Shown here piece after piece: positions 1 through 64,000 of a stretch of 64,000 bases of DNA. Position 1 is the stretch's first letter. Each line of letters opens with the position of its first letter. Where the stretch lies: IMG/VR virus record IMGVR_UViG_3300044823_000365, positions 91,257-155,256 of that record; one strand, written 5' to 3'. Source of the stretch: a virus. Below the pieces are notes generated by a model, which searched no databases, was not told the origin of the DNA, and was given only the letters and a program-made list of their open reading frames with translations. The translations under genes were made by a program, and so were the position numbers.

Positions 1-1
1 T

Positions 2-268
2 GACCATACTTCACGTATTTGCCCAACTTGTGGACGGCAGTTTGTTACCCGGAATGCTGTGCACTCGACTAGGATGTTTTGTTCAAAGTCCTGTTCGGGA
101 ACCTACAATATGCAAAAACGGAAGCCACGCGTTCAAAGACGGACGGTCTGTCAGTCTTGCAACAAGGCATATCTAACCCCTGCTCATCGATCAAAATTTT
201 GTGGCTCTACTTGCCGACAACGGGCTTTTCGTCGCCAAAAGCGAATCTTTAGCGTGAGGCCTAAATGA
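2..268 (+). CDS. C-terminal part of a Cys-rich zinc-binding protein (5' end outside window)
   Basis: The frame is open from the window edge, so the true start lies upstream; the GTG at 59 is only an internal candidate. The visible 88 residues carry four CxxC-type pairs (CPTC, CSKSC, CQSC, CGSTC), forming two repeated zinc-knuckle modules of the CxxC...FCSxxC kind, and end in a basic tail. Such modules are common in phage homing endonucleases and small DNA-binding proteins, but no HNH motif is visible here, so the function stays open. Its stop overlaps the next start by 4 nt (ATGA). Confidence 0.6.
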   Translation, partial: DHTSRICPTCGRQFVTRNAVHSTRMFCSKSCSGTYNMQKRKPRVQRRTVCQSCNKAYLTPAHRSKFCGSTCRQRAFRRQKRIFSVRPK

Positions 269-900
269 AGAAGAAACTCATCCCCATTCGATCCGCGGAC
301 GAACTCCAGAAAATCCTGTTCATCCAACGTTCATGCACGCGGGTGGCGAAGAACGAGATGCTGGCCCTGGTGATGCGCAACCGGGAGCCGGAGAAGTACA
401 TCCTCGCTGCGAAGAAACTCCTGGCGAAGTACGCCAGCTACCCCACGCTCACGGAGTTCGCCGACGACCCAAAATTATCTAATGTCTACAAGTGGGGGGC
501 CACGTTCGGCACGGCGGCGCTGGTCGGCGGGTTGATCTTGCAGGAAGTGGGGACGCTCCAGCCCGAGTTCGCCCCGGTGCTGCTCCGGGCATTCCTGCTG
601 CTCCTGAAGGAGTTGGACCAGCCGGAGCACAAATCCTTGGTCGAGCTTCTGATCGGCGAACTCAGGGCGGAGCACATCTCCGCGTGGCAGCCGGAGCGTA
701 TCCGGCTGGCGCTGGCCGGGTTGGCCGAGACTTTTGTCGCCGTGAGCGCGCAGTTCGGGCTCATGACCCAAGGCAAGGAGGGGGCGGCCCTCACGCCCGC
801 GGGCAAGCGGGTGCTGATGCATCTCGCGTCCGCAGCCCGGTTCATAGACGAGATGAACGAGGCCCAGGAGAAATTCCAATCGAAAAAGGCAGAACTTTGA
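265..900 (+). CDS. Hypothetical protein, mostly helical (211 aa)
   Basis: ATG overlaps the upstream stop, so translation is probably coupled. I do not recognise a family. The protein starts basic, has a hydrophobic helix around residues 78-95 (WGATFGTAALVGGLIL) and several Leu/Ala-rich helices in the middle, and ends in a charged Glu/Lys tail. There is no signal peptide or Cys motif. The GC-rich third positions match the phage core genes. Confidence 0.7.
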   Translation: MKKKLIPIRSADELQKILFIQRSCTRVAKNEMLALVMRNREPEKYILAAKKLLAKYASYPTLTEFADDPKLSNVYKWGATFGTAALVGGLILQEVGTLQPEFAPVLLRAFLLLLKELDQPEHKSLVELLIGELRAEHISAWQPERIRLALAGLAETFVAVSAQFGLMTQGKEGAALTPAGKRVLMHLASAARFIDEMNEAQEKFQSKKAEL

Positions 901-906
901 AATTGC

Positions 907-913
907 AGTATTA
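907..913 (+). promoter_or_regulatory. AGTATTA promoter-like element
   Basis: AGTATTA right after the stop of the previous gene and about 50 nt before the ATG at 965. One of a family of intergenic copies in this window (see findings). No -35 hexamer is visible. Confidence 0.45.
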
Positions 914-964
914 GGGGCTGGGTGGATAGTCCAGACTACGCTTCACCTAAACAGGGAGACATTT

Positions 965-1270
965 ATGTCATTCAAGAGTTTCATCGCATCAACATTTCTA
1001 GAAGCCGAGATCGTCAAGCTTGAGGCCGCCTTCGCGGCCATCGAATCGAAAGTCGCCACCGTCGTGACCGCCGAAGCGACGAAGATCAAGGCTGATGTGG
1101 GCGTCGAGTTGGCCTATGCCAAGGCGGTGTTCGCCACGCTCGAAGGCAAGGCCAAGGCCGAAGTCGCCGAACTGGAAGCCGATGCCTCCGCAGTTGAGGT
1201 CAAGGTGAAGGCCGAAGCCGCAAAGATCGAAGCCGACATCAAGGCCGAACTCGCAAAATTGAAGCCCTAA
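965..1270 (+). CDS. Ala/Lys/Glu-rich helical protein (101 aa)
   Basis: Starts with an SD-like cagggaga 6 nt before the ATG. From residue 12 on the protein is almost wholly Ala, Lys, Glu, Val and Asp in repeating AKAE-type blocks, predicting one long amphipathic helix or coiled coil. The C-terminal half of the 224-aa protein at 10084 has the same composition and repeat style. It may be a virion or DNA-associated structural helix; function unknown. Confidence 0.7.
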   Translation: MSFKSFIASTFLEAEIVKLEAAFAAIESKVATVVTAEATKIKADVGVELAYAKAVFATLEGKAKAEVAELEADASAVEVKVKAEAAKIEADIKAELAKLKP

Positions 1271-1272
1271 GC

Positions 1273-1279
1273 AGTATTT
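1273..1279 (+). promoter_or_regulatory. AGTATTT promoter-like element, leaderless spacing
   Basis: AGTATTTC lies 5 nt before the ATG at 1286, the spacing expected if a TATTTC -10 element starts the mRNA at or next to the start codon. Directly follows the upstream stop. Confidence 0.45.
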
Positions 1280-1285
1280 CCCCTT

Positions 1286-2080
1286 ATGGGGAACAAGAAG
1301 CTCAGACCCGGCATCCGCGCGACGGAGTATCCCACGACGCCGCTCCTCTTGGAGAAGACGCCCAAAAAGCACAATGTTTTGATCGGCGAGGACGCCATGC
1401 AGATGCGCTTCGCCGAGCAATTCCTTTCCGTGCACCACCGTGCCAAGATAGCCTGCGAGCCGGTGGAGACCCTCAACGATAGCCACATCCTCGGGAAGGA
1501 AGAGCCCAAGCTCTACCGGGTGGACCGCAGCAGCCAGATCGACCTTTCGCCGAACGTCCGTCCGCAGGTCGGCATCTGGTCCCTCGACATCATCGAGAAA
1601 GGCAGCGCCGGGGCCAACGCCATCGTGCGGAAGGCGTGCCAGCTTATGGACATGCCCAAGCCTTCGAGGCGAACAATCGACTACGTGGCGGCAGAGGTGG
1701 CGAAAAGCCTGTACGACATCAAGGCCGGAGTCTGGCAGGCGGCATGGCTATTGACCGGGCCGACGCCGGAGCGCAGGACATGGCCCAGCCCATGGGAGAA
1801 TTACATCGCATGGCTTCCGCAGGACGAAGACCCGGTCTATCGCCTTAACACCCTTTATTGGACTTTGGTGGAGTATGTTTTCGCCGCGGAGAACGACGAC
1901 AAGGGGTTCCGCAAGACGGGCCGCACGCCGAGGCCCAGCGAATTCAAGTATCTGTCGTCCCTGGTCCTGCCCAAGAGCCGGGTCTTCGAGAGCGTTTCCG
2001 CGCTTTCCGCTTGGAGGGAGCACAAGACCGACCCGTACGTCTGCGCGTTAAGGATCGCAAGAATTTGGGAGCGCCAGTAG
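1286..2080 (+). CDS. Hypothetical protein (264 aa)
   Basis: Not recognised. It begins with a basic stretch, has mixed alpha/beta composition, and is Trp-rich in the second half (ten Trp, for example WQAAWLL and WTLVEYV). There are no Cys motifs, P-loop or signal peptide. It sits between a helical protein and the HU gene in the replication/recombination block, so a DNA-metabolism role is possible but unproven. There is no SD; the start is set by the promoter element 5 nt upstream. Confidence 0.7.
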   Translation: MGNKKLRPGIRATEYPTTPLLLEKTPKKHNVLIGEDAMQMRFAEQFLSVHHRAKIACEPVETLNDSHILGKEEPKLYRVDRSSQIDLSPNVRPQVGIWSLDIIEKGSAGANAIVRKACQLMDMPKPSRRTIDYVAAEVAKSLYDIKAGVWQAAWLLTGPTPERRTWPSPWENYIAWLPQDEDPVYRLNTLYWTLVEYVFAAENDDKGFRKTGRTPRPSEFKYLSSLVLPKSRVFESVSALSAWREHKTDPYVCALRIARIWERQ

Positions 2081-2083
2081 TTT

Positions 2084-2101
2084 TGTCGATATTCTTCGAC
2101 A
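2084..2101. promoter_or_regulatory. Inverted repeat, putative operator before HU gene
   Basis: TGTCGA-tattct-TCGACA, a perfect 6-bp palindrome with a 6-nt spacer, ending 3 nt before the AGTATTAT element at 2105. The location suits an operator overlapping the upstream edge of a promoter. It has no T-run, so it is a poor terminator. Confidence 0.45.
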
Positions 2102-2104
2102 ATC

Positions 2105-2112
2105 AGTATTAT
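2105..2112 (+). promoter_or_regulatory. AGTATTAT promoter-like element for HU gene
   Basis: Extended copy of the recurrent element (contains TATTAT), 20 nt before the HU start, leaving a short leader with an SD-like agaggta. Confidence 0.5.
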
Positions 2113-2132
2113 TCCCACGTAGAGGTAATCAG

Positions 2133-2495
2133 ATGCCCACAGGTAAATCGAAAGCCGGACGCGATGAGCTTACATCCATTGTCCAGCGCGCCCTCAATCT
2201 GGGGACGAAGAAGGAAGCCGAGAAAACCATCGACACGGTGATTTCTTCCCTCGAAGAGGTTCTTCTCAACAATCTCGCCAAGGACAAGTTCACCCTGAAG
2301 CTGAATCGCTTCGGGAAATTCACAATCCGGCACAAACCCGGCATACTGAGGAAAATTCCGTTTACGGGTGAGATAAAACTCACTAAAAGCAAGCGCAAGG
2401 TTAAGTTTGTTACCCTTGGTCCTCTTCGTCAACGGGAAGTAGTAGAAAAAACAGTATCAAGTAGTAGTAGTTTGGAACAAACAGGAGAAAAATAG
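2133..2495 (+). CDS. HU/IHF-family DNA-binding protein
   Basis: 120 aa. Residues 10-90 fit the Bac_DNA_binding (HU/IHF) fold: two N-terminal helices, then beta strands with the arm region read as LNRFGKFTIRHKPGI, close to the family's GFGxFxxxxRxxRxGxNP pattern although the arm-tip proline motif is altered. The C-terminal 25 residues are a phage-specific Ser/Glu-rich tail. Nucleoid-type proteins bend DNA and are common in large phages. The next gene (putative SSB) starts 3 nt after its stop, suggesting one transcript. Confidence 0.85.
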   Translation: MPTGKSKAGRDELTSIVQRALNLGTKKEAEKTIDTVISSLEEVLLNNLAKDKFTLKLNRFGKFTIRHKPGILRKIPFTGEIKLTKSKRKVKFVTLGPLRQREVVEKTVSSSSSLEQTGEK

Positions 2496-2498
2496 CAC

Positions 2499-3377
2499 AT
2501 GGCAATGCAAACGTTTGAAGATGATGAGTTGAATGATGTGAAGACCCCGGCCCCGGCCGCCCGTCCCGCCGCCGCCGCAGCCGCAGCCGCCCCGGCACAA
2601 GCGCATCAACCCAAGCAGCAACCGCGCCAAGCCGTGGCGGACGATTTCGACGACGACATGCCGAAGGTCGCAACGAAGGCCGAGGACGACTCGGACATCC
2701 ACGATACGGACTTTGACGACGAGAAGGTGTACAGCCGTCCCGGCCAGCTTAACCGCATCCGTCCCGACAAGGGCCGTGCTGTCCGCATCGCCTTCATCAA
2801 GTCGGTCAAGATGAAGAGCGCCAAGTCGCACTTCGTCGAGATCGGCACGGGCAAGGACGCCAAGAAAGGCAAATACCGTTGTTTGATCCCCGTGGGCTCT
2901 GACGAGCAGGGTTGGTGCTGTACCAAGCTTGCCGAGGACTCCACGACCCACATCGTGGCGTTAGTGCTAGTCTACACGAACGCCGACCCGACGACCGGGA
3001 AGTACAGCAAGGGCGCGGACGGACACGTTCCCCCCATCGAGCAGGAACTCGGATACGTTGACCTGAGCGGCTTCAACATGAAGCAGATAAAGAAGCTGCC
3101 GGACGAGGATCAGACCCCGTATGACATCGACATCATCATGACGCACGCGGAAGGCCGTGCGTTCGGCTATGAGTTCAACCGGGCGTCGAACAAGGCCCGC
3201 TGGCACCAGAACCCCGAGCTTGTCAAGGAAGTGGAGGCCGCCTGCGAGCGGTTCCGCGACGGCAAGGCTTTGATTTATAAGCTCGGCAAGAAGCTCAATC
3301 TGATCGAATGGAAGGCGCTGTTGAGCGGCGTCTCCGGGGGCGAAGAAAAAACCCTTGAAAACATGGACGAATTGTGA
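2499..3377 (+). CDS. Putative single-stranded DNA-binding protein
   Basis: 292 aa, with SD aggagaaa before the ATG. Residues 15-45 are a Pro/Ala linker and 46-75 an Asp-rich stretch. Residues 80-265 form a mixed alpha/beta core with Lys/Arg- and aromatic-rich strands. The last residues (ENMDEL) are acidic, as in phage SSBs where the tail recruits partners. The arrangement (HU, then this gene, then exonuclease, RuvC and RecA) supports an SSB role like T4 gp32. There is no zinc motif as in gp32, so the assignment rests on layout, acidic tail and context. Confidence 0.5.
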   Translation: MAMQTFEDDELNDVKTPAPAARPAAAAAAAAPAQAHQPKQQPRQAVADDFDDDMPKVATKAEDDSDIHDTDFDDEKVYSRPGQLNRIRPDKGRAVRIAFIKSVKMKSAKSHFVEIGTGKDAKKGKYRCLIPVGSDEQGWCCTKLAEDSTTHIVALVLVYTNADPTTGKYSKGADGHVPPIEQELGYVDLSGFNMKQIKKLPDEDQTPYDIDIIMTHAEGRAFGYEFNRASNKARWHQNPELVKEVEAACERFRDGKALIYKLGKKLNLIEWKALLSGVSGGEEKTLENMDEL

Positions 3378-3382
3378 CGGAC

Positions 3383-3405
3383 TTTAACCGTTAAGAGCGG
3401 TTAAA
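3383..3405. promoter_or_regulatory. Perfect inverted repeat downstream of SSB gene
   Basis: TTTAACCG-ttaagag-CGGTTAAA: 8-bp arms, 7-nt loop, 6 nt after the SSB stop. It could be an operator or an mRNA 3' stabilising hairpin; no U-tract follows. Confidence 0.5.
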
Positions 3406-3428
3406 GATGCACCAATAGGTAGAGTAGT

Positions 3429-3467
3429 GGGGGCTTCGAAGTCTGGAGCCCCCTGTTTTTCAGGGGG
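3429..3467 (+). promoter_or_regulatory. Two mutually exclusive hairpins before the 3475 gene (putative switch)
   Basis: Hairpin A pairs GGGGGCT (3429-3435) with AGCCCCC (3447-3453) and is followed by TGTTTTT, resembling an intrinsic terminator. Hairpin B pairs CCCCCTG (3449-3455) with CAGGGGG (3461-3467) around a TTTTT loop. Both need bases 3449-3453, so only one can form. CAGGGGG is also the likely ribosome binding site of the gene at 3475, so hairpin B would hide it. Confidence 0.55.
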
Positions 3468-3474
3468 ATAGATT

Positions 3475-3714
3475 ATGGCATTCGAACAACATGAGCATCA
3501 CGGAGCGACCATCCGGGTGGACTCCGAACTGAAGGGGCAGCACCGCAATCATTGCCTGTGCTTCAAGTGCGGCAGCTTCAAGCCCGGCACGCCGGAGAAT
3601 TGCGCGATCGCGCAGGCCACCTATGAGAACCGCGTGAAATTTAATACGGTCACTCCGGTGTACGAGTGTCCAGTGTTTGTCCAGATAACCGATGCCGCTA
3701 CTGAGGACAAGTAA
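3475..3714 (+). CDS. Small Cys-containing protein (79 aa)
   Basis: Residues 27-33 carry CLCFKC, with further Cys near 42 and 64, a pattern typical of small phage zinc-binding proteins. No family recognised. The likely SD (aggggg) lies inside an alternative hairpin, so expression may be controlled by RNA structure. Its stop abuts the GTG start of the exonuclease gene (TAAGTG). Confidence 0.65.
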   Translation: MAFEQHEHHGATIRVDSELKGQHRNHCLCFKCGSFKPGTPENCAIAQATYENRVKFNTVTPVYECPVFVQITDAATEDK

Positions 3715-4431
3715 GTGATTTTGCTCGGAATTGACACAGAAACGACCGGACTCAAGGTTGCCACGGCATCAATCGTTGAAATAGGCATGGTTTTATGGGA
3801 TACGGATTTGCACAGCCCCGTAAAGCTTCTTGGAAATCTCGTTGATCCGGGCCCTGACGCAGCGTGGGAACCCGGCGCATCCGAAAGCAACGGCCTTTCT
3901 TATGAGATTTGCGCCAAATACGGCATAACGGAAGCTGCCGCCCTCAAACAGGTCATTTCATGGTTCGACAAAGCGGACACGGTAGTCGCCCACAACGGTT
4001 TTGGGTTTGACTTTCCCCTTCTAGAGCATTGGGCGAAAAGGCACAATCTGCCGTTGCCTAGCAAGTTCCGCATCGACACCAAATGCGATCTTGAGATTTC
4101 TTCCCGTAACAGCACCAGATTGATCTATATGGCGGCGGATCACGGTTTCTTGAACCCGTTTTCGCACCGCGCCGTATTTGATGCTCTTACAATGCTGAAA
4201 ATCTTGGACTGCTACAACATCGATCAGGTGGTCGAAACGGCAAAAAGCCCCGTTCTTACCATAAGGGCGCTTGTCAGTTACAATGATCGGGAAAAAGCAA
4301 AGGCCCGAGGGTACCATTGGCAGGCCGAATCCAAGATGTGGACTATGATAGTGAGGGAACGCTACCTTGAGCGCGAACGTGCTGCCGCACGGGAAGTCGG
4401 ATTCGATATCGAAGTCATATCCGAAGAGTAA
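3715..4431 (+). CDS. DnaQ-like 3'-5' exonuclease (DEDDh)
   Basis: 238 aa with a GTG start. Exo I DTETTG at residues 7-12, Exo II HNGFGFDFPLL near 94-104 and Exo III HRAVFDALTML near 147-157 (HxAxxD) give the DEDDh catalytic set of proofreading and repair exonucleases. The C-terminal 60 residues are an added domain. It is adjacent to the RuvC-like and RecA genes and probably trims DNA ends during replication or recombination. The catalytic motifs all look intact. Confidence 0.85.
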   Translation: MILLGIDTETTGLKVATASIVEIGMVLWDTDLHSPVKLLGNLVDPGPDAAWEPGASESNGLSYEICAKYGITEAAALKQVISWFDKADTVVAHNGFGFDFPLLEHWAKRHNLPLPSKFRIDTKCDLEISSRNSTRLIYMAADHGFLNPFSHRAVFDALTMLKILDCYNIDQVVETAKSPVLTIRALVSYNDREKAKARGYHWQAESKMWTMIVRERYLERERAAAREVGFDIEVISEE

Positions 4432-4437
4432 GTATTA
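4431..4437 (+). promoter_or_regulatory. AGTATTA promoter-like element before RuvC-like gene
   Basis: AGTATTA overlaps the last base of the exonuclease stop codon and lies 12 nt before the GTG at 4450. Confidence 0.4.
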
Positions 4438-4449
4438 GGGCTCAGACGT

Positions 4450-5298
4450 GTGTTGGAGCACGCCCGCATGCTCCGAGCCAAGAAAGAGCGGAAGCCGCCC
4501 GAGCTTCGCGTCCCCGATCCCAACCCGAACATAGACAACTGGCTGGTGCTGGGCCTCGACCCCAGCGTGTCCCGCACGGGGTTCGCTGTCATGGGTGCGT
4601 TTGTAGAGAGTGGTGTTCTTCAAACTCGGTGGTTGGGTATCGGCAGTGTCAAGCCGGACAAGATCGAGGACGGGCGGCATACTCGTACGACGCTGTGGGT
4701 CAGAAGTAAGTTAATCGCGCTGTATATTCGGGAATATTTGAAGCTTTTCCCAGCCAACAAGCGCACGGGGTTACTGATCAGCACAGAATTTCCAACGCCA
4801 GAAAATGATTTTTTGGTGGGCCTTTCACGCATTCTGCATGTGATCCTGTTTGAGGACGGCGTGCTGGCCGACAGCTTCGGCGACATCCGTATTCTCACAC
4901 CCAATGCCAGTACTTTGCGTTCGCTTATGGGATTGAAGCGGCGTGGAGCCACAAATAAACGCGAAAATATCCTTAAAGCCTATACATTTGTGGATCAAAA
5001 AATCTACCCGCAACTGGACTCCGATTCTTGCGACGGCGTGCTCATGGCAATGGTGGGGTCATACGCAGCTAAAATTTTGATGGGCAAACCGGATGAGGTT
5101 CCGAACAGCTTTCTCACCCGTCTTTGCAACGCCACCGAAGAGATTAAAGGCAAGGGCCGGAACCAGAGGATTCAGATCGTAGGCATGCTTCACCGTCCCG
5201 AATACTGGTATTCGTACAAAAAAGCCAGCTATAGTCTTGGTGTAAAAGACGCCTCTAATCCAAAGAAGACTTTGATTCGAAAGTATTTTTTTATCTAG
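4450..5298 (+). CDS. RuvC-like Holliday junction resolvase / RNase H-fold nuclease
   Basis: 282 aa. The N-terminal strand reads LVLGLDPSVSRTGFAVMG (first catalytic Asp, as in RuvC GIDPGxxxTG), an acidic strand STEFP follows near 116, and SCDGVLMAMVG near 198-208 matches the RuvC-type C-terminal acidic motif. It is longer than bacterial RuvC (about 170 aa). Position between an exonuclease and RecA fits processing of branched recombination intermediates or replicated concatemers. The start is GTG at 4450; an in-frame ATG lies at codon 7. Confidence 0.75.
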   Translation: MLEHARMLRAKKERKPPELRVPDPNPNIDNWLVLGLDPSVSRTGFAVMGAFVESGVLQTRWLGIGSVKPDKIEDGRHTRTTLWVRSKLIALYIREYLKLFPANKRTGLLISTEFPTPENDFLVGLSRILHVILFEDGVLADSFGDIRILTPNASTLRSLMGLKRRGATNKRENILKAYTFVDQKIYPQLDSDSCDGVLMAMVGSYAAKILMGKPDEVPNSFLTRLCNATEEIKGKGRNQRIQIVGMLHRPEYWYSYKKASYSLGVKDASNPKKTLIRKYFFI

Positions 5299-5304
5299 CT
5301 GTTC

Positions 5305-5311
5305 AGTATTA
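5305..5311 (+). promoter_or_regulatory. AGTATTA promoter-like element before recA
   Basis: AGTATTA followed by a 60-nt leader containing GCCG...CGGC and GACC-TTAG-GGTC pairings, then SD ctggagga before the recA ATG. This is one of the copies with a leader rather than leaderless spacing. Confidence 0.5.
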
Positions 5312-5372
5312 ACTAGCGAGCTTAGCCGCCGACCTTAGGGTCTTATCGGCAACTAGCTGGAGGATCGTCACA

Positions 5373-6650
5373 ATGGCAAAGCAACAGAAGTCCGAGACAT
5401 CCGCGGAAGTTCTCCGTAATCTCACACCGGAAGCGCGTCGTGAGTTGTTCCTCAAAGCAAGAAAAGAAGAAAAGCCGGATTTCCAAGTCCTGACGAAGGA
5501 CTGGGTGGACGAGCTTGTCCCCTACGGCCTCATCGTGTTCGACAGCGTGCTCGGCCTCGGGGGCATCAGCCGCCACGGCCGCGTCTCGTCGGTGCACGGC
5601 AACGAGGGCGTGGGCAAGTCCACGTGGGCCTACGTGGTCGCCAAGAACTACCAGAAATTCACCGGGGAGCCCCTCGGCATCTTCGACTTCGAGGGCACCG
5701 GCACGCCGTCCTACCTGGAGCGGATCGGCGTGGACATGGATATGTGCAGGTTGCTCCAGCCCAACTCCACCAACAAGGCGATACAGGAGACCGTGGCGCT
5801 TCTGGAAGAAGGCGTTCGCTTCTTCATCTACGATTCCATCCCCAGCATGAAATCCATGGTGGAGCGCAAGGACATCTTCAGCGGCAAGGCCATGAAGGCG
5901 TCCTACGGCAAGCACGCCCAGACGATGACCAAGTTCTTCGACATCCTCAGCCCGTACATGAAGCAATACAACGGGCACATGCTCATGGTCAACCAGACCC
6001 GCGCCCGCATCGACGACAGCATCGACGCGCAGTGGGCCAACGATTACAGCTTCACGAACCTCACCTACACACTCCCCGGCGGGCGCATCTGCCGCTTCAT
6101 CCCGAGCGTCATGGTCGAGCTTCGCATGGCGAAGGACGTGAAGCCGCTTGAGCCCGACAAGGTTGACGGCAAGGGGCCGGAGAAGGACCCGTTCGTGATC
6201 CCCATGGCGACTCCGGAAACCAAGGGCAAGTCGATGTGGATGCGCGTGCGCGCCCGCACCCTGAAGAACAAGGTCACCGGGGCTGGCTACCGCGAGGGGT
6301 TCATCTGGATCGAACCGGGCGTGGGGATCGACGACAACATGAGCGTGAGGGAACTCGCCCGCGACTACGGGTTCATCGCGAACTCCGGCGCGAAGTACTA
6401 CGTCGGCAAGTCCAAGGACGAAGCCATCGCCGGATATCCGTCAAAGCAGGCGGCAATCGAAGACCTCGTGGAGAAGGAGAATCCCGAGGTGCTGGGCAAG
6501 CTCAAGGAGCTTCTCACCGAGACGATCCGCAACGACAACACCGGGCGCTTCGCTTCGGAAGTCACCGCCGAGGAAGCTCGCTTCGCCGAAGGCGAAGAGG
6601 ATGCCCCGGCGAGCAAGGGCTTCGATATCGAGGACGTGGATGTGGTTTAG
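5373..6650 (+). CDS. recA: RecA/UvsX-type recombinase
   Basis: 425 aa. Walker A GNEGVGKST at about residues 76-84, Walker B-type FFIYDSIPS near 151-159, and MLMVNQTRARI near 208-218 matching RecA motif 4/loop L2 onset. It forms filaments on ssDNA and drives strand exchange in phage recombination-dependent replication. The C-terminus is long, with an acidic end (EGEEDAP...EDVDVV), as in many phage recombinases. Strong SD ctggagga. The next small gene starts 2 nt after the stop. Confidence 0.9.
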   Translation: MAKQQKSETSAEVLRNLTPEARRELFLKARKEEKPDFQVLTKDWVDELVPYGLIVFDSVLGLGGISRHGRVSSVHGNEGVGKSTWAYVVAKNYQKFTGEPLGIFDFEGTGTPSYLERIGVDMDMCRLLQPNSTNKAIQETVALLEEGVRFFIYDSIPSMKSMVERKDIFSGKAMKASYGKHAQTMTKFFDILSPYMKQYNGHMLMVNQTRARIDDSIDAQWANDYSFTNLTYTLPGGRICRFIPSVMVELRMAKDVKPLEPDKVDGKGPEKDPFVIPMATPETKGKSMWMRVRARTLKNKVTGAGYREGFIWIEPGVGIDDNMSVRELARDYGFIANSGAKYYVGKSKDEAIAGYPSKQAAIEDLVEKENPEVLGKLKELLTETIRNDNTGRFASEVTAEEARFAEGEEDAPASKGFDIEDVDVV

Positions 6651-6652
6651 CC

Positions 6653-6817
6653 GTGACTGTCGCCGAACTGATCAAAGAATTACAACAATATCCGCCAACC
6701 GATAAGGTCGTGATCGTAGGTGCTTGCTGGAGCGGCTACAATGAACCCGAACGATACGAAATCTGCCCGGAGGTTTGGCGGGACGAAAAAGAAGCCAAGG
6801 TGATTATCGGCGAATGA
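6653..6817 (+). CDS. Small protein (54 aa)
   Basis: GTG start 2 nt after the recA stop. It begins TVAELIKELQQYP and contains KVVIVGACWSGYN, the style of small phage accessory proteins that use a short helix then a beta strand. It overlaps the next gene by ATGA. No family recognised. Confidence 0.6.
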   Translation: MTVAELIKELQQYPPTDKVVIVGACWSGYNEPERYEICPEVWRDEKEAKVIIGE

Positions 6818-7029
6818 AGATGCAACCCAAAGATGAAGAAAAAGTCTATCGCCTGCACGTCGTTACCGATCAGGGCAACGGCGGAGCCTATTGCTCCAGC
6901 TGCGGGGCGAATCTCTCGTCCACGGGGTTCTTGGGGCTTGATCCCCCTCTTTATCCATGTCCCGGCTGTGGTGCGGAGTGGATCGATACGGACACCGTGG
7001 GATACAGCCTCGGTGGGTCAGACTTCTAA
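6814..7029 (+). CDS. Zinc-ribbon protein (71 aa)
   Basis: Two CxxC knuckles (CSSCG and CPGCG) spaced about 22 residues apart give a zinc ribbon. I chose ATG 6814 because it overlaps the preceding stop (ATGA); the longer frame from 6775 runs into the upstream gene. The stop overlaps the Rad50 N-half start (TAATG). It may be a small DNA- or RNA-binding accessory. Confidence 0.65.
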   Translation: MKMQPKDEEKVYRLHVVTDQGNGGAYCSSCGANLSSTGFLGLDPPLYPCPGCGAEWIDTDTVGYSLGGSDF

Positions 7030-9305
7030 TGAAATTCAGCGGCAAAAATTTCCAGCCATGGCCAGCATTTGAACTGGACATACAAGGGCTGACCATACTC
7101 ATCGGTCCCTCAAACGAGGGGAAATGCCTAGCCAAGGGCACTCCTGTGTTCATGTATGACGGAACTATCAAGAACGTTGAAGACGTTCAGGTCAGCGATT
7201 TGCTCATGGGGCCGGACTCCAAACCCCGCAGAGTGTTGAGTCTTGCTCATGGCTGGGACGAGATGTATGATATCATCCCCAAAAAAGGCGACCGTTGGCG
7301 CTGCAACAGTAGGCACATCTTACCTCTTAAGTTCAACGGGAAGAAATTGCAGGGCAAATGCCCATCCTATAGACACCCAATTGAAATAGAAGTTAGGGAT
7401 TTAGTGTGCCGAGGGAAATGGTTTCGCAACTCTGCCCGACTTCAGCGTTCTTCCGCCATAACATTCCCGTGTAATCGTGAAGTGTTTAATCCATATTTCG
7501 TTGGTCTATGGCTGGGGGACGGCAGCACAAACTTACATTCTCTGGCGATTACGACGGCAGACCAAGAAGTGCTTGACTATCTGAATAAAGTCGCTGACAA
7601 GTTTAACCTGAGGCTCCGGAGAAATGGTAAGAAAGGCAACAAAGCAAGCACATGGGTCTTCAGCGGCGGCAGGAAGTGGGTTGCTCCCAAGAGAGGACAC
7701 TCGCAGAATGCGTTGTTGTCGAAATTCCGCTCTTTAGGCCTTGTCGTGGATGGGGAAAAACGCCTCTCTTGGGAATACAAAACCGCCAGCAGCCGTGATC
7801 GCATGTTGTTGTTGGCGGGTTTGCTGGATTCCGATGGCCACCTAGAGGGTCAAAAGCAGTTTGAGTTTGTATCAAAACTAAAGGCATTGGCGGACGATGC
7901 TGCGTTTATTGCTCGATCCCTTGGTTTCAGAGCATCGGTAAAACCCTCGAAAAAGGAAGACCAGAACGGCAGGGGAGGGGTATATTTTCGAGTGAGGATC
8001 GCTGGCGAATTGACCAGCATTCCCACCCGCATTCAACGTAAACAAGCCAAGCACGATTCAAGTAAGAATCCTCTTACAACAGGGTTCCATGCCACATCTG
8101 CCGGATGGGGGGAGTATTTTGGCTTTGAGCTTGATGGCGACGGATTGTTCTTGCTGGGGGACTTCACCATAGCCCACAACAGTTCGCTGTACAGGGCTTT
8201 GCAGGGCATCATACGCAACGAGCTTGACGTGGCGTACATCCGCGATCCCAAGGACGAGCCCCTTGAGCTTACGCTCGAACACGACGGGCACACCGTTGTT
8301 GCCACCCGCTCGAAGCGGGGCTCCGTCGCTTACACGATAGGCGAGGACAAGTTCTCCAAGCTTGACGGGGACATCCCGGAGATTGTCAAGAAATTCAATC
8401 TGGGCGAGATCAAGATCGGCGATTTCACTTTCGACCCGATCTTCGCCAGCCAGAACCGTCCGCAGTTCCTCATCGACAACAAGACCTACAAGCCGAGCGA
8501 GATCAACGCCATCCTCGGCGCTTTCGGCGGCACGGAGAAGCTGGAGGCCGGGAAGAAGCAGGCCAACCTCCTGAAGACACAGAAGGACGGCGAGGCCCGC
8601 GTGCTGGCGGCCCAGATACGCAACTCCGAGGAGCGCAAGGCGAAGCTGGAGAAGATGTCCGCGAAAGCCCACGAGTTGGCCGAAGAGCTACAGGCTTTGG
8701 AGTCCGCCGCCCGCCACTTGGAAATCGAGTCCTATTGGCTGGTGGAGTGTGCGGCCCGTTGCCTGCGGCTGGAGCCCCTGCAACGTATCGTAGAAGCCCT
8801 GATCTTGCCCGACACCACGGGAGTCGAGCGGCTTCAGCAGCTTGCGCTTCATGCGGAGCGGGCGGCTTTCGCCTACACGTTCGCCCGCTGGATGAACAAG
8901 CCGCTCCAAGCCATCGAGGCCGCCACCGAGAAATGGAACGGGATTTACGCTTTGTGGAAGCAGATCAAGGCCTTAGCTGAAACAGCTACGTTGATCGAAA
9001 GCCAATTCGACACCGGGGACTTGGCGACATTCCGCACGGAAATCCCGGTAAATGAGCTAACCCGGCTTCAGAGCAGTATTACCTTCCTAGAGAATGCGGC
9101 TGCGCTGCGGAAGGAACTGAAGGAAACGGCCGGGAAACTGGCCGAGATCGACGAGCAGCTTTCCGCCGCGCAGTCGGATTTGGCCGGCACGCAGAAGGCC
9201 CTGCATGATGCTGCTGTTGAAGCGGAACGGGGGCGGGCCGAGGAACTGATGAGCAAAGGGCTTTGTCCGAAGTGCGGCCGTTCATTGAAGCACGCATGCC
9301 AGTAA
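7029..9305 (+). CDS. sbcC: Rad50/SbcC N-terminal half with zinc hook, interrupted by an intein
   Basis: 758 aa before splicing. The extein starts MKFSGKNFQPW, has Walker A GPSNEGK/SS split by the intein (residues 33-384), then a coiled coil from about residue 500 to 740 and ends with the zinc hook CPKCG and HAC. The polypeptide stops just after the hook, so it has only the N-lobe plus the ascending coiled coil. Signature, Walker B and D-loop are absent here but appear in the gene at 51601. After splicing (about 406 aa) it should pair with that protein and with Mre11/SbcD (12183). Start ATG overlaps the previous stop. Confidence 0.8.
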   Translation: MKFSGKNFQPWPAFELDIQGLTILIGPSNEGKCLAKGTPVFMYDGTIKNVEDVQVSDLLMGPDSKPRRVLSLAHGWDEMYDIIPKKGDRWRCNSRHILPLKFNGKKLQGKCPSYRHPIEIEVRDLVCRGKWFRNSARLQRSSAITFPCNREVFNPYFVGLWLGDGSTNLHSLAITTADQEVLDYLNKVADKFNLRLRRNGKKGNKASTWVFSGGRKWVAPKRGHSQNALLSKFRSLGLVVDGEKRLSWEYKTASSRDRMLLLAGLLDSDGHLEGQKQFEFVSKLKALADDAAFIARSLGFRASVKPSKKEDQNGRGGVYFRVRIAGELTSIPTRIQRKQAKHDSSKNPLTTGFHATSAGWGEYFGFELDGDGLFLLGDFTIAHNSSLYRALQGIIRNELDVAYIRDPKDEPLELTLEHDGHTVVATRSKRGSVAYTIGEDKFSKLDGDIPEIVKKFNLGEIKIGDFTFDPIFASQNRPQFLIDNKTYKPSEINAILGAFGGTEKLEAGKKQANLLKTQKDGEARVLAAQIRNSEERKAKLEKMSAKAHELAEELQALESAARHLEIESYWLVECAARCLRLEPLQRIVEALILPDTTGVERLQQLALHAERAAFAYTFARWMNKPLQAIEAATEKWNGIYALWKQIKALAETATLIESQFDTGDLATFRTEIPVNELTRLQSSITFLENAAALRKELKETAGKLAEIDEQLSAAQSDLAGTQKALHDAAVEAERGRAEELMSKGLCPKCGRSLKHACQ
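7125..8180 (+). other. Intein with LAGLIDADG endonuclease in Rad50 Walker A
   Basis: 352 codons, from Cys (CLAKGTPV) to a terminal His-Asn with Ser as the +1 residue. Insertion is in the P-loop between GK and SS, a classic intein site. Two DOD endonuclease motifs are visible: FVGLWLGDGS and LLLAGLLDSDG. Block B is RHILPL. The sequence is AT-richer than the flanking exteins. Protein splicing would restore GPSNEGKSS. Confidence 0.9.
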
Positions 9306-9667
9306 CGCTTTACATTCAGGACCGTGCTGGGGATCACAGTTACGAGCAGACTTGGCCTAATTTTGATGCTGCCCAGCGGACGCTGGAAAACATCCGGGAA
9401 GCGGGTGGTTATTGGTGGAGCGATCCGAGAGCGGAAGACCTGAGGGTGAGTATCCAGACGAAGATGGTGTTCGTGCCGTGGCATCGGGTGGGTAGGACAG
9501 GAACGAGATTTTTTGGTGGAGGACTAGGGCATGGCGAGGCGAGGCGAGGCGAGGCGAGGCGAGGCGAGGCGAGGCGAGGCGAGGCGAGGCGAGGCGAGGC
9601 GAGGCGAGGCGAGGCGAGGCGAGGCGAGGCGAGGCGAGGCGAGGCGAGGCGAGGCGAGGCATGGTAG
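9296..9667 (+). CDS. Small protein with a repeat-derived Arg/Glu/Ala tail
   Basis: ATG overlaps the Rad50 N-half stop region. The first 65 residues look like a normal globular protein (LYIQDRAGDHSYEQTWPN...). After residue 66 the frame enters a 37-bp dispersed repeat (9491-9527) and then 25 copies of GAGGC, giving a (GEARR)n tail to the stop. The tail is probably not the ancestral C-terminus; 5-bp copy-number changes would alter where the frame ends. Confidence 0.5.
   Translation: MPVTLYIQDRAGDHSYEQTWPNFDAAQRTLENIREAGGYWWSDPRAEDLRVSIQTKMVFVPWHRVGRTGTRFFGGGLGHGEARRGEARRGEARRGEARRGEARRGEARRGEARRGEARRGEAW
9491..9527. repeat. 37-bp dispersed repeat, copy 1
   Basis: An identical 37-bp sequence (starting ggtaggacag, ending ggaggactag) recurs at 35473-35509. 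Its complement ends in a run resembling a tRNA 3' end (TCCTCCACCA). Both copies sit next to unusual DNA: a tandem array here, structured RNA there. Confidence 0.85.
9536..9660. repeat. Tandem array of 25 GAGGC pentamers
   Basis: 125 bp of perfect GAGGC units. No frame contains a stop, since 15 bp encodes a 5-residue repeat. Purine-rich on the + strand. It could be a slippage hot spot or an assembly-sensitive region. Confidence 0.95.
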
Positions 9668-9687
9668 GGTGAGGCGGGGGTTTTACG

Positions 9688-9987
9688 ATGGCAGAAGTTA
9701 CAACAGAAACACTAAAAGCAATTCAGGGGCGGGTCAAAACATTGCAAGCTTCTCGCGATTCGATTTTGCGCGAGCAGGCCGTGCAACAGCAGAAGCAAAA
9801 TGAGGCCTATAAAAACCTGCGCCAGAACGGGATCGAGAGCCCGGAAGGCATGACAGCAAAACAGCTTCAAGCCCTAGCCGACGAGAAGAAAAAAGAGCTA
9901 GAGCAAAAGGTTGTGGTTTTAGAAGAGCAGCTTTCGCAGGGCGAATCATTGGTGTCCAAATTCCAAGAGCTTCAGAATGAGGGGTAA
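9688..9987 (+). CDS. Coiled-coil protein (99 aa)
   Basis: Almost entirely heptad-like (LKAIQGRVKTLQ..., ELEQKVVVLEEQL), predicting one or two long helices with a break around residues 48-55 (GIESPEG). No Cys or enzymatic motif. Its place just after the split Rad50 half suggests a possible structural partner, but this is inference. The ATG follows a G-rich run after the GAGGC array. Confidence 0.65.
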   Translation: MAEVTTETLKAIQGRVKTLQASRDSILREQAVQQQKQNEAYKNLRQNGIESPEGMTAKQLQALADEKKKELEQKVVVLEEQLSQGESLVSKFQELQNEG

Positions 9988-10001
9988 TTATTTTTCAATG
10001 C

Positions 10002-10053
10002 GGTAAGGCGCGGTATGGCTTGGCGGGGTAAGGCTTGGTACGGCATGGGCAGT
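10002..10053. repeat. Degenerate GGTANGGC repeat
   Basis: GGTA and GGC units alternate four to five times at about 10-nt spacing in a non-coding stretch. It is compositionally related to the nearby GAGGC array and may be its decayed relative. Confidence 0.5.
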
Positions 10054-10083
10054 ACGATTGAACACACAGATTGAGGAGACAAT

Positions 10084-10758
10084 ATGGGCACGGTACCTGT
10101 AGAGCACGCAGTGGCGGTGAAAAATTCAGATGGTTCGTATTCGGTTTTAGTTACGCATAGCCAAGGAGAGGTGACCGAAGTAAATTTTCCACGAATAGCG
10201 TTCGCCGAGACGATGGCGAGTTCTTATGCGGCCTTCCTCAACGGGGTCTATAAGGCCGAAGCGGTGGCGAAGGAACTGGGCCCGGATGTCAAGACGGAAG
10301 CGAAGAAGATTCTCGCTTTAGCGAAGGCGGACGCCGAGGAGCTGGTCGCCGACGCAAAGGCTGAATACGAGAAGCTGGAAGCCGAGTGGGAGAAGGAAGG
10401 CAACGAGGTGAAGTTCGAGGCCGACAAGCTCCTCGCCGATGCTAAAGTTGAAGCCGAGAAGTTAATCGCTGAAGCCAAGGCAGAGGCGCAAAAAGTGCTC
10501 GATAAAGCCGAGGCGGATGGGGCCGGTGTGCGGGACAAGGCCGAGAAGCTTTTGGCTGACGCCAAGGCCGAAGCGAAAAAGCTGATTGCCGACGCCGAGA
10601 AAGATGCAGCCACCTTGATCTCCGCAGCCAAGACCGAAGTTGCCAAGCTGAGGACCCCGGCTCCTCCGACTACTGTTTCGCAATCTGGCCCCGCTCAGGG
10701 AGCAGTACCGCCCGCGACTCCCGCGGCGAAGGCTCAGGACGACGTAGAAGAATTGTAA
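10084..10758 (+). CDS. Ala/Lys/Glu-rich helical repeat protein (224 aa)
   Basis: SD ttgaggaga before the ATG. Residues 1-50 form a small beta-rich domain. Residues 55-195 are repeats of the DAKAEAEKLIAEA type, predicting a continuous amphipathic helix or coiled coil. Residues 196-224 are Pro/Ala-rich with an acidic end. Related in composition to the 101-aa protein at 965. Similar repeats occur in LEA-like and structural proteins; exact role unknown. Confidence 0.7.
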   Translation: MGTVPVEHAVAVKNSDGSYSVLVTHSQGEVTEVNFPRIAFAETMASSYAAFLNGVYKAEAVAKELGPDVKTEAKKILALAKADAEELVADAKAEYEKLEAEWEKEGNEVKFEADKLLADAKVEAEKLIAEAKAEAQKVLDKAEADGAGVRDKAEKLLADAKAEAKKLIADAEKDAATLISAAKTEVAKLRTPAPPTTVSQSGPAQGAVPPATPAAKAQDDVEEL

Positions 10759-10779
10759 TCCGGATTGCGGAGTCTGCTT

Positions 10780-11016
10780 ATGGTGCCAACCGAAGAACGG
10801 GTACGGCAAGCCATCGAATCCGGATGGCTTCAACCGGATGATTATTTTGATCGCGCCCATTTTGATGCGGATACGGCGGTAGCTACCGTGATGGCTCTTC
10901 TTGCCCCCGCACAGCTAGTCTGCTCAAGGTGCGGGGGAACGGGCGAAGAGCCGCATCTTCAGCAACCCATTAGCGATCCCGACATGCCCCATGGGCCATT
11001 CTCGAAGAGCGCATGA
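10780..11016 (+). CDS. Small protein with one CxxCGGTG zinc knuckle (78 aa)
   Basis: ATG 10780 is preceded by SD cggag; a TTG at 10765 is in frame but less likely. The N-terminal half reads VRQAIESGWLQPDD, and CSRCGGTGEEP near residue 48 is one half of a DnaJ-type zinc module. No family assigned. Confidence 0.6.
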   Translation: MVPTEERVRQAIESGWLQPDDYFDRAHFDADTAVATVMALLAPAQLVCSRCGGTGEEPHLQQPISDPDMPHGPFSKSA

Positions 11017-11044
11017 TAGAGAAGGGCGTTTATTTCCATTAGCC

Positions 11045-11051
11045 AGTATTA
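11045..11051 (+). promoter_or_regulatory. AGTATTA promoter-like element, leaderless spacing
   Basis: AGTATTA 6 nt before the ATG at 11058 and no SD, consistent with a leaderless mRNA. Confidence 0.5.
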
Positions 11052-11057
11052 ATCGGC

Positions 11058-11159
11058 ATGGCTCAAGAACACAAGGGGAGGCTTGTCTATCTGGCGAGCC
11101 CACATTCATCCCCCGACAAAGCTCTTCAAGAATACCGTTTCGTGGCGGCGTATGTGTAA
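11058..11159 (+). pseudogene. 5' fragment of a DUF1937-type gene cut by an HNH gene
   Basis: 33 codons, including RLVYLASPHSSPDKALQEYR, then a stop at 11157. The same motif, diverged, recurs in the ORF just downstream as FIYLASPYTHSDKQVEIQRY. This is the start of the original gene (nucleoside deoxyribosyltransferase-like DUF1937 family), now truncated where the HNH frame begins at 11152. Confidence 0.7.
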
Positions 11160-12186
11160 TTCAACCGGAATGTGTCAATGCAATTGCGGGCTATCGGCTC
11201 CCCCAGCAAAAAGAAATGATAAGCGTCGCGGAGTAAAGAAGGGCGAAGCTCAACGATTTGTCGCTGGGCATCAATCTAGGGGACTTTATAGGTCGGATAT
11301 CAAAGGGCAAAGATTTGGAAAATTGGTAGTTGTTGAGCCTGTCGCCGAAAGAAGGAATGGTGCGGTACTTTGGCTTTGCCGTTGCGACTGCGGAAAAGAC
11401 ACATTAGCTACCGTGGCATATCTTCGCAACGGAAAAATAAGCTGCGGATGTGCTCGCAGAAGAAAACACCAATTTGGTGATCCCGGTTTTTTGGAATACA
11501 AGATGCTGTGTTCCGCCAAAGAACGAGCTAAGTCTAAAAAGATCAAATTCAACCTTACCATCAATGATATAGGGAAGATTCCCGCTGTTTGTCCTTTGCT
11601 GGGTATTCCTCTGGTTAAAAACAAAGGCCGGGTAGGGTTTGATAGTCCCTCGATAGATAGGATTGATAACTCCAAAGGGTATGTATGTGGAAACGTGTGG
11701 ATCATAAGCTACAAGGCGAACACTATAAAACGCAATTATTCACTTGATGAATTCAGAAAAATTGTACACGGATGGGAAACCAAGCTTTCTTCCACAGAAA
11801 AAACAGACGGGTTTATCTATCTAGCCAGCCCCTATACGCACAGTGACAAACAAGTTGAAATTCAAAGATACGATACGGCCGTAGAGGCATACAGGTGGCT
11901 GTATCTAAACTATCCTAGTACTTTCTTTTTTTCTCCCATAATCTACTCCCATCCCATAAGCGCTTACGGCAAGGTTCCCGGAAATTGGGAGTTTTGGGCT
12001 AATTTTGATCGGGCTATGATCTCAAGGGCTTTAGAGGTGTGGGTGTTGTGTGTATCCGGGTTTAAGTCTTCAATAGGAATTAATGCCGAACGCGAATTAG
12101 CTACTAGATTTTGCATGCCAATTCGTTTTCTTGTGCCCAACGCCAGCGGTGGATATGATCTTACTGATATGGAGCCCCAGCCGTGA
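11152..12186 (+). CDS. HNH homing endonuclease fused to a DUF1937-like domain
   Basis: 344 aa from the ATG at 11152. Residues 1-45 are the phage-type zinc start (CQCNCG...GHQSRG). Residues 50-105 hold a CRCDCG...CGC zinc repeat. Residues 110-215 form the HNH nuclease (CPLLGIPL, then SIDRIDNSKGYVCGNVWIIS). From about residue 222 (FIYLASPY) to the end is a complete DUF1937/deoxyribosyltransferase-like domain (FFSPIIYSHPIS, WANFDRAMI). The HNH gene thus sits in a DUF1937 gene and carries a full second copy in frame at its 3' end, so the host function may survive. The stop overlaps sbcD (GTGA). Confidence 0.8.
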   Translation: MCNSTGMCQCNCGLSAPPAKRNDKRRGVKKGEAQRFVAGHQSRGLYRSDIKGQRFGKLVVVEPVAERRNGAVLWLCRCDCGKDTLATVAYLRNGKISCGCARRRKHQFGDPGFLEYKMLCSAKERAKSKKIKFNLTINDIGKIPAVCPLLGIPLVKNKGRVGFDSPSIDRIDNSKGYVCGNVWIISYKANTIKRNYSLDEFRKIVHGWETKLSSTEKTDGFIYLASPYTHSDKQVEIQRYDTAVEAYRWLYLNYPSTFFFSPIIYSHPISAYGKVPGNWEFWANFDRAMISRALEVWVLCVSGFKSSIGINAERELATRFCMPIRFLVPNASGGYDLTDMEPQP

Positions 12187-13193
12187 AAAAAGTCAAACTT
12201 AGCGACTCAAAAAATAGAGTGAATTTGGTGTTTTCGACAGACTGGCACCTCACCGAGGTTCCGCCCGCCCGCCGCAAGGACGACTACCGCAGCGCCATCC
12301 TCGCCAAGATCGAATATATCCGCAATCTCGTGGAGAAGCTCGGCGGCGTAGGCTTGTGCGGGGGTGACATTTTCCACCATAAAATTCCTCGGCACGCAGG
12401 CAATAGCTTCCACCTCCTCATCGACTTGATCAACGTCCTCCGCCGCTTTCCGCAAGGCAAAGTCTACGGGGCAATCGGAAATCACGACCTGACCTATGAC
12501 CGCATGGATTCCCTGTCGCACCAGCCCTTGGGCCTTTTGGCAGAACTCGGGGTGTACCATGACCTGAACCGGGAGTCGATCCTCTTCGTGAACGAGGACG
12601 AGACGGTCAAGGCGAGTGTCGAGACTTTCCCCTACCTTGCGGACGGCAAGGCGCTGGGGGCGATCCTGGGAGCCGGACCCCGTTTGCCGGGGGTAAACCA
12701 CAGGGTGGGGATTGTGCACGCCTACGGGCATCCGGGGGGCGCTGGGAGCCTATTCGGCGAGCCCACCATCGGGTACGACCAACTCCGGGACGCGGATTTC
12801 GATTTTCTGCTCTGGGGGCACGATCACAGCCGCGAGGAGACGCAGCAGGTCGGGAACGTCACGCATATTCGCTTGGGCTCCTTGGCCCGTGCCGCGCTTG
12901 CCTATGATGAGGTTGAGCGCCCGGTAGCCGCCGCCATACTGAGCTTCAAGCCGGACGGCAGCGTAGCATACAAGGAGCAGGGGATTCCCGTCAAGCCGCT
13001 GGAGATCGCCTTCCAGACGGCCGACAAGGGCATGGAGCGGGTCGGCAAGTCGGACGACATCAAGGCGTTCTTCGAGGGGATGGACGCGACCGTGGCCGGG
13101 CTGGACGCCGGGGACGCCAAGGGGGTCATCCATCAGCTTTGCGGCGAAGACTACAAATTGGAGCAGATGATCTGCGAGTTGTGCGAGCTTTAG
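12183..13193 (+). CDS. sbcD: Mre11/SbcD-like nuclease
   Basis: 336 aa, GTG start overlapping the upstream stop. All calcineurin-like metal motifs are visible: FSTDWHL (I), GGDIFHH (II), GNHD (III), HAYGHPGG and WGHDHS. Mre11 is the nuclease partner of Rad50. Here the Rad50 halves are at 7029 and 51601, so the complex is assembled from three genes. It processes DNA ends for recombination-dependent replication, like T4 gp47 with gp46. Confidence 0.9.
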   Translation: MKKVKLSDSKNRVNLVFSTDWHLTEVPPARRKDDYRSAILAKIEYIRNLVEKLGGVGLCGGDIFHHKIPRHAGNSFHLLIDLINVLRRFPQGKVYGAIGNHDLTYDRMDSLSHQPLGLLAELGVYHDLNRESILFVNEDETVKASVETFPYLADGKALGAILGAGPRLPGVNHRVGIVHAYGHPGGAGSLFGEPTIGYDQLRDADFDFLLWGHDHSREETQQVGNVTHIRLGSLARAALAYDEVERPVAAAILSFKPDGSVAYKEQGIPVKPLEIAFQTADKGMERVGKSDDIKAFFEGMDATVAGLDAGDAKGVIHQLCGEDYKLEQMICELCEL

Positions 13194-13205
13194 GGTGTCA
13201 ATCGT

Positions 13206-13892
13206 GTGAAAAGGAGTATTGAGTTGGGAGATATTGAGTTGATTCAGGGCAACTGTTTGGAATTAATAGGCGGACTGACCAATGGGTCGGTTCGGCTCCT
13301 CGTCACCGACCCGCCGTATTTTACTCCGCCAGCACAGTTCATCAGTGGGCGTTCAAACCACCAACGGTCACTAAGCAACCTCTCCCTGCTGGATCATTTT
13401 TACGGTGACTTGTTTGCTTTGCTAGTCCCAAAAATCTCGTTGGATGGCAGCTTGTACATTTTCTGTGATAGTCAAAGTTACCCTTTGTACTACTGTTACC
13501 TGTATGAATTCGTGAAGAACTTGCGGCTTTTAGTTTGGGATCGCGGCACGGCAATCAATGGCTACACTTGGCGGTATCGTTGCCAGTATATTCTGTTTGC
13601 TCAGATGTCAGATGCTCCAGCGATTAAAACTGGGGATAGCGATCTTTTGGTATGCCCCACCGTACCGGTGAATAAACGCACACATCCAGCGGAGAAACCA
13701 GTACCGCTTCTAGAAAAACTCATCCGCAAATCTTCGTTGCCCGGAGATTTAGTTCTTGATTGTTTTGCTGGAAGTGCTAGTGCTGCAATTGCTTGTAAGA
13801 ATTCGGGAAGGAAGTTCATCGGATTCGAATTGAATGCCAAATATGCTGCTGCTGCGAGAGAACGGCTACAAGCTGGAGCGGATGATTTGTGA
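13206..13892 (+). CDS. DNA methyltransferase (N6-adenine or N4-cytosine, beta-type order)
   Basis: 228 aa. Motif IV DPPYF is near residues 37-41, followed late by HPAEKP and the SAM-binding LDCFAGSASAAIA near 193-205, then FIGFEL. This IV-before-I order is that of beta-class amino-methyltransferases. Specificity cannot be read from sequence. It probably protects phage DNA from restriction. GTG 13206 was used; an in-frame TTG at 13224 following AGTATTG is an alternative start. Confidence 0.85.
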   Translation: MKRSIELGDIELIQGNCLELIGGLTNGSVRLLVTDPPYFTPPAQFISGRSNHQRSLSNLSLLDHFYGDLFALLVPKISLDGSLYIFCDSQSYPLYYCYLYEFVKNLRLLVWDRGTAINGYTWRYRCQYILFAQMSDAPAIKTGDSDLLVCPTVPVNKRTHPAEKPVPLLEKLIRKSSLPGDLVLDCFAGSASAAIACKNSGRKFIGFELNAKYAAAARERLQAGADDL

Positions 13893-13978
13893 ATCGTGCT
13901 CATTGGAATAATGCTGTTTACGATTTATAAGACGACCAACACATTGGGTGTCAGTCGCTGTGCTATGATCGTTTCCGG

Positions 13979-13985
13979 AGTATTA
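13979..13985 (+). promoter_or_regulatory. AGTATTA promoter-like element
   Basis: AGTATTA 36 nt before the metallophosphoesterase start, followed by SD aaggagaa. It lies in a 129-nt intergenic stretch that also contains MLFTIYKTTN-like codons (see findings). Confidence 0.45.
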
Positions 13986-14021
13986 GGGAAAGGACTTCCG
14001 GAAGGAAGCCAAGGAGAACTG

Positions 14022-14606
14022 ATGGCTATCTGGTTCACCGCCGACTACCACATAGGACATTGGAACATATTGACGCTGGGCAAAGGCCGCCCGTTTTCGT
14101 CCTTGGACGAGATGCATGCCGCCATCGCCGACCGCCACAACGCCGTAGTCCGCCCCGGAGACCTCGTTTATTTTTTGGGCGACCTCGCGCTCAAGATCAA
14201 ATGGGACGAAGCGATGCGGTTCCGCAAGCGCCTTACGGGGAACTTCTACTACATCCTCGGCAACCACGACAGCGTAGCGAAGGAAATGTTCCGCCACGAT
14301 CCGACTTGTTTCGTCTGGATGCATGATCTTGAGACGATCAAGCCCAAGATAGACGGCATACCCCCGATCACGCTTTGCCATTACGCCATGAGAACTTGGC
14401 CGGGCAGCCACAAGGGAAGCTGGCAAATTTACGGGCACTCGCACTCGAATCTTCCCGAGGACCATTCGCTTTCGTTCGATATTGGGGTGGATGCGTGGGA
14501 TTTCGCCCCGGTCAGTATTGAACAGGTGAAGGCGAAGATGCAGAAGAAGATGCCCGCGTGGGAGGCTTACAAAGAAAGCCTCAAGGATACGGGAAGGGCG
14601 GAATAA
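14022..14606 (+). CDS. Calcineurin-like metallophosphoesterase (194 aa)
   Basis: Motifs in order: FTADYHIGH, FLGDLAL, LGNHD, CHYAM and YGHSHS, the complete metallophosphoesterase set. Shorter than Mre11 and unlike it outside the motifs; similar single-domain phosphoesterases are common in phages, with substrates unknown. ATG 14022 has a strong SD (aaggagaactg); the frame is open further upstream but without a better start. Confidence 0.85.
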   Translation: MAIWFTADYHIGHWNILTLGKGRPFSSLDEMHAAIADRHNAVVRPGDLVYFLGDLALKIKWDEAMRFRKRLTGNFYYILGNHDSVAKEMFRHDPTCFVWMHDLETIKPKIDGIPPITLCHYAMRTWPGSHKGSWQIYGHSHSNLPEDHSLSFDIGVDAWDFAPVSIEQVKAKMQKKMPAWEAYKESLKDTGRAE

Positions 14607-14612
14607 ACCAGC

Positions 14613-14942
14613 ATGTTAGACGACCCGGAACTGGCAGCGCGGGTGCAGCCGATGCCTACGGGCAACGGAATTGATGTCGCCACGGAGGCGGCGGCCGATC
14701 TCCGGAGGATGGGGCATCCAGAGCTTGCGGAGGATATCGAGGCCCGCATCCGGCTTGGCGAACGTAAGTATGGCGTTCGGCTTAAGCCCCATAACGGGCG
14801 AGATGCCATGCTCGACCTCCACCAAGAACTATGTGATGCCCTTGTCTATTCCAAGCAGCTTGAGATCGAGGGGCGGGAGGACGACACGTTCTTCAACTGC
14901 CTCGCGGAGCTTGCCGTGGTGGTGAGGGGGAAGCTCAAATGA
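14613..14942 (+). CDS. MazG-like / phage nucleotide pyrophosphohydrolase-like protein (109 aa)
   Basis: The stretch RKYGVRLKPHNGRDAMLDL followed by HQELCDALVYSKQ matches the helical pattern of phage MazG-like proteins (KYG...NGRDxxxDxxxELxDAxxYxxQ), where acidic residues bind metal. The expected reaction would be NTP to NMP plus PPi, but activity is inferred. The stop overlaps the next start (ATGA). Confidence 0.6.
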   Translation: MLDDPELAARVQPMPTGNGIDVATEAAADLRRMGHPELAEDIEARIRLGERKYGVRLKPHNGRDAMLDLHQELCDALVYSKQLEIEGREDDTFFNCLAELAVVVRGKLK

Positions 14943-15061
14943 GTTGGGCAATCGGTTACGACGATAGTGGGCACATGTGCCCGTCCTGCGGCGAAGAGTA
15001 TGCGCCCAGAGTGGAGTGCGATCTATGCAATCAGAAGACACCAGAATCTACGACGAAGTAG
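14939..15061 (+). CDS. Mini zinc-finger protein (40 aa)
   Basis: ATG overlaps the preceding stop. CPSCG and CDLCN spaced 13 residues apart give a compact zinc finger. It overlaps the next gene, which starts at 15025 in another frame. Confidence 0.55.
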   Translation: MSWAIGYDDSGHMCPSCGEEYAPRVECDLCNQKTPESTTK

Positions 15062-16005
15062 CCAAGACGTTCTGCGACCGGATCAATGCCGCCTTTGATA
15101 CCGAGGCGACCCTTGAAACGGAATTCAAGAAAAACTACGAGCAGCTTCCTTTTTCACGCACTGATTTTTGGCAGGGGATCATTTACGGCATCATGCGCGA
15201 GGCGTGGTACGAGAGCGGCCCCGGCGTGAAGACGGAGCCCACAGGTTTCGACAGGCTGGCGATTCTCAAGGCGAGCCATCCGTTGCTCGACTATAATCTC
15301 TACTCCCAAGTCCTGCTGAATCTCCAGACGTACAATGGCATGGCGTACCAGAGCGGAGACGCCGAGAAGGAAATCGCTCGATTGAAGGAAGCATGGCCAA
15401 AAGATGCAAAGCTTGACCCCTTCGCATCCAAAGCAAAGATGGTCAAGCAAGCGGAAGTCGCCACGGAAGAGCAGAAGAATTACAACACGGCGGTTTCCTC
15501 CCTTAAGGCGCTGAGAATCATAGCGCAATTTTCTCCGCAAATTTCTTTCAGAGTGAGCCCCAAGGGCAAGACGCCCGCGCTGGCCGATTCGATGAACCTT
15601 AGCATGCTGGGGGTTGGGGCGGATCGTTACCTTAAAGTTCTTCCTGAATTGGCCGTTTGGTATTTGGCATGGCCTAATGCACCGCCGATGGCGTGTTACG
15701 CCCCCTCTGATCCCCCAAACCCTAAAGGCATAGAGTTTCACGCTGAGGGCATCCCGTATCCGTTCTTCTCCAAATCCGGAGGGGACATTTTGCAGACGGT
15801 ACTTTTCGCTCGAAAGCTCATATATGAAGTCGTGCGGGACGTGGATATTACACAGGAAAATTGCACTATGATCCCGCGCATGAATAGCATTCTGGTCGTG
15901 GCGGACAAATACGGTACATCACTCAAAAAAACCGTAGAGCGGCTGAAGGCACAATATCAGATGATTGAATTGACAGAAGGCTCTCGATTTCTTGGCGGTG
16001 CTTAA
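15025..16005 (+). CDS. Hypothetical protein (326 aa)
   Basis: ATG 15025 is preceded by GGAG at about 9 nt and lies inside the preceding mini-gene. No recognised family. The N-terminal 120 residues are helical (VAKTFCDRINAAFDTEATLE); the central part is Lys-rich; residues 225-250 are Pro-rich (WPNAPPMACYAPSDPPNP); the C-terminus is alpha/beta. It lacks obvious catalytic motifs. Confidence 0.7.
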   Translation: MQSEDTRIYDEVAKTFCDRINAAFDTEATLETEFKKNYEQLPFSRTDFWQGIIYGIMREAWYESGPGVKTEPTGFDRLAILKASHPLLDYNLYSQVLLNLQTYNGMAYQSGDAEKEIARLKEAWPKDAKLDPFASKAKMVKQAEVATEEQKNYNTAVSSLKALRIIAQFSPQISFRVSPKGKTPALADSMNLSMLGVGADRYLKVLPELAVWYLAWPNAPPMACYAPSDPPNPKGIEFHAEGIPYPFFSKSGGDILQTVLFARKLIYEVVRDVDITQENCTMIPRMNSILVVADKYGTSLKKTVERLKAQYQMIELTEGSRFLGGA

Positions 16006-16010
16006 CAATT

Positions 16011-16619
16011 ATGGATTTACTACAAGCAGCCCCGTATTTGAGCAGGAACTCTAAGCATCTCAAGGCCAGCCAGCAATTGGGTATGCCGGTTACTCGTGCG
16101 GCGTATAAGCTCACTCGGCTACTGATGTTCAGTATGGCGAAGCGTCTTGGTTTAGATACTTGTTTTAGGTGCGGTTTCAAAATCACGCAGGTTAAAGAAT
16201 TCAGCATTGAACATAAAAAGGCATGGCGTGATGTTGACTCAAAACTTTACTGGGATTTGGACAACATTGCTTTCTCGCATTTTTCTTGCAATGCTGCCAA
16301 CGGCAAGCGGCCTAATCGCAAGGATGCTCCTGCTGGGATGAATTGGTGCGGTCATTGTAATGAGTTTCGCCCTGTTGATAAGTTCTATCGCAACTGCAGT
16401 CAACGCACAGGATATAATCAAGTGTGTACAAAACATAGGAAGGCAGAGAAAGCCAAAACCTACAAAGAAAGAATATCCGTTGGTTTGTGCACACGTTGTC
16501 CGGCCCAAGCAACACGGGGTAGAACTTGCTGTCAAAAGCATCTCAATCAGCACGCTGCTCAAACCAGGGCTCGATGGAAAAAGAAACACCCCAATAAATT
16601 GGAGGGAGCCCGTGCCTGA
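16011..16619 (+). CDS. HNH homing endonuclease
   Basis: 202 aa. CFRCGF followed by FSIEHKKAWRD and SHFSCNAANGKR gives a Cys-flanked HNH nuclease with His as general base. The C-terminal part has a second zinc module (CGHC...CTKH) and CTRC/CCQKH. Free-standing, on the + strand, AT-richer than the flanks. It probably cuts the cognate intergenic site in related phages. Confidence 0.85.
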   Translation: MDLLQAAPYLSRNSKHLKASQQLGMPVTRAAYKLTRLLMFSMAKRLGLDTCFRCGFKITQVKEFSIEHKKAWRDVDSKLYWDLDNIAFSHFSCNAANGKRPNRKDAPAGMNWCGHCNEFRPVDKFYRNCSQRTGYNQVCTKHRKAEKAKTYKERISVGLCTRCPAQATRGRTCCQKHLNQHAAQTRARWKKKHPNKLEGARA

Positions 16620-16728
16620 CCCTGATCCGCTCGTCCTCGCTCGGGGGGACCAAGACCTTGAGTCGGCTTGCCCGTACTGCGGCTTTGACCCGTGGAGGCC
16701 GCAAGCCCTGCACTTCAGGGCAGGGTAA
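16612..16728 (+). CDS. Mini protein with CPYC knuckle (38 aa)
   Basis: GTG at 16612 preceded by SD ggaggga and overlapping the HNH stop. It contains ESACPYCGFDPWRP. Small and short of family features. Confidence 0.45.
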   Translation: MPDPDPLVLARGDQDLESACPYCGFDPWRPQALHFRAG

Positions 16729-16763
16729 GGCCGACTTTAGGGTGTTGAAAATACTTGAAAATA

Positions 16764-16787
16764 GGGGAATTATACGCTTGAGTCCAC
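16764..16787 (+). repeat. Island inverted repeat (element a)
   Basis: Starts GGGGAATTATAC and is preceded by AAAATA. It matches, in opposite orientation, the element at 19954-19977 (20 of 24 positions), which is also followed by AAAATA. Together they bracket 16.76-19.98 kb. Confidence 0.55.
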
Positions 16788-16844
16788 AAGCGTCAGAAGC
16801 TCCAGCAAATCAACGGCTTGGGGTAGTAGCCTTTTACCCAAATG

Positions 16845-16853
16845 TGGTATACT
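16845..16853 (+). promoter_or_regulatory. Extended -10 promoter (TGGTATACT)
   Basis: TGN-TATACT about 50 nt before the small membrane-protein genes at 16903 and 17021. No clear -35, as expected for extended -10 promoters. Confidence 0.45.
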
Positions 16854-16902
16854 ACACGGGAGGGTTGAGTTCAGTGCGTCCTAACCGCGGGAGGAGAAGA
16901 AT

Positions 16903-17013
16903 GTGCTTTATCTAATGCTTGGGCTGGGGATTTTGTTTTACCTCGTTGTTTTTGGGCTGCCGCTTGTTTTGATGGTAGCCTTAATCCGCTACTTGTGGAA
17001 AAAGGCAAAGTGA
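16903..17013 (+). CDS. Small membrane protein (36 aa)
   Basis: GTG 16903 is 7 nt after SD ggaggag. One long hydrophobic helix (LGLGILFYLVVFGLPLVLM) followed by a basic end (WKKAK), so N-out/C-in is likely. No known family. Confidence 0.5.
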   Translation: MLYLMLGLGILFYLVVFGLPLVLMVALIRYLWKKAK

Positions 17014-17020
17014 GGAGACC

Positions 17021-17170
17021 GTGATTCTTATAGATATCCTTCTTGCTGTTCTTGTGTTCGGCGGCTTTTACCTCTGGCTCAAAAGTAGAAACCCCAAACC
17101 TCCTGTGCCCGTGACAGAAGAGCAACTTTTGGCCCAAGACTATTCCGCCAAGGAGGAATCCCCCGCATGA
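17021..17170 (+). CDS. Small membrane protein (49 aa)
   Basis: GTG 17021 preceded by gaggaga. A hydrophobic helix (IDILLAVLVFGGFYLWL), then a Pro-rich linker and acidic tail. Paired with the preceding membrane peptide; lysis or envelope functions are possible but not shown. Confidence 0.5.
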   Translation: MILIDILLAVLVFGGFYLWLKSRNPKPPVPVTEEQLLAQDYSAKEESPA

Positions 17171-17180
17171 ATGCGGGGGA
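17159..17180 (+). terminator. Perfect hairpin after membrane-protein genes
   Basis: TCCCCCGCAT-GA-ATGCGGGGGA: 10-bp perfect stem overlapping the stop of the 17021 gene. No T-run follows, so it may end transcripts weakly or protect 3' ends. Confidence 0.45.
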
Positions 17181-17210
17181 GGATGTCAAAGCATTTTCTA
17201 GGAAGGAACC

Positions 17211-17912
17211 ATGAGCAACAAATACCAACTGTATGTGAGCACCCCGACTGTATTCTGCGACGGTTACGACTTCTCCACGCTGAAGGCCGCGCTCGAATAC
17301 GTGAGGACGTTCAAAGGCGAGGCGCACTTCGGCCTCTGCCACCCTAACGGGCAGTGGCACGACTGGCACCTGAACGACCGCATGACCAAGGCACAAGTCA
17401 AGAAGAGGTTCCTCCGGCTCCAAGCCGCCGCCAACCGCGCTGCGCAGCGGAGCTACCGCCACAGCGATGATCATAGCTGCATCAAATTCGTGTGCTCCTG
17501 CGGTCTGGAGAACGCCGCTTGCTGGCCGAAATGCGTGAAATGCGGGCGGGCGCTCCAGATGTTCAACACGGACAGCCAGCGGGGCTCTTTCTGGATGTGC
17601 CCGAAGGGGCACCCTCAGGGGCCGATGGAGGAAGCCGTCACGGCAGGCAAGAGCGCCGGTTGGAGGGTGGCGATGAAGCCTTTCGTAGCGCCCAAAATTC
17701 CCGGCCACAAGCATGCCTTCAGCAACGACGGTGGATGCAAGCTGAACAAGGAACTCGACGCCGTGCGCGCCTCGGCTTCGTATCGGTTCCAGAAATTCTG
17801 GGGCGAGATTCCCCGCAAAGTAATGGACAAAGACGGCCACGTCCCCCTGTCTTGGATCAAGCAGTGGTATATCGGCACGGAATTTGACTGCAACAACGGT
17901 TGCAAAAAATGA
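17211..17912 (+). CDS. Cys/His-rich zinc protein (233 aa)
   Basis: SD ggaaggaacc before the ATG. Residues 88-125 hold two zinc knuckles (CSCG...CWPKCVKCG) and WMCPKGH follows near 139; a final CNNGC sits at the C-terminus. The N-terminal 75 residues are aromatic-rich. Unknown function; likely nucleic-acid binding. It begins a run of three genes with ATGA overlaps. Confidence 0.65.
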   Translation: MSNKYQLYVSTPTVFCDGYDFSTLKAALEYVRTFKGEAHFGLCHPNGQWHDWHLNDRMTKAQVKKRFLRLQAAANRAAQRSYRHSDDHSCIKFVCSCGLENAACWPKCVKCGRALQMFNTDSQRGSFWMCPKGHPQGPMEEAVTAGKSAGWRVAMKPFVAPKIPGHKHAFSNDGGCKLNKELDAVRASASYRFQKFWGEIPRKVMDKDGHVPLSWIKQWYIGTEFDCNNGCKK

Positions 17913-18199
17913 GCGAGATTTTGGAAAAACGCACTTGGGTATACGTCCAACGCCCGAAAGAATACGAGATAGCGTTCCACGGCTGCGGCCACACCGATCC
18001 CGACTGGTCGGAATACAAGGAACATCTCTGGTGCCCGAAGTGCGAGGCGGATTTTATCCCGGAAAATTGGGGAATCTTGGACGGCCCGGTGCTTGTGGGA
18101 GTCTGCCGTCTCATGGGGATTTCCTTCGACCGCTTCAACCTTGAAACCCAGCAGATCGAGCCGTTTGAGATTCCTCAAAAAGGAGAACAGCAGCCATGA
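17909..18199 (+). CDS. Hypothetical protein with CGH/CPKC motif (96 aa)
   Basis: ATGA overlap with the preceding gene. HGCGH and LWCPKCEADF form a possible zinc site. No family recognised. Confidence 0.6.
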   Translation: MSEILEKRTWVYVQRPKEYEIAFHGCGHTDPDWSEYKEHLWCPKCEADFIPENWGILDGPVLVGVCRLMGISFDRFNLETQQIEPFEIPQKGEQQP

Positions 18200-18387
18200 A
18201 GCCCATCGATCCGAGCCCGACGCCGTGGGATTTCGGCACGTGGGGATTCTACTGCGATGCCTGCGAGAAGTTCTTCGACCTGGTGCGCGACGGAAAGGTT
18301 GTCACGCGCGAAGGCAACACCAGCACCCGGTACCACAAATGCGGGGCGGAAGCCCGGCACATCGGGTACGACCATTCCAAGCAGTAG
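18196..18387 (+). CDS. Small zinc-finger-like protein (63 aa)
   Basis: ATGA overlap; YCDACEKFFD plus YHKCG resembles a single zinc finger. Probably translated from the same message as the two genes before it. Confidence 0.6.
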   Translation: MKPIDPSPTPWDFGTWGFYCDACEKFFDLVRDGKVVTREGNTSTRYHKCGAEARHIGYDHSKQ

Positions 18388-18406
18388 GACTTCCTCAAAA
18401 AATAGG

Positions 18407-18426
18407 GGAGTCATGCAGATGACTCC
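18407..18426 (-). terminator. Hairpin with T-run on the minus strand
   Basis: GGAGTCAT-gcag-ATGACTCC, 8-bp perfect stem. Read on the minus strand it is followed by CCTATTTTTT, a normal intrinsic terminator; the + strand has no T-run. Confidence 0.6.
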
Positions 18427-18494
18427 AGAGCCGCATCTCCTACGGCCTTTACGTGATTATCCGAGATTTCCCAGACCTTGATTTCAGTGCCCAT
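18411..18494 (-). CDS. Possible minus-strand peptide (27 aa)
   Basis: ATG at 18494; the start MGTEIKVWEISDNHV resembles N-termini of longer phage/host nuclease-type proteins but stops after 27 residues inside a minus-strand terminator. It may be a truncated gene or chance. Confidence 0.25.
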   Translation of the reverse strand: MGTEIKVWEISDNHVKAVGDAALESSA

Positions 18495-18610
18495 AGAAGC
18501 CCCCAACTGTCGCTGCCGTAATTTGAGATTTCATTTTCTGACTGCAAGTAGAACGGTTGCTAGTACAGCGATTCTGAGTTTTGGATAAGCTGTCATAGTG
18601 GGCCTTTCTC

Positions 18611-18617
18611 AGTATTA
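18611..18617 (+). promoter_or_regulatory. AGTATTA promoter-like element
   Basis: AGTATTA 31 nt before the ATG at 18649; the leader ends with a strong SD (ggaggaatccc). Confidence 0.5.
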
Positions 18618-18648
18618 CAACTATAGGCTTCTACTACGGAGGAATCCC

Positions 18649-18960
18649 ATGGCTATTAAGATGGATAAGAAAAATAAGAAAACTACTGCCCTTTTTTCGG
18701 CGGAAGCCCTTGAAGCAGCTTTTTCAAGGATGTCTCATCCGACCGGTGCTCTAAAACGTCGGTTACGGCAGACCATTTGTGATGCACTAAAACCCGAAAA
18801 CGATCCGAGGTTTTTACTTCTCTGTCAAAATATTGCCGAAACGATTCATCAAGTTTATCCCCAATGCTTACGGAACCAAACTTTACGGACTTTAACCAAG
18901 CGTGGAAAGCCTCGTTCTCAAGGTCAAGCTGCTCGCAGCGAGCGACCAACTGCCGGATGA
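18649..18960 (+). CDS. Hypothetical basic protein (103 aa)
   Basis: Supported by an AGTATTA element and SD ggagga before the ATG. Lys-rich N-terminus, a helical middle (AEALEAAFSRM, LKRRLRQTICDAL) and a basic C-terminus. A plausible 105-aa frame (18683-19000) runs on the opposite strand through the same DNA (helical, with LLKQIIRQLVARCEQL), so the coding strand is not fully certain; the promoter and SD favour the + strand. Confidence 0.5.
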   Translation: MAIKMDKKNKKTTALFSAEALEAAFSRMSHPTGALKRRLRQTICDALKPENDPRFLLLCQNIAETIHQVYPQCLRNQTLRTLTKRGKPRSQGQAARSERPTAG

Positions 18961-19109
18961 TTTGTTTTAATAATTCGGTTTGATCTTTTGGGTCTTCCAT
19001 TATGCAGCACCCCTTGCGCGTCCTCGTCCAGTCCGCCCACGAGTTGGGCATCGCCCCGGCTTTTTGGGCTGAGCAGAATTAGAGTTGAATGGGTGTACAA
19101 TTCCCAGAT

Positions 19110-19328
19110 ATGGCTTATTCCTTACGTGTAAAATGCAAAACACGAGAACCTAAACCCTGTCCCGCATGGGTTGTGTTGGACGATATTAAAGGTTTTTCGT
19201 TATCAGGGAGTTCTTTGAACTATCAAGGTCCCCCGATATATCTTCGCCGCGACACATGCGGTGAAACTCGCAATTACACTCTGAAAGATGTGCTGCTTCA
19301 CCAAACGTCTGATCCTCTCGAACCGTAA
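19110..19328 (+). CDS. Hypothetical small protein (72 aa), strand uncertain
   Basis: ATG 19110 (in-frame ATG 19089 also possible). It contains three Cys. No SD. It overlaps a minus-strand frame (19186-19404) that has a better SD; only one is likely to be real. Confidence 0.35.
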   Translation: MAYSLRVKCKTREPKPCPAWVVLDDIKGFSLSGSSLNYQGPPIYLRRDTCGETRNYTLKDVLLHQTSDPLEP

Positions 19329-19404
19329 AAGTCGGGCAGTCCTTAATACCGTTCCAATCCACTGTGAGGGGTATGATCTCACCGGACTTCGCAATAAATA
19401 ACAT
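19186..19404 (-). CDS. Hypothetical small protein (72 aa), strand uncertain
   Basis: Minus-strand ATG at 19404 is preceded by aggggggctact, a reasonable SD. It begins MLFIAKSGEIIPLTVDWNG and has a CNCEFHRMC cluster. Competes with the + frame at 19110. Confidence 0.35.
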   Translation of the reverse strand: MLFIAKSGEIIPLTVDWNGIKDCPTFTVREDQTFGEAAHLSECNCEFHRMCRGEDISGDLDSSKNSLITKNL

Positions 19405-19452
19405 AGTAGCCCCCCTAATCAGGAGGACCGTAGTTGTGTTTTGCCCGTAAAC

Positions 19453-19476
19453 TTAGGGAATTATACACTTGAGTAC
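19453..19476 (+). repeat. Island repeat (element b)
   Basis: A third copy of the inverted-repeat family (AGGGAATTATAC...), same orientation as the copy at 16764 but without the AAAATA flank. Confidence 0.45.
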
Positions 19477-19533
19477 GCAACCATCAAAACACCCCTAGTT
19501 CCGATACACAACAGCCATTTCCCAGTCCCGAAC

Positions 19534-19540
19534 AGTATTA
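19534..19540 (+). promoter_or_regulatory. AGTATTA promoter-like element, leaderless spacing
   Basis: AGTATTA 6 nt before the ATG at 19547; no SD. Confidence 0.5.
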
Positions 19541-19546
19541 AGCTCA

Positions 19547-19893
19547 ATGCTTCAGTGGATTGTGATTTTGGCGTTGACAGTCGCCGTTGTTGTTCTTTGG
19601 CGTAAGAACCAAAGCCTGAAAACGGCACCTCCCCGCGTTGTCGAGGTTCCTCATCTGGTTGAGATACCCAAGATTATTGAAGTTGAGAAGGTTGTTGAGG
19701 TTCCTAAGATTGTTGAAGTTGAAAAGGTTGTTGAGATTACATCGTTTTTGACGGCTTGGACGAAGGCCAGCTTAAAGAAATTGTCTTTCTGGAGATTAAG
19801 ACAGGCAAGTCCTCCACCAACCCTCGGGAGACTCAGGTTCGTCCGGTTGTGGAAGAGCATAAGGTGCGGTATGATACTCTTCGACTCCCCTAA
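19547..19893 (+). pseudogene. Frameshifted archaeal-HJR-related endonuclease (Endonuc_Holl type)
   Basis: Residues 1-20 are a membrane anchor (WIVILALTVAVVVLW), followed by Val/Glu/Pro-Lys repeats (VEVPKIVEVEKVVE). At about 19734-19740 the frame breaks: adding one base gives DYIVFDGLDEGQLKEIVFLE and EIKTGKSSTNPRE to a stop at 19891-19893, the catalytic D...ExK core of Endonuc_Holl. In the unshifted frame the C-terminus is meaningless and runs to 19918. Either a single-base deletion or a sequencing error. Confidence 0.7.
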
Positions 19894-19904
19894 AATGGGG
19901 GAGT
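19884..19904 (+). terminator. Hairpin after the endonuclease pseudogene
   Basis: ACTCCCC-taaaatg-GGGGAGT, a 7-bp stem enclosing the restored-frame stop codon. No T-run. Confidence 0.35.
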
Positions 19905-19953
19905 GCGGGAACCCTTAAGGCACTTCAAGCCGATGCAGGACGCTGCGAGGCTT

Positions 19954-19977
19954 GCGGACTCAAGTATATAATCCCCC
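19954..19977 (-). repeat. Island inverted repeat (element e)
   Basis: Complementary in orientation to the copy at 16764. It abuts AAAATA and then the next element, so two outward-facing repeat ends share one AAAATA. Confidence 0.55.
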
Positions 19978-19983
19978 AAAATA

Positions 19984-20008
19984 GGGGAATTATCCCTTTA
20001 AGTCCACA
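19984..20008 (+). repeat. Left inverted repeat of the transposase cassette (element c)
   Basis: Starts GGGGAATTATCC after AAAATA. It pairs with the copy at 23572-23596. Confidence 0.6.
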
Positions 20009-20232
20009 GCCAGTTTAGATTGACCGAAAACAACCCACTTTTTGAACGGTGAATCTTTTGCCTCGGGCAGCTTATCCCAGACGAATTCTGGAAAATGCAC
20101 CCGCGCAAGCTTCAAATATTTGTCAACATCTGTTTCAGATAAGATGCAGTTCTGTTGGCATTGCTCAGTGGGACAAAATTGCTTTTCACAACCGGGTGGC
20201 AATCCAATTGAAACATTCAAATATACTTCCAT
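19990..20232 (-). CDS. Hypothetical Cys-containing protein (80 aa)
   Basis: Minus-strand ATG at 20232 follows SD gaggtgag. It has CEKQFCPTEQCQQNC near residues 15-29. Its stop lies inside the left inverted repeat. Last gene of the minus-strand cassette; function unknown. Confidence 0.6.
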   Translation of the reverse strand: MEVYLNVSIGLPPGCEKQFCPTEQCQQNCILSETDVDKYLKLARVHFPEFVWDKLPEAKDSPFKKWVVFGQSKLAVDLKG

Positions 20233-20259
20233 AGTTTCTCACCTCAAATAAGGAGGCGG

Positions 20260-21183
20260 CTAGTCCGCATTTTCCGTCAACTCCTCGTAAGTAATCCGCT
20301 TCCCCGCCACGGCGTCCACCAAGCTGTCCAGCCGCTCGAAAGTATGCCTGCCAACATTTCCTTCGTTGAGCCTGAACGCAAACTCATCCATATATCGCTG
20401 TAGATGCTTCTTGCTGGCGTGATGGTAGACCCCGTGCAATCCTCGCTTCATCACGGCCCATACAGATTCAATTCCGTTCGTGTGCACGTCGCCCCGCACA
20501 TACTCGTCCTTGACGTGTTTGACCGTTTGGACTTCGTAGCCTTGCTTGCCCAGTTTCGTGTAGCTGGGATTTTCGTCCGCCATGAGGCGGGTTCCCAACC
20601 CCACGCTGGCTGTGACGGCGTTCCGAATTGCGGTCCCGCCGTGACTCTGGAGAATCTTGGCAACCGTCCTGCCGCCCCGTTCCCGCATCCCGATGACGAC
20701 CGTCTTTGGCGGGACTCCCCTGCGGAGCCTGACGCTCATGTGCTTGTTATCCTCCAAGCCTCCGATGACCGTCTCATCCGCCTCCACGGTGCCGTGCAGC
20801 ATCTCAACCTTAGCCCCGCACGCTTCCCTGAGCCTCTGGAGCATGAACCATGCCGTATGCTGCTTGACGCCGATCTCTTTGCTCAGTTGCAGAGACGAAA
20901 TGCCCTCGCGGGCTGTGACGAGCAGGTACATCGCATAGACCCACTTATGCAGAGGCACGTGGGAGCGACCGAAGATGGTTCCCGTCCTGACCGTGAATTC
21001 CAATCGGCAGGGATTGCAGAGGTGGAACCCCCTCCTGCCCTTGCGGGGCGTGCTGTCCTTCGTGCCGCACTTCGGGCAGACGATGCCACACTTCCACAGG
21101 CGGCGTTCAATGTAGGCCCGGGCGGACTTCTCGTCGGGGAACCGCTCGAATAGCTCGAAGGTGCTTATTGTGCTGCGGCTCAT
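20260..21183 (-). CDS. IS1595/ISXO2-family DDE transposase
   Basis: 307 aa. The N-terminal zinc ribbon (CPKCG...CNPCR) is typical of ISXO2-like proteins. The DDE-type core shows VEADETVIGG (first Asp/Glu), MADENPSY (second Asp) and HTNGIESVWAVMKRG (third region). It looks full-length and intact. ATG overlaps the stop of the preceding gene (TAATG), so it is translationally coupled to the endonuclease rather than standing alone as in a simple IS. Confidence 0.85.
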   Translation of the reverse strand: MSRSTISTFELFERFPDEKSARAYIERRLWKCGIVCPKCGTKDSTPRKGRRGFHLCNPCRLEFTVRTGTIFGRSHVPLHKWVYAMYLLVTAREGISSLQLSKEIGVKQHTAWFMLQRLREACGAKVEMLHGTVEADETVIGGLEDNKHMSVRLRRGVPPKTVVIGMRERGGRTVAKILQSHGGTAIRNAVTASVGLGTRLMADENPSYTKLGKQGYEVQTVKHVKDEYVRGDVHTNGIESVWAVMKRGLHGVYHHASKKHLQRYMDEFAFRLNEGNVGRHTFERLDSLVDAVAGKRITYEELTENAD

Positions 21184-22757
21184 TACACCCCAGCCCTTTC
21201 ACGCTTCTGGCGCTTTGGAAGCATGTCTTCGAGGAACGATGCGATGTTCTTGATCGTATAGGGGACGACGATCAGGGTGTAGCCGTTGCGTCCCGCCCAA
21301 GCCTTCTTGATGCGGTCACGGTGAAGCAAATCCTGAAAATTTTGCTCGGCCTGCTTTATCGACGTGTTTTTGCTCCACCGTATGGGACGGTAATGCTGCA
21401 TGCCTTGGCATTCGATTAAAGTTTCTAGCTGGGTAAGGTAAAAGTCGAAAGGCAAGCGAACGCGCCCGTGGTGACCTTCCTGTCCGCGGCATTCATCGAA
21501 CCTTTTTTCACAAACAAAAGAAATGTTCGATGCGGTTAAAAATTCTTTGACAGCCCTTACCAGTTTTGAAGTTTTAATGCAGCCACAGCTTGTCGATCCC
21601 CCATTTCGAAGGTTGCCGAGGGGGATTCGAAGTTCCTTACCACAAAGGCAGGCAACCAAAGCGCGCCCCGGTTTTCCATCGCGTCCTGTCTCATACCCTT
21701 GGTAAATGAAGTTTGTATCTGGAATCAACTTACCTAGCTCAAATCCACGGACGACACAGGCAGGATTTTTCATGCAGCTAGTGGTGGTTCCGCTCTTTAC
21801 TTGAACTAGCGGAATCTCAAATTCGTTTCCGTGCTCGCACCGCACAATGATGCTGCGCTGCCCCCACTGATGCCTATTTCTTTTTTGGATTCCCATGTTC
21901 CGCATAAATGTAAGGCTCGTCCCCGGTATGACCTTGCCCGGCTCAAATCCATGCAGGACGCAAGCAGGATTGCTTCTGCAACTCGTCCCATATCCAGATT
22001 TCACACCACGCAAAGTAACCTCAAATGTGTTCCCGTGCGGGACGCAACGAACCACGATCATCCGCTTCCCACTGCTGTTTTTGCGGTCGGATGGGCCAAC
22101 ATATATCAAGTCGGTATCCGGTATCTGTTTTCCCGGCTCGAATCCATAAAGATTGCAAGCTTCATTATTTCGGCAAGTAGTGGGACTTCCGGTTTTCAAG
22201 AGGGAAAAAGACACCTCGAACTTATTTCCATGTGGCAGACACCGAACCCCCGCCATGAAATTCCCGCCGCTGGTCTTGCGGCTGGACGGACCAATGTATG
22301 CCAAGTCTGTTCCCGGTATTCGTTTTCCCGGCTTAAATCTGTCGTCCTTGTGCCACTTTTTTTCGAGTGTTAGTCGTCTATTTGCGATACATTTTTCGCG
22401 TCCGCAGATTCTACAGCCCCTTCCCGCCACATGCGACTTAAATTCTTGCTTGTACTGCCCATGATCCCCACAGATAAACCAGTACTTGGCGTGAGTGCCT
22501 TTGCATATCTGACCTTTAATCATGTCGGAACAGCGGTGCTCCATTTCCTGAATTGTGAGGCTTTGCGCCTCGGCCATACTTTCACGTCCGCATTTCTGGC
22601 AACCCGCGCCACGGGCGTGGCGATTAAATTCTTGTTCATATTCTCCGTGCACTTCGCAAAGAAATTTATATTCGGCGTGATTGCCTTTCCATGCCTGACC
22701 TTTGACCATATCAGGACAACGACGCTCGGCTTCTTCGATTGTGAGTCGTGCTGACAT
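21183..22757 (-). CDS. Modular zinc-repeat protein with C-terminal EDxHD/VSR-like nuclease
   Basis: 524 aa. Residues 1-110 contain two copies of a 53-residue module (LTIEEAERRC...CQKCG, LTIQEMEHRC...CRICG). Residues 135-395 hold four copies of a 65-residue module (FEPGKxIPGTDLxYxGPS...PHG...SCRxNPAC). Residues 400-524 look like a VSR/EDxHD homing nuclease (LPFDFYL, LIECQGMQHYRPI, RDRIKKAW). Such arrays suggest modular DNA recognition. TAATG coupling to genes on both sides. Confidence 0.7.
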   Translation of the reverse strand: MSARLTIEEAERRCPDMVKGQAWKGNHAEYKFLCEVHGEYEQEFNRHARGAGCQKCGRESMAEAQSLTIQEMEHRCSDMIKGQICKGTHAKYWFICGDHGQYKQEFKSHVAGRGCRICGREKCIANRRLTLEKKWHKDDRFKPGKRIPGTDLAYIGPSSRKTSGGNFMAGVRCLPHGNKFEVSFSLLKTGSPTTCRNNEACNLYGFEPGKQIPDTDLIYVGPSDRKNSSGKRMIVVRCVPHGNTFEVTLRGVKSGYGTSCRSNPACVLHGFEPGKVIPGTSLTFMRNMGIQKRNRHQWGQRSIIVRCEHGNEFEIPLVQVKSGTTTSCMKNPACVVRGFELGKLIPDTNFIYQGYETGRDGKPGRALVACLCGKELRIPLGNLRNGGSTSCGCIKTSKLVRAVKEFLTASNISFVCEKRFDECRGQEGHHGRVRLPFDFYLTQLETLIECQGMQHYRPIRWSKNTSIKQAEQNFQDLLHRDRIKKAWAGRNGYTLIVVPYTIKNIASFLEDMLPKRQKRERAGV

Positions 22758-23503
22758 TATGCCCCCACCCCCTCAGCCTTCGGCGCAGCGTTCAAGAGCA
22801 CGAGAAAGTTCGCCACACGGGCACAGTCGGCGCAACCAGCGGTCGGAGCGGGCAGTTCGGAGTCGAGCAACGCCTTCGCCTTCTGAAACAGGCGGGAGAT
22901 GAGCGTGCCGTCGAGAGCCACGGGGAGTTCGGTCGCCTTGAACTCGACGCTGACGCCACCCTCGGCGCTGATCATCGTATCGGGCCACAAATACACTATG
23001 CTGAGCGAGGTCACTTTCCCCTCGCCGCGGGCTTCAAGCAGCGTCTTGTAGGCGTGCAATTGGGCGGCGTAAATGGCGAGCATCCTCTCGGACCACTCCG
23101 TCGCTTCGGCGGGAGGTTTGCTGCTCTTCAAATCCAAAATGGTGATGTTGCCGTCCGCATCACGGAACGCCAAATCGGGGACGCCAGTCAATTCGATGCC
23201 AGTCTCAGAGTCAGTGAAAGTCATGCGGTGGAGTTCGATACATTCTTGTCCAGCGTAGGCGCTCAAGAAAGACGGAAGCGCAGAGTTCTTGATGAGTTTC
23301 TTTTGCATGGAATCAAGGCGAGACAAAATCCCCGGTGGCGGAAATGTGAAAGGCGCTTCCTTGTCTTTGCCGCGCATCTGATTCTTGAGGATGAAACAAC
23401 GCTCGCAGAAACAAGGAGTATTGAATTCCCCGAGCCCCTTGGCTGAAACTGCGAACGGGTTGCGAACTTTTGCTGTCTTCATGGGCGTTTTCTCCATGCC
23501 CAT
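22757..23503 (-). CDS. Cas4/RecB-like PD-(D/E)XK nuclease
   Basis: 248 aa. GVPDLAFRD...ITILDLKSSK near residues 108-128 is the D-ExK core (here D...D-x-K). N-terminal CFCERC and C-terminal CADC could ligate an Fe-S cluster, as in Cas4. First gene of the minus-strand operon. Residue 3 is also a Met; a TATACT box abuts the first ATG, and starting at the second ATG (23497) would fit a leaderless transcript. Confidence 0.75.
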   Translation of the reverse strand: MGMEKTPMKTAKVRNPFAVSAKGLGEFNTPCFCERCFILKNQMRGKDKEAPFTFPPPGILSRLDSMQKKLIKNSALPSFLSAYAGQECIELHRMTFTDSETGIELTGVPDLAFRDADGNITILDLKSSKPPAEATEWSERMLAIYAAQLHAYKTLLEARGEGKVTSLSIVYLWPDTMISAEGGVSVEFKATELPVALDGTLISRLFQKAKALLDSELPAPTAGCADCARVANFLVLLNAAPKAEGVGA

Positions 23504-23509
23504 AGTATA
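23504..23509 (-). promoter_or_regulatory. TATACT -10 box for the minus-strand operon
   Basis: On the minus strand TGTATACT lies directly before the ATG at 23503 and 6 nt before the second ATG at 23497. Confidence 0.4.
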
Positions 23510-23571
23510 CAGCCGAGGAGGGATTTTAGCTAGCTGTATTGTGTTGAAAACAAGCTATTTACAAGATTTTT

Positions 23572-23596
23572 TGTGTACTTAAAGGGGTAGTTCCCC
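23572..23596 (-). repeat. Right inverted repeat of the transposase cassette (element f)
   Basis: Ends ...TTCCCC followed by AAAATAG. Its complement matches element c at 22 of 25 positions. Confidence 0.6.
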
Positions 23597-23606
23597 AAAA
23601 TAGTTC

Positions 23607-23636
23607 TTGACAGTTTTCCAGCTACCGCAGTATTAT
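23607..23636 (+). promoter_or_regulatory. Consensus sigma70 promoter of the Leu/Tyr tRNA operon
   Basis: TTGACA (23607-23612), 18-nt spacer, TATTAT (23631-23636). The -10 is an AGTATTAT copy. It drives the leader peptide and the tRNAs. Confidence 0.85.
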
Positions 23637-23652
23637 GTAGACGGAGACTTTT

Positions 23653-23730
23653 ATGACCCCGATGGCCCTATTATCGTTGCGACTGTATAGCTACCTTCGT
23701 AGCTTCGGCAGCGGTATGTCCATCGGGTAA
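23653..23730 (+). CDS. Leader peptide of the Leu/Tyr tRNA operon (25 aa)
   Basis: ATG with SD GGAG 6 nt upstream. Five Leu residues use five different codons: CTA (23668), TTA (23671), TTG (23677), CTG (23683) and CTT (23695); two Tyr use TAT (23686) and TAC (23692). Each downstream tRNA, Tyr(GTA), Leu(TAG), Leu(GAG), Leu(CAA), Leu(TAA) and Leu(CAG), has a matching codon here. A terminator follows at 23756. This is the layout of an attenuator leader, so stalling at a scarce-tRNA codon should promote transcription into the tRNAs. Mechanism inferred; codon match seen directly. Confidence 0.7.
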   Translation: MTPMALLSLRLYSYLRSFGSGMSIG

Positions 23731-23768
23731 ACGAAATTACAGCCCCGGTACCGACAGAGCCGCTGAAG
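23703..23768 (+). promoter_or_regulatory. Putative antiterminator pairing
   Basis: CTT (23703-23705) and CAGCGG (23709-23714) can pair with AAG (23766-23768) and CCGCTG (23760-23765). The second strand covers the 5' arm and loop of the terminator, so the two structures exclude each other. The first strand lies at the end of the leader ORF, where a ribosome that reaches the stop codon would cover it. Confidence 0.5.
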
Positions 23769-23792
23769 CGATTCGGCGGCTCTATTGTTTTT
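23756..23792 (+). terminator. Intrinsic terminator between leader and tRNAs
   Basis: AGAGCCGC (23756-23763) pairs with GCGGCTCT (23776-23783), followed by ATTGTTTTT. It lies 15 nt before the first tRNA, so it would block the whole cluster unless overcome. Confidence 0.85.
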
Positions 23793-23807
23793 GGGGTGAA
23801 GAGTTTT

Positions 23808-23895
23808 GGAGCGAACGCACCAATGGCGGTGCACCGGGCTGTAGACCTGGCGTCCCTTGCGGACATGGCAGGTTCGATGCCCGCTCGCTCCACCA
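23808..23895 (+). tRNA. tRNA-Tyr (anticodon GTA)
   Basis: Acceptor GGAGCGA/TCGCTCC, anticodon arm CCGGG-CTGTAGA-CCTGG, variable arm GTCC/GGAC, encoded CCA. One mismatch in the T stem. Type II tRNA, as bacterial Tyr tRNAs are. Confidence 0.9.
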
Positions 23896-23904
23896 GTTTG
23901 AAGT

Positions 23905-23984
23905 GCGCAGGTGAAGGGAATCTTGGCATACCTCGTACGCTTAGAACGTACGGCTTGCGGGTTCGAGTCCCGCTCTGCGCACCA
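23905..23984 (+). tRNA. tRNA-Leu (anticodon TAG)
   Basis: Acceptor GCGCAGG/TCTGCGC, discriminator A, anticodon arm GTACG-CTTAGAA-CGTAC, T arm GCGGG-TTCGAGT-CCCGC, encoded CCA. Variable region shorter than usual for Leu. Reads CTA (and possibly other CTN). Confidence 0.88.
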
Positions 23985-23996
23985 AGATATAGATTC

Positions 23997-24087
23997 GCGG
24001 GCGTGGCGAAACTTGGCGAGACGCACCAGCTTGAGGGGCTGGCGGAGGTTAAACTCCGTGGTGGTTCGAATCCACTCGCCCGCACCA
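23997..24087 (+). tRNA. tRNA-Leu (anticodon GAG)
   Basis: Acceptor GCGGGCG/CGCCCGC, anticodon arm CCAGC-TTGAGGG-GCTGG, long variable arm, encoded CCA. Reads CTC and CTT. Confidence 0.92.
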
Positions 24088-24093
24088 AAATTT

Positions 24094-24183
24094 GGCGGAT
24101 TGGCGGAACTGGCAGACGCAGCAGACTCAAAATCTGCCGGGACTTAGCAGCCCGTGAGAGTTCGAGTCTCTCATCCGCCACCA
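24094..24183 (+). tRNA. tRNA-Leu (anticodon CAA)
   Basis: Acceptor GGCGGAT/ATCCGCC, anticodon arm GCAGA-CTCAAAA-TCTGC, variable arm CGGG...CCCG, encoded CCA. Reads TTG. Confidence 0.93.
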
Positions 24184-24188
24184 ACTTT

Positions 24189-24279
24189 GCGGGAGCAGCC
24201 CGATTGGCCGGAGGCCGTGGACTTAAAATCCACTGGGGCGCAAGCCCCCTTGTGAGTTCGACTCTCACCTTCCGCACCA
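24189..24279 (+). tRNA. tRNA-Leu (anticodon TAA)
   Basis: Acceptor GCGGGAG/CTTCCGC, anticodon arm GTGGA-CTTAAAA-TCCAC, long variable arm, encoded CCA. Reads TTA (and TTG by wobble). Confidence 0.92.
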
Positions 24280-24284
24280 AGTTT

Positions 24285-24361
24285 GGCCGACTAGGAGAAC
24301 CGGCATATCCGCTTCCCTCAGAAGGAAGATTTTCGGGGTTCGAATCCCCGGTCGGCCACCA
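24285..24361 (+). tRNA. tRNA with anticodon CAG (Leu), class I body
   Basis: Acceptor GGCCGAC/GTCGGCC, discriminator A, anticodon arm CTTCC-CTCAGAA-GGAAG, T arm CGGGG-TTCGAAT-CCCCG, encoded CCA. The variable loop has only five bases (ATTTT), unlike normal Leu tRNAs, which have a long arm. The leader peptide's CTG codon supports the Leu assignment. Confidence 0.88.
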
Positions 24362-24369
24362 AATTCATC

Positions 24370-24420
24370 GGTAGTGTTGTAATTGGCAGACTATCAATCT
24401 CATGTGTAGGGGAGTCTACC
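24370..24420 (+). other. Possible 5' part of an interrupted tRNA
   Basis: After the usual CCA-AATTC spacer there is a D-arm-like ttgtaattggcaga and a stem-like GGGGAG just before the HNH start. It does not fold as a tRNA on its own. Confidence 0.3.
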
Positions 24421-24924
24421 ATGAGACATGTAAAGTACACAAAAGAGGTTTTGTCTCCGCTTGTAGCAGATAGTTTAACCCTTGCGGAAATAATCCGCAA
24501 ATTGGGGCTGCGGCAAAGCGGGGGGACACAAGGAAACATTTCTCGATGGATAAGAATTTATGGGCTTGACACGTCCCACTTTTTGGGCCGACGGAGGAAC
24601 AGGGGAGTACGTCCCAAAAATCGTCGTCAATGGGAGGAGATTTTAGTTCTTCGCTCGCCAGAACAACGGAAAGAACACGCCGCAGTTTTACGTCGGGCGT
24701 TGATTGAATCGGGTGTTCCGTACGAATGTTGTAAATGCCATTGTCTCCCCATTTGGCGAGGAGAACCGCTAATTCTGGAAATAGACCATGAAAGCGGACA
24801 ATGGTGGGACAACCGAAAAAACAATTTGAGATTTTTGTGCCCCAATTGCCACTCGCAAACCGAAACATGGGGAAGAAAAGGCCCAAGCGTCCGTACTGAA
24901 ACTTTGGCAGCCGCCATAGGCTGA
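24421..24924 (+). CDS. HNH homing endonuclease inside the tRNA cluster
   Basis: 167 aa. The N-terminal part has a helix-turn-helix-like stretch (LTLAEIIRKLGLRQSGG...ISRWIRIYG), then CCKCH, LEIDHESGQWWDN and LRFLCPNCHSQ, an HNH core with zinc Cys. It separates a tRNA-like 5' piece from a tRNA 3' end, so it has probably invaded a seventh tRNA gene. Confidence 0.85.
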   Translation: MRHVKYTKEVLSPLVADSLTLAEIIRKLGLRQSGGTQGNISRWIRIYGLDTSHFLGRRRNRGVRPKNRRQWEEILVLRSPEQRKEHAAVLRRALIESGVPYECCKCHCLPIWRGEPLILEIDHESGQWWDNRKNNLRFLCPNCHSQTETWGRKGPSVRTETLAAAIG

Positions 24925-24943
24925 ACTCCCCCTCCCGGCACCA
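24923..24943 (+). other. 3' end of an interrupted tRNA
   Basis: The T-loop 3' half and T stem (GAACTCCCC), an acceptor-like TCCCGGC, A and CCA follow the HNH stop directly. The matching GCCGGGA acceptor 5' strand is not seen upstream, so this tRNA is a remnant. Confidence 0.5.
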
Positions 24944-24991
24944 CCTTTCGTACTAGTTCCCCGGTACCTAGTCAAATCTCCCGGCCCCCTG

Positions 24992-24997
24992 TATACT
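24992..24997 (+). promoter_or_regulatory. TATACT -10-like box
   Basis: TATACT 7 nt before a strong SD (ggaggaatt) and 19 nt before the GTG at 25017. Confidence 0.4.
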
Positions 24998-25016
24998 TAG
25001 GGCAGGAGGAATTGCC

Positions 25017-25202
25017 GTGGACCCCACCCTAGGCCAACAGATCGAAATGCTCGAAACCCGTGTCGCTCAGTACGAGGAACAGATCGGCACGGTCCAGTCC
25101 AAGTACCCGATGACGAACGAGGAAGCGCGGCTGGTGCTCTCCCTCCAAGCGCAGTTGTCGGAAGACAAAAAAAAGATACGCGCTCTCACAGGAAAGGTGT
25201 AA
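25017..25202 (+). CDS. Small coiled-coil protein (61 aa)
   Basis: GTG start with SD ggaggaatt. Heptad-like LGQQIEMLETRVAQYEEQI and LSLQAQLSEDKKKI separated by a short turn, predicting a helical hairpin. No known family. Confidence 0.65.
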   Translation: MDPTLGQQIEMLETRVAQYEEQIGTVQSKYPMTNEEARLVLSLQAQLSEDKKKIRALTGKV

Positions 25203-25208
25203 ACTACA

Positions 25209-25418
25209 GTGTCCATCGCCCCACATGCACGTTTTGATTGGAAGTCCCTGTCGCACGAGATCGCGGGGTACACGCGCTAAGGCACGGAGATCGACAGGAA
25301 GCGAGAGGGCGTCGAGATCGCCTCCCTCTTCTCCACGGCCAAAGCGATTACCAATTCCGTGCCGACGCCGTTGTCCGGAAGCGGGCTGTTCCGCTGGTTC
25401 GGGAAAAGGAAATCATGA
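25209..25418 (+). pseudogene. Small gene with in-frame TAA (69 codons)
   Basis: From GTG 25209 the frame gives 23 residues, TAA at 25278-25280, then a further protein-like 45 codons (including GVEIASLFSTAKAITNSV and LFRWFGKRKS) to TGA at 25416, which overlaps the next start by ATGA. The conserved-looking downstream part and normal junction suggest the ORF was once continuous. A nonsense mutation or readthrough are alternatives; other genes here use TAA as stop. Confidence 0.5.
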
Positions 25419-25546
25419 TCACAAACGAATACGAAGCATTGACGCCGGAAGCAGAAATACCGCGGCTGCTAGCCCAGCGGGACGGCGAAAACTGCGATTG
25501 CGACCCGTGCGCCTATGTGCGCCGGTTGGCAAAGGAGTTGCAATGA
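25415..25546 (+). CDS. Small protein with CDCDPC motif (43 aa)
   Basis: ATGA overlap on both sides. Glu-rich, with a CDCDPC cluster near residue 28. Unknown. Confidence 0.55.
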   Translation: MITNEYEALTPEAEIPRLLAQRDGENCDCDPCAYVRRLAKELQ

Positions 25547-25758
25547 CAACCAAAGAACGCGAAATCGCCTACGACCGGGCGCAGCGCTTGCTGGCTGAAA
25601 TGTGGAAGGACCGGACGGAGCTTCCCCAAGTATTGCTGCCGACGCTGGTGATTGCGCTGCAAGAGCAAATGGATTTTTGCGGCGGAAAAGCATACCTGAA
25701 GCTGCGGCGGCTCGCCAATCGCATCGAGGATTTGATCGACACGGAGGAAGACCGATGA
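25543..25758 (+). CDS. Small helical protein (71 aa)
   Basis: ATG 25543 overlaps the preceding stop. Helical throughout (EREIAYDRAQRLLAEMWKD). No motif recognised. Confidence 0.6.
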   Translation: MTTKEREIAYDRAQRLLAEMWKDRTELPQVLLPTLVIALQEQMDFCGGKAYLKLRRLANRIEDLIDTEEDR

Positions 25759-26372
25759 GCCGCGTGACGCTTAACGACAACGGCGAGTTGGTGCCCCGCG
25801 TGCCGACCTGCGAAGCGGAAGTGGATGGCAAGCTGTGCGGGTGCAGGGACGTGTGGGGGAGGGCAAAAGACCGCTGGGTCTGTTTTGCCCACGGCCCCGA
25901 AGCATCGGCTTTTGAGTTTAAATGCGGGTGCGAAATTGGAGAATGTCAACAATTCCACGGGCTTGGCTTGGGCTCCCGCATACGACCTGGTGATGCGGCG
26001 GCGGTGTATATCATGTTTACTCCGAAACAAGAACAACGGCTGCAAGAACGTGCACAAGTGGTCATAGACATGGTGAATTGGTTGCGTCCACGCTTCCGGT
26101 CCTACAACAGTAACCAGAAAATGCAGGTCTTAGATACAATTGGGGCGTCCGTCTACTACCTTCCGTCTGTCTACACGAACAAGAAACAAAAAGGCTACAC
26201 CAACCATCATGTCTATCCCCGGAATAAAGCAGCCCGAGACCTGCTGACGGCCCCGCAGGACGCGACGCTGGAAGAGTTCCTGAAGGCATACAAAGAGTCA
26301 TACGGAATAGTCACGTGGATGACTAAAGAAGAGCACGGCAAAATCCCTAAACACAAGCACGAAGCTCCTTAA
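25755..26372 (+). CDS. Hypothetical protein with Cys cluster and HNH-like tail (205 aa)
   Basis: ATGA overlap. Residues 18-62 contain Cys pairs (CGCRD, CGCEIGEC). The C-terminal third reads YTNHHVYPRNKAARDLL...WMTKEEHGKI, in which the His pair and late Glu-His could form a minimal HNH-like site; this is only a resemblance. Confidence 0.6.
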   Translation: MSRVTLNDNGELVPRVPTCEAEVDGKLCGCRDVWGRAKDRWVCFAHGPEASAFEFKCGCEIGECQQFHGLGLGSRIRPGDAAAVYIMFTPKQEQRLQERAQVVIDMVNWLRPRFRSYNSNQKMQVLDTIGASVYYLPSVYTNKKQKGYTNHHVYPRNKAARDLLTAPQDATLEEFLKAYKESYGIVTWMTKEEHGKIPKHKHEAP

Positions 26373-26396
26373 TAAAATCCTGAAAGACCGCAAGCC

Positions 26397-26669
26397 CTAG
26401 CTCGCCAGCCTCCACAGGTCGTTGCGCTTCGCTACGTGCAGGCGCTCGATCACCCCGGCGATGCGGAGCCGCTTCTGGGCCGTGCGAAGCTCGTGATGCC
26501 ACTCCAAGCCTTCCTTGCCGTGGCTGCACATGCTGCCTGACTCCAGCCGTGGAAAGAGCAGGGCAGCCAAGCGATATTGGTAGCGGGTCGTGAGCGGGCC
26601 GTTTTGCAGCACCTTCACGACCGCCTCGTCGAACTGCTTGCCTCTCGACATTGGTATCGCAGTATTCAT
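26397..26669 (-). CDS. Minus-strand winged-helix-like protein (90 aa)
   Basis: Minus-strand ATG at 26669 has a strong SD (aaggaggagtc). The C-terminal half WHHELRTAQKRLRIAGVIER and WRLAS resembles the wing region of Mrr-N/winged-helix domains. It is convergent with the 25755 gene and divergent from the 26833 gene, which suits a small regulator. Confidence 0.55.
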   Translation of the reverse strand: MNTAIPMSRGKQFDEAVVKVLQNGPLTTRYQYRLAALLFPRLESGSMCSHGKEGLEWHHELRTAQKRLRIAGVIERLHVAKRNDLWRLAS

Positions 26670-26832
26670 GACTCCTCCTTGAGAGTCGCACGGAACTGCC
26701 GTGCGGCGGAGGAAGGGGGAAAATGATCGATAGAAACAGCACGCCCAGAGAGCGCAGGACTTCCAAGGGAAAGTCGAAGCCGTCCCGCGCCCCATCATCA
26801 AAGCCAACCACGGCAAATTCACGTACCGGGAA

Positions 26833-27033
26833 ATGGGGTACCTCATCATGGAAAGCGCGTCCTTGGTCGCCGCCGAACAGGCGCTCCGATGGGCCGCCAA
26901 AAAGAGGCAACGCGGCAACGGAATGCATTGGGAGATGACAAGCGAGTGCGACGAGCATTGCGCTGATTGCCACCGCCCATACGGAGAACACCTCAAACCG
27001 GATCAAAAATGCCCGGAGACCTCAAATGGATAA
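26833..27033 (+). CDS. Small protein with CADC motif (66 aa), probably 5'-truncated by a frameshift
   Basis: MGYLIMESASLVAAEQALRW then CDEHCADCHRPYGEH. The same frame is protein-like for about 30 codons upstream (KVEAVPRPIIKANHGKF) but lacks a start codon. A strong SD (ggaggaaggggg) and ATG at 26723 lie in another frame, so a one-base shift near 26745 may separate start and body. Confidence 0.5.
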   Translation: MGYLIMESASLVAAEQALRWAAKKRQRGNGMHWEMTSECDEHCADCHRPYGEHLKPDQKCPETSNG

Positions 27034-27394
27034 GCGTGTCCTGCTTGTGGACGACGACCCCGACGTGCGGGAGGGCTTCGCTGCGTTCTTCGAGCGCAAG
27101 GGCTACAAGGTCAGCCAGCAAGCGGGGGGCCGCGGGGCATTCGAGCTTTACAAGGAGCGGGGGCCGTTCGATTTCGTCCTGACCGATTTCAATTTCATCG
27201 GCAGCAAGGAGATTCGCCACGGGGCGGACTTGCCGCGCGAGATTCGCAAGCTGGTTCCCGCCCAGCGCATGGCGCTGATGTCCGGCGACCCGAGGGCGGC
27301 CCTTGAAGCCTTGGACGATTCGGTCAAGGACGTGCCCCTGTTGGAAAAGCCATTCTCGCTGCGAAATCTTACGGAGTTGTTGCCTGGGGCCTAG
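27026..27394 (+). CDS. Response regulator receiver domain (CheY-like)
   Basis: 122 aa, a single receiver domain. Acidic pocket VDDDPD (residues 8-13), phospho-acceptor Asp in VLTDFNF (about 53), Ser/Thr position MSG (about 88) and the conserved Lys in LEKPF (about 108) are all present. No output domain and no histidine kinase in the window, so it may tap or block a host two-component pathway. It overlaps the preceding gene by 8 nt. Confidence 0.85.
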   Translation: MDKRVLLVDDDPDVREGFAAFFERKGYKVSQQAGGRGAFELYKERGPFDFVLTDFNFIGSKEIRHGADLPREIRKLVPAQRMALMSGDPRAALEALDDSVKDVPLLEKPFSLRNLTELLPGA

Positions 27395-27399
27395 TATTA
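27393..27399 (+). promoter_or_regulatory. AGTATTA promoter-like element, leaderless spacing
   Basis: AGTATTA overlaps the response regulator stop (TAG) and lies 6 nt before the ATG at 27406. Confidence 0.5.
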
Positions 27400-27405
27400 G
27401 GCTTC

Positions 27406-29235
27406 ATGGGCAAAAACCGCGATTACAACGAAGACGAGCCGGAAACAGCAACAGAAGGCCAGCCGAAACGCGACAGCGGCGGAGTCGCGGACGACGACCA
27501 GAACGAGTACTACCACTGGAGCCTGCACAAGGGGCTGTACCGCCCCGTGGGCAAGACCCAGGATACCGTCCCCGCTGGCATCTACGAGATCGACAACGAC
27601 AATGCGGGCTGGTACCTCAGCAAGGTCAAGTTCCCGTCCGACACCCTGCTCCGGCTGCCGGGCATGCCCATCGACTACATCCTCGACCAGATCAAGGTCT
27701 TCTGGGAGCGCGAAAGCCTTTTCCAGCAGACGGGGCTGCTGCACAAGCGGGGCATCCTCATGTACGGCCCGGCGGGGTCGGGAAAGACCAGCATCATCCG
27801 CCTGCTGTGCGACGACGTTGTGAAGCGCGACGGCATCGTGGTCATGGTCACCAATTGCAGGCTGGCCGAGAACGCCCTCGGCGGCATCCGCCAGATCGAG
27901 GCGCGGCGGCCGATCCTCACCATCATCGAGGACATCGAGACTTTCATGGGGAGCAGCGACGAGTCCTCGTCCGCCCGCGCCCTGCTGGCGCTCCTCGACG
28001 GCGAGACGCAGGTGGAGCATATAGTCCATCTCGCTTGTCCTGCCCCTGAAACACGTATTTTGAAGGCCGATCTTTCCTGGGTACGGGCAGATGAACTAGT
28101 ACCGGGAGATAGAATAGCGGCCTTTGATGAGACCCGCAAATTCGGCAAAGGTCTGGGAAGAAAGCTGAGAGTTGCTACAGTTGAAGCCTGCCCGCTGGTT
28201 ACAAAAAAACGGTTTCGGGTAAAAATGGAAAGCGGCACGGAAATCGTGGTTAGCGAGCACCATCCGTTCTTAGTTAAGTTAGGCTCTTGTTCTCCTGAAT
28301 GGCGTTTTGTTGAAGACCTTAAGGCGGCCAACCGAGTAGTTTCAATCGGCAAGCCATGGGAGACCGACGCTTCCGAAGCGGGAGCCTATTTGTCCGCCCA
28401 GTACGATGCGGAAGGCAGCCTCAATATCGGCGACAACAACACGGGGGGTCGGACGTTTCGTGTGAAATGGGCTCAAGCGAAGGGGATAGTAGTCGATAAG
28501 ACAAAGAAATTTCTTAACGAAACGGGGTTCAACTTCACAGCTTACGACCGCAAGCCGCAAACAACCAGCGGAGGGAGGGGGGTGTGCCAAGATGGCAAGA
28601 CCCCGCTACGTCCGCAGATAGGCATAGACCTCAAAGGAGGAAAATGGAAACAGCTTAAATTTCTCGGCTCCATTCGTCCGATCCGGCTTCTAGCCAACCA
28701 ATTGTTGTTAAAAATTTTGGATGGAACTAAAATCTGCCCGGAGTACGACAAGGTAGTGTCTGTTGAAGAAATCGGACCTGGTCCTGTTGTTGCTCTTGGA
28801 ACCAGCACCAAAACCTTTATAGGCGAGGGGTTACTTCAACACAACACCACCAACAAGCCGGACCAGCTTGAGGACCGCATCGTGAAGCGCCCCGGTCGCT
28901 TCGACCTCGTGGTGGGGCTGAACCACCCGGTGGCCGAGGCGCGGAGGGCCTACCTGCGTAACCTGCTCAAGGACCACATGCCGGAGAAGGAACTGGACGA
29001 GTTGGTCGATGCCACGGAGGGGCTGGGCTTGGCCCACCTGCGCGAGCTTGTCGTGGCGTCCTATTGCCTCGGGCTGGACCGCAAGGAGACCTTGGCCCGC
29101 CTCAAGACCAACTTCAAGAAAGGGTCGCTGAAGATCAAGTCCGGCAAGGAAACGATGGGCTTCACGGTGAATTTCCCGCAGGCGGAAGACGAAAAGCCGA
29201 GGCTCAGCCGTGTCGCCGGTGAGGAGGATGACTGA
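27406..29235 (+). CDS. BCS1-like AAA ATPase with intein at sensor 1
   Basis: 609 aa before splicing. Residues 1-45 are charged and disordered. Residues 46-118 form an N-domain (YYHWSLHKGLYRPVG). Walker A GPAGSGKTS is near 120-128 and Walker B ILTIIEDIETF near 167. The intein (residues 211-480) separates HIVHLA from TTNKPDQLED, so splicing restores sensor 1 and the RPGRFD arginine region of BCS1/AAA proteins. Residues 481-609 hold the C-terminal helical lid. BCS1-like ATPases remodel or translocate folded proteins; the phage role is unknown. Confidence 0.85.
   Translation: MGKNRDYNEDEPETATEGQPKRDSGGVADDDQNEYYHWSLHKGLYRPVGKTQDTVPAGIYEIDNDNAGWYLSKVKFPSDTLLRLPGMPIDYILDQIKVFWERESLFQQTGLLHKRGILMYGPAGSGKTSIIRLLCDDVVKRDGIVVMVTNCRLAENALGGIRQIEARRPILTIIEDIETFMGSSDESSSARALLALLDGETQVEHIVHLACPAPETRILKADLSWVRADELVPGDRIAAFDETRKFGKGLGRKLRVATVEACPLVTKKRFRVKMESGTEIVVSEHHPFLVKLGSCSPEWRFVEDLKAANRVVSIGKPWETDASEAGAYLSAQYDAEGSLNIGDNNTGGRTFRVKWAQAKGIVVDKTKKFLNETGFNFTAYDRKPQTTSGGRGVCQDGKTPLRPQIGIDLKGGKWKQLKFLGSIRPIRLLANQLLLKILDGTKICPEYDKVVSVEEIGPGPVVALGTSTKTFIGEGLLQHNTTNKPDQLEDRIVKRPGRFDLVVGLNHPVAEARRAYLRNLLKDHMPEKELDELVDATEGLGLAHLRELVVASYCLGLDRKETLARLKTNFKKGSLKIKSGKETMGFTVNFPQAEDEKPRLSRVAGEEDD
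28036..28845 (+). other. Intein in BCS1-like ATPase (270 codons)
   Basis: Cys start (CPAPETRIL), block B VVSEHHPFLV, a single DOD-like motif AGAYLSAQYDAEGSL, ending GLLQHN with Thr +1. Its C-terminal third closely resembles that of the polA intein (TSTKTFIGEGLL versus TSTKTFIAEGLL). Confidence 0.9.
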
Positions 29236-29456
29236 TGGCCAGGAAACTCAAGAAGCTCCGCCTATACTGGAAAGACCCGGACAACGACAACCGCGGGACC
29301 TTGGAGGAATGGTGCAGGGAAAACAAGCGGGATTTTACCGAAGTAGGTGCCATCCTCGAAAAGCTAGGCGTATGGTCCGAAGACATCGTCATCGAAGTGG
29401 ATGTAGAAAACAAGACGTGCCGCGTGGTGAGTCGGGAAGAACGGGGATACGATTGA
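29235..29456 (+). CDS. Hypothetical protein (73 aa)
   Basis: TGATG overlap with the ATPase gene. It contains LEEWCRENKRDFTEV and a C-terminal beta strand DIVIEVDVENKTCRVV. Probably co-translated with its neighbours; function unknown. Confidence 0.65.
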   Translation: MARKLKKLRLYWKDPDNDNRGTLEEWCRENKRDFTEVGAILEKLGVWSEDIVIEVDVENKTCRVVSREERGYD

Positions 29457-29605
29457 TGGCTAGCATCATCCTCATCACCGAGGAGCAGTACCGCCTCATC
29501 ACGGCTTCCGAATTGCATGGTATACTGGACTCTGCCACGACCGACGGGACGACTCTGTATTTCGTCCTGAGGAAGGAACGAACGGCAGACAATGGACTGG
29601 AATAA
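29456..29605 (+). CDS. Small hypothetical protein (49 aa)
   Basis: TGATG overlap. Begins MASIILITEEQYRL. No motif. It overlaps the next gene by 14 nt. Confidence 0.55.
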   Translation: MASIILITEEQYRLITASELHGILDSATTDGTTLYFVLRKERTADNGLE

Positions 29606-29882
29606 GCTAGCCAGAAGGGCTTTTCTCGTGGCCGTGGTGCCGGGGGGAGCCGTCTTGGGAATTTATTGGATTGCCGAGCACCATTACAAAAAAGCCCGGC
29701 AGCCGAAACCGCAACCCAAGCCGTACAAGGATTGCGTCTGCTGCGGCGAATGCATGTTGATGCTGAAGCACAGGGCTATCCACCGCTGGATCAATCATCT
29801 TGCGGAAGAGCACGAAATTTCTTATGGGGACGCGCAAGAGACCTTGCGCTGGGCGCATGGAATGTATGAAACTCACGCCTAG
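29592..29882 (+). CDS. Membrane-anchored zinc-binding protein (96 aa)
   Basis: Residues 10-28 (AFLVAVVPGGAVLGIYWIA) are a membrane segment, followed by a Pro/Lys linker and a Cys/His cluster (CVCCGEC...HRAIHRWINHLAEEH) on the cytosolic side. Unknown role. Confidence 0.6.
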   Translation: MDWNKLARRAFLVAVVPGGAVLGIYWIAEHHYKKARQPKPQPKPYKDCVCCGECMLMLKHRAIHRWINHLAEEHEISYGDAQETLRWAHGMYETHA

Positions 29883-30084
29883 AAAAGCATTGGCGAATCC
29901 GCTGGCGAAGTTCAAGCGCCGCGAGTACGTCCGCTGGGTCGCCCAGGACGAGACCGAAGGAACCGGGGAATACTATTGGCGCATGCGGAATGGTGATGGA
30001 AGAGCCGATGTCATCGACGACGAGGAATTCCAGCGGACGCTCGCCCTGACGCGGCCCCGCAGGCGGAAGAAGGCAAAGAAATGA
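29866..30084 (+). CDS. Small basic protein (72 aa)
   Basis: ATG 29866 overlaps the preceding gene; ATG 29857 is an alternative. Lys/Arg-rich at both ends (FKRREYVRW, RPRRRKKAKK), suggesting nucleic-acid binding. Confidence 0.55.
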   Translation: MKLTPRKALANPLAKFKRREYVRWVAQDETEGTGEYYWRMRNGDGRADVIDDEEFQRTLALTRPRRRKKAKK

Positions 30085-30281
30085 GGCAATGGGACGAATA
30101 CGAGAAGTACCGCAAGGAATATACCGGCGATATACCGGCCGAGGCGATACTGGGTATGCTTGCGACCTTGGCGTGGAGCACCGCGGAAGATTACAACTAC
30201 GACCCACCGCCGCTCGTCACGTTCAAACCCACGCCGCCCGACTCTCTTGAAAGAGAAATAAAATGGGCGACTTTGAAATAA
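30081..30281 (+). CDS. Small hypothetical protein (66 aa)
   Basis: ATGA overlap. Acidic/aromatic (WDEYEKYRKEYTGD) with a Pro-rich centre. Unknown. Confidence 0.55.
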   Translation: MRQWDEYEKYRKEYTGDIPAEAILGMLATLAWSTAEDYNYDPPPLVTFKPTPPDSLEREIKWATLK

Positions 30282-30547
30282 ACGGGGTTCGGCTGGTGAT
30301 GACTTGCGGAGCCTGCCCCGAGCAGTACGACGCTTTCATCGGCGGCGAGCTGGTCGGCTACTTGCGGCTGCGCCACGGGTATTTTCGCGCCTCGTGCCCG
30401 TGGGTAAACGGCGAAACGGTCTATTCGGCCGAGACTGTCGGCGACGGGATATTCGAGCCCGAGGAACGCGAGGCGCATCTGAACAACGCCGTCCTCGGCA
30501 TCAAGAAGTGGCATGAAGATCGGGCCGTCAAGGGGGCAGAAACGTGA
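30263..30547 (+). CDS. Hypothetical protein (94 aa)
   Basis: SD ttgaaagaga upstream. It begins MGDFEINGVRLVMTCGACPEQYDAF, an alternating strand pattern, then FRASCPWVNGETVYSAET. No family recognised. Confidence 0.65.
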   Translation: MGDFEINGVRLVMTCGACPEQYDAFIGGELVGYLRLRHGYFRASCPWVNGETVYSAETVGDGIFEPEEREAHLNNAVLGIKKWHEDRAVKGAET

Positions 30548-30749
30548 GAAAAATACTGTGCTTTATCGGCATGCACAGCCCCCGGATTACTCGCAAGGTT
30601 TTCTGGGCAATGTGCATCGTGCCGAATTGATGTGCGTTTGCGGGCGACGTTTCGAAGGTTTTGCGGCGGGCAAGTTCGGGCGCGTATACCCCGCCAAAAC
30701 GCCGTCGGAATTTTGGGTCGCGTACGATGCGGGGAAGTTAGGCGCATAA
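30544..30749 (+). pseudogene. Small Cys-containing gene, probably frameshifted
   Basis: GTG 30544 overlaps the preceding stop and gives MRKILCFIGMHSP, a start common in small phage proteins, but this frame ends at 30630. From about 30600 another frame (ELMCVCGRRFEGF...PSEFWVAYDAG, ending 30749) continues in protein-like manner. A one-base shift would join them. Confidence 0.4.
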
Positions 30750-30765
30750 TTCCCGAAGATAGCTG

Positions 30766-30794
30766 TTGACAGAAACCGGACTTTCGAGTATTAT
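30766..30794 (+). promoter_or_regulatory. Consensus sigma70 promoter of the Pro tRNA operon
   Basis: TTGACA (30766-30771), 17-nt spacer, TATTAT (30789-30794) as part of AGTATTAT, then 6 nt to the leader ATG at 30801. Confidence 0.88.
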
Positions 30795-30800
30795 CAGTGC

Positions 30801-30863
30801 ATGCGTAACTTGAACCCAATGCGACCGCAGCCCAAGTGGCTCGGGGTTTACGTGACCGATTGA
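30801..30863 (+). CDS. Leader peptide of the Pro tRNA operon (20 aa, leaderless)
   Basis: The ATG lies 6 nt after the -10 box, so the mRNA should begin at the start codon. Three Pro residues use three different codons, CCA (30816), CCG (30825) and CCC (30831), matching the tRNAs downstream: Pro(TGG), Pro(CGG) and Pro(GGG). TGACCG (30853-30858) and CGGTCA (30864-30869) form a hairpin across the stop codon, and a longer hairpin (CCCTG...CAGGG with GCGG/CCGC) follows, but no T-run terminator is clear. Codon matching is seen; control by stalling is inferred. Confidence 0.6.
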   Translation: MRNLNPMRPQPKWLGVYVTD

Positions 30864-30948
30864 CGGTCAGCGACCCTGAGCGGAATAGCCGCAGGGGTAT
30901 GGTTCAGAGCAGTTCCTTCCTGTGGTAATTCCAGTAAAAAGAGTTTAA

Positions 30949-31022
30949 CGCCGATTAGGTGGACGGACGACCGCACGTTTCGGGTACGTGACCAGCCGGT
31001 TCAATTCCGGCATCGGCGACCA
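30949..31022 (+). tRNA. tRNA-Pro (anticodon CGG)
   Basis: Acceptor CGCCGAT/ATCGGCG, D arm GGT...ACC, anticodon arm CACGT-TTCGGGT-ACGTG, T arm GCCGG-TTCAATT-CCGGC, encoded CCA. Nearly the same D arm as the next tRNA, suggesting duplication. Confidence 0.93.
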
Positions 31023-31688
31023 TCAGCCCGTAGGTGGACGGACGACCGCCTGCTTTGGGAGCAGGACCACCGAGTTCAATTCTCGGCGGGCTGACCAATT
31101 AAGGCCCATGAAGTTGGGGGTCAAGGAGTGGCAGTTGGGACAAAGTAAGTCAACATTATCGCGACGGCTGTTTTTATCATTGCCGTCTATGTGATGAAGC
31201 TGGACGGGGATGTTGCCTGTGATGGAATGGGCTTCACTCCAACCGCACCTTTGGCATTTGGCTCCGAACAGGCGGATCATTGCCCGACGTGCAAAACGCT
31301 TTGATGCAGCAAACTCGTTCTTAAGCCACAACTCTAAGTTGGACATAAATGCGGCTTCTTGATAAGAACAGGATTGTATGCAAATGGGGCAACGTTTTCC
31401 GGCCGTATTGGGAGGTCTCGTAAACTTGGCACCACAAGCAGCACAAGTGCGAGTCCTTGGTTTATTATGCGATGTTTGACCCGTCAAGTTGTGCCGGGCA
31501 GCACAGGAGTGATCGCAAAATTTCTTTGTACGAACCCAAGGGACTTTTTGGTTGTCGGGAACAAGAATGATCTTCGTGCAATGCAAACAGCGGTTTGGGT
31601 TGGCCATATATCGATCTATGGCTCGCTGGCGTTTTCTGGCGTTAGCAAGTTTTGAAGCCGCCAGAAGTTGCGGGCTTATACTGGGCAT
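31023..31688 (-). CDS. HNH homing endonuclease (minus strand)
   Basis: 221 aa. Zinc knuckles CLHC...CDHSC and CAACG...CPIC, then the nuclease CQRCGW...VQLHHIDGNDKN and VDLLCPNCHSL. The last 25 codons lie within the tRNA-Pro(TGG) gene, so the natural C-terminus may once have been shorter. It sits between Pro tRNAs with a tRNA T-arm remnant (31693-31703) on its 5' side. Confidence 0.8.
   Translation of the reverse strand: MPSISPQLLAASKLANARKRQRAIDRYMANPNRCLHCTKIILVPDNQKVPWVRTKKFCDHSCAARHNLTGQTSHNKPRTRTCAACGAKFTRPPNTAGKRCPICIQSCSYQEAAFMSNLELWLKNEFAASKRFARRAMIRLFGAKCQRCGWSEAHSITGNIPVQLHHIDGNDKNSRRDNVDLLCPNCHSLTPNFMGLNWSARRELNSVVLLPKQAVVRPPTG
31024..31097 (+). tRNA. tRNA-Pro (anticodon TGG)
   Basis: Acceptor CAGCCCG/CGGGCTG, anticodon arm CCTGC-TTTGGGA-GCAGG, T arm CCGAG-TTCAATT-CTCGG, encoded CCA. 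One base separates it from the preceding tRNA. An HNH frame on the other strand reads through it. Confidence 0.93.
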
Positions 31689-31692
31689 AAAA

Positions 31693-31703
31693 GTTCGACT
31701 CCC
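31693..31703 (+). other. tRNA T-arm remnant
   Basis: GTTCGACTCCC looks like the T loop and 3' T stem of a tRNA whose 5' part is missing; it abuts the HNH start. Confidence 0.35.
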
Positions 31704-31738
31704 TACCTCTCAATAAAGAGAAAGGAAGTCAGTTTATC

Positions 31739-31812
31739 CGGGGACAAGTGTTATGGCCGCACGCCAGCATGGGGTGCTGGTTGTCGGAGTTCAATTCTCC
31801 GGTCCCCGACCA
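31739..31812 (+). tRNA. tRNA-Pro (anticodon GGG)
   Basis: Acceptor CGGGGAC/GTCCCCG, anticodon arm CCAGC-ATGGGGT-GCTGG, T arm CGGAG-TTCAATT-CTCCG, encoded CCA. Reads CCC and CCT. Same T loop as the other two Pro tRNAs. Confidence 0.93.
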
Positions 31813-31834
31813 AGCTTTGTGGTACGATGGGAGA

Positions 31835-32011
31835 ATGAGAGCTTTCATTAAGTGTGTGACGTGGTCTCCCGCAGCATGCTTCACCTTCGGGGTGTGGCTT
31901 TCGTTGCGGGACCAGAACAACGGTATGGCCGCCTACTGTGTGCTGATGCTGATGGTAGCGTTGATCTTGCTGCGGTATCCGGGCTTCAGGCGAAGAGTCC
32001 TTGGTGAGTAG
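31835..32011 (+). CDS. Small membrane protein with two helices (58 aa)
   Basis: SD tgggag. Hydrophobic segments VTWSPAACFTFGVWLSL and YCVLMLMVALILL are separated by a polar turn, with a basic C-terminus. Holin-like size, but no family evidence. Confidence 0.55.
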   Translation: MRAFIKCVTWSPAACFTFGVWLSLRDQNNGMAAYCVLMLMVALILLRYPGFRRRVLGE

Positions 32012-32128
32012 ATGAAGATCACAGAACGGCTGTACAGATTTGCACAGGCCCACTATTGGCTGTCGCCTGTGATAGACCGGATGCGCTGGATGTTCGAGCG
32101 GAGATACGATCCGGTGGGGAAGTGGTGA
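32012..32128 (+). CDS. Small protein (38 aa)
   Basis: Starts right after the preceding stop and overlaps the next start by TGATG. Aromatic and Arg-rich (MRWMFERRYDPVGKW). Unknown. Confidence 0.45.
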   Translation: MKITERLYRFAQAHYWLSPVIDRMRWMFERRYDPVGKW

Positions 32129-32322
32129 TGGACGTTGAAGAGATGTTCGACGCATACCAGCAAGTTCTGATGAACGGGTTCGTGCCTGAAGTCATGGTCA
32201 TAGCGTACCCCGAGGGGACTTGGCTGCTGAGGCTGGGAGAGGAGCCCAAGCTGCTTGGCGAGAAAAAGGAGTTTGAACCCATCATGCTCGGCATGCTGGG
32301 CATAAGGAACTTCGGGCTGTAG
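32128..32322 (+). CDS. Small hypothetical protein (64 aa)
   Basis: TGATG overlap. Begins MDVEEMFDAYQQVLMNGF. Its last codons overlap the first 10 bases of the next tRNA gene, which constrains both. Confidence 0.55.
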   Translation: MDVEEMFDAYQQVLMNGFVPEVMVIAYPEGTWLLRLGEEPKLLGEKKEFEPIMLGMLGIRNFGL

Positions 32323-32386
32323 CGCAGTCCGGTAGCGCGCATGCCTTGGGCGCATGAGGCCGCCCGTTCGAATCGGGTCGCCCCGA
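32313..32386 (+). tRNA. tRNA-Pro (anticodon TGG), second copy
   Basis: Acceptor CGGGCTG/CGCCCCG with one mismatch, anticodon arm CATGC-CTTGGGC-GCATG, T arm GCCCG-TTCGAAT-CGGGT. Followed by TCA, not CCA. Unlike the other Pro tRNAs in its D and T arms, so of separate origin. Confidence 0.8.
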
Positions 32387-32397
32387 TCAAGTTTTGT

Positions 32398-32474
32398 GGC
32401 TGTGTCGTACAACGGTATAGTACGTCGGACTCATAACCCGAAGACGGTAGGTTCAACTCCTCCCACAGCCACCA
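32398..32474 (+). tRNA. tRNA with anticodon CAT (Met or Ile2)
   Basis: Acceptor GGCTGTG/CACAGCC, D arm GTAC/GTAC, loop CTCATAA, encoded CCA. One mismatch each in the anticodon and T stems. Elongator Met or, if C34 is modified to lysidine, Ile(ATA). Confidence 0.8.
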
Positions 32475-32500
32475 AGTTTCAAAAATCCGTCTTTTGTGGT

Positions 32501-32507
32501 AGTATTG
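32501..32507 (+). promoter_or_regulatory. AGTATTG promoter-like element
   Basis: AGTATTG 6 nt before ATGAAGAGATAA (a 3-codon ORF) and about 100 nt before the 32608 gene. Confidence 0.35.
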
Positions 32508-32540
32508 TAGAGCATGAAGAGATAAAAAGAGGAGACACAG

Positions 32541-32579
32541 ATGGCTACCAACCCTGGCAAGACTACCCACGCCGCGTAA
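32541..32579 (+). CDS. Possible 12-aa leader peptide
   Basis: MATNPGKTTHAA after SD gaggaga, ending 28 nt before the next start. Too short to judge; listed because the SD is good. Confidence 0.25.
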   Translation: MATNPGKTTHAA

Positions 32580-32607
32580 TCCTGGGCGGTCAAGGAGAAA
32601 CAGCCAT

Positions 32608-33225
32608 ATGTTGTCCAAACTTATCGACGCTTTGCGTCGGGTTTTGCAGTTCAAGGTCCGCCGCTGGCATGTCAGCATGGGGGGCTGGAACGAGCATAAT
32701 GCCCGGATTATCATCGGGTGCGATGCTCAGATTTGGTATTGGATTCTCATTGAATTCGTTGCGTGGGACCTGCAAACGTATCTCTGCCACTGGCTCGGTT
32801 ACATCCCGTTGCCGGGCTTTATTTGCCGCATCAAGGGCCACTGGGACAAGGACGAGCCCGAGTATTTCGAGCCGTTCGGGCAGTGGTTCGGCAACGACGT
32901 GGGGAGCTTGTGGCACAGCTTCGTGTGCGACCCGCTGCTCCAGTGGGTGTGGAAGCACAAGGGCCAAAACGAGGTCAGCTTCGAGTTGACGCTGGACGAG
33001 GCCCGCAAGAAGTTCGCCCACGACCCGGAGCAGTACCAGTGGGTCGAGCGGCACATCGAGGAGTACAAGCGGTACGACGCCGAGCAGACGGCCGAAATCC
33101 GGGAGAAGTACCGCAAGGGCGAACTTACCCGCGAGGAGGCCCTTGAGAAATTGGAGTGGATCGACGAAAACGACGATCTCGGCAGCGACAAGCTCGCGGA
33201 GATTCTTGACAAGGCCAGCGAATAG
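32608..33225 (+). CDS. Hypothetical aromatic-rich protein (205 aa)
   Basis: SD aaggagaaac. The N-terminal 110 residues are Trp/Phe/His-rich (WYWILIEFVAWDLQTYLCHW), possibly membrane-associated; residues 120-205 are a charged helical region (EKYRKGELTREEALEKLEW). Not recognised. Confidence 0.7.
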   Translation: MLSKLIDALRRVLQFKVRRWHVSMGGWNEHNARIIIGCDAQIWYWILIEFVAWDLQTYLCHWLGYIPLPGFICRIKGHWDKDEPEYFEPFGQWFGNDVGSLWHSFVCDPLLQWVWKHKGQNEVSFELTLDEARKKFAHDPEQYQWVERHIEEYKRYDAEQTAEIREKYRKGELTREEALEKLEWIDENDDLGSDKLAEILDKASE

Positions 33226-33265
33226 CAGTATCTATAGTAGGGAGCCGCGGGGTTCCCAGAGTTTC

Positions 33266-33404
33266 GGACGTACGGCAGCGCGGACAGCGACGCGCACCTT
33301 AAAAAGTATCGGGTTAATGAAGAAGTTAGTGCTAGTTTTTCGGTGTCTCAAACCGTGGTCGCCTACCCGAGGCTACCAAGCGGGTGCAATTCCCGCCCGT
33401 GCGT
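33266..33404 (+). ncRNA. Structured tRNA-like region of unclear type
   Basis: GGACGTACGG (33266-33275) can pair with CCGTGCGTCC (33395-33404). Inside are GCGC...GCGC (D-arm-like) and a canonical T-arm-like GCGGG-TGCAATT-CCCGC (33380-33396). The enclosed length (about 140 nt) is too long for a normal tRNA, so it may be a tRNA with an insertion or another RNA. Confidence 0.35.
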
Positions 33405-33418
33405 CCGGAAAGTTCGCC

Positions 33419-34130
33419 ACTAACGCTAGAGTTTCAAATATCCATGGTCAAATTCCCAGTGGCATCTGCGACACAGCGGGATGAGATTCTCGATGTTGTT
33501 TATCTCTGTGATGAGGGTCATATCTGGAAACTCGCTCACCCCTTTCTTATGGGCGATTTCGATGTACAATGAGTAACCGCAGTTGGGGGCAACGCAGGCT
33601 TTGGGACACCCTGACCGGTCGTACACGTAAGCGGCATGATAGCGTATTGTACTTCGAGCCGATTGCCAGTTCTTGCGCCGGGCAAACAGTTCACCTTTTG
33701 TGACACCGACCATAAATACCCCAGCTTGTCTGGCATTTGATTTCTGACAAGAGCGGCAAAAACGGCGAGAGGTGGAAATACGGGCTGTTTTACAGCGACC
33801 GCAGTATTTTAATCCATCCCCGGTTCCTTTGCGGTTGTTGTTGTATTTGGCGGCGCAAGAAAAACCGCAGAATTTCTTGATAATTGTTTCTCGTAATGGA
33901 GTTTTTCTGGTATTATTTAGAGGAGCAAGAATCGGTCCTTTGCAGTATTGGCAAAGGTTCGGATTTTCGTTGTATTTCATGAGGCGTTGCCAGGCTTCGT
34001 TTTTCTGCTGTAAAGCCCTCGCAGCACCGCCCATCTTTTGGGCAACGGCTAAGTTGGGATTACGGATGTAATTAGTCATTTGGACTCCTTACTGAGCTAT
34101 ATGAAAGCTGTATTTTTGTGCAACTAACGC
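33419..34130. repeat. ACTAACGC direct repeats flanking an HNH gene
   Basis: ACTAACGC occurs at 33419-33426 and 34123-34130, exactly bracketing the minus-strand HNH gene. The right copy overlaps the first bases of the initiator tRNA. Confidence 0.6.
33426..34079 (-). CDS. HNH homing endonuclease (minus strand)
   Basis: 217 aa. Zinc modules CQYCKG...CGFSC and CGRC...CRSCQ, then CVAPNCGYS, LYIEIAHKKGVSEF and IPLCRRCHWEFDHG, a divergent HNH core. N-terminal organisation resembles the HNH at 31023 (both begin with a basic helix and an NPNxC knuckle), suggesting common origin. Inserted just upstream of the initiator tRNA. Confidence 0.8.
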   Translation of the reverse strand: MTNYIRNPNLAVAQKMGGAARALQQKNEAWQRLMKYNENPNLCQYCKGPILAPLNNTRKTPLRETIIKKFCGFSCAAKYNNNRKGTGDGLKYCGRCKTARISTSRRFCRSCQKSNARQAGVFMVGVTKGELFARRKNWQSARSTIRYHAAYVYDRSGCPKACVAPNCGYSLYIEIAHKKGVSEFPDMTLITEINNIENLIPLCRRCHWEFDHGYLKL

Positions 34131-34204
34131 GGTGTGGAGCAGCCCGGTAGCTCGTTTGGCTCATAACCAAAAGGTCGTAGGTTCAAATCCTACCACCGCA
34201 ACCA
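34128..34204 (+). tRNA. Initiator-type tRNA-fMet (anticodon CAT)
   Basis: 77 nt. C1 and A72 are unpaired (CGCGGTG/CACCGCA), the key bacterial initiator feature. The D arm GAGC...GCTC and the loop CTCATAA match bacterial tRNA-fMet closely. The anticodon stem is TTTGG/CCAAA, with two of the usual three G-C pairs. T arm GTAGG-TTCAAAT-CCTAC, discriminator A, encoded CCA. Confidence 0.88.
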
Positions 34205-34530
34205 GTTTGACGTAGCGCAGCGCCGCTTTTGGAAGCGTGAGTGCTCGGAGGTCCATATGCCGACCGCGCCACAGAGTTTCCCGGCCCTGTGGTCATCGTA
34301 TGGGCTTGGCCTTGAAACCTTAGGCTCGGAGCTTAGCGGCTCCCCCGTTTGGCGGTGTCCCCGCCGAGAGTTCGAACAGGGCAAATCAGGATGGGCGCAC
34401 CTGAGCCGGGGATTATTGTGGCGCGGCGTGGAAGGACACGCGTGGGAGGGCCGGGCAAGCTCAACCGCCCTTTACTGGTGATGAGCGCAACACACCAGCG
34501 GGTACCAAGGCCCGCCGCCACGACATTTTA

Positions 34531-34572
34531 TGCGGAGATGGAGCAAAGATAGCTCGGCAGCCTCCGCAACCG
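34531..34572 (+). ncRNA. Minimal tRNA-like element 1
   Basis: TGCGGAG pairs with CTCCGCA (7 bp), enclosing a D-arm-like GAGC-aaagata-GCTC; then A and CCG. No anticodon or T arm. Near-copy at 34699. Confidence 0.45.
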
Positions 34573-34698
34573 GTTTTGTAAAGGAACAGTCATTCGCTGT
34601 TCCCGCAGGTAAGTCCGACCCGAGCGTCGAGTGCGCCGTAGGAGCCCGAGGAGCAATCCGTAGAGGGCTGGCGAAACTCGGGTCGGCTTTGATTTCCG

Positions 34699-34741
34699 TG
34701 CGGGGGATGAAGCAAAGGTAGCTCAGTAGCCTCCGCAACCA
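34699..34741 (+). ncRNA. Minimal tRNA-like element 2
   Basis: TGCGGGG pairs with CTCCGCA, enclosing AAGC-aaaggta-GCTC; then A and CCA. Very similar to the element at 34531; together they bracket a 10-bp closed stem-loop domain. Confidence 0.45.
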
Positions 34742-35092
34742 GTTTAGGTGTGTATGAAAAATAGGACGCCCTTTTTTGGGCATGCTCCTCTCCCGGCGGA
34801 TTGCCAGGACACGGAGCAGTTTGAATTCGAGTCCCACGAAGAACGGGACATACGAGAAAAAGAAGAGAAGTCGGGCAAGGAAAAAGACTTAGTGCAGTGC
34901 CTACCGGCACGGCGCTGAACTCGGTGTGATCAGGCCCCGATAGGCTTTCCGCTTTGAAGCCGGAGCGGGACGGAAAGCCGCGGGAACCGCAAAAGCGTGA
35001 AGCCTGTGACTCACCGCCCCCGGCATTTCGATTTCCTGTGGCATTAAGTACCATACCAAGAGCAAGGATGTATAAAATAGGAAGACGTAAAG

Positions 35093-35248
35093 ATGCAAAA
35101 AATTTCAAAAAACGTCATCCTGAAAATGTTAGGTCTTTGTCACGAGTCGATTAATGAGTTGCAATCGGCGATAGAATACTTGAAAAAGTTCCGGGTCGTG
35201 ACGGAAGAGCAACGATCCACGGAGGAAACTCCGCAGGTGAAAGCCTGA
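35093..35248 (+). CDS. Small helical protein (51 aa)
   Basis: Open frame from ATG 35093 to TGA 35246. The region LCHESINELQSAIEYLKKF is amphipathic. A TATAAAAT box lies about 23 nt upstream. Not recognised. Confidence 0.5.
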   Translation: MQKISKNVILKMLGLCHESINELQSAIEYLKKFRVVTEEQRSTEETPQVKA

Positions 35249-35276
35249 AATAGAGACGCGACGCCCCTTCACGTGC

Positions 35277-35283
35277 AGTATTA
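35277..35283 (+). promoter_or_regulatory. AGTATTA promoter-like element before structured RNA
   Basis: AGTATTA with no ATG downstream within 60 nt; may transcribe a short structured RNA (35290-35450). Confidence 0.4.
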
Positions 35284-35472
35284 CATTACAGATTGCGTGA
35301 TCGGCTAGGCTCATTAGTATGCGGCTGCGCCGTTGGCCGACGTAGCTGTCCGGTTCCGCAAGGGCCGGGAATAAGAGCCATGTGCCGTGGAGATCGGGAA
35401 TCGGCACCGACCCGGAGCAAGCTAATACGGGATTAATCTTCATTTTGCTGTTGGCCGCCGCATTGGTTCTAA

Positions 35473-35509
35473 GGTAGGACAGGAACGAGATTTTTTGGTG
35501 GAGGACTAG
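35473..35509. repeat. 37-bp dispersed repeat, copy 2
   Basis: Identical to 9491-9527. Confidence 0.85.
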
Positions 35510-35623
35510 CCATTGACGACATCGAAGCCCACCAACTGGCGCGCGAGGCCCACTCCTCCCGCTGCCAATGCCCCTACCACGAATGATCCATATGGATGCC
35601 AACTGTCCTCCACGGAGTGATGA

Positions 35624-35884
35624 ATGATGGAAGTCGAGACCAGATATTGGGTGGTTGTTACGGATGGGGACGGGGAGTTTTTGTTCAGGATTCAGGATGA
35701 TGGTTCTATTGAGTACGGTCCTCATTACACGCCCGAGAAGGCGAGGGCCGTGTGGGAAGCCACTTACTTACCCGGCGTGACGGCCTTTCCTGAAGTAGTC
35801 GATCAGCAGGAACACGGCGAACAAAGCAAGAACGAGAATGACGGTCATGACACTTCTCCCGCTGTATATAGAGCACGCCGATAG
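35624..35884 (+). CDS. Hypothetical protein (86 aa)
   Basis: SD cggag before ATGATG. N-terminal strands TRYWVVVTDGDGEFLFRI, then YTPEKARAVWEATY. The polar C-terminal third overlaps a minus-strand membrane peptide gene. Confidence 0.55.
   Translation: MMEVETRYWVVVTDGDGEFLFRIQDDGSIEYGPHYTPEKARAVWEATYLPGVTAFPEVVDQQEHGEQSKNENDGHDTSPAVYRARR
35768..35848 (-). CDS. Possible minus-strand membrane peptide (26 aa)
   Basis: Minus-strand ATG at 35848 with SD gggag. It reads TVILVLALFAVFLLIDYF then a basic tail. A minus-strand TTGGGT-N18-TATATA lies upstream, so a real gene is possible despite overlapping the + strand ORF. Confidence 0.4.
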   Translation of the reverse strand: MTVILVLALFAVFLLIDYFRKGRHAG

Positions 35885-36030
35885 CCAAACCCAAGTCGTT
35901 GATTCTACAAGCGAAAAATCTAAGGGCTTTCGAATAAGCGATGCAGATCGCAACACCCACTGATTGAATATTAAACACAACAGCGCAGCAGGCTGGGTAT
36001 AAAACTCCGCGGGTTAGCCACACGGTCTTG

Positions 36031-36057
36031 CTCCCTGATAGACAGGCGTTCAGGGAG
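36031..36057 (+). terminator. Hairpin in the gap before polA
   Basis: CTCCCTGA-N11-TCAGGGAG, 8-bp stem in the 230-nt gap between 35884 and polA. No T-run. Apart from this and the AGTATTA element the gap shows nothing. Confidence 0.35.
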
Positions 36058-36085
36058 GATAAATCCCTGCAAAGACTCGGAACCT

Positions 36086-36092
36086 AGTATTA
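36086..36092 (+). promoter_or_regulatory. AGTATTA promoter-like element before polA
   Basis: AGTATTA followed by a G-rich leader (gggggggag) and the TTG start of polA at 36115. Confidence 0.5.
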
Positions 36093-36114
36093 ATCCCGTG
36101 GGGGGGAGTGTCGC

Positions 36115-39100
36115 TTGGCGGAAGAAACCGATAGCGTGCTGAATATAAGCCTTCTGCCCTCCGAGGAGGAAAATGCCGCAACCCCCAAGGCACGTAAACC
36201 CCGAGAGAAGAAACCCCCAAAGCCCAAGAAAGCCAAGCCCGCCAGGGACCTCAGGTCCGCATTCCGCGCCAAGCTCCGGGAAATCACGGTCGAAAGCATC
36301 AAGAAACCGTGGATGGCCGAAAAGGCCTTCCGGATAATAGACACCGCCGAGGCGCTGGAAGCCTGGGCCAGCGGCATTCTCGCCGACGCGTCCCGGCACC
36401 ACGCCTTCATGGGCGAAACCTGCCCCGTGATCGCCGTTGACACCGAGACGACTTCCCTCGACACCCGCATCTTTTTCGACGCGCATGAAGGCATCGTCTA
36501 TGAAGTGAAGGTCGAAATCGCCGGAGTATGCTTGTCCGCGGACGGCATCGAGGGCATCTACGTCCCGATCCACCATGAAAGGGGGACGAACGTTTCCCGC
36601 GAAGATGCCGCCCGAATTCTCCAAGGGCTCTTCGACCGGTCGCACCTGGTGTTCTACAACGCCAAGTTCGACCGCGAAATCCTCCGCATCTGCCTCGGGC
36701 TCGACCTGCGCCCCTATCCGCATTTCGAGGATGTGCAGGTGCTCAAGTACATCAACGACCCGAAGGCCGACCTCGGCGACAAGGGGCAATACACCGGGGA
36801 CGCCGGAGGCCTGAAGGCTTTGTCCGAAACCGTGCTGGGCATCCAGCAGGTCGAGCTTGACGACCTCGCGAAGGTCCGCGCCCACAAGTGGAACGAGGAG
36901 ACCCAGAAGAACGCGCTGAAGGACCAGTTTGTACCGTTCACTTGGATACCGATCGAGCTAGCCCTCTGGTACGCCGCCGCCGACGCCATCTGCACCTGGC
37001 TCCTGTGGAACCGGATGAAGGACTTGGCCCGCAGCCGCAAGCTCATCCACCGCATCGACCACGAGCTTGTGGATAGCCTGACGTTCCTCGAACGGCAGCG
37101 GTTCAACATCGACGTGCCCCGCCTCCGCCGCACCTCCCGCTGGCATACCAAGAAGACGGAGCAGTTCGCCCAGAAATTGCGGGAGATGGCGGTTGTCGCC
37201 GGGTGGCAGGAAGAATTCAACCCCGGTTCGCCCGCGCAGCTTAGCAAGCTGCTGTTCACCACCATGAAGTTCAAGCCGTATCGCACGACCGACGGAGGCA
37301 GCGATTCGACCGACAAGGAAACCATCATCGAGCTTCTAAAGGGAAGCCCCGATAACGAGTTTTTGCTGACCTACAAGAAATTCAAGGAGTATGCCGCGCT
37401 GCACCCCGAGAACCTGAAGTTCGACAAGCTGGACAACTCCGCCCGCATGTACCTCAAGCAGAACGTGGTCGGCGGCGGGCGTCTTTCCGGCGCTGGCGGC
37501 GTGTTCGAGCGGGACGGGGGATTCGAACTGAATCCCCAAGGCGTGAAAAAACTGGAGCCCGACGAGCAGTGGCGTGTTTACGGCAATGTGCTCGATCCGG
37601 ATGAAATCCCGACGGACCAGGTGGACGCCTACGAGGAGTCCGACCTGCATCCGTCATGCTTCCACACGGAGGAAGAGGATGTCATCACTGGGTACACCGA
37701 GGCCACGGTCAAGCACACTCTGACCGAATGGAGCGAGGAGGTAGCGGTTCCCGTCCCCCCGCAGCCCATCAAAGAAAAGCGCATAGTCAAGAAAAAGGCT
37801 CCTGGCATCGTCAACAACCACATCGGGCAGTACCAAGGCTATGCGATTTGCCTCGTGCCCAAGTGCCAGACGTGCAAGGACAAGTTCGGCATCCTCATCG
37901 CCAACACGTCGATGGATAGCTTGGAGACAGTCAATTTGCGGTGTTTGTTTGTCGCGCAAGGGGGCTGGACATTTTTTTCAATCGATTACTGTGTTTCTAT
38001 GTCAACAAAACTGCTCACTTCCGACCTGAGATGGAAGCAAGCTAAGGACGTTGTTGAGGGGGAAGAGCTAATAGGGTTTGACGAGAACCTTCCGAGTACT
38101 CGATACGGTCGGCGCAGGATGCGTGGTTCGCGCGTTCTGAGTACAAAAAACCTTAAGTTGCCGTGTGTGAAAATAACTACAAATTCAGGCGTTTTCACCG
38201 TCTCCGAGGATCACGGTTGGCTCACAGAAAGAGCCGCCGGAGGTAGAAAACTAGTTCGGGGCAGGCATGGTTGGACGGTTTCTAAAAACTTGCAAGTCGG
38301 AGATAAAATAGCACGGCTCTGCGACCCCTGGGAGGAGAATCGCAGCTATGACGCCGGGTACCTCAACGGTTTGTTCGACGGCGAGGGCTGGGCGACCGGG
38401 ACCGGGGTTGGAGTAGGACAGAAGAAAGGGCCGACGCTCGATAAAGCCGAGCTACTGCTTGAAGGCATGGGTTATACACTCGCCCATGACACTCACAAAT
38501 CTAATGTTGAACGTTTGCGGATTCTAGGTGGAAGAAACGCTTCTTTGAAATTCTTGGGAAGTGTCCGACCCGAACGCTTGATCAAGAACGCCCGTAAAAA
38601 ACTGTGGGATGGAAAAACATGCTCTAGCAAATACACCATCCCTGACACGGTTATTTCTGTAGAGCATATTGGAATGCAAGAAGTTGTTGCGATCAAAACT
38701 TCAACAAAAACATTCATTGCCGAGGGATTGCTTTCTCACAACTGTAATATTGAGGTCCGCGAGGCCGCCAACTTGTCGGGCGAGCCCGAATTGCAGAAAA
38801 TCTTCCTTGAGGGCGACGGGGACCAGCACGCCCTGACCGCCTCCAAGGTGTTCCCGCAGTACAACGACCCGAACAGCCCGCAATACAAGGCAAAATCATT
38901 GCGCGGCCTCGGCAAGATCATCAACTTCGTCCTCCAATACGGCGGCACGGCGTACGCCATTTACGAAAACATGAGCAAGAAGGACCCGACCATCACGATG
39001 GAGAAGTGCGAGGAGATGATCGCCAATTACTGGAAGGGCGTGCCGAAGTACGCCGAGTGGTGCGCTATCAAGCGCAACCGAGCCCGCTTGCAGCTTGTCT

Positions 39101-40176
39101 GCGAGACGGCCACCGGGCGCGTCATCAATTTCGAGTCCGCTATGCAGGCGAAGTGCATCCACAAGCCGAGTGCCGAGGAGCGCAGGAACGTCAGCAAGTA
39201 CTACGATCTCTCGCGCGAGGCGAAGGCGGAGGCGAAAAAGTCGAAGGCGGACAGGGACGAGGAGCGGGCGAAAAGGTACAAGGACGCCGCCGACCGCCTC
39301 TGGAAAACCCCCGACACGGGCGTCCGCAACGCCATCGAGTACAACAAGTTCATGGGCAAGATCGAGCGCGTCGCCGTGAACGCCCCGATCCAGGGCATCT
39401 GCGGCGACTTCATGCGTATCGCCGTCAACCGTATCCGCATGTGGGTGCTGAGCGATCCCGACGTGCAGAAAGTGTTTCGCTTGCACGGGTCGGTGCACGA
39501 CGAGATCGACGCGAGCATCAAGAACGAGTACGTGCCGTTCGTCCTGCCGCGGCTCACCCGGCTCATGAAGCTGCGGAAGTACCACGCACAGATGAAATGG
39601 CCTGTGCCCGTGGAAGCGGACGCCGAATACGGCCGAAGCTGGGACGTGGACTTCAGCGTCATGGACAAGAAATATCCCTACGGCTACACGTGCATTGATG
39701 GCATCTCCGGGTATATCCCGAGCGACTTCGACGTGCCGACGATCAGGAATTTGCTGAAGGCGATCCTGTCGGGCGACAAGAGCCGGGTGGACAAGGCAAA
39801 GGAATGGCTGTACGCCAACCTGCATCCGCGGGCGTTCGAGGCGACGACCGCGCTGTTCAAGACCCAAGACCCGAAGGAAGCCAAGCAGCTTTTGACGGCC
39901 GTCTGCCAGCTTCACGAGTACTGGGCAATCGACTACACGCCGGATGACGACGGCAGCAAGCTGGAGAAGCTCGCCGATTACGAGACCCGCATGGGACTCG
40001 GCGAAGCGAACCGCGGCACGGCTCCGGAGTTCGGGTTCCTCGGTGCCATACCCCTCGATGCCAGGGTCAAGCGCCCGGTGCTGGAGTTATTGGGCGACGA
40101 ACCTCCGCCCGAGCAAGGAGTGCTCCAACTGTCCGCGGATGAAGAGGTTGTGGAAGAGGAAGTCCCCGTCTCTTGA
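36115..40176 (+). CDS. polA: DNA polymerase I (family A) with 3'-5' exonuclease, intein in motif A
   Basis: 1353 aa before splicing, about 1102 after. The first 60 residues are Lys/Pro-rich. The exonuclease domain shows VDTETT (about 109), HLVFYNAKFD and YAAADAICTW. An unusual roughly 150-residue Pro/acidic insertion with CXXC (CLVPKCQTC) precedes motif A. Motif A is SIDY/CNIEVREAANLSG, split by the intein (residues 626-876). Motif B is KSLRGLGKIINFVLQYGG (about 928) and motif C VHDEID (about 1128). About 200 extra residues follow. The TTG start is preceded by a G-rich SD. This is the replicative polymerase, with a clamp (49469) and loader (60116). Confidence 0.93.
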   Translation: MAEETDSVLNISLLPSEEENAATPKARKPREKKPPKPKKAKPARDLRSAFRAKLREITVESIKKPWMAEKAFRIIDTAEALEAWASGILADASRHHAFMGETCPVIAVDTETTSLDTRIFFDAHEGIVYEVKVEIAGVCLSADGIEGIYVPIHHERGTNVSREDAARILQGLFDRSHLVFYNAKFDREILRICLGLDLRPYPHFEDVQVLKYINDPKADLGDKGQYTGDAGGLKALSETVLGIQQVELDDLAKVRAHKWNEETQKNALKDQFVPFTWIPIELALWYAAADAICTWLLWNRMKDLARSRKLIHRIDHELVDSLTFLERQRFNIDVPRLRRTSRWHTKKTEQFAQKLREMAVVAGWQEEFNPGSPAQLSKLLFTTMKFKPYRTTDGGSDSTDKETIIELLKGSPDNEFLLTYKKFKEYAALHPENLKFDKLDNSARMYLKQNVVGGGRLSGAGGVFERDGGFELNPQGVKKLEPDEQWRVYGNVLDPDEIPTDQVDAYEESDLHPSCFHTEEEDVITGYTEATVKHTLTEWSEEVAVPVPPQPIKEKRIVKKKAPGIVNNHIGQYQGYAICLVPKCQTCKDKFGILIANTSMDSLETVNLRCLFVAQGGWTFFSIDYCVSMSTKLLTSDLRWKQAKDVVEGEELIGFDENLPSTRYGRRRMRGSRVLSTKNLKLPCVKITTNSGVFTVSEDHGWLTERAAGGRKLVRGRHGWTVSKNLQVGDKIARLCDPWEENRSYDAGYLNGLFDGEGWATGTGVGVGQKKGPTLDKAELLLEGMGYTLAHDTHKSNVERLRILGGRNASLKFLGSVRPERLIKNARKKLWDGKTCSSKYTIPDTVISVEHIGMQEVVAIKTSTKTFIAEGLLSHNCNIEVREAANLSGEPELQKIFLEGDGDQHALTASKVFPQYNDPNSPQYKAKSLRGLGKIINFVLQYGGTAYAIYENMSKKDPTITMEKCEEMIANYWKGVPKYAEWCAIKRNRARLQLVCETATGRVINFESAMQAKCIHKPSAEERRNVSKYYDLSREAKAEAKKSKADRDEERAKRYKDAADRLWKTPDTGVRNAIEYNKFMGKIERVAVNAPIQGICGDFMRIAVNRIRMWVLSDPDVQKVFRLHGSVHDEIDASIKNEYVPFVLPRLTRLMKLRKYHAQMKWPVPVEADAEYGRSWDVDFSVMDKKYPYGYTCIDGISGYIPSDFDVPTIRNLLKAILSGDKSRVDKAKEWLYANLHPRAFEATTALFKTQDPKEAKQLLTAVCQLHEYWAIDYTPDDDGSKLEKLADYETRMGLGEANRGTAPEFGFLGAIPLDARVKRPVLELLGDEPPPEQGVLQLSADEEVVEEEVPVS
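37990..38742 (+). other. Intein in polA motif A (251 codons)
   Basis: Cys start (CVSMSTKLL), block B VSEDHGWL, one DOD-like motif AGYLNGLFDGEG, ending GLLSHN with Cys +1. Inserted between DY and C of the catalytic motif. Closely related to the BCS1-like intein (28036) in its last 60 residues. Confidence 0.92.
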
Positions 40177-40217
40177 GATCGATCCGCTATCCAACCGTTT
40201 AGAAGTGGGTAATCCAG

Positions 40218-41057
40218 ATGGCAAAAAAGAAAAAGACCAGTTGGAAGGACAAGCGGTGCCCGAAGTGCGGCAGCCCGGTGGACATGCTGGAGACGTGCCG
40301 CCGGTGCGGGCGCGCATGGACGCAGGAGCTTGAGAAGGACGACACGGGGCACATCATTGAAGAGGCGGTCGGGCTGGAGGCGGGGCAGCAGCACGAATCC
40401 ATCGCCAAAAAGGTCGGTCCCCGCAAGCTCCGCAAATCCCGATTCGCCAGGACCAAGGAGGAGCTTGCCGGGAAGAAGTCCAAGGCCTTCTCCGAGGACC
40501 TCCCGCCGCAATTTGCGGCTTGGGAGATCAAGGAATCGGACGACGGCGCGGAGATTTACCGCAAGCGAAGCCTGATGAGATTGGATTCCAGGCGGATTTA
40601 CAATCAGATGGGCTTAAGCGTTCGCGCACAGGAAAGCTCCAAAGCCGTGCTGCTGTGGCTCAACAGGCTGTGGGGATTCCTTGAGCTTGAGGAACAGGAT
40701 GCCTTGGCTCCGACCTTGAAGCGCCTGATGGATGCTTTCGGGGTGCTGACAAAGGTTCGGCGGTCAAAGATCATCCAGGCGGCCAAGATGGAAAAAGCCA
40801 TGGAGAAAGCCTACCAGCAAGCCCGGAAGGCGCGGGTCCTGGCGGCGGAGAAGCAAAAGAAGTACGCTTCGAAGTTTCCCCCGCCCGAGTCGGACTCCGA
40901 GGGCCTCGGGCTCATGCCTGTCGGTCTCGAATCCGAACTCTTGGAACGGGCCAAGGAAAAGCTCTTGAAACTTGAAAAAGAGAAGAACGCGACCAAGTCC
41001 AAAGGGCGCAAAAAGCCCGAAGATCAGGACGATAATCCTCCCGACTCCGAACAGTAA
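40218..41057 (+). CDS. Zinc-ribbon protein with long charged tail (279 aa)
   Basis: Residues 13-31 form a zinc ribbon (CPKCGSPVDMLETCRRCG). The middle is a helical domain (SLMRLDSRRIYNQMGLSVRAQ), and from about 205 on it is Lys/Glu-rich and disordered, with an acidic end. Directly behind polA; perhaps a polymerase or transcription accessory. Not recognised. Confidence 0.65.
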   Translation: MAKKKKTSWKDKRCPKCGSPVDMLETCRRCGRAWTQELEKDDTGHIIEEAVGLEAGQQHESIAKKVGPRKLRKSRFARTKEELAGKKSKAFSEDLPPQFAAWEIKESDDGAEIYRKRSLMRLDSRRIYNQMGLSVRAQESSKAVLLWLNRLWGFLELEEQDALAPTLKRLMDAFGVLTKVRRSKIIQAAKMEKAMEKAYQQARKARVLAAEKQKKYASKFPPPESDSEGLGLMPVGLESELLERAKEKLLKLEKEKNATKSKGRKKPEDQDDNPPDSEQ

Positions 41058-41104
41058 TCAAGTCAGCATTCCAACTTTAGGTTTTATATACAGAGGATAC
41101 GATT

Positions 41105-41854
41105 GTGGCTATAGAGCCGGGTAATAAATTTAATAGATGGACGGTCGTCAAACGGTTAGACAACCGCAAGGGACGGGCTTGCTGGGAATGCCGCTGTGAT
41201 TGCGGAACTGTCAGGGGCGTCTACGCTGACAATTTGCGTAATGAAAACAGCAAAAGCTGCGGCTGTCATAATCTTCAGGCGCTCAAAGCTCGCCATCAGG
41301 TTCCTGTGGGACAGAAATTCGGGCGATGGACGGTTATGACTCGTGTTGGGGATAGACTGCCTGTAATGTGGAAATGCCGCTGCGATTGTGGAACTGTGAA
41401 AGAAGTAAGCGCCGACAATTTAAGGCGGAGCCACACCATAAGCTGCGGATGCTATAACTTGGAGCAATTGATTAAAGGCGGGCGCTGGGGTAGTTACGGA
41501 AAAAATCACGTATGGAAGACACCGGAATACCGTCTTTGGAGAAAGGCCCGAGATCGAGCGACGGAGTGGGCGGAAAGGTCAGGCAAGCCTCTGGAGAACT
41601 TGTTCAACATTACGCCGCAGGATATTTCTATTCCCGAAGTCTGTCCTGTTCTACACATTCCTCTCCGATCCGGGCATAGGGTCGGCGATGCTAGTCCATC
41701 CTTAGATCGTATTGATTCTACAAAGGGTTACCTTAAAACCAACACCGAAGTCATCAGTCATCGAGCCAATACATTGAAAAACAACGCTACGATTGAAGAA
41801 TTGGAAATGGTCATTGCTCATCTACGAAAAACCTCTAGTAGGGAAGGCACTTAG
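41105..41854 (+). CDS. HNH homing endonuclease with tandem zinc repeats
   Basis: 249 aa, GTG start. Two copies of a GxKFxRWTVxxR...CRCDCGT...SCGC module (residues 5-55 and 65-115), then an HNH core CPVLHIPLRSGH...PSLDRIDSTKGY. The same family as the HNH part of the 11152 fusion. Located just before the portal gene. Confidence 0.85.
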   Translation: MAIEPGNKFNRWTVVKRLDNRKGRACWECRCDCGTVRGVYADNLRNENSKSCGCHNLQALKARHQVPVGQKFGRWTVMTRVGDRLPVMWKCRCDCGTVKEVSADNLRRSHTISCGCYNLEQLIKGGRWGSYGKNHVWKTPEYRLWRKARDRATEWAERSGKPLENLFNITPQDISIPEVCPVLHIPLRSGHRVGDASPSLDRIDSTKGYLKTNTEVISHRANTLKNNATIEELEMVIAHLRKTSSREGT

Positions 41855-41856
41855 CG

Positions 41857-44442
41857 ATGGCCGAGAACAAAGAACCGAAAAGCAGGGTACGAAACGGAAG
41901 CGTTGGGACCAACAAGACTACTGACATTCGCAAGGTAGCCAAGGCGTTGAATGCGCAGGGGCGAGTGCAGGAGTTTGCCTCTGCCGGAAGATATACCACG
42001 ATCCAAAACGGCGAAATCCATGACGACGCCGCCTATCGCAACAAGCTCCGTTCCCTCCGGGGCATGGCGGACGTGCTGCTTGGCGACGACCCCAGCGTGA
42101 AGACCGCAGGCTTGTTCAATGACGGCGGAATCGGGTATGCCGACATCGCCGACTCGAACAACATCGGCTACTACTCGTACGAGTTCCCGGTCGATGCGCT
42201 GGAGCTTCCAGCGTCCCGCGCCGAAGAGCTTCGTTTCTACCGCCTCGCCTATGACCGCGACCCCATCGTCGGCCGCGCCATCGACATGCACACCGAGCTT
42301 CCGCTCTCCAAGATGGAGTCTGCCAAGCCCAAGTGCTCCTCGGAGGAGTTCTCCGACTACGTATTCGACGAGTACCAGCGGTTCCAGCAGCACACCAAGC
42401 TCTTCCAGACGCTCATCGACGCCTGCCGCGAATACTGGACCATCGGCGAAGCCTTCATCTGGGTCGAGAAGCCGACTAAGGTCGAGCCTTGCAAAGAAGC
42501 CCAAAAGATCATCGACAAGGAAAACGGCGGTGCAGGCGGGGACAGCACGGAGCCCGGTAAGGAGTCGGAGTTCCACTCCCCCCTCGGTGGCACTTCTGCC
42601 CGGATTCTCGATTATCTGGAGCCGACCCACCGCGCCTCATGGCTAAAGAAACACGCTTCGGCAATTGACGAACTGACGAAGGATGGCATCGCCTTTGATG
42701 TCTGGGAGGACGTGGGCAGGACTCTTTCCGAGATTAAAACCAAACGTGCAACCCTTAACAAGAAGACACGCGAGGTCGCCAAGAATATCGGCGTATCCGC
42801 GAAGTCGCTCGCGAAGCTCATCATCGCTTCGGAGACCGATAAGGCATCTTTCGTAAAACTCGGCAAGCTCCTCAGCCGCACAAACGGCGAGGACGAGTAC
42901 CCGATCCAAGTCACGGCGGAATTCGAGAAGGTGGCGCAGCCGCCCGCGGCTCCTCCTGTGGCTCCCCCCGCGGGCGATGCAGGTGCGGGCGCTCCTCTGG
43001 CTGGTGATCCGGCTGCGGCTGGCGTCGATCCGGGCGCTCCCCTCGGGGACGCAGGGCTCGGTGATGTCGCTGGTGCTGATCCTATGGGCGGCGACCCCGG
43101 CATGGCTGGCGCTGGCGCTCCCCCGATGGGCGGTGGCGGTGGAGGAGGTATGTCGGTTTCCCCCGATATGGCGGGAGACGCGCAGTCGGCGATTGGCATG
43201 GGCATGAGCGTAACCTCGCAGCGCGAGTTGATGGAACTGAAGCACTACCTCCGTTTGCTCGAACGTAAGAAGGAATTGCTGGAGGAACTCAAGGAAACCC
43301 GCGAGAAGAGACAAGAAGATATGGAGTTATTCCAGCATGTGATCAACCGCGAATATGATGGCCCGACCCGCCTCCAGATTCTCCCGCCGGAGCAGATCGA
43401 GATCACCAACGAGGGTACGATGGAAGCCGGGCCGACGATCTATTACAAGCCGCCCGAGCAGCAGAAGCAGGCGTACCTTGAAGACCCGGACGTGCCGTCC
43501 GAGGTCAAGGAAAAGATACAGCTTGAGGGCAAGATTCCCCTGAACCAAGACCCGATGAAGGGCAGCTACGTGATCCACTTCGCCCGCAAGAAGAGCGGGT
43601 ACGAGCTTCACGGACGTTCGATCCTCCAGCGCTGCATCCGCACGGTCATCTACAGGGAGAAGCTCCGTCAAGTACAAAGTACGTTGGCGTCCCGCAACAT
43701 GACGCCGAAGACCATGGTCATCGCACCGGGCATCCCGGCGAACGAGGTCATGGCATTGCGTGCCCACGTGGACGAGGCGAAGGCGGACCCCGATTACAGC
43801 GTCGTGCTCAATTATGACGCCCGTTGGGAGGAGATCGGCAGCGAAGGCCGCCTGCTCTCGCTCGACGGCGAATGGCAGCATACCAACTCCGACTTGGCGA
43901 TAGGCTTGGGGCTCTCCCCGGAAATCCTGATCGGCGAAGGTTTATATAGCGGTAACAGAATTCAACTCCAAATAATGGAAGTATCATACGTGCAATTTAG
44001 AGACTTGATAACAACCATCGTTGAAGACCAAATATTTCGCCCGATTGCAATGGAGCGTGGTTTTTACGAGATGGACAACTACGGCCGCCCGCGCTGGATT
44101 TATCCAAAGATCACGTTCTCAAGGATGGCACTTCGTGACAGCGGCGACCTATATGACGTTTTGTTCAACCTATACAGTAAAGGAAGCTTGCCCATCAGTA
44201 TTTTGTATGAGCTTCTTAGCATTGATCCCGAAGATGCCAAGCGCAAGCTTGAGGACGATATGTTTACTGTAAATGATAGTAAATTTAATGAGGTTTTGGG
44301 CAACATATACAACAGCGTCGGCGAGTGGCTCATGGCTAACACCAATCTTGGCGATAAGCTCACCGAAGGGTTGCAACTTGAGAAAATCGATCAAAGCGTA
44401 GAGGCTGACAAAGGTCCGGAGGGCACTGGTGAAGGTATGTGA
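41857..44442 (+). CDS. Portal protein
   Basis: 861 aa. Features of large-phage portal proteins: YYSYEFPVDALELPASRAEELRFYRLAYDRDPIVGRAIDMH-type start, REYWTIGEAFIWVE, a long helical region with FQHVINREYDGPTRLQI, and GLGLSPEILIGEG near the C-terminus. Residues 360-450 are a Pro/Gly/Ala-rich insertion (APPAGDAGAGAPLAG). The dodecamer forms the DNA gate at one capsid vertex. It is the first structural gene in the window, set between homing-type genes on both sides. Confidence 0.85.
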   Translation: MAENKEPKSRVRNGSVGTNKTTDIRKVAKALNAQGRVQEFASAGRYTTIQNGEIHDDAAYRNKLRSLRGMADVLLGDDPSVKTAGLFNDGGIGYADIADSNNIGYYSYEFPVDALELPASRAEELRFYRLAYDRDPIVGRAIDMHTELPLSKMESAKPKCSSEEFSDYVFDEYQRFQQHTKLFQTLIDACREYWTIGEAFIWVEKPTKVEPCKEAQKIIDKENGGAGGDSTEPGKESEFHSPLGGTSARILDYLEPTHRASWLKKHASAIDELTKDGIAFDVWEDVGRTLSEIKTKRATLNKKTREVAKNIGVSAKSLAKLIIASETDKASFVKLGKLLSRTNGEDEYPIQVTAEFEKVAQPPAAPPVAPPAGDAGAGAPLAGDPAAAGVDPGAPLGDAGLGDVAGADPMGGDPGMAGAGAPPMGGGGGGGMSVSPDMAGDAQSAIGMGMSVTSQRELMELKHYLRLLERKKELLEELKETREKRQEDMELFQHVINREYDGPTRLQILPPEQIEITNEGTMEAGPTIYYKPPEQQKQAYLEDPDVPSEVKEKIQLEGKIPLNQDPMKGSYVIHFARKKSGYELHGRSILQRCIRTVIYREKLRQVQSTLASRNMTPKTMVIAPGIPANEVMALRAHVDEAKADPDYSVVLNYDARWEEIGSEGRLLSLDGEWQHTNSDLAIGLGLSPEILIGEGLYSGNRIQLQIMEVSYVQFRDLITTIVEDQIFRPIAMERGFYEMDNYGRPRWIYPKITFSRMALRDSGDLYDVLFNLYSKGSLPISILYELLSIDPEDAKRKLEDDMFTVNDSKFNEVLGNIYNSVGEWLMANTNLGDKLTEGLQLEKIDQSVEADKGPEGTGEGM

Positions 44443-44993
44443 TGCCCCGGCTTATTGATTTAAGCAACAAAAAATTCGATAGATTAACGGTTATTTCCCG
44501 AGAAGGGATAGATTCTCGGAAAAAGCCGACTTGGCTCTGCTTATGCAAATGCGGTGAGCAATGGTCAGCAGACAGTCGCAGGGGAGGTCTATCGGCGGCT
44601 AAAACTAATGTTCAAAGTGGACAAATACAGGCATTGGGACGTATTTGGGGTAAGAAATCCGTTGAAAGCGGGCGCTTGTTAGCCGTCGCAAGCGCCGGTG
44701 GCAGTGTTGGCGGTCGTATAGCGGTAGAGACCGGGCAATTAGCTTCTGTTAGAACACGAGAAACTTGTGCCAAAGGTGGGAGATCAAATGTTGAAAGCGG
44801 ACATATGGCTCGCATCCAAATACTGGGCGCGCGTGCGAGAGGAAAAGCCAATGTCGATAGTGGTCACATTCAAAGGCTGGGCCGTCAGAATGTAACAAAT
44901 GGAGTGCTGGAAAAGGGGCGTCATATTAGATGGCACACCAACAGAGATATCATTAATTCCGATTGCAGATTTTGCAAGGAAGCGGCCCAGTGA
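44442..44993 (+). CDS. Homing-endonuclease-type DNA-binding repeat protein without nuclease core
   Basis: 183 aa. It starts as a zinc module (RLTVISREG...WLCLCKCGEQW), then six roughly 20-residue repeats of the form NVxSGxxxxL..., and ends HIRWHTNRDIINSDCRFC, the tail found in many phage HNH proteins. No HNH or GIY-YIG motif is visible, so it may be a nuclease-less derivative. TGATG overlap with the portal gene. Confidence 0.65.
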   Translation: MPRLIDLSNKKFDRLTVISREGIDSRKKPTWLCLCKCGEQWSADSRRGGLSAAKTNVQSGQIQALGRIWGKKSVESGRLLAVASAGGSVGGRIAVETGQLASVRTRETCAKGGRSNVESGHMARIQILGARARGKANVDSGHIQRLGRQNVTNGVLEKGRHIRWHTNRDIINSDCRFCKEAAQ

Positions 44994-47900
44994 TAACAAT
45001 TTTAGACTCGAATTCTTGGGCGGCCGAGTTGCGCACAGGCGGGGCTCAGTTCGTCGTCGTCACGTCCGTCTCCCCGCCGACCGAGACTATTTTCATCGTC
45101 TCGAACGTGCTTACGACCGGCCCGTATGCCGGGCAATTCAAAGTGCTCCGCAGCAACTCTGTCCCTCCCGATCCCGGCCCCGGCTCATCGTTCGCCGTCG
45201 TCGCTACCGGAAATCTGGGTGCTACAACCATCGATTTCGATCCCGTTGTCTGTTACGACAGCAGCACGGGGCTACTGCATATCGTCGGCACGATGGACGA
45301 TCCTTCGGCCAACCCGACTCTGACCGATCTGGTCAAGTTCACCTACGACACCACCTACCTTGGTCCGTATCCGTTGGACATCACTTCGTCGCGTGTCACA
45401 CTGGTGACCGCCAGCGACATTCAAACCGCCTACGACATTTGCATCTTGGACAGCGGGCACAAGCTCATAGCAGCGGTTGCCGACAATCCCTCGGGGGCCA
45501 TCAGCAATTCCCCTCCGATCCCCTCGGGGCAGAGCCTCATGGCATTCGAGCTTGACGGCAGCGACGCCTATGTTCCGAACAGCTTGGTAGTGCTGGCAAG
45601 CTCGCCGCCCCGATCAGGCAACACGGTTAGCGCCGTGTCCGTATTGTCGCCGGACGGCACAGACGTTGAACTCTATTACGAGTCGCACCCGAAGGTCTTC
45701 AACTTCGTGGACCAGCTTTTCAGTTTCTATGTGACCCACAGGACGGGTGCAACATGGGACGCCTCGCCGACTCCTTTGACACAGGCTGTTGGCCGTTACA
45801 CGGACGACCGCATGACCGTGCAATACAGTCATAGCAGCGGCAACCGGTACCTCAGCCAGATTTACTACACGCAGCTTAACCATCCCGAGGGACTGGTCGG
45901 GAACGCTCTCCTCGGCATACAGCCCTTTTCTTCTGGCTCATGGCTCTTCCATGCGACTCCGGGCACGGTCGCGGGCGGATCGATCGTGCAGGGCGATTTG
46001 GTGGAGTCTGTCCTGACATCGCCTTCAGGTCTGGAACTGAATTTCGTCTATCTCCTCCAGCCGTTCGACGCCCTTCCGCAGCAACCGGGGCTCCCGGCCG
46101 CCTATCCGTTCCGCGTGGGATTGGTCAACACAGCCGCCATGAGTTTCACCGACGTGCCAGGCTTCTACAACCGGCAGACGTTCACATGGCTGCGCAGCAC
46201 GAAATCGACTATGGACCTCGCCTCTCTTTGGGCCGTCGTGGGCGAACAGGAAGTCCTCACGGCCGCATCCGAGGTGCGGCTGATCCCGGCGACGGAGCCG
46301 TACGATTTCTTGGTGGCCCATGCTACAACGTTTTGGCAGGACGGCGGCGTCACGGACAACACCAACAACGTCTCCTACACGGAGGTTGTTCCTCCCCCCG
46401 CGAGGGGGCAGTATTCCGCCGAGCCGAACGGGCTCTACACGTTCAGCGCCTCGGACGCCAGCGTGGGAATCAAGGGGATCGACCTGACCGGGGGGCAACT
46501 CACGGTGACGGGCTCGAACATCGCCAACCTGCAAGTCGGCACGAAGGTCCTGTTCTCCGGGTTGACTCACTCACCGATTTATTTGAACGGGCAGATCGTG
46601 ACTGTGATCGGGACCGACATCGCCCGTTCCACCTTCACGGCGCTCTTCAGCCATGCGGACGATCCCGAGCATTCGGACACGGGGCTGGCCGGGAAGCCGC
46701 TCACCGTCGCCTATGACTACGTGAGCAGCATCGTGCCCATGTACCTCTCGGATTTCAACGTGCCCCCGGTGGCGGAGATATCGCCGATTCCTAGCGTGTC
46801 GCCGCCCACCAATGTGACGGTATACCGTGCGCAGCCACGGACATTTTCGGCTGCCGGATCGTATGACCGCGACAACGACCCGCTGGAATACATCTGGTCG
46901 GAGAACGACCTGGATGCTGCGGATATTACGTTGGTTCCCTCGGGCAGCACAGCTACCCTGACTGTCGTCCGCGCCGTTGGCGGCGGGCTACGCACCTTCA
47001 ATGTCGGCGTGGCGGTCGTAGACCTGTATCCCGACCTGATCACAGAGCGCCATCCCCCGATCCCGGTGACAAACATAGGGATCGCCTTGAATATCATCAC
47101 GGTCACGGCCAACACCGACCTAGCGCCGGGCGAGACGGTGATGCTGTATGGCACTGGCATCCCGTATGTGAACGACCTCGCATACACGGTAGTCGCTCCG
47201 GGTCCGACCTCCTTCACCGCCGCCCCGGTCGTCGGCATCATCGCCGATCTTTCGTCCACTCCAGTCACGGGCTGGATGATCCCCCAGTACCAGTATGCGG
47301 TCTCCACGGTCACGGTGCCTTTCAACGCCGCGCCGACGATCACCTTCCCATCGCCGCCATGGTATGCGACGAGTCCTCCGACCTATCTAAACGTTGATGT
47401 GCCGCGCAACATGACGATCTCGATCTCTCACCTTCCGGTGACCTCGCCCCCGGTTCCCAACCAGTTCCCCGTGGTGATCACCGGGGACAAGGATCAGGAC
47501 GACCTGACCACGTACCAATGGATACAGCTTTCCGGCACCAATGTCCTTCCCGGCACGGTGCAGCCCGGCCAGACGCAGATTATCGTCACGACGGAAGACC
47601 TCGTGTTCCATACCAACGGCGTCGATCTGAGCGGGGAATCCTTGGTGTTCCAGCTTACGGTGGACGACGGGGTCAACCCACCCGCGATCGCTACTTGCCA
47701 AGCCACTGTGGCGGGCTACGATTTCCTCATCGGGACGGACACCGAGCGGCTCTCGCGCTCCGTATGGGTGGAGCAGGACAAGATCACGAACATCGCTGTC
47801 GGCCCCACCTCCAACATCCTGACGGTCGTGGTTCCCAACACCTTTGTGGTCGGCCAGCAAGTCGCATTCTCGGGCCTAGCCATCGCAACGTTCCTCAACG

Positions 47901-49453
47901 GCCAGACGGTGACTGTTGACACCCTCATCGGCAGCGGCCCGGCCTACACGGGGTTCGAGGCGTATTTTTCCTATCCGAATCAGGCTTCCACTGCGGACAC
48001 CGGATTCGCTACCGCCGCGGGCCGCGTCTCGCAGCGGAACACGGCGCTCGCCTGGGCACCGCTTGACGAATCCGTGCTCTACACCGATCTCCGGACGGTC
48101 AAGCGCCTGTCCGTGACGGACGGCACGAACCGCTACATCGCGATCTCGCCCTACTCGGTCCTAGTGTATGGCGTGTTCGGCGGGATTCCCCCGATGACCG
48201 TATTGCTCCGCAGGCTCTTCACCCCGCTGGCAACCGCCATAATCGATGCGGTGCACACCGAGGACGACTACACTCTGGTGCTGGACAACGTGCCGGGCGA
48301 TCAGCACATCTACCGCTACACGACCGCCCCGCTGATCAACACGGACAATCCCGACACGACACTTGACCTGCGTAACCTGTCCTCGATGCAGTTCGACAGC
48401 ATCTTCTCCACGACCAGCCACGGGAACGTCCGGATACTGGCTCTGTCCGGCCCCGATGGCTGCCTGCTGGTCCAAGTCGCCAATGACACGCTGGCGGTGC
48501 AGGGCACCTTGGCCCTGACTACCGCCTCGAACCTCGTCGCCGGAGCGGACAACGTGCAGTTCGTGCGCCTGTCCAACGTGGAGAGCCTGAAATCAGGCAA
48601 GGTCTTGATCGGCACCATCGACGGCAGCGGCGGCAAGACCTACGAGACCCTGATCGACCTGCAATACGGGCAGATCATCGGCACGTGGGACGCCAGCAAG
48701 CTGAAGAACCAGTTCGTGAACACTGGCGAAATCCTGTTCGAGCCCGACTCCACGTATTCCGGCCGCCCGGTTTCTCCGGTGCTGCTGAATATACCGCCTC
48801 CGAGCGGCGGCAAACTGACCCTCGCATGGGTGCAGCAGCGTCCCGACCTTGTCTCCGGGTACAGCGTGGAATACGCCGTGCGCCCGACGGCCAGCTTCAC
48901 CTTGGGGATCGGCAAGCAGTACACGGCGTCGAATTATGGCTCGGATGTCGGAGTCACGGAGAGCGTCCCGATTACCCGGATTCAGGTTAACGGCGGCACC
49001 CTGACGGTTACCTGCAATAACAGCTACGCGACAGGAACGCCTGTCACGCTGAACGGCTTGGCGAACGCCGCCTTCCTCAACGGCCTGCCGCCGTTCATTG
49101 TGCTCGGGTCCACGGGCACGGCGTTCACTGCCGCCTACGCCCATACGAATTACGGCCCGACATCCGACTTGGGCACATCTACTCAGGCGCTTGTCCAGAC
49201 GAGCGCCATGAGCCCGCTGGTGAACCAGTACATGGTGGACGTGACCGGACTGTATACATTCAACGCGGCGCAGGTGGGCAACACCCTAACGGTCTCGTTC
49301 CAGTCCCCGTTCGCCGCCCTGCAACAGGTCAATTCCGGAGCCATCCAAAAGGTGGCATTCTCCATCGCATCGGGAAGCTACGCGTTCGAGATTCAGGCGC
49401 TCTCGAACGACGGGGCCTCCGGCTTTTCCAACGTCCAGATAATTTCCTTTTAG
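44990..49453 (+). CDS. Large virion protein with PKD-type and repeated beta domains
   Basis: 1487 aa, GTG start overlapping the preceding stop. A PKD-like domain is near residues 585-690 (PRTFSAAGSYDRDNDPLEYIW). Four copies of a beta module (LTVxxxN...GxxVxFSGL...FLNGxxVTV...FTAxFSH) lie near 495-580, 700-760, 940-1010 and 1330-1400. No signal peptide. Likely a tail fibre, baseplate or neck-associated structural protein; exact place unknown. Confidence 0.7.
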   Translation: MITILDSNSWAAELRTGGAQFVVVTSVSPPTETIFIVSNVLTTGPYAGQFKVLRSNSVPPDPGPGSSFAVVATGNLGATTIDFDPVVCYDSSTGLLHIVGTMDDPSANPTLTDLVKFTYDTTYLGPYPLDITSSRVTLVTASDIQTAYDICILDSGHKLIAAVADNPSGAISNSPPIPSGQSLMAFELDGSDAYVPNSLVVLASSPPRSGNTVSAVSVLSPDGTDVELYYESHPKVFNFVDQLFSFYVTHRTGATWDASPTPLTQAVGRYTDDRMTVQYSHSSGNRYLSQIYYTQLNHPEGLVGNALLGIQPFSSGSWLFHATPGTVAGGSIVQGDLVESVLTSPSGLELNFVYLLQPFDALPQQPGLPAAYPFRVGLVNTAAMSFTDVPGFYNRQTFTWLRSTKSTMDLASLWAVVGEQEVLTAASEVRLIPATEPYDFLVAHATTFWQDGGVTDNTNNVSYTEVVPPPARGQYSAEPNGLYTFSASDASVGIKGIDLTGGQLTVTGSNIANLQVGTKVLFSGLTHSPIYLNGQIVTVIGTDIARSTFTALFSHADDPEHSDTGLAGKPLTVAYDYVSSIVPMYLSDFNVPPVAEISPIPSVSPPTNVTVYRAQPRTFSAAGSYDRDNDPLEYIWSENDLDAADITLVPSGSTATLTVVRAVGGGLRTFNVGVAVVDLYPDLITERHPPIPVTNIGIALNIITVTANTDLAPGETVMLYGTGIPYVNDLAYTVVAPGPTSFTAAPVVGIIADLSSTPVTGWMIPQYQYAVSTVTVPFNAAPTITFPSPPWYATSPPTYLNVDVPRNMTISISHLPVTSPPVPNQFPVVITGDKDQDDLTTYQWIQLSGTNVLPGTVQPGQTQIIVTTEDLVFHTNGVDLSGESLVFQLTVDDGVNPPAIATCQATVAGYDFLIGTDTERLSRSVWVEQDKITNIAVGPTSNILTVVVPNTFVVGQQVAFSGLAIATFLNGQTVTVDTLIGSGPAYTGFEAYFSYPNQASTADTGFATAAGRVSQRNTALAWAPLDESVLYTDLRTVKRLSVTDGTNRYIAISPYSVLVYGVFGGIPPMTVLLRRLFTPLATAIIDAVHTEDDYTLVLDNVPGDQHIYRYTTAPLINTDNPDTTLDLRNLSSMQFDSIFSTTSHGNVRILALSGPDGCLLVQVANDTLAVQGTLALTTASNLVAGADNVQFVRLSNVESLKSGKVLIGTIDGSGGKTYETLIDLQYGQIIGTWDASKLKNQFVNTGEILFEPDSTYSGRPVSPVLLNIPPPSGGKLTLAWVQQRPDLVSGYSVEYAVRPTASFTLGIGKQYTASNYGSDVGVTESVPITRIQVNGGTLTVTCNNSYATGTPVTLNGLANAAFLNGLPPFIVLGSTGTAFTAAYAHTNYGPTSDLGTSTQALVQTSAMSPLVNQYMVDVTGLYTFNAAQVGNTLTVSFQSPFAALQQVNSGAIQKVAFSIASGSYAFEIQALSNDGASGFSNVQIISF

Positions 49454-49455
49454 CC

Positions 49456-49462
49456 AGTATTG
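49456..49462 (+). promoter_or_regulatory. AGTATTG promoter-like element, leaderless spacing
   Basis: AGTATTG 6 nt before the ATG at 49469. Confidence 0.5.
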
Positions 49463-49468
49463 AAGAGT

Positions 49469-50491
49469 ATGGCGATACTCGTCCCCAAAGCAGACCTGCT
49501 CCAGCCGCTCAAGGCCCTGGCGGCGTTCGACCCCAAGGGGTCGCCCTACATCGGCGTGCAGCTTGGCGACGCCCCGCAATTCTACCGCTCCAGCGCCAAC
49601 GGCTTCATCCAAACCAAGAATTTCGGCTCCGGAAAGACCACCTACGTCTCCCTGTCCAACCTCATCGACTGCCTGAGGAACCTGCCCGAGGATGCCGTGC
49701 AGCTTGGCATCGACCGTAGCGGCATCCTGCGCATCTACGGCACGTCCAGCGACGTGTTCGAGAGCGAGACCCACGTCCATACGGTTTCCGAGGGGCAGGC
49801 GGGCTCCAAAAGGCACGACATCGGCGAGACGCGGTTCGACGTGGACAGGAACGCCTTTTCAAGGATCAACGCCAAGGCGTTCAAGACGGTGACCCCGCCC
49901 GTCCTCGTCAAGGGAAGGCTGATGCTGGCGACCGACGCCGGAGCGACCGTGATGTGGGACGGGCCGGAATCCATCCAAAAGCTCCCCGATTTGTACCCCC
50001 GCGAGAGCTTTCTCCGCATGGTCAGCGGCGATGTCGAGGTCCGGCGGATCACCATCACCGCCAACGGATACTGGGGGGCCGAGATCGAGGACATGGTCGC
50101 CTACACCAAGGGGCATGGCATCGGGCGGCAGATATTCGACAATTATGCCGCATCGGGCACGGAGATCGCCAGACTGCCCGCCCAGCGCCTTGTGGTGGGT
50201 CTGGACGCAGCCGTGGGGCTGCTGGAGCCCATGGAGCGGGTAGAGGTCGATCCTAAGCTGGGAATCCTCGCTACTGGACGGTTTGGAGACAACCGAAACT
50301 CTTTAGGGGAGACCGGGGACTGGCCACGGTTTGCCATGCTTGCCAAAACCGCTAAGGTAATATCTGAGGCTCTAAGCCAAGCGGTCGAGGATGAAGCCAT
50401 ACTGTATTCCATCGCTCCGACACCGGGCGGCTCCACCTTGCTCAGGCTGAAGCGTGGCCCGTTTGAAATCAATTTCCGGGCCTATAGTTAG
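49469..50491 (+). CDS. Sliding-clamp-like protein
   Basis: 340 aa. Pattern of beta/PCNA-type clamps: N-terminal helix LLQPLKALAAFDP, alternating strands such as QFYRSSANGFIQTKNFGSG and LGIDRSGILRIYG, a second module from about residue 110 (NAFSRINAKAFKTVTPP) and a third from about 215 (RLVVGLDAAVGLLEPMERV). Family length fits. With a DnaX-like loader at 60116 and PolA at 36115, a processivity clamp is expected. ATG chosen by the promoter 6 nt upstream; TTG 49460 is also in frame. Confidence 0.6.
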   Translation: MAILVPKADLLQPLKALAAFDPKGSPYIGVQLGDAPQFYRSSANGFIQTKNFGSGKTTYVSLSNLIDCLRNLPEDAVQLGIDRSGILRIYGTSSDVFESETHVHTVSEGQAGSKRHDIGETRFDVDRNAFSRINAKAFKTVTPPVLVKGRLMLATDAGATVMWDGPESIQKLPDLYPRESFLRMVSGDVEVRRITITANGYWGAEIEDMVAYTKGHGIGRQIFDNYAASGTEIARLPAQRLVVGLDAAVGLLEPMERVEVDPKLGILATGRFGDNRNSLGETGDWPRFAMLAKTAKVISEALSQAVEDEAILYSIAPTPGGSTLLRLKRGPFEINFRAYS

Positions 50492-50492
50492 A

Positions 50493-50612
50493 ATGCTGAT
50501 CTCTACGAAACCTGAGTTTTTGTACGGCTACAAAGACTTTGCCACCGGCAAATATCTTCGTTGGCACATCAAGCGCAACATTGTCAATCCCAGTTGTCCA
50601 TTATGCGGTTGA
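50493..50612 (+). CDS. Mini-ORF carrying a homing-endonuclease tail motif (39 aa)
   Basis: It contains FATGKYLRWHIKRNIVNPSC, the HxxWHxxRxxxNPxC tail of phage HNH proteins, with CPLCG at the end. The start is 1 nt after the clamp stop. It is either a relic of a homing gene or a tiny zinc protein. Confidence 0.5.
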   Translation: MLISTKPEFLYGYKDFATGKYLRWHIKRNIVNPSCPLCG

Positions 50613-50624
50613 TTCCGCAAATAC

Positions 50625-50631
50625 AGTATTA
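50625..50631 (+). promoter_or_regulatory. AGTATTA promoter-like element
   Basis: AGTATTA 16 nt before the ATG at 50648, with SD gaggtg between. Confidence 0.5.
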
Positions 50632-50647
50632 AACTCTGAGGTGCATT

Positions 50648-50932
50648 ATGAGCAAAGATGAAGCAAGATTGGGCCTCCCGTTTGATAAATTGAACGAGGA
50701 AGTCCAAGAAGCCGCCCCCCAAAAGCGGAAATATACCAGAAAGCCCAAGCCAGCGATGACGCCCGTTACTACAGTCCGCAAGCACAAGGTCGAGAACGTC
50801 AATCGCAATGGTCTGGCACAGGCGCTTGACGCCTATGCCGCCGAGGGCCGGGTGGTGATCGCCTTGAACATCAGCCGGGACATAGGCGGTTGTTATGAAT
50901 GCGTATCCTTCAAAAACGAACCTGTAAACTAG
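50648..50932 (+). CDS. Hypothetical basic protein (94 aa)
   Basis: Residues 25-50 are Lys/Arg/Pro-rich (KRKYTRKPKPAMTP). The C-terminal part reads AYAAEGRVVIALNISRDIGG then CYEC. No family known. Confidence 0.6.
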   Translation: MSKDEARLGLPFDKLNEEVQEAAPQKRKYTRKPKPAMTPVTTVRKHKVENVNRNGLAQALDAYAAEGRVVIALNISRDIGGCYECVSFKNEPVN

Positions 50933-50935
50933 TTT

Positions 50936-51601
50936 ATGCCGATTCGACTGGGGAAAACTTGTCGTTACGGCCGACATCCCAACACTCCCGAAAACAGAAT
51001 TAAAGAGGGTGGGGGAACTCGTTGTCGTTTGTGTAGAATCGATGCTGACAAACGTAGGCTGCCCAAGAAACGACAGCGACGAACATCTTCTACAAAAGCC
51101 ATAACTTATGCCAGACAATACTACGCTGACAACAGAAAACACATTCAAGAGCAGCAACGGGAGAGACAAAATCAAACAAGAGAAAAAGTTCTGCAAATCT
51201 TGGGCGGACGTTGTTCAAGTTCGTATTGTCGCTGGGTAAACGAGGATGGAACTTTTGGATGTTCTAATCTTGAAATGCTGCACATTGATCATGTATTTGG
51301 TGGAGGAAACGTTGAACGCAAGCAGGGATACACCGCAATGATTCGTAAAATTTTGAATCTAGGCACTGAGGCTAAAAAACAATATCAATTGCTTTGTGCC
51401 AACTGTAATTGGTGGAAAAGACAACACTACCATGAGTTCAAATCTTGGAATTTAGGCGACAATCGAGGAAAAAGTTCTCACCTTGATACTCGTTGGGCAT
51501 CAAAAAATGGTATTAATAGGAGAGTCCCCCTGAGGGAACTCAAATCTCACATTGCGGATGGGTGGCAAGCTGGACGCGCTTCGGTGAAAGCCGGAATCTA
51601 A
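50936..51601 (+). CDS. HNH homing endonuclease
   Basis: 221 aa. Zinc knuckle CRLCRID, then helices rich in Arg/Gln, and the nuclease CSSSYC...LEMLHIDHVFGGGN and YQLLCANCNWWKR. Its stop overlaps the start of the Rad50 C-half (TAATG). AT-rich relative to the next gene. It lies exactly before the second half of Rad50. Confidence 0.85.
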   Translation: MPIRLGKTCRYGRHPNTPENRIKEGGGTRCRLCRIDADKRRLPKKRQRRTSSTKAITYARQYYADNRKHIQEQQRERQNQTREKVLQILGGRCSSSYCRWVNEDGTFGCSNLEMLHIDHVFGGGNVERKQGYTAMIRKILNLGTEAKKQYQLLCANCNWWKRQHYHEFKSWNLGDNRGKSSHLDTRWASKNGINRRVPLRELKSHIADGWQAGRASVKAGI

Positions 51602-52374
51602 TGGACACATTACTCACAACTCGATTGGGCCGCATGCATATGGGCGTATCGGCCATCGACCAGCAGCTTGAGTACGAGGCCGCCGTCATCGCCCGGCATA
51701 CCGCCCGGATTAGCCAACTCGAAGAAGAGAAGTCCATGCTGGTAAAATGCGTCGGCACCATTGACCGCTGCATCCAGATCGTGAGCGCGAACGGCATCGG
51801 CAAGATCGAGGGCATGGTCACGGACGGGCTCCAGCGGGTGTTCAACAACGACCACATCGGGCTGGTGGTCGAAAAGAAGGAAAGCGCCCGAGGCAACAGC
51901 TACCGCATCCTCGTCAAGAGGGGCGACACCATAGGCAACCCCATGGACTCGTTCGGGGGCGGCATCCAGAACGTTGTGTCGTTTTTGCTCCGCGTGATTT
52001 TGATCAAGAGATTCAAACTTGCTCCTTTCCTTTGTCTGGACGAACAATTCTCGAACGTGTCGCCCGAGTACCAGCCGCGGATCGCCCAACTGCTGAAGAC
52101 CTTGGCGGGGCTGGGATTCACGATCTTCGCCGTGAGCCACCAAGCGGCGATCACCGGGGGCGCGGACGCGGTATACGAATTGACCGTGCATTGCCCGAAA
52201 TGCGGATACGACATAACGCCGCAATACCCGTACACCGAGCCTGCCCCGAAGACCTGCCCCGGCTGCCAAACGGAACGGAAGAGCGATGCGGTCCCCCGCC
52301 TCCGCAAAGTCGAGGGACTGAAGCTGGAGGAACTTTACGGTGAAAGACCCCCTGCTGGCGCTAGTCAGCCTTAA
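51601..52374 (+). CDS. sbcC: Rad50/SbcC C-terminal half
   Basis: 257 aa. A descending helix (residues 15-55), the ABC signature region DSFGGGIQNVVSFLLRV (about 119), Walker B LAPFLCLDEQFSNVS with D-loop (about 142), and the H-loop FAVSHQ (about 178). A zinc ribbon follows (CPKCG...CPGC). It lacks Walker A and the hook, which are in the 7029 gene. The two chains should assemble into one ATPase with Mre11. Confidence 0.8.
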   Translation: MDTLLTTRLGRMHMGVSAIDQQLEYEAAVIARHTARISQLEEEKSMLVKCVGTIDRCIQIVSANGIGKIEGMVTDGLQRVFNNDHIGLVVEKKESARGNSYRILVKRGDTIGNPMDSFGGGIQNVVSFLLRVILIKRFKLAPFLCLDEQFSNVSPEYQPRIAQLLKTLAGLGFTIFAVSHQAAITGGADAVYELTVHCPKCGYDITPQYPYTEPAPKTCPGCQTERKSDAVPRLRKVEGLKLEELYGERPPAGASQP

Positions 52375-53941
52375 GCCATTGGAAGAGATCATCGCGGCTG
52401 CCAAGGAAACCATCCACAGGCACAGGCGCAGGTTTTTGCAACACAACCTCAGGCCATGCCCCGCCAACTGTTTTGCCTATGAAACTCCCGTTTTGATTAG
52501 AGATAGGGGGTTTGTTCCCATCGGAGCCAATGTAGGCAAAGCGATTTTGTTAGGATCAAATGGGAGTTGGATAAGCGGTGAAATACAAAATTTCGGTAAG
52601 CAATACTTGATGGGCGTAGAGTTGATGTACGGTCGTGGGCATACTAAGGTCAATTTTAACGCTACTCCAGACCATCGCTGGAAATTAACAGATGGATCAG
52701 AACGTACAACCCTTGAACTTCAACAAGGCGACACAGTCCCCTTTATACGTTATCAGCGCAAAGAAGTCTATGACTCAGTAGATTATCTGCTCGGAGTACG
52801 CCACGGTTTGATATATGGCGACGGAACAGCAACTTGGGTACCCGGAAGACGAAGCCGGGGGGCTATTCATGCGTGTAAGCGCATAGAGGGGTACTGTATT
52901 CGATTGTGCCGGGATGCTGAGGAATTATTGCCCTATTTCGACGGCTATTCGGTTGCCTATCCCGCATCTTTTGGGGGTGATCCGGTTGTTCGTCTTTATG
53001 ATAGTTTTGCAGCAACCCATGAGCTTAAACGGCTTCCTTCTACGAATGAGACGGAGGACTACCTTGTGGGGTTTTTTAGGGGTTGGATAGCAGCAGACGG
53101 TACGGCTAGTCACGCTAATCGCGCAGCCCCATCAATTTGCTGCGGCTCCGAAGAGGAGACTTGGCTGCGACAAATTATGCCCAATTTCGGGTACTATTTT
53201 ATGGTTAGTTCTCCTCTTCCAGAAAGGACCAATTTTGGCAAACGCAATAAAGACTCTCGTAATCTTCCGTTGTTTAGGCCTTCTTTAACAGAGAGAGACT
53301 TTCTTATAAAACGAAAACGCCGTGGTTTTATGGGGTCTTCTTTTGAGATCAAATTGCAGGTATACTCTATCGTTGAAACCAATAGGCTAGAAGAGACCTT
53401 TTGTGCGGTAGTTCCCAGCACTGAAGATTTTGTTATCGATAAGGGCGTTCTTACGGGGAATTGTCAAAAAGCTGATATGGTCGGGCACAAGGTCGTGGGA
53501 TGCTCCGGTTGCGGGAGCCCCAACTCCGACAAATGCCTCAAGGAATCCAAGTTCGAACCGATCCTCACCAAGGACGAGCTTGCCCGGCAGTTCGCCGATC
53601 AGTTGCGGAATCCGGAGGTCTTGCTTCGGGAGTACAGAGATATTATAGTTTTCTTATGGGTGCTTGGAGCATTTGACAAACAAAAACGGACGGTGGACGA
53701 GCACATCGTCAGCAAGGTGGAACAACGTGAGGACAAAGCTAGGAAAATGGCTGTCGGTCGGGCTGGTGGCGGCGATAATCCTGATAGCGCTCTTGATGTA
53801 CGTGAACCGCAGTCAGGATCAAACGATCCGGCAACAGGTAGCGGAACTTCAAGCCCAGCTTCAGACGATGACAAACGCCCAGCGGCAGACAATGTCGTGC
53901 CGCGCCGAGTTGCATCGCAATCGGCACCTGGAACAAGGTAA
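52340..53941 (+). CDS. Zinc-binding protein interrupted by an intein
   Basis: 533 aa before splicing, GTG start overlapping the preceding gene. The N-extein ends RPCPAN and the C-extein begins CQKADMVGHKVVGCSGCGSP, so splicing creates a Cys-rich site. The next part (NPEVLLREYRDIIVFLWVLGAFD) is helical. From about residue 470 the frame is low-complexity and overlaps a membrane-protein frame (53727-53945), so the true C-terminus is uncertain. Function unknown. Confidence 0.65.
   Translation: MKDPLLALVSLKPLEEIIAAAKETIHRHRRRFLQHNLRPCPANCFAYETPVLIRDRGFVPIGANVGKAILLGSNGSWISGEIQNFGKQYLMGVELMYGRGHTKVNFNATPDHRWKLTDGSERTTLELQQGDTVPFIRYQRKEVYDSVDYLLGVRHGLIYGDGTATWVPGRRSRGAIHACKRIEGYCIRLCRDAEELLPYFDGYSVAYPASFGGDPVVRLYDSFAATHELKRLPSTNETEDYLVGFFRGWIAADGTASHANRAAPSICCGSEEETWLRQIMPNFGYYFMVSSPLPERTNFGKRNKDSRNLPLFRPSLTERDFLIKRKRRGFMGSSFEIKLQVYSIVETNRLEETFCAVVPSTEDFVIDKGVLTGNCQKADMVGHKVVGCSGCGSPNSDKCLKESKFEPILTKDELARQFADQLRNPEVLLREYRDIIVFLWVLGAFDKQKRTVDEHIVSKVEQREDKARKMAVGRAGGGDNPDSALDVREPQSGSNDPATGSGTSSPASDDDKRPAADNVVPRRVASQSAPGTR
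52469..53461 (+). other. Intein with LAGLIDADG endonuclease (331 codons)
   Basis: Cys start (CFAYETPVL), block B ATPDHRWKL, DOD motifs GLIYGDGTA and FFRGWIAADGTAS, ending VLTGN with Cys +1. The penultimate residue is Gly, not His, which occurs in some active inteins but may slow splicing. Confidence 0.85.
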
Positions 53942-53945
53942 ATAA
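53727..53945 (+). CDS. Small membrane protein with coiled coil, embedded out of frame
   Basis: 72 aa from GTG 53727 (SD ggtgg). LSVGLVAAIILIALLMYV is a membrane helix, then QTIRQQVAELQAQLQTM a coiled coil. This TM-plus-coiled-coil form resembles inner-membrane spanins (Rz). It lies inside the 3' end of the intein-bearing gene in another frame, and both end within 4 nt. Confidence 0.55.
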   Translation: MRTKLGKWLSVGLVAAIILIALLMYVNRSQDQTIRQQVAELQAQLQTMTNAQRQTMSCRAELHRNRHLEQGK

Positions 53946-53980
53946 CTTCTCTCTGATTTCCCTGTAAAACCGCAAAATCG

Positions 53981-53987
53981 AGTATTA
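53981..53987 (+). promoter_or_regulatory. AGTATTA promoter-like element, leaderless spacing
   Basis: AGTATTA 6 nt before the ATG at 53994. Confidence 0.5.
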
Positions 53988-53993
53988 CCCGCT

Positions 53994-54218
53994 ATGGGTG
54001 TGCGAATCATAGCGGGCTACAAGGCCTTCAGGATTGACGAGAAGGGGCGGCTGCGTTTCCTGTTCCACGCGCACAAGGGATCGAGCATCGTTCCCTTGGA
54101 CGAATGGATCACGGCGAAGCGCCGATGGGGGCGGGAGGCCAAGGGCAGGAAATACCGCGTGGCATTCCACTTCCTGCGGCTGGTCGAGAAAGTCCGATAC
54201 GAGGGGTCTCGGGCATAA
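53994..54218 (+). CDS. Small hypothetical protein (74 aa)
   Basis: Begins MGVRIIAGYKAFRIDEKGRL; Lys/Arg-rich. Single-gene unit between two AGTATTA elements. Unknown. Confidence 0.65.
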   Translation: MGVRIIAGYKAFRIDEKGRLRFLFHAHKGSSIVPLDEWITAKRRWGREAKGRKYRVAFHFLRLVEKVRYEGSRA

Positions 54219-54221
54219 AGG

Positions 54222-54228
54222 AGTATTA
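54222..54228 (+). promoter_or_regulatory. AGTATTA promoter-like element, leaderless spacing
   Basis: AGTATTA 6 nt before the ATG at 54235. Together with the copy at 53981 it gives this small gene and its neighbour separate promoters. Confidence 0.5.
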
Positions 54229-54234
54229 ATTGTC

Positions 54235-54546
54235 ATGAGCACAAAACCCGAACAAAAACTGGAAGAACGCATCAACATCATGCATACCGTCAATGGAGTG
54301 CACGTGCTGGGAAACAGGATGCGGTTGTTTTTGGTTCAAAAAACCAATGATAAGCTGGTTCCTGAGGGGGTCGGCGTCCGCTATTCTTTGGATAAGTTGC
54401 GGCTTCTTGCTACCGCCGTGCGCAAGGCCCGAGCAAGCGAATTCTCTACCGAGCAGACGCGGGCCTTCTTGCCCCCGTACGGGGAAGAGCTTCAAGAGCG
54501 CCTCGACAAGGCTGTTCGAGACTTTCTTCAGGAGAAACTCGGATGA
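54235..54546 (+). CDS. Hypothetical protein (103 aa)
   Basis: Mixed alpha/beta; strands HTVNGVHVLGNRMRLFLV, then basic helices (LRLLATAVRKARA). Stop overlaps the next start (ATGA). Confidence 0.65.
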   Translation: MSTKPEQKLEERINIMHTVNGVHVLGNRMRLFLVQKTNDKLVPEGVGVRYSLDKLRLLATAVRKARASEFSTEQTRAFLPPYGEELQERLDKAVRDFLQEKLG

Positions 54547-54851
54547 AACTGAAACTGAAGCTGAAATCGCTATACATCATTCTGGGCAGGTTTCTTTTCA
54601 CGCTCGCGCTCCTGGCGGTCATATGGATGCACGCCCACTGGTCGGTGGCTTTGGCGCTCACTCTTATCTTCATCGCACGGGAGGTTGACAATTTTGTGTT
54701 CGGGACGCTCGTCCGCACATTCAAGCGACTGTTCGAAAGCGAGGCGGAAGTCCGGCACAGGGCTGAAATAGATCGTGTATTGGAAGAGATGCTGGAGAAA
54801 GCGAGGGCGAGAAATGTCTACCAACAAACAAAAACCGACCAAAGTAACTAA
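54543..54851 (+). CDS. Membrane protein with two helices and coiled tail (102 aa)
   Basis: LGRFLFTLALLAVIWMHAHW and SVALALTLIFIA are membrane segments, followed by a charged helix (ESEAEVRHRAEIDRVLEEM). ATGA overlap. Possible lysis or envelope role, not shown. Confidence 0.6.
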   Translation: MKLKLKLKSLYIILGRFLFTLALLAVIWMHAHWSVALALTLIFIAREVDNFVFGTLVRTFKRLFESEAEVRHRAEIDRVLEEMLEKARARNVYQQTKTDQSN

Positions 54852-55203
54852 GGACGACCTTGAATTGGCGGCGGAGCTTGAGCGCATCACCACCATCAGG
54901 GGGCTGCTCGACAGCTTCCGCGTGGAATTGACGGAGGCCTTCGAGGCCCTGATAGACGTGGCGGAGACGGGCAACAACCCGGTCACTACTTACCTTGAGG
55001 CCTTCAACACGCGGGATTCCCTGGCTACCTCGTTACAGTTCTTGCAGGCGGAACTCCTGCGGGAACTCGGGCAAGTGGACGAGGAAGACGCCCATGCGCT
55101 GGCCGACCCGCAAGCCGAGGAAGAGACGGAGCCTGTTGCTGGCGGCGACGCTGTTGAAATCGACGAAGCCTTGGGCAACGATCCCGAGAACGAAAAGGAA
55201 TAG
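54814..55203 (+). CDS. Hypothetical acidic protein (129 aa)
   Basis: ATG 54814 overlaps the preceding gene by 38 nt. Helical (DDLELAAELERITTIRGLL, YLEAFNTRDSLATSLQFL) with a very acidic tail (PQAEEETEPVAGGD). Looks like a phage protein that works with its membrane-protein neighbour, by position only. Confidence 0.65.
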   Translation: MSTNKQKPTKVTKDDLELAAELERITTIRGLLDSFRVELTEAFEALIDVAETGNNPVTTYLEAFNTRDSLATSLQFLQAELLRELGQVDEEDAHALADPQAEEETEPVAGGDAVEIDEALGNDPENEKE

Positions 55204-55211
55204 GGTACCAT

Positions 55212-55817
55212 TTGTTCATCTACGTTGTGTGGAACACTCGAAACGGAAAGCTGTACATAGGCAAAACCCGAGGTAGTGTTGCCAAGAGATGGACAGCCCA
55301 CGTCAAAGCCGCTGAAAAGGGAAGCAAACTGTGTTTTCATGCGGCAATTCGTAAGTATGGAATTGAAAGCTTTAGGGTAGCTTTACTGTCTTCATTTGCC
55401 TCATCGGTTGAGGATTTGAACAACCAAGAATGCTACTTTATTGGAAAGTACAGAACCTATCCCCCAACACTAGGCTACGGGTATAACTTGAGTCCGGGCG
55501 GCGATGGCGGGGCGGTAGTGGCAAAGTTTAAGAAAATCACTGACGCTACTCGTGAAAAGATGTCCGCGGCTAAACGTGGACGACCTTTATCCGCCGCACA
55601 TAAACAGCATCTTTCTGAAGCAATTCGAGCAAACCCGCTTGAGTTCACCCCAGCATTCCGTAAGAAACTCAGTGAGAGGCAGCGGGGGGCAAAAAATCAT
55701 AATTGGGGAAAAACGGCTACGCTGGAAACTAGACAAAGACTGAGCATATCCGCAAAAATCCGAGTATTAAACAGGAAGAGAAATAAGAAAGGCAGATTCA
55801 CAAAGGATGGTTTATGA
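55212..55817 (+). CDS. GIY-YIG homing endonuclease
   Basis: 201 aa, TTG start. FIYVVWNTRNGKLYIGKT is the GIY-YIG start, RWTAHV has the catalytic Arg, and NNQECYFIGKY the Glu. The C-terminal half has NUMOD3-like repeats (TREKMSAAKRGRPLSAAH, RQRGAKNHNWGK). Its stop overlaps the next gene (ATGAG). Confidence 0.88.
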   Translation: MFIYVVWNTRNGKLYIGKTRGSVAKRWTAHVKAAEKGSKLCFHAAIRKYGIESFRVALLSSFASSVEDLNNQECYFIGKYRTYPPTLGYGYNLSPGGDGGAVVAKFKKITDATREKMSAAKRGRPLSAAHKQHLSEAIRANPLEFTPAFRKKLSERQRGAKNHNWGKTATLETRQRLSISAKIRVLNRKRNKKGRFTKDGL

Positions 55818-57010
55818 GTCTTTTTGCTCGCGGTATGTGGTCGATTTTTGGGATTAGAAAGGCATCGCAGACTTCGTTTGAAGCTACGATTCAAAGTGAC
55901 AAGCTTCAACAGATCAGTCAGGCCGTGGTTTTTTCTAGAGTAAAGGTCGAAGGAGGTTCTGCTTTTGGTATAAATCCGTACGAATTTCCTCGCTTGGATG
56001 AACAAGGCGACCAGACATTTACCGCTGATTTGTTGAAGCTGGATGATGGCGTTTATGGGTTTTGGGGAATAGTGAATGGGTTTGAAGATGTGACCGATCC
56101 CAAGTCCAAGGCCGAGGCGCTGGCATACAAGGATGCCGGACGGCCGTTCAGGTTCCTGTCGAAGGACGAAAAGAAAGTCGTCGAGGCGAGCGTCATCGCG
56201 TCGGCGGTGCTGTCCCGCGCCCAGTTCCCCGTGCTGGTGGACTTCAACAGCGAGACGGTCTACGCGGCTTCCGGAAACGCGGACGAAGTGGGGATGGTGC
56301 GCTCCATCATCACCGCCCTCGGCGGCGAGGACTTCAGCCTCGCATGGCAGTTCGACACCCCCGATTGGCCGACGAAATTCCTCGACACCGTAGCGGGCAA
56401 GAACAAGTTCGAGGCCGAGATGGCGACCCGTGCCGACGAGCTTACCCGCTTCCGCCCCGACGAGGTCGAGAAGCTGGACGACAGGGTGCTGGAGAACATC
56501 GTCGCCAACTATTTCTCCATGTCCGAACTGGAGACCGGGCTGTGGGCCGGGCTGTCCACTCCCGCCCGCATCCGGCTTTGCAGGACGGGCGATCCCTTGT
56601 CCGCGTCCAGCCCCAGCACGGCGTTTTCGGTCCTGCACGAATTCGGCAAGTCCGAGGTCGCCGGGGCGGCCGTCGTGTTCCAGAGCTTGGATTCCAGATT
56701 CAACAAGAAGACCGACAAAGAGACGCAGTTCCGCACGAACCTGTTCACCATCGACGTGAACGACAACATCAACCTCACGGATGCCGGGGCGGCCATGCTG
56801 CGGGGCTTCGACCTCCCGACGTTCAAGCGGGAGATGAAACAGGCAGCCAAGAATCGCAGCCTGACAATCGGTGACTACTGGAAAGAGTGGCTGCTTAAGA
56901 TGAAAGAAGCGGTTCTTCTATTCACAGATAATGCGACTGAGACTCTGAAAACTGATCCAAAGAAATGCGGACTTAAACCATATGACGGAGAAACGTCAAA
57001 GGATGCCTAA
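55814..57010 (+). CDS. Hypothetical protein (398 aa)
   Basis: N-terminal 60 residues mixed, then FWGIVNGFEDVTD, FPVLVDFNSETVYAASGN and RADELTRFRPDEVEKLDD. The pattern (short strands, ASxxxADEVxxVRSIItaLGG, later tail) is loosely like RdgC-type recombination proteins, but key motifs are not certain. The first 95 codons are AT-richer than the rest. No firm function. Confidence 0.6.
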   Translation: MSLFARGMWSIFGIRKASQTSFEATIQSDKLQQISQAVVFSRVKVEGGSAFGINPYEFPRLDEQGDQTFTADLLKLDDGVYGFWGIVNGFEDVTDPKSKAEALAYKDAGRPFRFLSKDEKKVVEASVIASAVLSRAQFPVLVDFNSETVYAASGNADEVGMVRSIITALGGEDFSLAWQFDTPDWPTKFLDTVAGKNKFEAEMATRADELTRFRPDEVEKLDDRVLENIVANYFSMSELETGLWAGLSTPARIRLCRTGDPLSASSPSTAFSVLHEFGKSEVAGAAVVFQSLDSRFNKKTDKETQFRTNLFTIDVNDNINLTDAGAAMLRGFDLPTFKREMKQAAKNRSLTIGDYWKEWLLKMKEAVLLFTDNATETLKTDPKKCGLKPYDGETSKDA

Positions 57011-57251
57011 AAGATGCCCCAAGTGCGACACGGAAGACTTGTCACGGTTCGCTAAGAACAAAGGCAGAGCGGATGGATTACAAGTTTGGTGTCGTACTTG
57101 CCGTCAAGAGTACTATCTCAAGAATCGAAGCAGATGCTTAGCAAGCAATAAGCACTATCGTCAAACCAATGCTGAATACCGGGAACGCAAAGATAGACTG
57201 GCTTGGTTGAATCCGATCCGAAGATCAGCGAGTAAAAAGCGGACACTATAA
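56982..57251 (+). CDS. Zinc-finger fragment of an HNH-type protein (89 aa)
   Basis: Contains CPKCDTEDLSRFAKNKGR and WCRTCRQEYY, the typical N-terminal zinc finger of phage HNH endonucleases, but the HNH part is missing. Overlaps the preceding gene. Relic or small DNA-binding protein. Confidence 0.6.
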   Translation: MTEKRQRMPKRCPKCDTEDLSRFAKNKGRADGLQVWCRTCRQEYYLKNRSRCLASNKHYRQTNAEYRERKDRLAWLNPIRRSASKKRTL

Positions 57252-57718
57252 TGCCGAACTTGACAGTAGCGACGATCATCATGAAGGACCGGGCGAACGT
57301 ATTGCTCGTGAAGCCCAACGAGGGACCGGACGACAACCTTTGGGCTATCCCAGAGGGAGTTGTCGCTGAGGGCGAAACCGTCCGTAACGCCTGCATCCGC
57401 TCGGTGAAGGAAGCACTCGGGCTGGACATTGAGCCGAAGATGACGTTGTTCATCTGCGAGCGTGTCGTGCCCAACGACCACCGCCTCGGTATTTTTGTCC
57501 TTGCCGAGCCCGTCCCGCTGACGGAATTGAACGAGGGATTCGGCCAAGGCGAGATGCTCATCCTCAAGGGTGGAATCGAAGAGGCACGCTGGGTCGGCGT
57601 GCAGTCCCTCGGAGAGCTTCAGAAAAAGGAAGGCATGAGCGAGTTCACCGCCAGTGCGTTTTTCAAATTCAGTGAATTTTTAAAATCTAATATCCCATCC
57701 GTTAGTAGGAGTAATTAG
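57251..57718 (+). CDS. Nudix-like hydrolase with degenerate Nudix box
   Basis: 155 aa. Fold signals: LTVATIIMKDRANVLLVKP then WAIPEGVVAEGETVRNACIR and SVKEALGLDI. The Nudix box would be G..E...REU.EE.G; here REU is RSV and EE is EA, so two catalytic Glu are changed. It may bind rather than cleave nucleotides or have altered activity. Confidence 0.65.
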   Translation: MPNLTVATIIMKDRANVLLVKPNEGPDDNLWAIPEGVVAEGETVRNACIRSVKEALGLDIEPKMTLFICERVVPNDHRLGIFVLAEPVPLTELNEGFGQGEMLILKGGIEEARWVGVQSLGELQKKEGMSEFTASAFFKFSEFLKSNIPSVSRSN

Positions 57719-57729
57719 TCAAGGGCCCC

Positions 57730-57752
57730 ATAGCTAAAGCTGGGGGTATCCG
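57730..57752 (+). promoter_or_regulatory. Hairpin after Nudix gene
   Basis: CCCCATAGCT-AA-AGCTGGGG (two-base bulge) shortly after the Nudix stop; weak terminator or 3' end structure. Confidence 0.3.
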
Positions 57753-57766
57753 CAGCGACATAAGAG

Positions 57767-57943
57767 ATGAGCCACGAATGCACGAACCCGCCCGAGTGCC
57801 GCAAGCCTTCCGCGCACTGCTATAGCATGACGATTACGCTGGACGGCAAAGAATATTTTACGGAGCAGTATTGGATGTGCGAAGCGTGCTTCGAGCGATG
57901 GCTCAAGGTCAACAAGGAGAGCGGGTATGACGAAATCGAGTAA
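57767..57943 (+). CDS. Cys-rich small protein (58 aa)
   Basis: SHECTNPPECRK...AHCYSMT and WMCEACFERWL give a zinc-finger pattern. SD-like agag upstream. Unknown. Confidence 0.6.
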   Translation: MSHECTNPPECRKPSAHCYSMTITLDGKEYFTEQYWMCEACFERWLKVNKESGYDEIE

Positions 57944-57972
57944 GGACTATCCCGCCCCAAGGTCAATTAAAT

Positions 57973-57996
57973 TTTGAGAATTATACGCTTGACAAT
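57973..57996 (+). repeat. Island-type repeat element (element d)
   Basis: GAGAATTATACGCTTG matches the core of the 16764 element, but this copy is alone, without a partner or AAAATA flank. Confidence 0.4.
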
Positions 57997-58008
57997 GGGA
58001 GGTGAGTT

Positions 58009-58290
58009 ATGAGGCTTTACTGGTTTGGCTACCGCTGGTTTATGCGACTAGCCCACAAATTTGATTGGCATTATGCTCCAGTTATCGGCCCTTTTGACGA
58101 TGGTCGCTATCAGCGTTGGTGCAAGTGGTGCGGTTTTAGAGAAAGTTTTCGCAATTTTATCGCAATAAAGCAGGACGGCCTAAGTGTTAATCGATGCGAT
58201 GAGTATTTAGGTCCTTTCCGCTGTGAAAATAAGATAGGGCACAAAGGTGCTTGTGCGTTTGATTCGAAAACAAGGGAGATAAAAAGTTGA
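58009..58290 (+). CDS. Hypothetical zinc-type protein (93 aa)
   Basis: SD gggaggtgag. Aromatic-rich N-terminus (YWFGYRWFMRLAHKFDWHYA), then WCKWCGF and later Cys/His. ATGA-like coupling to the next gene. Confidence 0.6.
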   Translation: MRLYWFGYRWFMRLAHKFDWHYAPVIGPFDDGRYQRWCKWCGFRESFRNFIAIKQDGLSVNRCDEYLGPFRCENKIGHKGACAFDSKTREIKS

Positions 58291-58751
58291 AAAATCTTCC
58301 CATTGCAAAGCGTATAGTTCCCAAAATTAAGAAGCATTTCGTCACATTCTACAGCCCCGGCACGCTTTTCGCCGAGACGACCCAAAAGCCCATCGATTCG
58401 TGGGATGTCAAGAAAGCGACGGGCATGGCCCGAGCGGTCAAGGAGCGGTACGACGCCGTGCCCTACGGCTTTCGGTTCTCGACTAGCGGCCGCGGGGACG
58501 AGGACTTGGATTCCAAGGTCACGGCGACAAGCCCGTTTTATTTCCTCGGCGGGAAAATCGAGACGCTGGAGCAGGTGAAAGCGCGGGCGACCAAAGGCGG
58601 CACGATCCTGGTATCCAACATGGAGATCAACGGCTGGGACCGCGTCATCACGAACACGAACTCGTGGAAATGCACGCTGCCGCTAAATCCCGGCGACGTG
58701 GTGCTGGATTTCAAGGTGAAGAATGGAAAGAGACGTTCGAAAAAACCCTAA
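58287..58751 (+). CDS. Hypothetical protein (154 aa)
   Basis: TTG start overlapping the preceding stop. It reads HFVTFYSPGTLFAETT...YGFRFST, and ends KSKR-type basic tail (KNGKRRSKKP). A widespread type of small phage protein without known role. Confidence 0.6.
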   Translation: MKNLPIAKRIVPKIKKHFVTFYSPGTLFAETTQKPIDSWDVKKATGMARAVKERYDAVPYGFRFSTSGRGDEDLDSKVTATSPFYFLGGKIETLEQVKARATKGGTILVSNMEINGWDRVITNTNSWKCTLPLNPGDVVLDFKVKNGKRRSKKP

Positions 58752-58773
58752 GCCCCAGCGGATGTGGGCGGTG

Positions 58774-58779
58774 TACAAT
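58774..58779 (+). promoter_or_regulatory. TACAAT -10-like box
   Basis: GTGTACAAT 12 nt before the TTG at 58792. A similar GTGTACAAT occurs near 19095. Confidence 0.35.
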
Positions 58780-58791
58780 TAGGGCATCCTG

Positions 58792-58941
58792 TTGCACGCC
58801 TACCGCATGAGGCGGGAAGCTCTCGAATGGTGCCGTAAGGAAGCCGCCAAGTATCCCGTTAGTGGCCCAGCCGTCCTATGGCAGGATGTGTTCGAAATCC
58901 ACAAGGTCCTTGTCGCCGAGTCGGAGAAAGCGGTGCGGTGA
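58792..58941 (+). CDS. Small helical protein (49 aa)
   Basis: TTG 58792 (ATG 58807 is in frame). Helical throughout (MRREALEWCRKEAAKYP). TGATG overlap with the next gene. Confidence 0.5.
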   Translation: MHAYRMRREALEWCRKEAAKYPVSGPAVLWQDVFEIHKVLVAESEKAVR

Positions 58942-59048
58942 TGGCAGAGGGCGAATGGGCGGGGCTCACGGTTTTTGCGATTCTGGGCGGCAGTGTTCCG
59001 TTTGCTTCGTCGGCGCGAGCATACTGGAAAAAGCGGGGCCGGTTATGA
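58941..59048 (+). CDS. Small membrane peptide (35 aa)
   Basis: A short hydrophobic helix (GLTVFAILGGSVPFA) and a basic end (YWKKRGRL). Coupled by overlaps on both sides. Confidence 0.45.
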   Translation: MAEGEWAGLTVFAILGGSVPFASSARAYWKKRGRL

Positions 59049-59656
59049 GGAACAAGGAGCTTTTTACCGCCTGCACAAGCCAATGCGTCTGGTGCAAGGA
59101 GCAGTGGCCTGTCGTCAACCATCGGGGTGGAATCGTCCATACGGCCCCTTACACCAAGGACCCCAAGCTCTTCTGCTGGGGCTGCCAGTCGGGGACGATC
59201 CGCAAGGCCTTCAATTACATGGACTACACCGGGGGCAAGCGAATCCGGTGGAAGGTGCCGCCCGCCGAAACGATCAGGAAGACCACGCCCAATTCCATCA
59301 TCGTCAGACCGAGCACCCGCGACTTCTGGCGCAACATCATCGAAGCCAGCCTCAGCGTATCGTCTTGGCCCGAGTGGAAGCGCGGCATCAGCCTCACGGG
59401 CAAGGAGTCTCCCAAGGCGACCGAGGAAGACCTGAAGCGCATGCGGGACGAGCTTCTGCAATACGATGCCTTGGACTATTGGTCCCGCCGACCCTGCACC
59501 GATAATTTCCGGTTCCGCCCCGGCTACGTATTGGGGAAGGGATTCACGGGAGGAGTTTTTGCGCAACCGACATGCAACTGGGGCATCGGCTGCACAGCAT
59601 GCTGGGAGAAGTACGAGAAGTTCTACGAAGAGCGATCCAAGGACTGGTGCGACTGA
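59045..59656 (+). CDS. Cys-rich zinc protein (203 aa)
   Basis: ATGA overlap. CTSQCVWCKE...LFCWGCQSG forms a zinc ribbon near the N-terminus; CNWGIGCTACWEKYEKF another at the end. Charged helical centre. Unknown role. Confidence 0.65.
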   Translation: MRNKELFTACTSQCVWCKEQWPVVNHRGGIVHTAPYTKDPKLFCWGCQSGTIRKAFNYMDYTGGKRIRWKVPPAETIRKTTPNSIIVRPSTRDFWRNIIEASLSVSSWPEWKRGISLTGKESPKATEEDLKRMRDELLQYDALDYWSRRPCTDNFRFRPGYVLGKGFTGGVFAQPTCNWGIGCTACWEKYEKFYEERSKDWCD

Positions 59657-59844
59657 TGGTTACAGGCACGCTCGATCTTCCGAAGATGGACGGGGCGGAA
59701 ATCCGGCCCGGAATCGTCCTCATCGGGGAGCCCGCCCCCATGCCGGGCACGGGCAAGCTGCGCTGCCTAGCGAATGTCACGGGGATGCTTTGCCTCGTGG
59801 AGCTATCGAGCAAGTTTGGAAACCCCAATGAGCCTCGAACTTAA
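59656..59844 (+). CDS. Small hypothetical protein (62 aa)
   Basis: TGATG overlap. Beta-rich (IRPGIVLIGEPAPMPGTGKLR). Unknown. Confidence 0.55.
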   Translation: MVTGTLDLPKMDGAEIRPGIVLIGEPAPMPGTGKLRCLANVTGMLCLVELSSKFGNPNEPRT

Positions 59845-60103
59845 AACAGTCGCGATGCGGCATGAGTATGAGATCGTGGGCGAGTCCGGCTATAGGTACG
59901 CGGTTTATGCCACGAAGGACGATGAGTTCGGCTCGTGGTCGGCTTCCGTGATGATTTCGGATTGGGGAGCCTTGACGCCGGAGGCAGCCGTCGAGCAGTT
60001 GGCCCCGGCGCTCAAGAACCTGCCGGACATGCAACTTTGCCAAACGCGACTTACCTTATCTCACGTTTCTTCAGTATTTGAATCGTATAAAGAGTTTTAC
60101 TAG
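59828..60103 (+). CDS. Hypothetical protein (91 aa)
   Basis: Overlaps the preceding gene by 17 nt. Strands HEYEIVGESGYRYAVYA, then TPEAAVEQLAPALKNL helix. Unknown. Confidence 0.6.
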   Translation: MSLELKTVAMRHEYEIVGESGYRYAVYATKDDEFGSWSASVMISDWGALTPEAAVEQLAPALKNLPDMQLCQTRLTLSHVSSVFESYKEFY

Positions 60104-60115
60104 GCTATCTAAGCC

Positions 60116-61249
60116 ATGAATCTGATTTCACAGCGTCCTCAAACTTGGTCCAATATTGTTGGGCAACAACGGGCTATCGATGTACTCCAAGCTGTGTTGC
60201 GGAACCAGAACTTTCTTACCCGAGGTGTTATTTTATACGGTGTTCTTGGAGTTGGCAAGACCACGGCTGCTTATGTGTTCAGCAAGGCCCTGATGTGCAC
60301 GGGGGAAGACCCGCTCGGCTGCGGGACATGCCCCTCCTGCGCCCTGATCGCCGAATCCGGCATCGACCAGCATCCTGATTTCATGGAGGTGGACGGCGCT
60401 CTGAGGTCGGGCGTCGAGGCTGCCCGAGATATCGTGGAAGTCACCCTGTCCCTGCCCGTGCTAGGAAAGCGCAAGGTGAGCGTGATCGACGAGGCCCAAT
60501 CCCTCAGCCCCGAGGCTTGGGGCGCGTATCTCAAGATATTGGAACAGGGCGAAACCGAATCCGTGTTCATCTTCGTGAGCAACGAGGCGGAGCGCATCAA
60601 GCGCACCATCATGTCCCGCTGCATCAAGATTCCGTTCGAGCGTGTCGGCCGCAGCACGATGGTCGGGCTGCTCTCGAAGATCGCCATGGAGAACGGCATC
60701 AAGTACGAGCTTGAGGGGCTGGAAGCGATCGCCCGGCACTCCAAGGGCATCGTCCGGGATGCCGTGCAATGGCTCAACACCGCGGCCGCGCTCGGGGAAG
60801 TCAAGTCCGACCTTGTCCGCACGGTGATCGACATCTCGCTTGAGGACAAATGCACGAAGCTCCTGCTTATCGTGGCGAGGAAGGACCAAGTGGCGGCGGC
60901 CAAGCTGGCGGACGAAATCGGGCTGAACGCCACGCCGCAGCGGATCGTGGAGACGCTGCTCTCGATTTACAGCCGCTCGGTGTGGCAGGCCGACCCGGAG
61001 TCCGAGCTCAAGCGGATATACGTGGGCCTGCCCAACGTCGGGGAGGTGACGGGCATCTTGATCAAGTGGTCCGCCATCGGCATGCCCGCCGACGTGCTCC
61101 CCCTCATCGTGTTCGAGCTACTCAAGACCCAGCAAAACAAGGCGGCCCGGTCCATGGCCGCCACCGCCATAGCCCACCCCGCCCCGGCCCCGATCCGCCC
61201 GAAAACCTCCTCCCTCGCCGCCCTGCTGGGAGACGAAGAAGCTATCTGA
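60116..61249 (+). CDS. dnaX: Clamp loader ATPase (DnaX / gamma-tau-like)
   Basis: 377 aa. Walker A GVLGVGKTT (about 42-50), zinc module CTGEDPLGCGTCPSC, Walker B VSVIDEAQSL (about 123), sensor 1 FIFVSNEAERI and SRC motif IMSRCIKIPFERV. This is the standard DnaX core, with a shorter C-terminal part than bacterial tau. It loads the clamp-like protein (49469) for PolA. Confidence 0.9.
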   Translation: MNLISQRPQTWSNIVGQQRAIDVLQAVLRNQNFLTRGVILYGVLGVGKTTAAYVFSKALMCTGEDPLGCGTCPSCALIAESGIDQHPDFMEVDGALRSGVEAARDIVEVTLSLPVLGKRKVSVIDEAQSLSPEAWGAYLKILEQGETESVFIFVSNEAERIKRTIMSRCIKIPFERVGRSTMVGLLSKIAMENGIKYELEGLEAIARHSKGIVRDAVQWLNTAAALGEVKSDLVRTVIDISLEDKCTKLLLIVARKDQVAAAKLADEIGLNATPQRIVETLLSIYSRSVWQADPESELKRIYVGLPNVGEVTGILIKWSAIGMPADVLPLIVFELLKTQQNKAARSMAATAIAHPAPAPIRPKTSSLAALLGDEEAI

Positions 61250-61268
61250 TCCTATTTGTGGGGGAATT

Positions 61269-61694
61269 ATGCACCACCTGCTTGTCGTCTTGGAATGGAT
61301 TCTCGGGCTTTCCGCCACCACCATCGGCGGGCTGCTTGTCATAGGCTTCATCCTCGCCAGCATCCGCGCGCTTCTGGGCCACAAAGATGCGCCGTGGGTC
61401 ATTGGCGACGTGGCCGCCGCCGAGGCCCTCGCTGCCGCCGAAGGCTGGCCGCACAGGGCGCTGGTCGCTTTCGACATCTTTTGCAACGTCGTCTTTTTCT
61501 TTGGCGATCAGGATGAGACTATAAGCTGCCACGCGTATCGGGCTTCGCTTTGGGGCCATTGGTGGGGGATCGCCATGACTTGGTGGCTATGCCTTCTCCA
61601 GCCGTCGCACGGGCAGCTTGCGGCTTCCGGAGACCTCCAGAGAGCTACCGCCCGTGTCTCGATTTTGACTAGATTACTGGGAGTTTCCAGCTAA
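61269..61694 (+). CDS. Membrane protein (141 aa)
   Basis: SD gggggaatt. TM segment LEWILGLSATTIGGLLVIGFIL; later FDIFCNVVFFFGDQDETISC and LWGHWWGIAMTWWLCLL. The D(E)TISxxAYR pattern is found in uncharacterised phage membrane proteins. Convergent with the next gene; the two overlap at 61674-61694. Confidence 0.65.
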   Translation: MHHLLVVLEWILGLSATTIGGLLVIGFILASIRALLGHKDAPWVIGDVAAAEALAAAEGWPHRALVAFDIFCNVVFFFGDQDETISCHAYRASLWGHWWGIAMTWWLCLLQPSHGQLAASGDLQRATARVSILTRLLGVSS

Positions 61695-61979
61695 GCCCGC
61701 GTTTCCTGATTCTTCCGCTTTCTTTCGCTTTTCTACCCTTGCCAGACCCGCCTTCCGTGCCGCTTCTTGTCTCTTGGCGCTGGGTGCGGTCTTTCTTCTT
61801 GTCAACCGTTTGCTGATTTCCACGGCATATCTCGCCAGATGTTTGTTGCTGTACGAATCCCTTTGGTAAGGCCCAATAGGCGTTTTCTCGGCGTGCTCGC
61901 GGACAAGCTGCTCCACCACGCCCGGAGTCAAATGGTCACGCATGAGAACATAGAGAAACGTCACTAAGCGGTCGTTCAT
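61674..61979 (-). CDS. Hypothetical basic protein on the minus strand (101 aa)
   Basis: The minus-strand ATG at 61979 lies 6 nt after a TATAAT box, so it is leaderless. Helical N-terminal half (LYVLMRDHLTPGVVEQLV), basic C-terminal half (KRLTRRKTAPSAKRQEAARK). It is divergent from the NusG-like gene and may be its regulator or a DNA-binding protein. Confidence 0.7.
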   Translation of the reverse strand: MNDRLVTFLYVLMRDHLTPGVVEQLVREHAEKTPIGPYQRDSYSNKHLARYAVEISKRLTRRKTAPSAKRQEAARKAGLARVEKRKKAEESGNAGLAGNSQ

Positions 61980-61985
61980 TTTTCT

Positions 61986-62014
61986 ATTATAAACAAAAAA
62001 ACTTCTGTTTGCAA
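61986..62014 (-). promoter_or_regulatory. Sigma70-type minus-strand promoter
   Basis: On the minus strand TTGCAA (62009-62014), 17-nt spacer, TATAAT (61986-61991), then 6 nt to the ATG. The -35 lies within the inverted repeat. Confidence 0.7.
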
Positions 62015-62019
62015 CAGAA
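62003..62019. promoter_or_regulatory. Inverted repeat in divergent promoter region
   Basis: TTCTGTT-tgc-AACAGAA. It covers the minus-strand -35 and lies just before the plus-strand AGTATTA, so a bound protein could control both genes. Confidence 0.55.
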
Positions 62020-62023
62020 ACTC

Positions 62024-62030
62024 AGTATTA
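62024..62030 (+). promoter_or_regulatory. AGTATTA promoter-like element, leaderless spacing
   Basis: AGTATTA 7 nt before the ATG at 62038. Confidence 0.5.
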
Positions 62031-62037
62031 GTCCCTG

Positions 62038-63345
62038 ATGATCCTTTTATACGGCGACACCGCTAAGGTTAAAAACCTCACTTGGTACATGTTGGAACTC
62101 CGTTCGGAGAAGACCATTGAAAGCACTATGAAACGTGTGGGGAAGGCCCTACACGGTATTTTTCGTAATGAGCCTGTTGAAATTTTTATACCGGTTGTTG
62201 AACGAGATTTGGATGTTTTTTCTCTAAGCACCGGGCCATATATTTTTGTCCGCAGCACGTCTTTTAGTTGCCTGCTGCGTCTCAAGCAAATCACCGGATG
62301 TGTATCATTGGTCACGGAAGGAGAATCCAACCGCCCGTCCAAGGCGATCCCCGTGGAGGACAGCTATGTCCAAACACTCATCAAACAAGCAGAGGAAGAA
62401 CACCGCAAGAGAGCAATTGGCATCGAGGTTGGCAGCTTCGTCCGTATCCTAAACGGTGAAACGCGAGATTTTTGTGGGCATGTGGAAATTATCGGCGACG
62501 GCAAGGCGGTCGTGCGGGTGACACTAAAGACCAAGAGCATACTTTTGGAGACGCCCGTGAGAAATTTGCTTAATATTTCGCATGTTCCGCCCTGTATGAG
62601 GGTGTTTTACTTTGGGCCTATTGTCGAACAACTCTTCAAGGATGCCGATGAAGCAAAAGCGTTGATCGAGGAAGACCTCCACATGGATGAGAGCGCCCAG
62701 CCCGTCGAGGCCATCGAGGAGCAGCCCGCGGGCGAGCCCAAGCGCCACAGCCGCCAGCGCACGGTCACGGCGCTGGTGAAGAAGCTCGTATTGATCGAGG
62801 GGCAGCACAACCCCATGGAGATCACCAAAATCGTCGTGGCGGCGCTAAAGCGGAAAGAGATCAAGGCCCCAAAGAACCTCTTCATCCTGTACTGCATCGT
62901 GAAGGACCGCCTGATGAAGGACTACTTCAAGAAGATCGATCCCGGCATAAAGAACTACCGCGATGCCATTAAGAAATTCGGGCGCGAATACAAGTTTTCC
63001 GCCAGTCAGATTGCCAAATTGGACCCGGAATTGGGTATTCCTGTATTGACGCAGGAAGTCTGCAAGGACGGGCGCAGCCGCGAGGCCCGCCAGAAGTCCA
63101 AGAAATCCGTGGTCGAAGTGCGGAAAATCTCGCAAAAACCGCAGAAACGGGAATCCGCCAAGAAGAGGAAGCTCCCGACAGACAAGTGCGGCGACTGTTT
63201 TCATGAGCGTCGGGCTCACAGGCTATCCCCGCGGGGCACTTGGGCTCGGTGCCAAGACGTAAGCAACCATGCGATTCATCCTTGGGTAAAAGAAAAAGGT
63301 TCGGCACCTTGCTTTTGCAAGCGTTTTGCGGAACGGCATAAGTAA
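62038..63345 (+). CDS. NusG-like transcription factor with extra C-terminal domain
   Basis: 435 aa. Residues 12-105 resemble the NusG N-terminal domain (TWYMLELRSEKTIESTM, GPYIFVRSTSFSCLLRLKQI). Residues 138-190 form a KOW domain (EVGSFVRILNGETRDFCGHV and VVRVTLKTK). The following acidic linker, helical domain and C-terminal Cys/His cluster (KCGDCFHERRAH...CFCKRF) are phage-specific. NusG-type factors bind RNA polymerase and alter pausing and termination, so it could affect phage terminators and attenuators. Confidence 0.7.
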   Translation: MILLYGDTAKVKNLTWYMLELRSEKTIESTMKRVGKALHGIFRNEPVEIFIPVVERDLDVFSLSTGPYIFVRSTSFSCLLRLKQITGCVSLVTEGESNRPSKAIPVEDSYVQTLIKQAEEEHRKRAIGIEVGSFVRILNGETRDFCGHVEIIGDGKAVVRVTLKTKSILLETPVRNLLNISHVPPCMRVFYFGPIVEQLFKDADEAKALIEEDLHMDESAQPVEAIEEQPAGEPKRHSRQRTVTALVKKLVLIEGQHNPMEITKIVVAALKRKEIKAPKNLFILYCIVKDRLMKDYFKKIDPGIKNYRDAIKKFGREYKFSASQIAKLDPELGIPVLTQEVCKDGRSREARQKSKKSVVEVRKISQKPQKRESAKKRKLPTDKCGDCFHERRAHRLSPRGTWARCQDVSNHAIHPWVKEKGSAPCFCKRFAERHK

Positions 63346-63392
63346 TGTGGTTACTTAAACTTGGTAACTATCCTTTGAGTCTGCAAGCCGGG

Positions 63393-64000
63393 CTAGCCCC
63401 AAGCGACCACAAGGCCCTGCTCGGAGCACAGGGGGCAGCGCACGCTGGGCTTCGGGGGAAAATGCTTGCCGGTTTTCTCGCTGAACCAACCCTTGACGTG
63501 GTAGCGGTTGTGGCTGCCCTTGCGGTTCGCCTCCTGCCACTCGGGGTCGGCGGCCTTCTTGCGGTTCGCTTCTGCGACGTTCTTCTGGTACTTGGGGCTG
63601 GCGAACATTTCCGCCCTCGCCATCCCCTCTGCCTGCGCCTGCTGCCACTTGGAGTCGGCGGCCTGCTTGCGATTTTTTTCGGTCACCCTGCGAAGCTGGT
63701 CTTCGGTGAATTTGTAGCCGGATGGTCCATCCCCTCCGTCCGTTCTATTGCGGAGGATTCCCGTCCCGTTGTCCTGGCGACCGAACAACTCGATCAGCGC
63801 CATCTCGGATTCGAAGGCTTCCGCTTCGTTCAGCATCGGGAAGATGACGATGAGGGAGCGGTCCTTCGGGGGGCGGACATTGTGGTTGGTGGAATAAGCT
63901 CGCCCGTTGCTTCCCTTCCCCGCATAGTACGGGGTGCCGTCCTTGCTGCGGAGCCAAAGATAGGAGTAGAAGGTCGTCGACGAGGGCTGGTCCCCCGTGA
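63393..64000 (-). CDS. GIY-YIG homing endonuclease, 5' end outside window
   Basis: The frame runs off the window edge. It reads FYSYLWLRSKDGTPYYAGKG (GIY-YIG), RSLIVIFPMLNEAEAFESEM with the catalytic Glu, then ELFGRQDNGTGILRNRTDGG. The C-terminal part has three repeats (KNRKQAADSKWQQAQ, NRKKAADPEWQEANRK) and ends in a CPLC zinc knuckle. At least 202 residues visible. Confidence 0.8.
   Translation of the reverse strand, partial: TGDQPSSTTFYSYLWLRSKDGTPYYAGKGSNGRAYSTNHNVRPPKDRSLIVIFPMLNEAEAFESEMALIELFGRQDNGTGILRNRTDGGDGPSGYKFTEDQLRRVTEKNRKQAADSKWQQAQAEGMARAEMFASPKYQKNVAEANRKKAADPEWQEANRKGSHNRYHVKGWFSEKTGKHFPPKPSVRCPLCSEQGLVVAWG

Follow-up and report, generated by a model that had tools for sequence, protein, structure and literature searches.

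It is an open question why phages carry tRNA genes and at what time these are expressed. Between a promoter and a run of viral tRNA genes for tyrosine and leucine lies a short open reading frame (ORF) with Leu and Tyr codons, followed by a terminator. Does this ORF encode a leader peptide that governs the operon behind it by attenuation, as a preliminary description had proposed? The locus (23607-24361) belongs to the window, that is, the whole stretch of 64,000 nucleotides analysed, which constitutes the final 64 kb of a 155,256-base IMG/VR virus record. Every checked detail of the proposed arrangement (promoter, 25-aa ORF, five different Leu codons, both Tyr codons, terminator and tRNA set) turned out to be correct, and the locus is organised as follows.

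23607-23636, plus strand: sigma-70-type promoter, TTGACA-18-TATTAT, 11 of 12 matches; the relatives' leaders are likewise preceded by a TATTAT-like -10
23643-23646, plus strand: Shine-Dalgarno GGAG, 6 nt ahead of the ATG, read from the sequence
23653-23730, plus strand: leader peptide ORF MTPMALLSLRLYSYLRSFGSGMSIG, 25 aa, putative Leu/Tyr sensor; frame backed by the alignment of relatives described below
23672-23682, plus strand: region 1 (Leu codons), paired with region 2 without a ribosome in the minimum-energy fold
23708-23721, plus strand: region 2, antiterminator strand, lying 9-23 nt ahead of the stop codon's end; relative to L470, one A-U to G-C exchange is compensatory
23756-23767, plus strand: region 3, terminator 5' arm, in which CCGCTG (23760-23765) pairs with region 2
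23772-23792, plus strand: region 4, terminator 3' arm and T tract, from sequence and terminator scan
23808-23895, plus strand: tRNA-Tyr (GTA)
23905-23984, plus strand: tRNA-Leu (TAG)
23997-24087, plus strand: tRNA-Leu (GAG)
24094-24183, plus strand: tRNA-Leu (CAA)
24189-24279, plus strand: tRNA-Leu (TAA)
24285-24361, plus strand: tRNA-Leu (CAG)

Within the ORF, leucine is encoded by CTA, TTA, TTG, CTG and CTT and tyrosine by TAT and TAC. The claim that each tRNA finds its codon in the leader holds for all six tRNAs as far as a readable codon is concerned, and for five of them at the Watson-Crick level, CTT being read by tRNA-Leu (GAG) via wobble. An overlapping frame at 23607-23690 was rejected as the leader because it begins within the promoter, and no Rfam support was obtained for another known cis-regulatory RNA at the locus. 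The terminator stem (23756-23783) comprises 12 pairs and is followed by ATTGTTTTT. Leader and terminator together fold at -66.5 kcal/mol (z = -4.9 versus shuffles); the minimum-energy fold contains a 1:2 hairpin within the ORF plus the 3:4 terminator, with the 2:3 pairing as the alternative. The latter is the rival pairing that had been suggested to disrupt the terminator, and it proved real: GCAGCGGTATGTCC (23708-23721) pairs with the terminator 5' arm at -18.2 kcal/mol, against -12.4 kcal/mol when the leader is shuffled (p about 0.03). The peptide contains 7 Leu/Tyr in 24 residues, with a rank of 0.07-0.09 among other tRNA sets. Taken alone, this amino-acid match is unremarkable; it is through comparison with other arrays that the match is seen to lie far beyond chance.

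Leaders of the same virus and of its relatives

The virus of the window has three tRNA operons, every one behind a leader that matches its own tRNAs. The second, a Pro/Met operon, has the following parts.

30766-30794, plus strand: promoter TTGACA-17-TATTAT, ending 6 nt ahead of the ORF, read from the sequence
30801-30863, plus strand: second leader ORF MRNLNPMRPQPKWLGVYVTD, with CCA, CCG, CCC and ATG codons; six relatives have a Pro/Met leader before Pro tRNAs
30838-30902, plus strand: competing hairpins GCTCGGGGT:ACCCTGAGC versus CCCTGAGCGG:CCGCAGGGG
30949-34204, plus strand: tRNA-Pro (CGG, TGG, GGG, TGG) and two tRNA-Met, with HNH-type ORFs interspersed

A U-tract terminator for the Pro/Met operon was found neither in the window phage nor in most relatives, and the mechanism of this operon is less certain. 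The third operon (L015, G000:74926-77959, outside the window) comprises 14 tRNAs for Val, Gly, Ala, Asp, Cys, Glu and Phe, preceded by the ORF MNRSLQFVAAADTLGGVCAVGAFEGFAAGADTVSSEDGWEG and a terminator, and its leader carries an exact Watson-Crick codon for 14 of 14 anticodons. Isoacceptors stand together in this virus: all 26 same-amino-acid pairs share an operon, while 10.1 would be expected if the genes were shuffled, an arrangement to which tandem duplication could have contributed.

Several other elements accompany these tRNA genes. A class A bacterial RNase P RNA gene (Rfam RF00010, 209 bits, E 2.8e-67) lies inside the L015 operon at L015:3151-3475 (G000:C1 about 75650-75974), so that the ribozyme which processes the tRNAs seems to share the leader control of its substrates. 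A structured tRNA-like stretch with a TTGACA box of its own precedes the third leader at L015:about 1896-2090 (GGAAGCTGCCCG ... CGGGCAGCTTCCG); it includes the T-arm-like GGTTTTGACTCC and matches no Rfam family at the gathering threshold. A CUA-anticodon tRNA at L016:1659-1731 (G000:C1:1659-1731, minus strand), labelled Pyl by ARAGORN, may be an amber suppressor. Among the tRNA genes of the window, HNH-type ORFs occupy 24421-24924, 31023-31688 (minus strand) and 33426-34079 (minus strand).

Relatives of the virus were taken from DNA polymerase matches at 48-64% identity, which were searched for tRNAs and their arrays retrieved; the adjacent nuclease gene led to no close relatives, and the sole match of a terminase search was a near-identical sister contig. 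These relatives have up to five types of tRNA operon, with a separate leader for each. All four that possess an intact Tyr/Leu operon and its upstream DNA retain the leader (MTHVTLSPSLRLYSLYLSYRRGGVFKG, MTNLTLSLTLYSLLSGLHGGVFIG, MTRLTLSSLRLYSYLSGFSGGVFEGLN and MTRVTLSLSLLYTLLSGVGGGVFEG), its Leu/Tyr codons and a GC-rich terminator. The pattern named beforehand as speaking against attenuation, tRNAs retained in relatives that lack the leader codons or the terminator, was thus looked for and not seen in these four. When the window leader is aligned with these four, the gaps within the ORF are multiples of three, which speaks for its translation. Helix 2:3 displays a compensatory change, being CAGCGGT:GCCGCTG in the window and CGGCGGT:GCCGCCG in L470. 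The L471 leader has TTA and its operon is without tRNA-Leu (TAA). Regarding the other operon types, MNTMRPTPMFRPCTPTVRGGEVL is an example of a Pro/Met leader, MTSQTRTTTSTQRITTATTGGFTFEDGWDG is the Ile/Thr/Gln leader, the Val/Ala/Gly/Asp/Cys/Glu leader (MSFLNANSTAADTIFGRNVVACAGTVAAEAAAVNEGDTMSLGGFGE) has the exact codon for 16 of 16 tRNAs, and the Trp/His/Arg/Asn/Gln/Lys leader (MKHNTVARKQWRNRRHDGVGLSSDTEFGK) contains all four CGN Arg codons, with four Arg anticodons in the operon.

Leaders and tRNA sets in unrelated phages

The HNH protein encoded at 24421-24924, whose family marks tRNA arrays in many phages and makes a very effective bait, led to L003, in which MNTLSLSLSLSYSSLYLFSDGEGCVLT and a 22-pair terminator precede Tyr, four Ser, Leu and Phe tRNAs. 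Arrays were gathered, among the matches listed, by HNH alignment and, independently of any protein, by T-arm pattern. The survey considered arrays whose first tRNA has an intrinsic terminator at most 220 nt upstream, and all candidate ORFs ending before the terminator were scored for enrichment of the amino acids of their own tRNA set over a background of local base composition. The sets of other arrays served as the null, and the best ORF was chosen identically for own and permuted sets.

Among the matches listed, the viral survey (n = 70) gave a mean score of 1.27 versus 0.64 for permuted sets (z = 9.0, 0 of 5000 permutations), with at least 24 of the 70 arrays in the top tenth of ranks, where 7 were expected. 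Controls from the same matches listed yielded z = -0.3 on the opposite strand, z = 1.4 for first tRNAs without a terminator (n = 238) and z = -2.1 for internal tRNAs without one (n = 574). An independent viral sample, again among the matches listed and with the pipeline fixed, gave z = 5.3 (n = 25, 0 of 5000; opposite strand z = -0.9), and bacterial tRNA clusters showed no leader signal (22 sites, z = 0.7). The match was also examined within genomes that have several operons, using all upstream ORFs with no choice of ORF, an unbiased version preferred over a cross-assignment with hand-picked leaders. Here the upstream ORFs of an array matched their own tRNA set best in 28 of 41 cases, with 13 expected (0 of 200,000 permutations; p = 0.013 for cultivated phages alone). 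The expectation that leader and tRNA content covary is borne out whether operon types, the operons of one genome or unrelated phages are compared.

Individual arrays illustrate the correspondence. In L382, MNITQVNPQPQDQDPGRMANYVFTIS lies ahead of Gln, Asp and Pro tRNAs, and in L357 a single contig carries two arrays, MRTINKHKHFSKSSKWFSNKSELGT... preceding Lys, His, Phe and Trp and MRTINLNMINVNNTLNTVMVLNTLC... preceding Asn, Ile, Thr and Leu. An extra leader and terminator also occur inside arrays, before a sub-group of tRNAs, at L135:7807 and 8653 and at L042:6525, which suggests nested attenuators. The leader-terminator-tRNA design recurs in many unrelated phages, cultivated ones included. 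In Bacillus phage G, MKCSWFEFDTDFTDVFYCEYTFYSLYTFLDIRKQLQKSRGCLT, which is annotated as gp86, is followed by a terminator and by Cys, Asp, Phe, Tyr, Glu, Thr, Ser and Trp tRNAs, and gp86 contains eight of the eight operon amino acids. Tunturi_5 has three leaders, such as MKTLCLSSYCLSSSLSLSDGWD... ahead of Leu, Cys, Tyr and Ser, and two are present in Caulobacter phage CcrColossus, such as MTYRNNVRQIRVRQFNLAG... ahead of Val, Ile, Gln, Asn and Arg. Many phage tRNA arrays do without the element, and examination of T4, T5, phiAbaA1, DSS3_MAL1, Phabio, avDM6, ANB28, XacN1 and Atu_ph07 revealed no convincing leader. A tblastn search of the leader peptides, which are very short queries, gave no match in cultivated phages. 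In Staphylococcus phage K, very abundant lncRNAs with no evident attenuator have been reported upstream of weakly transcribed tRNA genes (PMC11598898); no tRNA-matching leader precedes its Asp/Phe/Trp or Met tRNAs (KF766114, 13,688-14,215 and 38,024-38,566), and its lncRNA looks like a different RNA element.

Regarding the level at which the match operates, codons for the isoacceptors encoded downstream were compared with synonymous shuffles of leaders that had been picked partly for overall match: coverage was 121 of 126 versus 108.7 in the family (z = 3.3) and 90 of 100 versus 82.8 in other leaders (z = 2.2), and z was about 2 when only Watson-Crick pairs were counted. Codon matching is mainly at the amino-acid level and the excess of isoacceptor codons is modest; with this qualification the attenuation reading of the preliminary description is supported.

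It is unlikely that the leader acts instead on RNA stability or tRNA processing, with a stalled ribosome refolding the region of the first tRNA and altering its maturation or decay. Such a role would suit the Pro/Met operons, with their competing hairpins and no U-tract, and some matched arrays, such as L017 and L194, in which the scan detected no terminator. However, a canonical intrinsic terminator follows most matched leaders and, on average, the match vanishes in terminator-less arrays, both of which argue against such a role.

Folding of the leaders around a stalled ribosome

At 21 of 39 matched sites the leader is more complementary to the terminator 5' arm than its dinucleotide-shuffled versions are (p < 0.05; mean z -1.98), compared with 1 of 22 bacterial sites at the same threshold. 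Across matched leaders, region 2 extends at the median from 21 to 8 nt upstream of the stop codon's end, so that a terminating ribosome would cover it. Stalling was simulated, in leaders picked partly for their match, by placing a ribosome with a 14-nt downstream footprint on each codon and reading out the probability that region 3 pairs upstream. In this model the probability is high when the ribosome stalls early in the ORF and declines as the stall approaches the stop codon; it drops, for example, from 0.96 to 0.01 in L470 and, in the window leader, from about 0.7 to 0.27. A stall at a matched codon favours the antiterminator, which is lost once the ribosome stands on the stop codon; this computed behaviour is the one that had been proposed for the Tyr/Leu leader.

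The fold, computed blind to the tRNAs, marks a decision point in each ORF. In leaders picked partly for overall match, though not for any asymmetry around this point, codons matching the operon account for 351 of 496 (71%) before it and 96 of 288 (33%) after it (Fisher 1.4e-24; Wilcoxon over 27 leaders 2e-7). The window leader has 7 matching codons among 15 before the decision point and 0 among 9 after. With no ribosome in the model the antiterminator is also favoured in most leaders, so strong default termination is not predicted; since the antiterminator would be free without a ribosome, general translation failure might also switch the operons on.

These data weigh against a fixed terminator with an incidental short ORF, an arrangement that would provide low constant tRNA transcription and in which peptide composition would reflect chance or base composition. 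We consider it very improbable: it agrees with the window leader taken alone, which is not significant (rank 0.09), but it is opposed by the base-composition-aware permutation tests, the null controls, the within-genome assignment and the asymmetry of matched codons, and for the phage set it has already been refuted statistically.

Proposed mechanism and known systems

Judged by their sequences, the Tyr/Leu and Val/Ala/Gly operons have every sequence-testable feature of ribosome-mediated attenuation. A leader ORF with a ribosome-binding site and cognate codons stands between the promoter and the first gene, an antiterminator pairing is available, and the computed positions of stalled and terminating ribosomes are arranged around region 2; an intrinsic terminator is present in these two operons and absent from the Pro/Met operon. 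Together with the comparison of arrays and the folding model, this makes it very probable that each tRNA operon is controlled by ribosome-mediated transcription attenuation, as a negative-feedback loop of tRNA supply built from amino-acid-coherent operons. RNA polymerase would start at the promoter and a ribosome would start on the leader. When the tRNA set is plentiful, the ribosome would reach the stop codon and cover region 2, the 3:4 terminator would form and tRNA transcription would halt. When any charged tRNA of the set is short, because of host tRNases, host shut-off or demand, the ribosome would stall early in the leader, on a codon for that tRNA, and leave region 2 free; the 2:3 pairing would then preclude the terminator and the tRNAs would be made. 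The loop would be one of negative feedback because its output is the molecule sensed. The tRNAs of the phage are grouped by amino acid, and a separate leader heads every operon.

Ribosome-mediated attenuators govern amino acid biosynthetic operons such as trp, his, leu, thr and ilv, and their theory has been treated in PMC1183508. The phage design shares with them regulatory codons inside a short leader ORF, 1:2, 2:3 and 3:4 helices that exclude one another, an intrinsic terminator and a region 2 that a terminating ribosome covers. The ilv and thr leaders respond to more than a single amino acid; the phage leaders differ in that they would sense many (seven in L015), divided among several operons, and would control viral tRNA genes whose charged products are what is sensed. 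In pheST-type attenuation, a leader peptide senses charged tRNA and controls genes for an aminoacyl-tRNA synthetase. There too a charged-tRNA-sensing leader governs the supply of charged tRNA, but the target is a host synthetase protein and not tRNA genes. T-box riboswitches likewise let tRNA charging drive a transcriptional choice, although they bind tRNA directly and without translation. That a T-box-like RNA of this kind, bound by uncharged tRNA, operates here is scarcely credible, for although tRNAs are what the operon yields and GGTACCG occurs ahead of the terminator, a T-box with its stem I, specifier loop and T-box bulge was not recognised by Rfam even at a permissive E-value, and the frame and codon content of the ORF are kept in relatives.

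The new elements of the attenuation design are its viral tRNA operon target, its closed loop, the number of amino acids per leader and their division among several operons. No precedent for leader-peptide attenuation of phage tRNA operons was found in open-access PubMed Central full text, in agreement with the earlier impression of novelty. Work on retron-Eco7 (PMC11555353) and on PARIS AriB (PMC12409363) describes phage tRNAs that replace depleted host tRNAs, including tRNA-Tyr, and neither paper mentions leader or attenuation control. The operons described here resemble these counter-defence tRNAs in supplying depleted tRNAs; an inducible sensor would add regulation. A bolder and more tentative proposal is that the leaders serve as tRNA-shortage sensors, one per operon and together covering most amino acids, by which large phages may detect and repair specific losses of host tRNA, such as anticodon-nuclease cleavage, inducing only the affected group.

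A leader that spells out the amino acids it senses makes the purpose of phage tRNAs and the timing of their expression directly testable, as it would state what the phage expects to run short of. The tests can be made immediately because laboratory phages already carry the design. The design points to phage tRNAs as a supply that is inducible and self-limiting, provides a rationale for their sorting into amino-acid-coherent operons and offers natural sensors for shortage of several amino acids' tRNAs at once.

Two further genes of the window deserve mention. An AAA ATPase is encoded at 27406-29235, and its middle part, from about residue 210, looks like an inserted intein (CPAPETRILKADLSWVRADELVPGD ... 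LLQHN). A complete IS1595-family transposase gene (Pfam PF12762) is located at 20260-21183 on the minus strand.
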